From Globomyces pollinis-pini (Eukaryota > Chytridiomycota > Chytridiomycetes > Rhizophydiales > Globomycetaceae): a stretch of DNA of 15,187 bases. Shown piece by piece: positions 1 through 15,187 of this stretch. Both the position numbers and the translations under genes were made by a program. The stretch lies in assembly GCA_025399215.1 (NCBI GenBank), contig MU621467.1:1-15187 (forward strand), written 5' to 3'. The notes below the pieces were generated by a model. The model saw only the letters and a list, made by a program, of their open reading frames with translations. It did no database searches and had not been told where the DNA came from. The first letter of the stretch is position 1. The number at the start of each line of letters is the position of its first letter.

Positions 1-40
1 TTATATTACCGGTTGGATAGGATGATGCATCTGCATATAA

Positions 41-125
41 GCGTGACGGAAAATTTATACCATCTGGCTCCTATTTGATATTTTAAATTGGTGGACAATC
101 TATAATTAAGTTAATTATAAGTTAA
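41..125 (+). repeat. Direct repeat, copy 1 (about 85 bp)
   Basis: Copy 1 starts with GCGTGACGGAAAATTTA and continues through CATCTGGC to a well conserved block, ATTGGTGGACAATCTATAAT, at about 87-106. Similarity then fades over the next 20 bases. The partner copy lies 770 bp downstream in the same orientation. The pair could be the ends of a decayed mobile element or a dispersed repeat; no coding remnant lies between the copies. Confidence 0.7.
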
Positions 126-810
126 CATGGTAGGATCTATTCAGATAATTCTTTACATAGCAAAATACAACAAGGGGATTTGGAACTACCTGGTGATATT
201 CAGCTAAAACAACATGATTAGAGAAGACTATAGTGTTTTGATTTAGTATTTGATTTGAATTGATAGTAGATACCAGCGTAGTTTAAGTTCTGTTAATACG
301 TCAAGTTTATATGTATTGTTGATTCTATTTAGTTGGTAGAACATGATAGATAAGGAATATACAACAGCGTCAATTATTGATTGAATTAGACGGGAAAGTT
401 GCATTCGTGATGAAGAAAATGTGTTATTGGTACTACGACAAATTGGAATAGTATGGTAAGAATCTTAACGTACTGATTTTGAAATGTATTCAACATCATC
501 AATATCGAGTTTGGTCAGTACTAATTCCGACATGGTGACTGGTTACAAGGTAATTAGTAATGCGTAAAGTTAGTGCTAGGGGCCTGATCCAGTAACACCA
601 ACACTATTTTAAAGATAGAAGATATTATGTTATTTCGAGTAAATGAACTTAGTGCGTTTTGCTATCTCTGGAATTGGTATACTTTGTTATACTTATATGT
701 ATAGGCAACCTAAAATGTGAATATTCACTAACAAAATTGGTTATTCGATTTGAATAGTTGGGTATTATGATGTATCTAAAGCATATCCGAGTGAACTAGC
801 AGCTCAAAAA

Positions 811-902
811 GCGTGACGGAAAATTTACATCATCTGGCCTCTTCCTTTTTGATATTTCACATTGGTGGACAATCTATAATTTAGTCAAGTATAAAATGAT
901 AG
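811..902 (+). repeat. Direct repeat, copy 2 (about 90 bp)
   Basis: This is the second copy of the repeat at 41-125. It opens with the same GCGTGACGGAAAATTTA and shares the ATTGGTGGACAATCTATAAT block (861-880). It carries a few extra bases in the pyrimidine-rich middle. The outer right edge is imprecise because similarity decays gradually. Confidence 0.7.
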
Positions 903-1358
903 ATACTAGTGTTACTTATTGAATGACTTAAATGCGGATGTAGCAATCTCGGATTGATTTAATTAGTAAGATGAACGGATATTTCTCAAATCAGTGTATT
1001 AATGTTACACATCCTCTTGTTTGATTCGCACGTCAGTCTTTAGGCGAATATAAATTTCCTGAAAGACACCGCACCAATATCCCCAAATATAATACTTTAT
1101 CATTAAAATAGTCGAAGAGATTCTATGAAATTACTATACAGATTGTATCACTGTATAGTTTAAACACCATGAACCCTCTCTATTGAAACTATAATAATCT
1201 ACACGATATTCTGTAATCTAACCCAGCATTTACTCCATCACTTTATCATAAACTGAGGTGATTTGTCCACCCTTTCCTTTAAACTTTTACGTGTTATTCG
1301 TTTCATTTGAATTAAAATCGGCGTTCATGTGACTGAATTTTATCCACTTTTCACAAAC

Positions 1359-2155
1359 ATGCAAGAGAGAGAACGAAGCACATATTCTTACACTTACAAC
1401 AGAAAATCAAATTCACCCATACGAACCAAGGATTTAAAAGAAGATTTTGTGGATAAGGGAGAGAACGAGGGTGAAGATGATTCAAAGGAGGGATTATTTG
1501 AATGTAATATTTGCTTAGACATGGTACATTCTTTTAAATTTCCTGATTAATAAGGCATCTAATCCAGTTGTTACTTTATGTGGACATTTATATTGCTGGC
1601 CTGTAAGTTTTTGTTTTATCTAAACCTTCAAGTGGTATGTTTGTTACAATTTACCTAATTCCTTAAAATAGTTTAAATCAGTGGTTGAAATCCAAACTTC
1701 CAACTTCCAATGCTTGTCCTGTTTGTGTATGGATTCTTGTTTCTTAACTTTAGAAATCAGGAGTGAAGAAAGAATCAGTAATTCCAATCTACGTTCGAGG
1801 AAGAGATAATAAAGATCCAAGGTTCTTAATTATAGTTAATAAATGTTTAGGAAAGAACCTGAAGAGGCAAGGCCAAGTGGACAACACAACGAAGTACCAC
1901 CCCTTAACAACAGGCGATTTGGACTATTCCCTGGAACTTGGGATAACAATGGTGGCGGATTCTCATTGAACGTTGGTTTTTTTCCATTCTTTCCAATGGC
2001 AGGCATTCATATTGTAATATTGTGTTAATTTCATTGATTTTTAGGGTGGTGGAAATATGGGCCAATTAAACTCAACCGAAGAAGTTCAAGCATTCATGTC
2101 CAGGGTGTTGCTAATGTTTGCCACTCTGATACTTGTCACTATAATTTTATATTAA
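1359..2155 (+). CDS. RNF5: RING-type E3 ubiquitin ligase, RNF5/RMA1 type, ER-membrane anchored
   Basis: Exons are 1359-1523, 1555-1602, 1633-1634, 1672-1726, 1754-1821, 1851-2013 and 2045-2155, giving 203 aa. The protein has an acidic N-terminus, then a C3HC4 RING finger with ligands C49, C52, C64, H66, C69, C72, C87 and C90. The typical family motifs CGHLYCWP, CPVC and VIPIYVRG follow. A Gly/Phe/Pro-rich linker leads to a C-terminal membrane segment at about 188-203. RNF5/RMA1 ligases sit in the ER membrane and ubiquitinate misfolded proteins for ERAD; this role is inferred from family. Introns are 31, 30, 37, 27, 29 and 31 nt. C72 exists only if the 2-nt exon TG at 1633-1634 is used. The first in-frame ATG after an upstream stop (1308) is 1359. 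The gene converges on Nse4. Confidence 0.9.
1633..1634 (+). other. 2-nt microexon (TG) in the RING gene
   Basis: The bases between CWP (ending 1602) and LNQW (from 1673) split into two canonical introns, 1603-1632 (GTAAGT...AAG, 30 nt) and 1635-1671 (GTATGT...TAG, 37 nt), around the dinucleotide TG. TG plus T1672 gives TGT, the zinc-ligand cysteine expected between P and L. Each half has its own branch-like motif (CTAAAC and CTAAT). Removing 1603-1671 as one intron shifts the frame and loses the rest of the RING. Using only the first intron reaches a stop. Confidence 0.8.
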
Positions 2156-2161
2156 ACTGTC

Positions 2162-2167
2162 AATAAA
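2162..2167 (+). terminator. AATAAA polyadenylation signal of the RING gene
   Basis: A canonical AATAAA hexamer lies 6 bases after the stop codon (2153-2155), in the 111-bp gap between two convergent genes. Confidence 0.5.
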
Positions 2168-2266
2168 TAACCAAAATGTCATTATTCAATTACATTTTTC
2201 TAGCGAAGTTGAGCATTATATTAAAAAATATTGTGTGTTTCAAACAGAATGTGTATAATGATTGCC

Positions 2267-3397
2267 TTAAAGTACGATGGTAGTGTCGCGATGTGGAATT
2301 ATCGATTCAGTAATAGAATATAGTTCAATGGCCTTCTAATAAAATAGTTTAAACATAAGGAAACTCTTACTCGCCAAATATCCATATCTAATTGCAAAAT
2401 ATTTTGAAGTTTGGAAAAGTCTTCCTCCTGTTGTTCTTCTAAAGTAGGTGGTTCACAAGTTTCTAAAATTGTTAATATGAAACAAACGTGAAGTACCTGT
2501 ATATAAGTATTAAAGTGATATAATTTACCTAATACAAGTTCACCTGATTCTTCGCTTTCCTCAATTGAGACTTTTGCATCACGAACCAAAAACGATAAAT
2601 GAAACAGATTTTCAACCGTTTGTCCAAAGGATAAAGGATTAACAATAAATTTGAAAAAGTTGATTGGTTCGACTTGAGTCAGTCTATGGTATACCCGCTG
2701 AACGTTCAATGACGTCTCGTTGGAATCCCGATCAATGTCTTTATCAGTCAGCTATAATAAAACTAAAACATAAAAAATACTTGGTCAGGACGTTTTAATT
2801 CAAGTTTGTCTTTGTTTAATCTTAATCCAGTCTTTCTAGCTGCTCTTACTTTCGGTTCAACTCCTAGTGGACCAAACCTATTGTAACCAATCAGTATTTA
2901 TATAACTTTTACATAAAACTAACAGCTGGTACTTGAGAGCAACATCCTTTAACTAAAGATGTTAGTCCATTCCAATTTGATTCGTCCTCTGAAATCTTAT
3001 TCATCAACTTTGCAATATACTCATCGATATCAAACCCAACCCCTCCTAGCTTCATTTTTTGAGCTTTTTGAGCTGCAATATCTATTGTTTTCAAGATAAA
3101 GGTTGAATCCAACACAGCTTCTTGAGTGGTCTTCACTAACTTTGTCAAGACACTTCAATCAAACCCTTATCAAACAATTCATTTCCTTTCTGTAATCTCT
3201 CCAGTAATTTCGATGGATCACCATTCAATAATTGTTGTTTTTCTCCTAGAAACTGTTGGAAAGTTAAAAATCAAACCTTCGATATTAGTCGTCAATTCCC
3301 TATAGCAAGCTCTCAAACGTCGCTTTTCATCCAAAGTCTGCCGGTCTCCATTTGCTCTTTTCTTTCCTTTATTCTCCATTTCTTGAGATCCAATCAT
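2267..3397 (-). CDS. NSE4: Nse4, kleisin subunit of the SMC5-SMC6 complex
   Basis: Exons in transcription order are 3397-3277, 3245-3165, 3135-2913, 2877-2781, 2751-2529, 2462-2371 and 2335-2267, giving 301 aa. The N-terminal part has the family's LRACYREL start and KTTQEAVLDS...KLGGVGFDIDEYIAKL (from about residue 69). The C-terminal Nse4 domain has INFFKFIVNP (204-213), LSFLVRD (226-232) and the terminal ITESIIPHR (287-295). Nse4 bridges the Smc5 and Smc6 heads with Nse1/Nse3 in DNA repair; that is family knowledge. Introns are 31, 29, 35, 29, 32+34 and 35 nt; the 66-nt gap at 2463-2528 is two abutting introns. The start could instead be in-frame ATGs at 3379 or at 3460, which overlaps the previous gene's stop. 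Length is typical of the family or slightly short. Confidence 0.9.
2463..2528 (-). other. Two abutting introns with no exon between (AG|GT junction) in NSE4
   Basis: On the minus strand 2528-2497 is a 32-nt GT...CAG unit and 2496-2463 a 34-nt GT...TAG unit, joined directly as CAG|GTACTT. Each has a branch-like motif (TTAAT and TTAAC) and a normal length for this locus. Removing only one gives a premature stop. Removing both restores SGELVL-E-TCEPPTLEE. Retaining all 66 nt is also open, adding 22 residues. Confidence 0.7.
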
Positions 3398-3449
3398 AAA
3401 GTCTTTGATAGAAATCGGACAAAAACAAAATTGAATGAAATGCAATATA

Positions 3450-5879
3450 TTAAACTTCATAATCTCCGGTTGAATTGACCCAATCTTTAAATTCAGACTG
3501 GATTGAATGAAAACTGCCGGTCAGCATTTGCTGTCCCGGATTTTCAATAATCCAACTATCATTCAGTGTCAAACCAGTCACAGAAAACCCATCAATAGCT
3601 GCTATTGGACGATCTCCTGCTAATACCAATTCCACCAACTCGCTAAAAATTATTGGATCGAGCCACACTGATTCTATTTCAAACTCTTCATGCTGCAAAG
3701 GGCCATAAAATCGTTGATTAGAATAATGTTGGTTAAAATTGTCAAGATACTGTCCAATTCTGGCCATTGGCCAATTTGGGCCTCTTGGGATTTTTAATGT
3801 GAAATAGTTCGCCATTGAGTATTGCTCTTGTTCTTCAATTCGGTCCAGATCAATAATTTCTTGTTGACCTTTGTATTCTTCATGATAAGAATCGACAGTA
3901 TCCAAATCACTTTCATTTTCATCTTCTTCATCAGAACTTTCAGACAGATAACCTCTGGAAGACACTCTACACTGTTCCTCACCCCAATATTGCCTTTTAT
4001 TGAACCCGACAAACATTCCACGCTCTAGAGCCATCAAGCGACGGAGACCCGTAGCCTCTGAAAACCAAACTTCTTTAAATCGAATATTTTTCCTAGAAAC
4101 ACCAGGTACAAGCACACCAAATCCTCGCTTCGAATACTTGTACAAACGGTATTCATAACTAGGGGACCGACGGGTTATATCAATTACATTATATCCAGTA
4201 ATAACCGATCTAACAAATCTGGGTAATCCATAAACGTCCTTCCCGTCATAACCAACACTACAACTGTCTATATCAAATCCAATCAATATTTCTGCAGGTG
4301 ATTTATACAATCTTAATATAACTTGTAGCTGACGATGTGGATGTGGCCGGATAATTGTAATTGTATGTCGAGACCTAACAAACAGGACTTCGTCAGAAGT
4401 TTGTAAGAGAAGCTCTTCGCAAAACTGTGCTACCCTTGCAGTAGCAGCGACAGGATCTGTTATACCATACACGAAGATATCAATATCCGAGTTATAAAAG
4501 CCACTATTGGTAAACTGCTCTTCTAAATCTTTGGAACTGTCAAAGGGTTGTAATGCAGCTAAAACAGCCCCACCAGCAAAGAATAAGTTGTCCAAGCAAA
4601 TGTTTTGGAAAATACCACCAGTAAAGTGATTCCATTGAATTTTAAATTGTTCCTGTCCACATATGGTTTTTTGATTGAACTCCAATTTAGGTTTGAAAAA
4701 GTACATGTTATTTTCAAGATCCGGTTGAAGTGGATCTGCCAGATAATCAGAAATTGAAATATGAATCTTTTCCAAAAGTAGATAAGGATTATCAAGTATT
4801 GGGGACGATCTATTTTCCACAAATAATTCACGATAGCTATTTTCTAAATAAGTGTAATACTGATCAACTGTCACACCATCTTTCCAATCAGGGATACCAT
4901 TATTTTCCACCAACACTTTGAATGGTCTATATCGTATTTGGGGTAGAAAGTCAGGTAGTCGACTCTCTAATAAAGATCCCAACAGTTCAACATTGTCCAA
5001 TGGATATTCATTCAGTGCTTGGATGATTTTTGCATTTGAAAGGCTTGCAAGTGATGGAATACCTGGTAATTCATTCTCGCTTTCGACAAACATATGATAG
5101 GCATCTAATGCAGTTGGCCTTTCCAATGGTTCCACATATGTCATCTTTGACAGCAATTCCGATAGTTTTGTCAATTGATCTGGAGATCCTTTTACTAGTC
5201 CATAAGAGAGTACATCTTGGAGCATTCGACCTGCAGCATACACATCCACAGCTAAACATTAATCTTCTAAAGGCTTACCCGCAGTTAAATCATCACCATC
5301 ATTACAGACCTCTGGAGCTCTATAAACTGAAGAAATCAATCCATTCTTGATTTTTCCATGTTCATCCATTTTTACAGCATACTGGAAATCAATTAAATGA
5401 GAGCACCGATATTTGATGCAAACGTTACCACCATGAATGTTCATATGAATGTATCCTCTTTCATGCATTCTGCACAAATTCAGCATTAAAGTGGTAAACA
5501 AAATCTTAAATTCAACCCAAGTGAAGCACATCTTATTGGTGATCATATCTCGTATTGAATCTCCAACATCTGAAATTATAAATCCAGCAAAGTCTAATGC
5601 CGGTTCCTCACCAAATTCAAAACAATCTTCGGTATTTAAAAAAGGAGTACAATCCAGTATTTGAGTTATTTCCATCTCTGGTATGTCTGATGTCGGAATT
5701 ATCTTCATATATTGGATACTGACTGTGTCATAATCAGGTTCTTCATCAGGTTCATCACACATGAACTGAAGCTTGAAGACAAACCTCGTTCTTTTATCTG
5801 ATATACAAGTGATGGATTCAAGTCCTACGAAATATCTTTCAATTGTAGAAAGAAATATTTCTTTCAAGTTACCAGACAT
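3450..5879 (-). CDS. Pseudokinase fused to a nucleotidyltransferase-like domain
   Basis: Exons are 5879-5279 and 5251-3450, with one 27-nt intron, giving 800 aa. Residues 1 to about 255 follow the protein-kinase fold: a VSIQYMK-like beta-3 strand (K59), HMNIHGGN in place of HRDLKPxN (catalytic Asp to Asn147), DFQ in place of DFG, YRAPE (186-190), and DVYAAG plus ERPTALDA of the C-lobe. The glycine-rich loop is degenerate. Loss of the catalytic Asp suggests a pseudokinase. After a linker, FFAGGAVLAAL (GG 427-428) and SDIDIFVYG (D456, D458) form a Pol-beta-type nucleotidyltransferase signature. GFDIDSC (D527, D529) may give a third acidic position, and PSYEYRLYKY follows. An acidic stretch lies near 638-652. 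The C-terminal 150 residues are unrecognised. No signal peptide or membrane segment is seen. Substrate and role are unknown. A 9-codon upstream ORF lies in the leader. Confidence 0.85.
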
Positions 5880-5892
5880 TGAATGAATTTGG

Positions 5893-5922
5893 TCAAGTTT
5901 TTTTTGAATATGCAAAAATCAT
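5893..5922 (-). other. Short upstream ORF in the leader of the pseudokinase gene
   Basis: An ATG at 5922-5920 opens 9 codons followed by TGA, out of frame with the main start at 5879 and ending 13 bases before it. If the transcript begins upstream of 5922 it would be met first by scanning ribosomes. Whether it is transcribed cannot be seen. Confidence 0.3.
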
Positions 5923-5949
5923 GGCAACTATCAGAAAACGATTTTTTTA

Positions 5950-8402
5950 TTATAACATAGCTTGAAATCCGTAAATATATTCACGAAGCTTATAGTAATC
6001 TTCGTGTACTTTACCTTCAACGGTGATGTTACCTTCAGGGTTTTTTTTAATTACAAATGAATTATTCACCACCAAAATACCACCAGCTGCAAATTGAGCA
6101 TTATAGCCTGCCGAAGTCAAGTGTCTTTTCAATTCTGAAAGCTTGATATCTCCAATGGATACTGGTGTTCTTGATTTTTGTTGTGCAGATGAAATAGGAT
6201 CTAAAAAGAGTCGAGTTCCATTTGGTGTTTCTTCGGTCCGAATCTGACCAGTTATGTAACTCAAACTATAGTCATTCAACTATCGGTCAGCAAAAAGATT
6301 CGATTACATGAGAGAGTCGAAGAGAAGAAAATAGAGCATCGGTAAGTACGACCTGATACAGATTTCCGGCAGCAGATACGTCCACGCATTCATATAGGGA
6401 AGGTGTGAATATTTCTAAAGTCTTGTTGGCATCTTGAATTGATTGCGCTAAAAAGTCGGTTGATTCAGCAGATCCATGAACAATCATCTAACATTACAAC
6501 AAAAAATCCTTACCAATTTTTTTGGTGCTACTTGCTGAAAAATATTTCTCATGGACGGACCTGAGAAATTAATACACTTTAACAATACCATCTGATCGGC
6601 CTTCAAAATCTATAAATTGGACTAAACATCGAAGTTGAAGTAAATGGTCTCGTGAGATATACTTTGAAGGAATAACTGGAGCTTTAGACACCTCTACGTT
6701 ATTGAAAATCGGTAATTCGATATCCTAAATTGTAAGCTTTACAAAAATTTAGAACCATAAATTCCTCAATAGCTTTGGTTTGTTCAAACTTTGAAAACAT
6801 GGTAATATCTACAACTTCTCCGTAATCATCTTGAACATGACGACTTTCGTAAACTGGATACATTCGATATACTTGAGACTGTTTGAAGAATCCTTTCCTA
6901 TTGCCTTGATCCTTTACATATATATCATATGAATGTCCCACAGCACCAGATTCCTCTATTTCTTCATCTGAATCTGTTTCTTCTATATCACTGGTGACCA
7001 TTCGCTCAACTTGTTTTTCAGCTTCTTTCTGCTTCAAACTTTCTTCCTCCAAAAAAGCGTTTAGTTCTTCACCCTCCAAAGGAACTCTTTTATGCAGCTA
7101 ACAGGTAAATAATATCCAATCAAAAATACTTTTAATGGAATGTCCAATTGCAATTGAACTGTCGGATTGCTCCCATCCGAGAGTTTTTTCCATTGCTGGT
7201 ATATTTGATTTCCCAGGGATGGTACTGGTGGTTTTTCGGGAAATATTAAACAATTTCCAGCTCCAGATGCCCATTCCAACAGTAAATCTTGAGAAAACCC
7301 AAAATCCAAAGCGGGAAAAGATGCCAAAACAATCTTACTTCCCATCAATTCATTAACTTCATCCATACTCTTCAGACATTTAAGATATTTGAATTCGAAC
7401 GGTAAGTCTTTGGCTGCAAACGCTTGTGCCACTGATATTAATTGAACGATGCGTACCTCCATCACCCATCCATTCTAACATACTCTTCGCACTGTTTATG
7501 GTAGCTTGTGATTGATTTGATAGAAATACTAAATGTGCAAGATTCTTTGTTTGTGCCCAATGAGTATCTAATATATATGCCAATTCTAATACACGGGTAC
7601 TAGTTTCAATGGGTATCAAAACATTAGCATTCTTGTTTAACCGATCCGTTATCAAATCTAGAGTTATTTCATATAAATGAGAGTACTAATTAATGTTTCA
7701 TCACGAACTTTTCTGGTCAACGAATCAGCAACTTGTGAGTTTAAGGCATCCGTTATTAACAATGAAGGTCTGAGTAATGTGTCAGTACCAAGCAATACTG
7801 TTCCATTTAAATGTTTTTCTTTTCGATGATTTAAATCGACTGCATATACAATATGTTCTGTGTCTTTCTTGATATTCCAAACAGTTCCTCCAATGGTATG
7901 CCCGGCACCAAACGCAGTAATAATTATACCACCGCATTTCCCTGTTACTTTAGTATCAACATATACTACCAGTTAGTCGAAACGGTTGAGAATATCGTAA
8001 TAGAGTTATTTTTTTAAACGCAATTTCTACATCATCCAAAGTTACATCTTCATATTCAACTTGATCTAATTTTGATTTTACAATATCTCTCATCAATTGT
8101 AAACCCATATCATGACAAGGAGTGGTTGCAAAACAAGGACAATCTAAACCAAATTTTGCAACAGCATTTGCAAATCCCCCAATATGATTAATATCTGCAT
8201 GAGAAAACAATACAGCATCGATTGAAGGAGCAATTCTGTGAATTAGATAAAGATGAAATTACTTTTGTAATGCAACTAAAGACTCACCTTCCAAATACCC
8301 ACAATCTAATAAAATCTTTGATTCATCAATTTCCAATAGATAACATAATGGATTCTCATCTTTTGATCCAGATAATGGAGTGAATTTAACAAACGATGTC
8401 AT
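5950..8402 (-). CDS. CPSF2: CPSF2/Cft2 (CPSF-100), cleavage and polyadenylation factor subunit
   Basis: Ten exons: 8402-8263, 8235-7970, 7941-7687, 7657-7457, 7431-7130, 7097-6756, 6724-6589, 6560-6514, 6487-6308 and 6279-5950, giving 732 aa (human CPSF2 is 782). The N-terminus [12 protein letters not shown] and LLDCG are typical. The metallo-beta-lactamase metal motif is degenerate: [10 protein letters not shown] (58-67) replaces HxHxDH, as expected for the inactive partner of CPSF73. Then come [11 protein letters not shown], the beta-CASP region with [16 protein letters not shown], the acidic [11 protein letters not shown] segment, [31 protein letters not shown], and the C-terminal KLSELKRHL...[12 protein letters not shown]. 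It acts in the nucleus in pre-mRNA 3'-end processing; this is family knowledge. Nine introns are 27, 28, 29, 25, 32, 31, 28, 26 and 28 nt. The start lies 64 bp after the DM9 gene. Confidence 0.95.
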
Positions 8403-8466
8403 TCTCTCAATAGAATTTAAAAATGAAAAAACTTGGACTTTTAAATGAGAAGGTTTTTTATTTTGC

Positions 8467-9148
8467 TTAAAGCTCGTTGGAATAAACGAGAACTTGATAG
8501 TCAGGGATGTACTTTTCCTTTTCACCAAACGAGAGATAGCAACCATCAGTATGAGATCCAACTTTACCTATTCATCTGTAAACGATACTCATAATTACCA
8601 ATATGGATACCATGTTCATAATGAGTACGTGCAATGTACAATGATTTACCATCATCAGTTCCTCCTCCAATTAGATCATGTCCTTGATATTGTCCATTCG
8701 AAACTGCCAATTTACCTAAACTTGAAACCCATTCCACAGCACTAGGGCTTCCAACTAGAATCTCATAGTTGGGTACAATATTGGCTTTCGTTCCCCAAGG
8801 AATTTCTGCTCCTTTAATGAGTAAACTGGTTTTGCCAACATGAAGTCCATTCTATGATATCAAATTGATTATTTAAAAAGTTACTTCAAAGTAAGCACGA
8901 GCAGCATAGAGTGGTAGACCATTCTTCTCATTTCCCAATTGAATAGCATTAGCAGGAATAGTATTATCAGTGACTAGAATCCAAGCTACAGCAGGAACTG
9001 GTTGTTTTTGACGAACTAAATTATGATATTCATCTGTTCTCTTTTTTGCATCAGTTTCCCATTCAGCTACAGAATTGAAGGTTAAGATTGGAGTATTCTT
9101 TAGTTGAATTTCGTATTTAACACCCTTGATTTCAATTGATTTGGCCAT
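8467..9148 (-). CDS. DM9-repeat (DUF3421) lectin-like protein, short paralogue
   Basis: Exons are 9148-8885, 8851-8599 and 8567-8467, giving 205 aa. The ATG opening MAKSIEIKG is the first in frame; no signal peptide is seen. Two DM9-type repeats are visible. The first has [18 protein letters not shown] and ends in [13 protein letters not shown]. The second has [16 protein letters not shown], then [10 protein letters not shown] and YQVLVY. DM9 proteins in invertebrates include mannose-binding lectins and immune or secretory factors; the role here is unknown. Introns (33 and 31 nt) sit at exactly the same positions and phases as the last two of the neighbouring gene, so the two arose by tandem duplication. 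Unlike that neighbour it lacks the chitin-binding N-terminus. Confidence 0.88.
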
Positions 9149-9344
9149 TTGTTTTAATTGGGTTTTTGTTGTAAAACTACAAAATGTCGAAGCCTTCTTC
9201 CCTTGGGTCACAACAATGAGATTCTATCGCGCCCAAAAAACCTCAAAAGAAACGAAATATTCGTATTGAAATGCTACATTAATATAAGAAAATGCATATT
9301 TATATTGGAAAGTACTATAGTATCTGGTCTAGTAAAAAATTATA

Positions 9345-10310
9345 TCATGATCGATAAACCAAATATTGATAATTAGGAATGTAATGCTCTTTATCACCAT
9401 AAGCTATAAAACATCCATCACAATCTGGTCCAGTTTTGCCTTAAATAGTTACATTATCAATCACTTACCAACATGAATACCACCTTTAAAGTGTGTTCGT
9501 CCAACGTAAAGTGGAAACTTATCATTATTACCACCATCAACCAAGAAATTATTGTTGTGCACTTGAACAGGTGCTTTTAGAAACCCTTGACCATCAATCC
9601 ATTTCACTGCACTTGGGTTTCCAACTAAAATCTCATATTCATAGATTGTATGAGCTTTTTGTCCCCATGGTAATTCCATACCCCTTTCCATCGTCGGACT
9701 TACCTTTCCAACATGCAAGCCATTCTGATACGTTAATGTAAAATTTCGATACCTTAAAATATGCTCTGGCAGCATACAAAGGAATTCCTTCATGTTCATT
9801 ACCTAACGGTATCGCATTAGATGGTATACAATTGCTCTGGGTTAAAATCCAGTACACGGGTGGTAATGGTTCCTTACGATCTTGAAGAGAATGGTAATAT
9901 GTACGTCTTTTTACAGCAGCTTTCATCCATTCAGAAGTGTTAAATGGTAAAGTCATTGGAACTTTGTAATTGGTGAGATATAAATAGCCATCTATCAATA
10001 CCGTGGATGGTTTTACTGGTTTAACTTGTTTAGTTTCCAATTTTACTGTATTTGGGATGGATTCTGTCCCAATTTTTGATTCTACATTAAAATCATTGGT
10101 AGCAGTTTCTTCTAATTTCCATATGTTGGGAGATTGATCTGGCGTCCAATTTACTGTCAAATCAATTCGAATTCAAATATACTTTGAGAGGTATGAGGCT
10201 ATTGAATATGAATTAGAAAAGTTATTTGATACTATTAAAAGGGAATATTTTCTGTTGTTGAATTCCACTGTTGCTCCTTCCTGATACGCAATTCCCTCCT
10301 GCCAAAGCAT
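9345..10310 (-). CDS. CBM5/12 chitin-binding module joined to DM9 repeats
   Basis: Exons are 10310-10233, 10198-10183 (16 nt), 10153-9753, 9724-9469 and 9439-9345, giving 281 aa. Residues 3-43 match a CBM5/12 module: W3, Y9, V15, F17, Y22, the signature PHTSQ (27-31) and WTPDxxPxxW (34-43). A linker rich in K, P and V leads to the DM9 region, with [49 protein letters not shown] and YIPNYQYLVY. CBM5/12 binds chitin and DM9 proteins can bind mannose, so a cell-wall or host-surface glycan role is plausible but inferred. Introns are 34, 29, 28 and 29 nt. The ATG at 10310 gives MLWQEG with no signal peptide. A further upstream exon encoding one cannot be excluded. Confidence 0.85.
10183..10198 (-). 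other. 16-nt exon inside the CBM5/12 module
   Basis: This exon lies between a 34-nt intron (10232-10199) and a 29-nt intron (10182-10154). Together with the next two bases it encodes PHTSQI, the most conserved stretch of CBM5/12 modules. Skipping it would shift the frame. Confidence 0.8.
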
Positions 10311-10555
10311 GAATATGGTACCTCAGTTAGAAAAAATGTAGTGTGACATGAACCTTGACATACAACTGTTGGTATTCATTAAATATATAATTTCGTATGG
10401 TTTTACTTGCTGTATCTGATGTTATAAAATGACTATGGATAGTGATAGTGCCAGAGTTTAACCTGGATCATCTGGTTCCACTTCTCCTTACTTGGATTAT
10501 AGATAAATTACAACAGCTGTCAATAAAAAGAAACCCATAATTGAATAAGAAAAGA

Positions 10556-10561
10556 TTTATT
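10556..10561 (-). terminator. AATAAA polyadenylation signal of ALYREF
   Basis: The minus strand reads AATAAA six bases after the ALYREF stop codon (10570-10568), which is close but within the usual range for compact fungal genes. Confidence 0.45.
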
Positions 10562-10567
10562 ATTTGG

Positions 10568-11282
10568 TTAAGCCATAGCATCTGCCAACGCATTAGTATC
10601 ATTTCCCTAAAATTGATCAAAAAAGGTTAGGAAATTTATACAGTTCCACTCATATAAGCATCCATATCTGCATCCAAATCAGTGGCAGTCAATTCCTTCT
10701 TTGGTTCTCGTTTTGGTCGGCCTGATCGTCCACCACCCCGTCTATAATCAACACTAAAAAAAACCATACCCTTTCTTTTGAATACCACCGGATCGTGCTG
10801 TCGAGTTCAATTTACGAATCTGTGGAACATCAGGGTTAATGATGAGTTCAATTTTCATAGGGCGGTTGTCCAAAGGACGATTATGATATTCAGTGTATGC
10901 TTTATGAGCGTCACCCAACTTTGAAAATATCACAGTTGCAACCCCTTTTGATTTCCCATCTTGGTTGTAATTGAGCTGAGCACTACGTACAGGGCCTATA
11001 AAGATCAGCGAAATCAACAAGCCATACCAATCCTGGCAAACAATTCTCTTACATCAGATTGAGAGACGGACGGGGCTAGATTGGACACAACCAGTTTATC
11101 TGTAGCACTAGCAATAGCAGGTTTTGGTTTATCATTTCCTTGAGGTTTTCTATTTCTGTTTCCTTTTTTCTGGGTTTTCTTTTGCGCAATCTGATATGAT
11201 GTTAAATATTCATTTTGATGAGATTTGATTTTGTACGTACGATTTCATCTAAAGCCATATCCATTGCATCAGTCTTTGACAT
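10568..11282 (-). CDS. ALYREF: ALYREF/Yra1 mRNA export adaptor (THO complex subunit 4)
   Basis: Exons are 11282-11241, 11190-11028, 10995-10770, 10741-10642 and 10606-10568, giving 189 aa. The N-terminus carries the UAP56-binding motif MDMALDEII. A basic Lys/Arg/Asn-rich segment precedes one RRM (about 45-125) with RNP2 LVVSNL and RNP1-like KSKGVATVIF, joined by the loop LFARIGPVRSAQLNY. An RGGGRSGRPKR box follows, then the C-terminal UAP56-binding motif DLDADMDAYM. This is the full REF architecture at near-normal size. The protein recruits UAP56/Sub2 and the export receptor to spliced mRNA in the nucleus; this is family knowledge. Introns are 50, 32, 28 and 35 nt; the first is the longest I find in the window. 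The next gene upstream is divergent, 1.4 kb away. Confidence 0.95.
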
Positions 11283-11967
11283 TTCAAAAATAAATTGAGA
11301 AAAAATGATCAAAAAACTTCAAGGGTATGCGCCACTTGTAAACAAACTTTCAAGCATTACGTTTTGTATTCCATTTAGTATTTTATATACTTTGTAGCTA
11401 TGAAAATAAACTATGAAATACTATCTAGTGTGAATAGCTGTAATTTATCTCATATATATCAATGGCAAACAGTCTGTACACTACACTTGTGTGTTAATAA
11501 AATTGAGTAGTGGGGCATTTCATGTGAAATCCGACTTTATAAGCATCTAATTTCATGCGAAGAACACGTTCATTGTTGAACTAGGTTTGGTTGTTGATTA
11601 TGATTGAGTACTGGTTCTGATGCTCTGCTGATGTGAGTTTTTGACGAAACAAGTCAACCAAGTAAGGAATTTGCAAAGCATAATTAGGTTTTGCGATATT
11701 ATTTGATGAGAGTAGTGAGCAAAAGGATTGATTTTTTACTAATGTAGACGTAAAAACAACGAAAGACCAGGACGATATTCAGCAATCGATGGGAAGGAAG
11801 TACAACTCGCCAGAATATAATTCTTTGGGCATTTGTAAATAACCTTGAAAATGTCAATGAGGTGATTAGATATATGCTCTAAATTGCTATTGGTGGATTC
11901 CATAAAATATTCCGATTATCGAGGAAGAACATTCATTCCGAAAGTGTCACTACGAATGATGCCATGA

Positions 11968-11995
11968 CAATTCAGTAAATAACAGAACTGAATTG
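11968..11995. repeat. 9-bp inverted repeat with 10-nt loop
   Basis: CAATTCAGT at 11968-11976 and ACTGAATTG at 11987-11995 are exact reverse complements. The arm sequence recurs in the repeat patch just downstream, so the hairpin may be a by-product of local repeat spread. Confidence 0.6.
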
Positions 11996-12003
11996 CCAGG
12001 ATC

Positions 12004-12067
12004 AATTCATCACTGACTTGACAGATTGAATTCATCACTGAATTCATCACTGAATTGACAGATTGAA
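12004..12067 (+). repeat. Short direct repeat patch
   Basis: AATTCATCACTGACTTGACA at 12004-12023 recurs at 12041 as AATTCATCACTGAATTGACA, and both are followed by GATTGAA. A half unit, GAATTCATCACT (12028-12039), lies between them. The unit length is 37 bp. No reading frame is maintained. Confidence 0.7.
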
Positions 12068-12703
12068 TTCGTCAACGTTGTTGAATTACTTTCGGATAAT
12101 ATTCCCAATATACATTTGATTACCAAGCAGTACTGCCAAACTACCTATTTAAAATGTGATTTTGGCCAACATTTATGTAGTATGGCTTCTCAACATCTAA
12201 TTCGGCATTTTGCCCATATGTGGAAACGGACTTTGGACACCGCGCTGTAGATGAACTGAGTGATAAATGAAAAAATCACATGCGATATGGTAGATTGTAT
12301 ATGATAGAATTGGAACTACCAGATGGTGTATGATGATACTGTCATTCATTCAATGATGTGGAAAATGACTATTTTTCCTATAAGTTGATATTCAATCACA
12401 TTGCTTTCTTTCAACTCCACATCCACAATATAAAGCGGTCTGTCTGATATGAGGTCAATAGACGAATTAGTCATTATGAATCCAAAAGTTGGAAAAAACA
12501 CGATTCCAAAGTAATACCATTTGATCATTAAAATTTGGATTGCTTTCTTTTTTTCAGGGAAGCCTGGATTGTACTCTTTTTCACCAATATTAAAAATTGT
12601 ATATTAAAATTTCTCTCATCGGTTAAACCGGTAAAATTCCAAATCACCGTTTACAAAAAAACAGCCTTTTTCTCAACACTTCCAAACACTACAAGATCAT
12701 CTC

Positions 12704-13370
12704 ATGAGCGATAAGCAATTTATAGTGAAATTAAGACAGCAGCCTGATCGGGCTCGTATGTGTGGTATTAAACCAAAGGTCAATCGGAGAACGATGTAAT
12801 TTGGCCTTAAATTAATCATCAGTGACCCGCCTTTAATTATCGAACTAATACCGGCTTACAATTTGATAAACTCGTATTAAATCTATTACTTAATCTTTTA
12901 GAAATCTGTTCGTTTGTAATCTGTCATTGTGTAATTTAGGTATTTACGCATATACTGATTAGGATTAGATAAAGATGATGCAACTTATTTCACGCATCCT
13001 GATGGGTTTATGAATAAAAACATTGTGGGGGAAACGACCGTTCCCCCCGTATTACTGTTTGATCCAGTCGATGGATTAAAGAAATGGTTCTTTATATTCC
13101 ATAACATCTCCATAAGACTGACAGGTGAATATCTTTTCAATTGTCAAATTGTGAATATTCAAAGGTACGGATTACAGATGGAACCTGATGATAGCGGCTT
13201 TGTCCAAAATCTCTATACCCTTCCATTTACTGTGTACAATAACCAAAATTTCCCAGGAAAGCAAAGTATGTTACAATATTTATTAATAGTTTTTAGATGC
13301 GACTATTCTATCCGTGTCGTTTTACAATCAAGGCGTTCCGATTCGTCAGAAACCAATCCGCCAGCAGTAA
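12704..13370 (+). CDS. Velvet-domain regulator, domain-only
   Basis: Exons are 12704-12795, 12823-12873, 12902-12939, 12969-13265 and 13297-13370, giving 183 aa. The protein is little more than a velvet domain: FIVKLRQQPDRARMCG (6-21), NRRTIDPPLIIELI, SNLFVCNLSL, VLLFDPVDG, WFFIFHNISIRLTGEY, LPFTVYNNQNFPG and the terminal NQGVPIRQK. Velvet proteins are fungal transcription factors that form dimers, bind DNA and control development and secondary metabolism; this is family knowledge. Introns are 27, 28, 29 and 31 nt. Two points are uncertain. The third intron can end at 12962 or 12968 (GATTAG repeated), adding two residues. 13165-13194 is a possible in-frame 30-nt intron whose removal would bring loop length closer to typical velvets. 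The last exon is read in a different frame from the one open across the final intron. Confidence 0.88.
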
Positions 13371-13394
13371 AACATAAATTCCATGTTTACGAAT

Positions 13395-13400
13395 AATAAA
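13395..13400 (+). terminator. AATAAA polyadenylation signal of velvet
   Basis: AATAAA lies 25 bases after the velvet stop codon (13368-13370). This supports that stop and the 31-nt last intron. Confidence 0.5.
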
Positions 13401-13691
13401 AATATTGTTGTATACTGTAGCTAGTCGTGATTGTTTTCCAATTTTCGAATCTTCGGCCGTACGATTGCGGTCACTCAACGATTATTTTATACGTGCGTAT
13501 CATTAAATTATTCATTGGACGTATCTGCGGACATGATACTTATTGCCGCAGTCATTCCTATTCTGCCAACCAAGCGATCTATACTGGATCAAGTAAATTC
13601 GTGATACCTCAATGTGACGTCAATGGTCACAAAACACACAAACAACTGAATTACCAGATTTGGCTGGTCACCAACCCCCAATTTTAATATT

Positions 13692-13715
13692 CATGAAAAG
13701 CAATTTTTTTTCATG
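13692..13715. repeat. 8-bp inverted repeat with 8-nt loop
   Basis: CATGAAAA at 13692-13699 pairs perfectly with TTTTCATG at 13708-13715. It could form a small hairpin or be chance in A/T-rich sequence. Confidence 0.5.
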
Positions 13716-13882
13716 TGGAAATGGCTATGTATCATTGACTATTTTAACGATGATCTAATTGTGTTATGAATTATTAGATTAACCAGACATGTTAGCCTAA
13801 ATACCATCATCTTCTTTGGAGATGGAAAAAACCCATCAAATTGATTGGAGATGAAAGTTATACTAAAAAACTTACTGCTTTT

Positions 13883-13963
13883 GATATGACTACAACAAAA
13901 GACATCATGTACGAATGGAACTAGATATGACTAAACAAAAGGCATCATGTACGAATAGAACTA
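13883..13963 (+). repeat. Two-copy tandem repeat, 41/40 bp
   Basis: Copy 1 (13883-13923) and copy 2 (13924-13963) both begin GATATGACTA and share CATCATGTACGAAT and GAACTA. They differ by one base deletion and two substitutions. No open frame spans them. Confidence 0.85.
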
Positions 13964-14187
13964 GACTCCATATGTTTACTGTAAAGAACTGAAAAGAACA
14001 TCTTGGCAAGATTCAAGTTCTGAGATGAACCAATGATACCCATTCAGGTATTAATCCAACAATACCTTTGGTAGTCAATGACTATGAAAAGGAAAACTTT
14101 TAAAACTTTATTTTTTATGAACACAATTTTACAAAATTGGAAGAATGTGCCTCCAACAGAAAATAAAGAAATAAAGAATTGTGGGAT

Positions 14188-14193
14188 TATAAA
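14188..14193 (+). promoter_or_regulatory. TATAAA box upstream of the DPBB gene
   Basis: TATAAA begins 50 bases before the ATG at 14238. This is a plausible core-promoter position for a short leader, though such strings are common in AT-rich DNA. Confidence 0.4.
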
Positions 14194-14237
14194 TTCTAGG
14201 ATTTTCCGATAGTTCTTGTTACAAATTCAATCCTATT

Positions 14238-14669
14238 ATGCTGTTTCTAAACTTGATCTTAATGACTTTCACCATTGCTGCTCCCTTAGAGAAAAGGGGC
14301 ATGTCAGGAAAAGCTTCATATTATGGCCCTCCTAATGATGCTGGTCCTTTTGGAATTGGAGCATGTGGAAACAATCCTGTAGATCATAACTACTTTGTCT
14401 CTGTCGGTGCTAGTGTGTTTGATAGAAGCCAATGCAACCAATGTGTTCAAGTCAATTATAATGGTCGATCAAGTATTGGTCCTGTTGCAGATCGTTGCGT
14501 GGGTTGTGGGTCTGGTGTTGATATTAGTTTGACGATGATGAATGAACTGACAGATGGACAAGCTTCCAATTTAGGTGTTGTGAATGTCGATTGGGATTTT
14601 GTTCCTTGTCCAAGTCATCGAGCTGCTTTTGTTGCTGCATCCCCACACAATGTCGTCGGTTCAGCTTGA
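14238..14669 (+). CDS. Secreted double-psi beta-barrel (RlpA/expansin-like, loosenin-like) protein
   Basis: A single exon gives 143 aa. Residues 1-15 (MLFLNLILMTFTIAA) form a signal peptide, followed by PLEKR ending at residue 20, a Kex2-type processing site. The mature part opens GKASYYGP, then GACGNNP, VGASVFD, CNQCV, VADRCVGC (83-90) and VDISLTMMNEL. D95 lies at the position of the conserved Asp of the DPBB fold. Six cysteines (43, 66, 69, 87, 90, 124) suggest three disulfides. Fungal loosenin-like DPBB proteins of this size loosen or bind cell-wall polysaccharide; function here is inferred. A TATA box and an AATAAA flank it. It is the only complete gene here without an intron. Confidence 0.92.
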   Translation: MLFLNLILMTFTIAAPLEKRGMSGKASYYGPPNDAGPFGIGACGNNPVDHNYFVSVGASVFDRSQCNQCVQVNYNGRSSIGPVADRCVGCGSGVDISLTMMNELTDGQASNLGVVNVDWDFVPCPSHRAAFVAASPHNVVGSA

Positions 14670-15027
14670 TTCTCTGTTGGTCTCTCATGAATTGGTTATT
14701 TATTTATATATAGAATGTAGTTATTTTGTTTCAAATAAAACAGCTTCTTATAACAATTCATCTGTTTAGACCTTAAGTGATGTGCCAGCGATTCGTAGAA
14801 TCCCAGTTGAACATTTAAAATGGTCAGATACAGTTCACTTTTCCTTGCATTTGTTTAAGTAAATGCAGTCGCTCTAATTAGGTCAATAGTTAACGGAATT
14901 AACGGCCAATGCTTTATATTCGCAATCTCCTTTATCCAAGCAGCGTGGGTTGTGAAACTGCTTTGATTTTGGAGGTGAAATCTGTGTCCATATAAATCAG
15001 ACAATAATTCCACAGATCCCAATCCCA
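14670..15027. other. Intergenic region between the DPBB and hydrolase genes
   Basis: It holds the DPBB 3' end with its AATAAA and presumably the hydrolase promoter. I see no further gene. A 66-codon minus-strand frame at 15055-14855 overlaps the hydrolase start and looks like chance. Confidence 0.5.
14734..14739 (+). terminator. AATAAA polyadenylation signal of the DPBB gene
   Basis: AATAAA lies 65 bases after the stop codon at 14669. Confidence 0.5.
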
Positions 15028-15187
15028 ATGATCTTTCATATTCTGGCATTCTCAAATTTGGTTAGTGGGATTGTTACTGGTGAAGTCAGCACTCTGAAAT
15101 GGACTCAATGTGGTGATGAGAAAAATCCAACGCTAGAATGCTCCTCTTTACTGGTGCCTTTGGACTATGCAAATCCATCTTCAAAAC
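15028..15187 (+). CDS. Secreted TAP-like alpha/beta hydrolase (peptidase S33 type), N-terminal fragment
   Basis: The window ends after 53 codons. Residues 1 to about 18 (MIFHILAFSNLVSGIVTG) look like a signal peptide. They are followed by LKWTQC (23-28) and then C38 with SSLLVPLDYANPSSK. The pattern W-x2-C, a second Cys, then VPLDY-x-NP is the usual start of the mature part in secreted tripeptidyl-aminopeptidase-like alpha/beta hydrolases. The catalytic Ser, Asp and His lie beyond the edge, so activity cannot be judged. The start codon is the first ATG giving a signal peptide. No intron is seen in the visible part. Confidence 0.75.
   Translation, partial: MIFHILAFSNLVSGIVTGEVSTLKWTQCGDEKNPTLECSSLLVPLDYANPSSK

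Follow-up and report, generated by a model that had tools for sequence, protein, structure and literature searches.

The RNF5/RMA1-type gene and its neighbour

The window, i.e. the whole stretch of 15,187 nucleotides analysed here, is taken from a contig of the chytrid fungus Globomyces pollinis-pini. On its forward strand, a gene with seven exons, one of which is a predicted exon of only 2 nt, runs from an ATG at 1359 to a stop codon at 2155 and encodes a product of 203 amino acids (Table 1). As judged from its sequence, the product is a RING E3 ligase of the RNF5/RMA1 type, putative with respect to ligase activity. The C3HC4 RING, with the motif C-G-H-L-x-C-W-x-C, scores 40.0 bits against the Pfam model zf-C3HC4 (cut-off 21), in agreement with the alignment, and the hydrophobic C terminus, FMSRVLLMFATLILVTIILY, a predicted membrane anchor, aligns with those of chytrid homologues. 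Among the matches listed, the top two homologues are both chytrid proteins, from Batrachochytrium (49% identity) and Spizellomyces (40%). A DNA search places the gene once in the genome, and a protein search of the genome returned, apart from the gene itself, weak matches only (E 2.9e-5 or worse). Upstream of it lies a direct repeat (window 39-120 and 809-894), with blocks of 93% identity over 30 nt and 88% over 52 nt.

Table 1. Features at the locus and at other places in the genome; plain coordinates are positions in the window.
Feature	Position	Strand	Description	Basis
Putative RNF5/RMA1-type RING E3 ligase gene	1359..2155	+		spliced translation, ab initio model, homologues, Pfam RING
RNF5 intron 1	1524..1554	+	31 nt	spliced translation, ab initio model
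RNF5 intron 2	1603..1632	+	30 nt, phase 0; donor GTAAGT, branch-like TCTAAAC, weak acceptor CAAG	
Candidate microexon TG	1633..1634	+	2 nt, first two bases of the Cys72 codon	
RNF5 intron 3	1635..1671	+	37 nt, phase 2; donor GTATGT, branch-like CCTAATT, acceptor ATAG	
RNF5 intron 4	1727..1753	+	27 nt	spliced translation, ab initio model
RNF5 intron 5	1822..1850	+	29 nt	spliced translation, ab initio model
RNF5 intron 6	2014..2044	+	31 nt	ab initio model
Nse4 gene	2267..3397	-		ends set by eye from deposited protein P0112; Pfam Nse4_C
Nse4 pair, first unit	2497..2528	-	32 nt, 0-nt exon before the next unit	
Nse4 pair, second unit	2463..2496	-	34 nt	
Nine-unit array	L043 (G000 C451:3000-4400)	-	247 nt; introns of 23-30 nt; Fumble (pantothenate-kinase-type) gene	
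Array of abutting introns, modelled as seven or eight in different runs	L042 (G000 C194:2400-4400)	-		gene model
Rejected TG exon	G000 C1, offset about 5600 of the first 100 kb	-	xanthine-dehydrogenase-like gene	Fer2 score

No Globomyces entry occurs among the 103 and 14 homologues listed for the RNF5-type protein, so the gene seems to be unannotated, while its neighbour Nse4 is deposited: a 273-residue Nse4 query is 100% identical to P0112 of G. pollinis-pini (Rhizophydiales, Globomycetaceae). This fits the suggestion in the first-pass annotation that gene predictors would miss a gene of such a structure; gene prediction in genomes of this kind can lose genes like RNF5.

Readings of the 69 nucleotides at 1603-1671

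The first-pass annotation had divided these 69 nt into two GT-AG introns of 30 and 37 nt around the dinucleotide TG, and had assigned TG and the T that follows to a zinc-binding cysteine of the RING. Both proposals are borne out, the one by the sequence and splicing in silico, the other by the spliced translation. Intron 2 runs GTAAGT...TTCAAG, and intron 3 GTATGT...AAATAG, followed by the exon T-TTA-AAT-CAG-TGG. With both removed, the predicted message reads TGGCCT-TG-TTTAAATC, and the protein LCGHLYCWP-C72-LNQWLKSK. Of 111 predicted homologues, 109 have the cysteine; of the other two, P0006 is without LYCWPC and P0100 terminates shortly past CWP.

The uniqueness of the division was examined by brute force, all possible single introns in the region being tried for the target motif CWPCLNQWLKS irrespective of their boundary dinucleotides. 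None yields it. There are 195 single gaps, with any boundary, that stay in frame without the motif, and GT/GC-AG ends occur in just one of them, a GC-AG intron at 1599-1671. Thus, the claim that a single intron can neither supply the residue nor keep the frame holds for the residue; it fails for the frame, which is kept by the GC-AG intron at the cost of W70-P71. Double-intron readings in frame number 13, of which one, 30 nt + TG + 37 nt, has the intact motif, and the reading with the TG exon is the sole canonical one with an intact RING. When 200,000 random, intron-like fillings of the 69 nt were generated with the ends fixed, about 167 permitted a TG exon, and in 6 both introns scored at least as high as those observed.

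The introns of the genome were described with a semi-Markov gene model that combines coding statistics, donor, branch, acceptor and length, and makes no use of homology. Training on 215 kb, made up of the window and the opening 100 kb of contigs C1 and C2, yielded 63 genes with 533 introns, of median length 28 nt (5-95% range 24-35 nt); 512 of the 533 are no longer than 38 nt and none is of 65-97 nt. The modelled consensus is GTAWNT for the donor, YTAAY for the branch and, mostly, TAG for the acceptor. With introns of about 28 nt, a single intron of 69 nt would be unusual here. Compared with the 533, intron 2 has a middling donor and a very weak acceptor (CAAG|T; 0.9th percentile), and its summed score is at the 5.6th percentile; intron 3 lies at the 58th percentile and at the long end of the length range. 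That both halves carry a branch-like motif and are of a length typical of the genome, as first proposed, is therefore upheld, with the 37 nt of intron 3 at the edge.

Introns of 100-150 nt called in earlier, weaker scans proved artificial, having swallowed exons, and the semi-Markov model was substituted for those scans. When it was allowed introns of up to 160 nt, it called 23 single introns longer than 40 nt among 526 intervening sequences, compared with 1 among 514 under a limit of 60 nt; at least one of the 23, a call of 61 nt in the window, swallows open coding sequence. The genome may nevertheless contain real long introns.

The final training set contains no gene from the forward strand of the window, the RNF5 gene scoring 8.3 against a cut-off of 12. 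Even so, when applied to the window, the model recovers the gene, TG exon included. The model also called a second 2-nt TG exon, in a xanthine-dehydrogenase-like gene, which was rejected on the Fer2 score (35.1 bits with it, 43.7 without). Such a false call means that the ab initio model is insufficient as proof, and at the level of sequence it is the conserved cysteine, rather than the gene model, that decides the RNF5 case.

Removal of the 69 nt as one intron, with TG skipped and CCT joined to TTTAAATCAG, would give a truncated protein, as in a pseudogene or a switch-off isoform. GT and AG ends exist for it, and with donor, branch and acceptor taken from the longer pairing its summed score stands at the 12.8th percentile; with length included, however, the score falls to the 1.1th percentile, the 69 nt lying outside the length mode. 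Skipping TG, moreover, brings a stop after 18 codons (retention of either intron leads to a stop too) and lowers the RING score to 27.3 bits, whereas the remainder of the gene is open and conserved. We consider this account very unlikely. The GC-AG intron at 1599-1671 preserves the frame and a cysteine, but it places CC where the RING has C-X2-C, scores 29.5 bits against the 40.0 obtained with the TG exon, and needs GCCTGT as its donor; it has next to no likelihood. If, instead, two bases were missing from the assembly or the reads beside a splice site and a single intron were real, the error would have had to mimic an AG-TG-GT junction between two introns of the size usual in this genome, and an intron of about 69 nt would still be unusual; we regard such an error as highly improbable.

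The first-pass annotation had also proposed a comparison with sister species. In the predicted proteins of relatives, the TG microexon is not shared. P0104 (Boothiomyces macroporosus) has CWPC intact; P0092 (Terramyces) has CWPC and then loses the RNF5 gene; and in P0100 the sequence CWP-W-Y looks like CWP-TG continued without a break into a retained GTA... intron. A microexon shared with sister genera had been suspected from P0006 (Boothiomyces sp. JEL0866) and P0092, and was dropped because P0104 is intact and because the tail of P0092 matches, by eye, the downstream gene that is fused in P0104. The protein sequences suggest that in relatives a phase-2 intron, corresponding to RNF5 intron 3, follows CWP-TG immediately, in which case intron 2 may be the one that was added.

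Predicted zero-nucleotide exons and head-to-tail intron arrays

Of the 478 internal exons used for training, 15 have a length of zero and none is of 1-3 nt. With the permitted spacing between introns set to one value at a time, the 215 kb gave 16 pairs at zero nt, and 1, 0, 0, 1, 3, 1, 0, 0, 2, 0, 1 and 1 pairs at 1 to 12 nt, respectively. At the 16 pairs, two introns that the sequence model takes as complete abut at AG|GT. The sample has 10 arrays of two to five units, one of which, C1 24679-24746, has an alternative reading that includes a 5-nt exon; outside the sample, arrays reach nine units. The idea that tiny introns would let exons of near-zero length persist is strengthened by this recurrence.

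One such pair lies beside the RNF5 gene, in Nse4, where all 66 nt at 2463-2528 are missing from the deposited protein P0112. A kinase gene has a five-unit array of 138 nt between HDL and GLIHTDLKPEN. The Fumble gene with the nine-unit array contains, further on, six more abutting introns (159 nt), and two neighbouring units are identical; in the array at L042, units 3 to 6 include pairs that match at 89-100%, which has the look of a recent duplication. In all, 19 array genes were found and the proteins of 16 were scanned, those of C1 24679-24746, L042 and L041/L044 being outside the scan. The array junction falls within a Pfam match in 12 of them (6 of 9 in the first scan and 6 of 7 in the second, which took seven of nine genes having at least three units per array, with an MCM junction at a domain edge uncounted).

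Genome-wide, AG|GTAWNT junctions number 65 at distances of 23-33 nt versus 9 at 38-48 nt; reversed-pattern controls gave 39 and 26, against which the excess is smaller, and we attach no P value, since several of the 65 belong to one array, leaving 52 separate places. Of 12 loci drawn from the 65, eight (six genes) have an array of at least three units, and none of that size was found at L031, L037, L038 and L040. Patterns that included branch sites did not discriminate across the genome, either for AG|GT (146 matches versus 143 for the reversed control) or for a 2-nt spacer (36 versus 107).

With respect to the upkeep of the arrays, similarity among the units of the 10 sampled arrays is no greater inside an array (0.639) than from one array to another (0.643), and internal sites are of about ordinary strength (donors 3.99 versus 3.70, acceptors 3.06 versus 3.31), in a comparison biased upward because the gene model chose the sites. 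These values suggest that the sites are kept by use. Elsewhere, neighbouring units at C194 and C451a are near-identical (up to 100%), and those of C31 and C12 are up to 87-89% alike, little above the 99th percentile between arrays of 86%, which suggests growth by duplication of whole units. Introns 2 and 3 of the RNF5 gene are 76% alike, inside the range of unrelated units.

It is possible, if rather unlikely, that the zero-nucleotide arrays are single long introns removed in one step, their internal AG|GT being relics of tandem duplication. The mRNA would be the same either way, and the near-identical neighbours in some arrays (C194, C451a; C31, C12) have a minisatellite-like look. Against one-step removal stands the finding that units sharing one of the 10 sampled arrays resemble each other no more than do units of different arrays, and yet their internal sites, albeit chosen by the model, have about ordinary strength.

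A further stretch, at about 21710-21965 of contig C1 (minus strand, in L004), has exons of 15 nt (ATATGATGATAGAAG-like) alternating with introns of 25-30 nt, and seems to be a coding minisatellite in which each repeat has its own intron.

Proposed unit-by-unit splicing and comparison with known systems

By computation, the split at 1603-1671 is unique among canonical readings and agrees with the intron size of about 28 nt, and the genome has abutting introns with zero-nucleotide exons elsewhere. These results point to two separate spliceosomal introns (30 and 37 nt) flanking a real TG exon, which restores a zinc-binding cysteine of the RING; we hold this to be very probable. The G. pollinis-pini spliceosome would recognise short introns one by one as units, by intron definition, and would remove abutting units in successive reactions. 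As the acceptor of intron 2 is only 2 nt from the donor of intron 3, the two sites could hardly be occupied at once, but whichever unit leaves first would leave the other with an ordinary flanking exon. A donor, a branch and an acceptor are present in every unit, spaced as usual, and the simplest mechanism would therefore be that the units are recognised across the intron and taken out one after another. For zero-nucleotide exons, stepwise removal and a single long excision give identical mRNA; only two separate excisions leave TG in the RNF5 message, which makes this gene the informative case. The TG exon would be part of a codon caught between two units, rendering stepwise splicing visible in the protein. 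A wider proposal, to which we give an even chance, is that the spliceosome is nearly restricted to units of about 24-38 nt, so that intervening sequences would lengthen by whole units into concatemers of up to nine, removed one by one, and that there would be no minimum exon length. With respect to the machinery itself, U2 RNA was found in the genome, its branch-pairing motif not being located; a search for U1 RNA gave no match, and control genomes were equally without a match in that search.

Microexons of 1 nt are established in plants, in APC11 and VPS55 (PMC4674806, PMC8831610), and like the RNF5 TG those described there are exons of 1-2 nt, essential to the frame and overlooked by annotation. 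APC11 is a component of a ubiquitin ligase, as is the RNF5 type, and its exon lies in a stretch of 422 nt once taken as a single intron. The RNF5 TG differs in belonging to a chytrid fungus, in its flanking introns of 30 and 37 nt and its length of 2 nt, and in being a candidate predicted from DNA. The Trichoderma Xlr2 microexon is likewise fungal, supplies the missing part of a zinc-binding domain and went unannotated, but is 20 nt long and glucose-regulated (PMC11121469).

Zero-nucleotide exons, as ratchet points of recursive splicing, are established for the long introns of flies and mammals, and these share with the Globomyces arrays the abutting AG|GT, the exon of zero length and a proposed stepwise removal (PMC5126111). 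The arrays differ in that their units are of about 28 nt, with up to nine per array. In fungi, abutting U2 introns removed by recursive splicing are one named type of complex intron (PMC6616335). Stwintrons are nested introns, in which one sits inside a splice element of the other (PMC6616335, PMC7138796), whereas the RNF5 introns and the array units are complete and lie side by side. Neither a 2-nt exon in a fungus nor arrays of abutting introns of about 28 nt were found among the matches listed from the open-licence literature, in which the single paper listed for a 2-nt exon concerns HLA-F. An exon of 2 nt and an array of nine introns of about 28 nt each probe the minimal exon and intron needs of the spliceosome. 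If the reading with stepwise removal is true, recursive splicing would, beyond shortening giant introns, also remove quite short intervening sequences in a system restricted in length, and intron growth by duplication of whole units would be directly testable.

Elsewhere in the window, positions 13894-13925 and 13934-13965 form a direct repeat of 32 nt (94% identical, spacing 40). At 14262-14669 there is an intronless ORF, unlike its intron-rich neighbours, whose product we take to resemble a small secreted RlpA/expansin-like protein.
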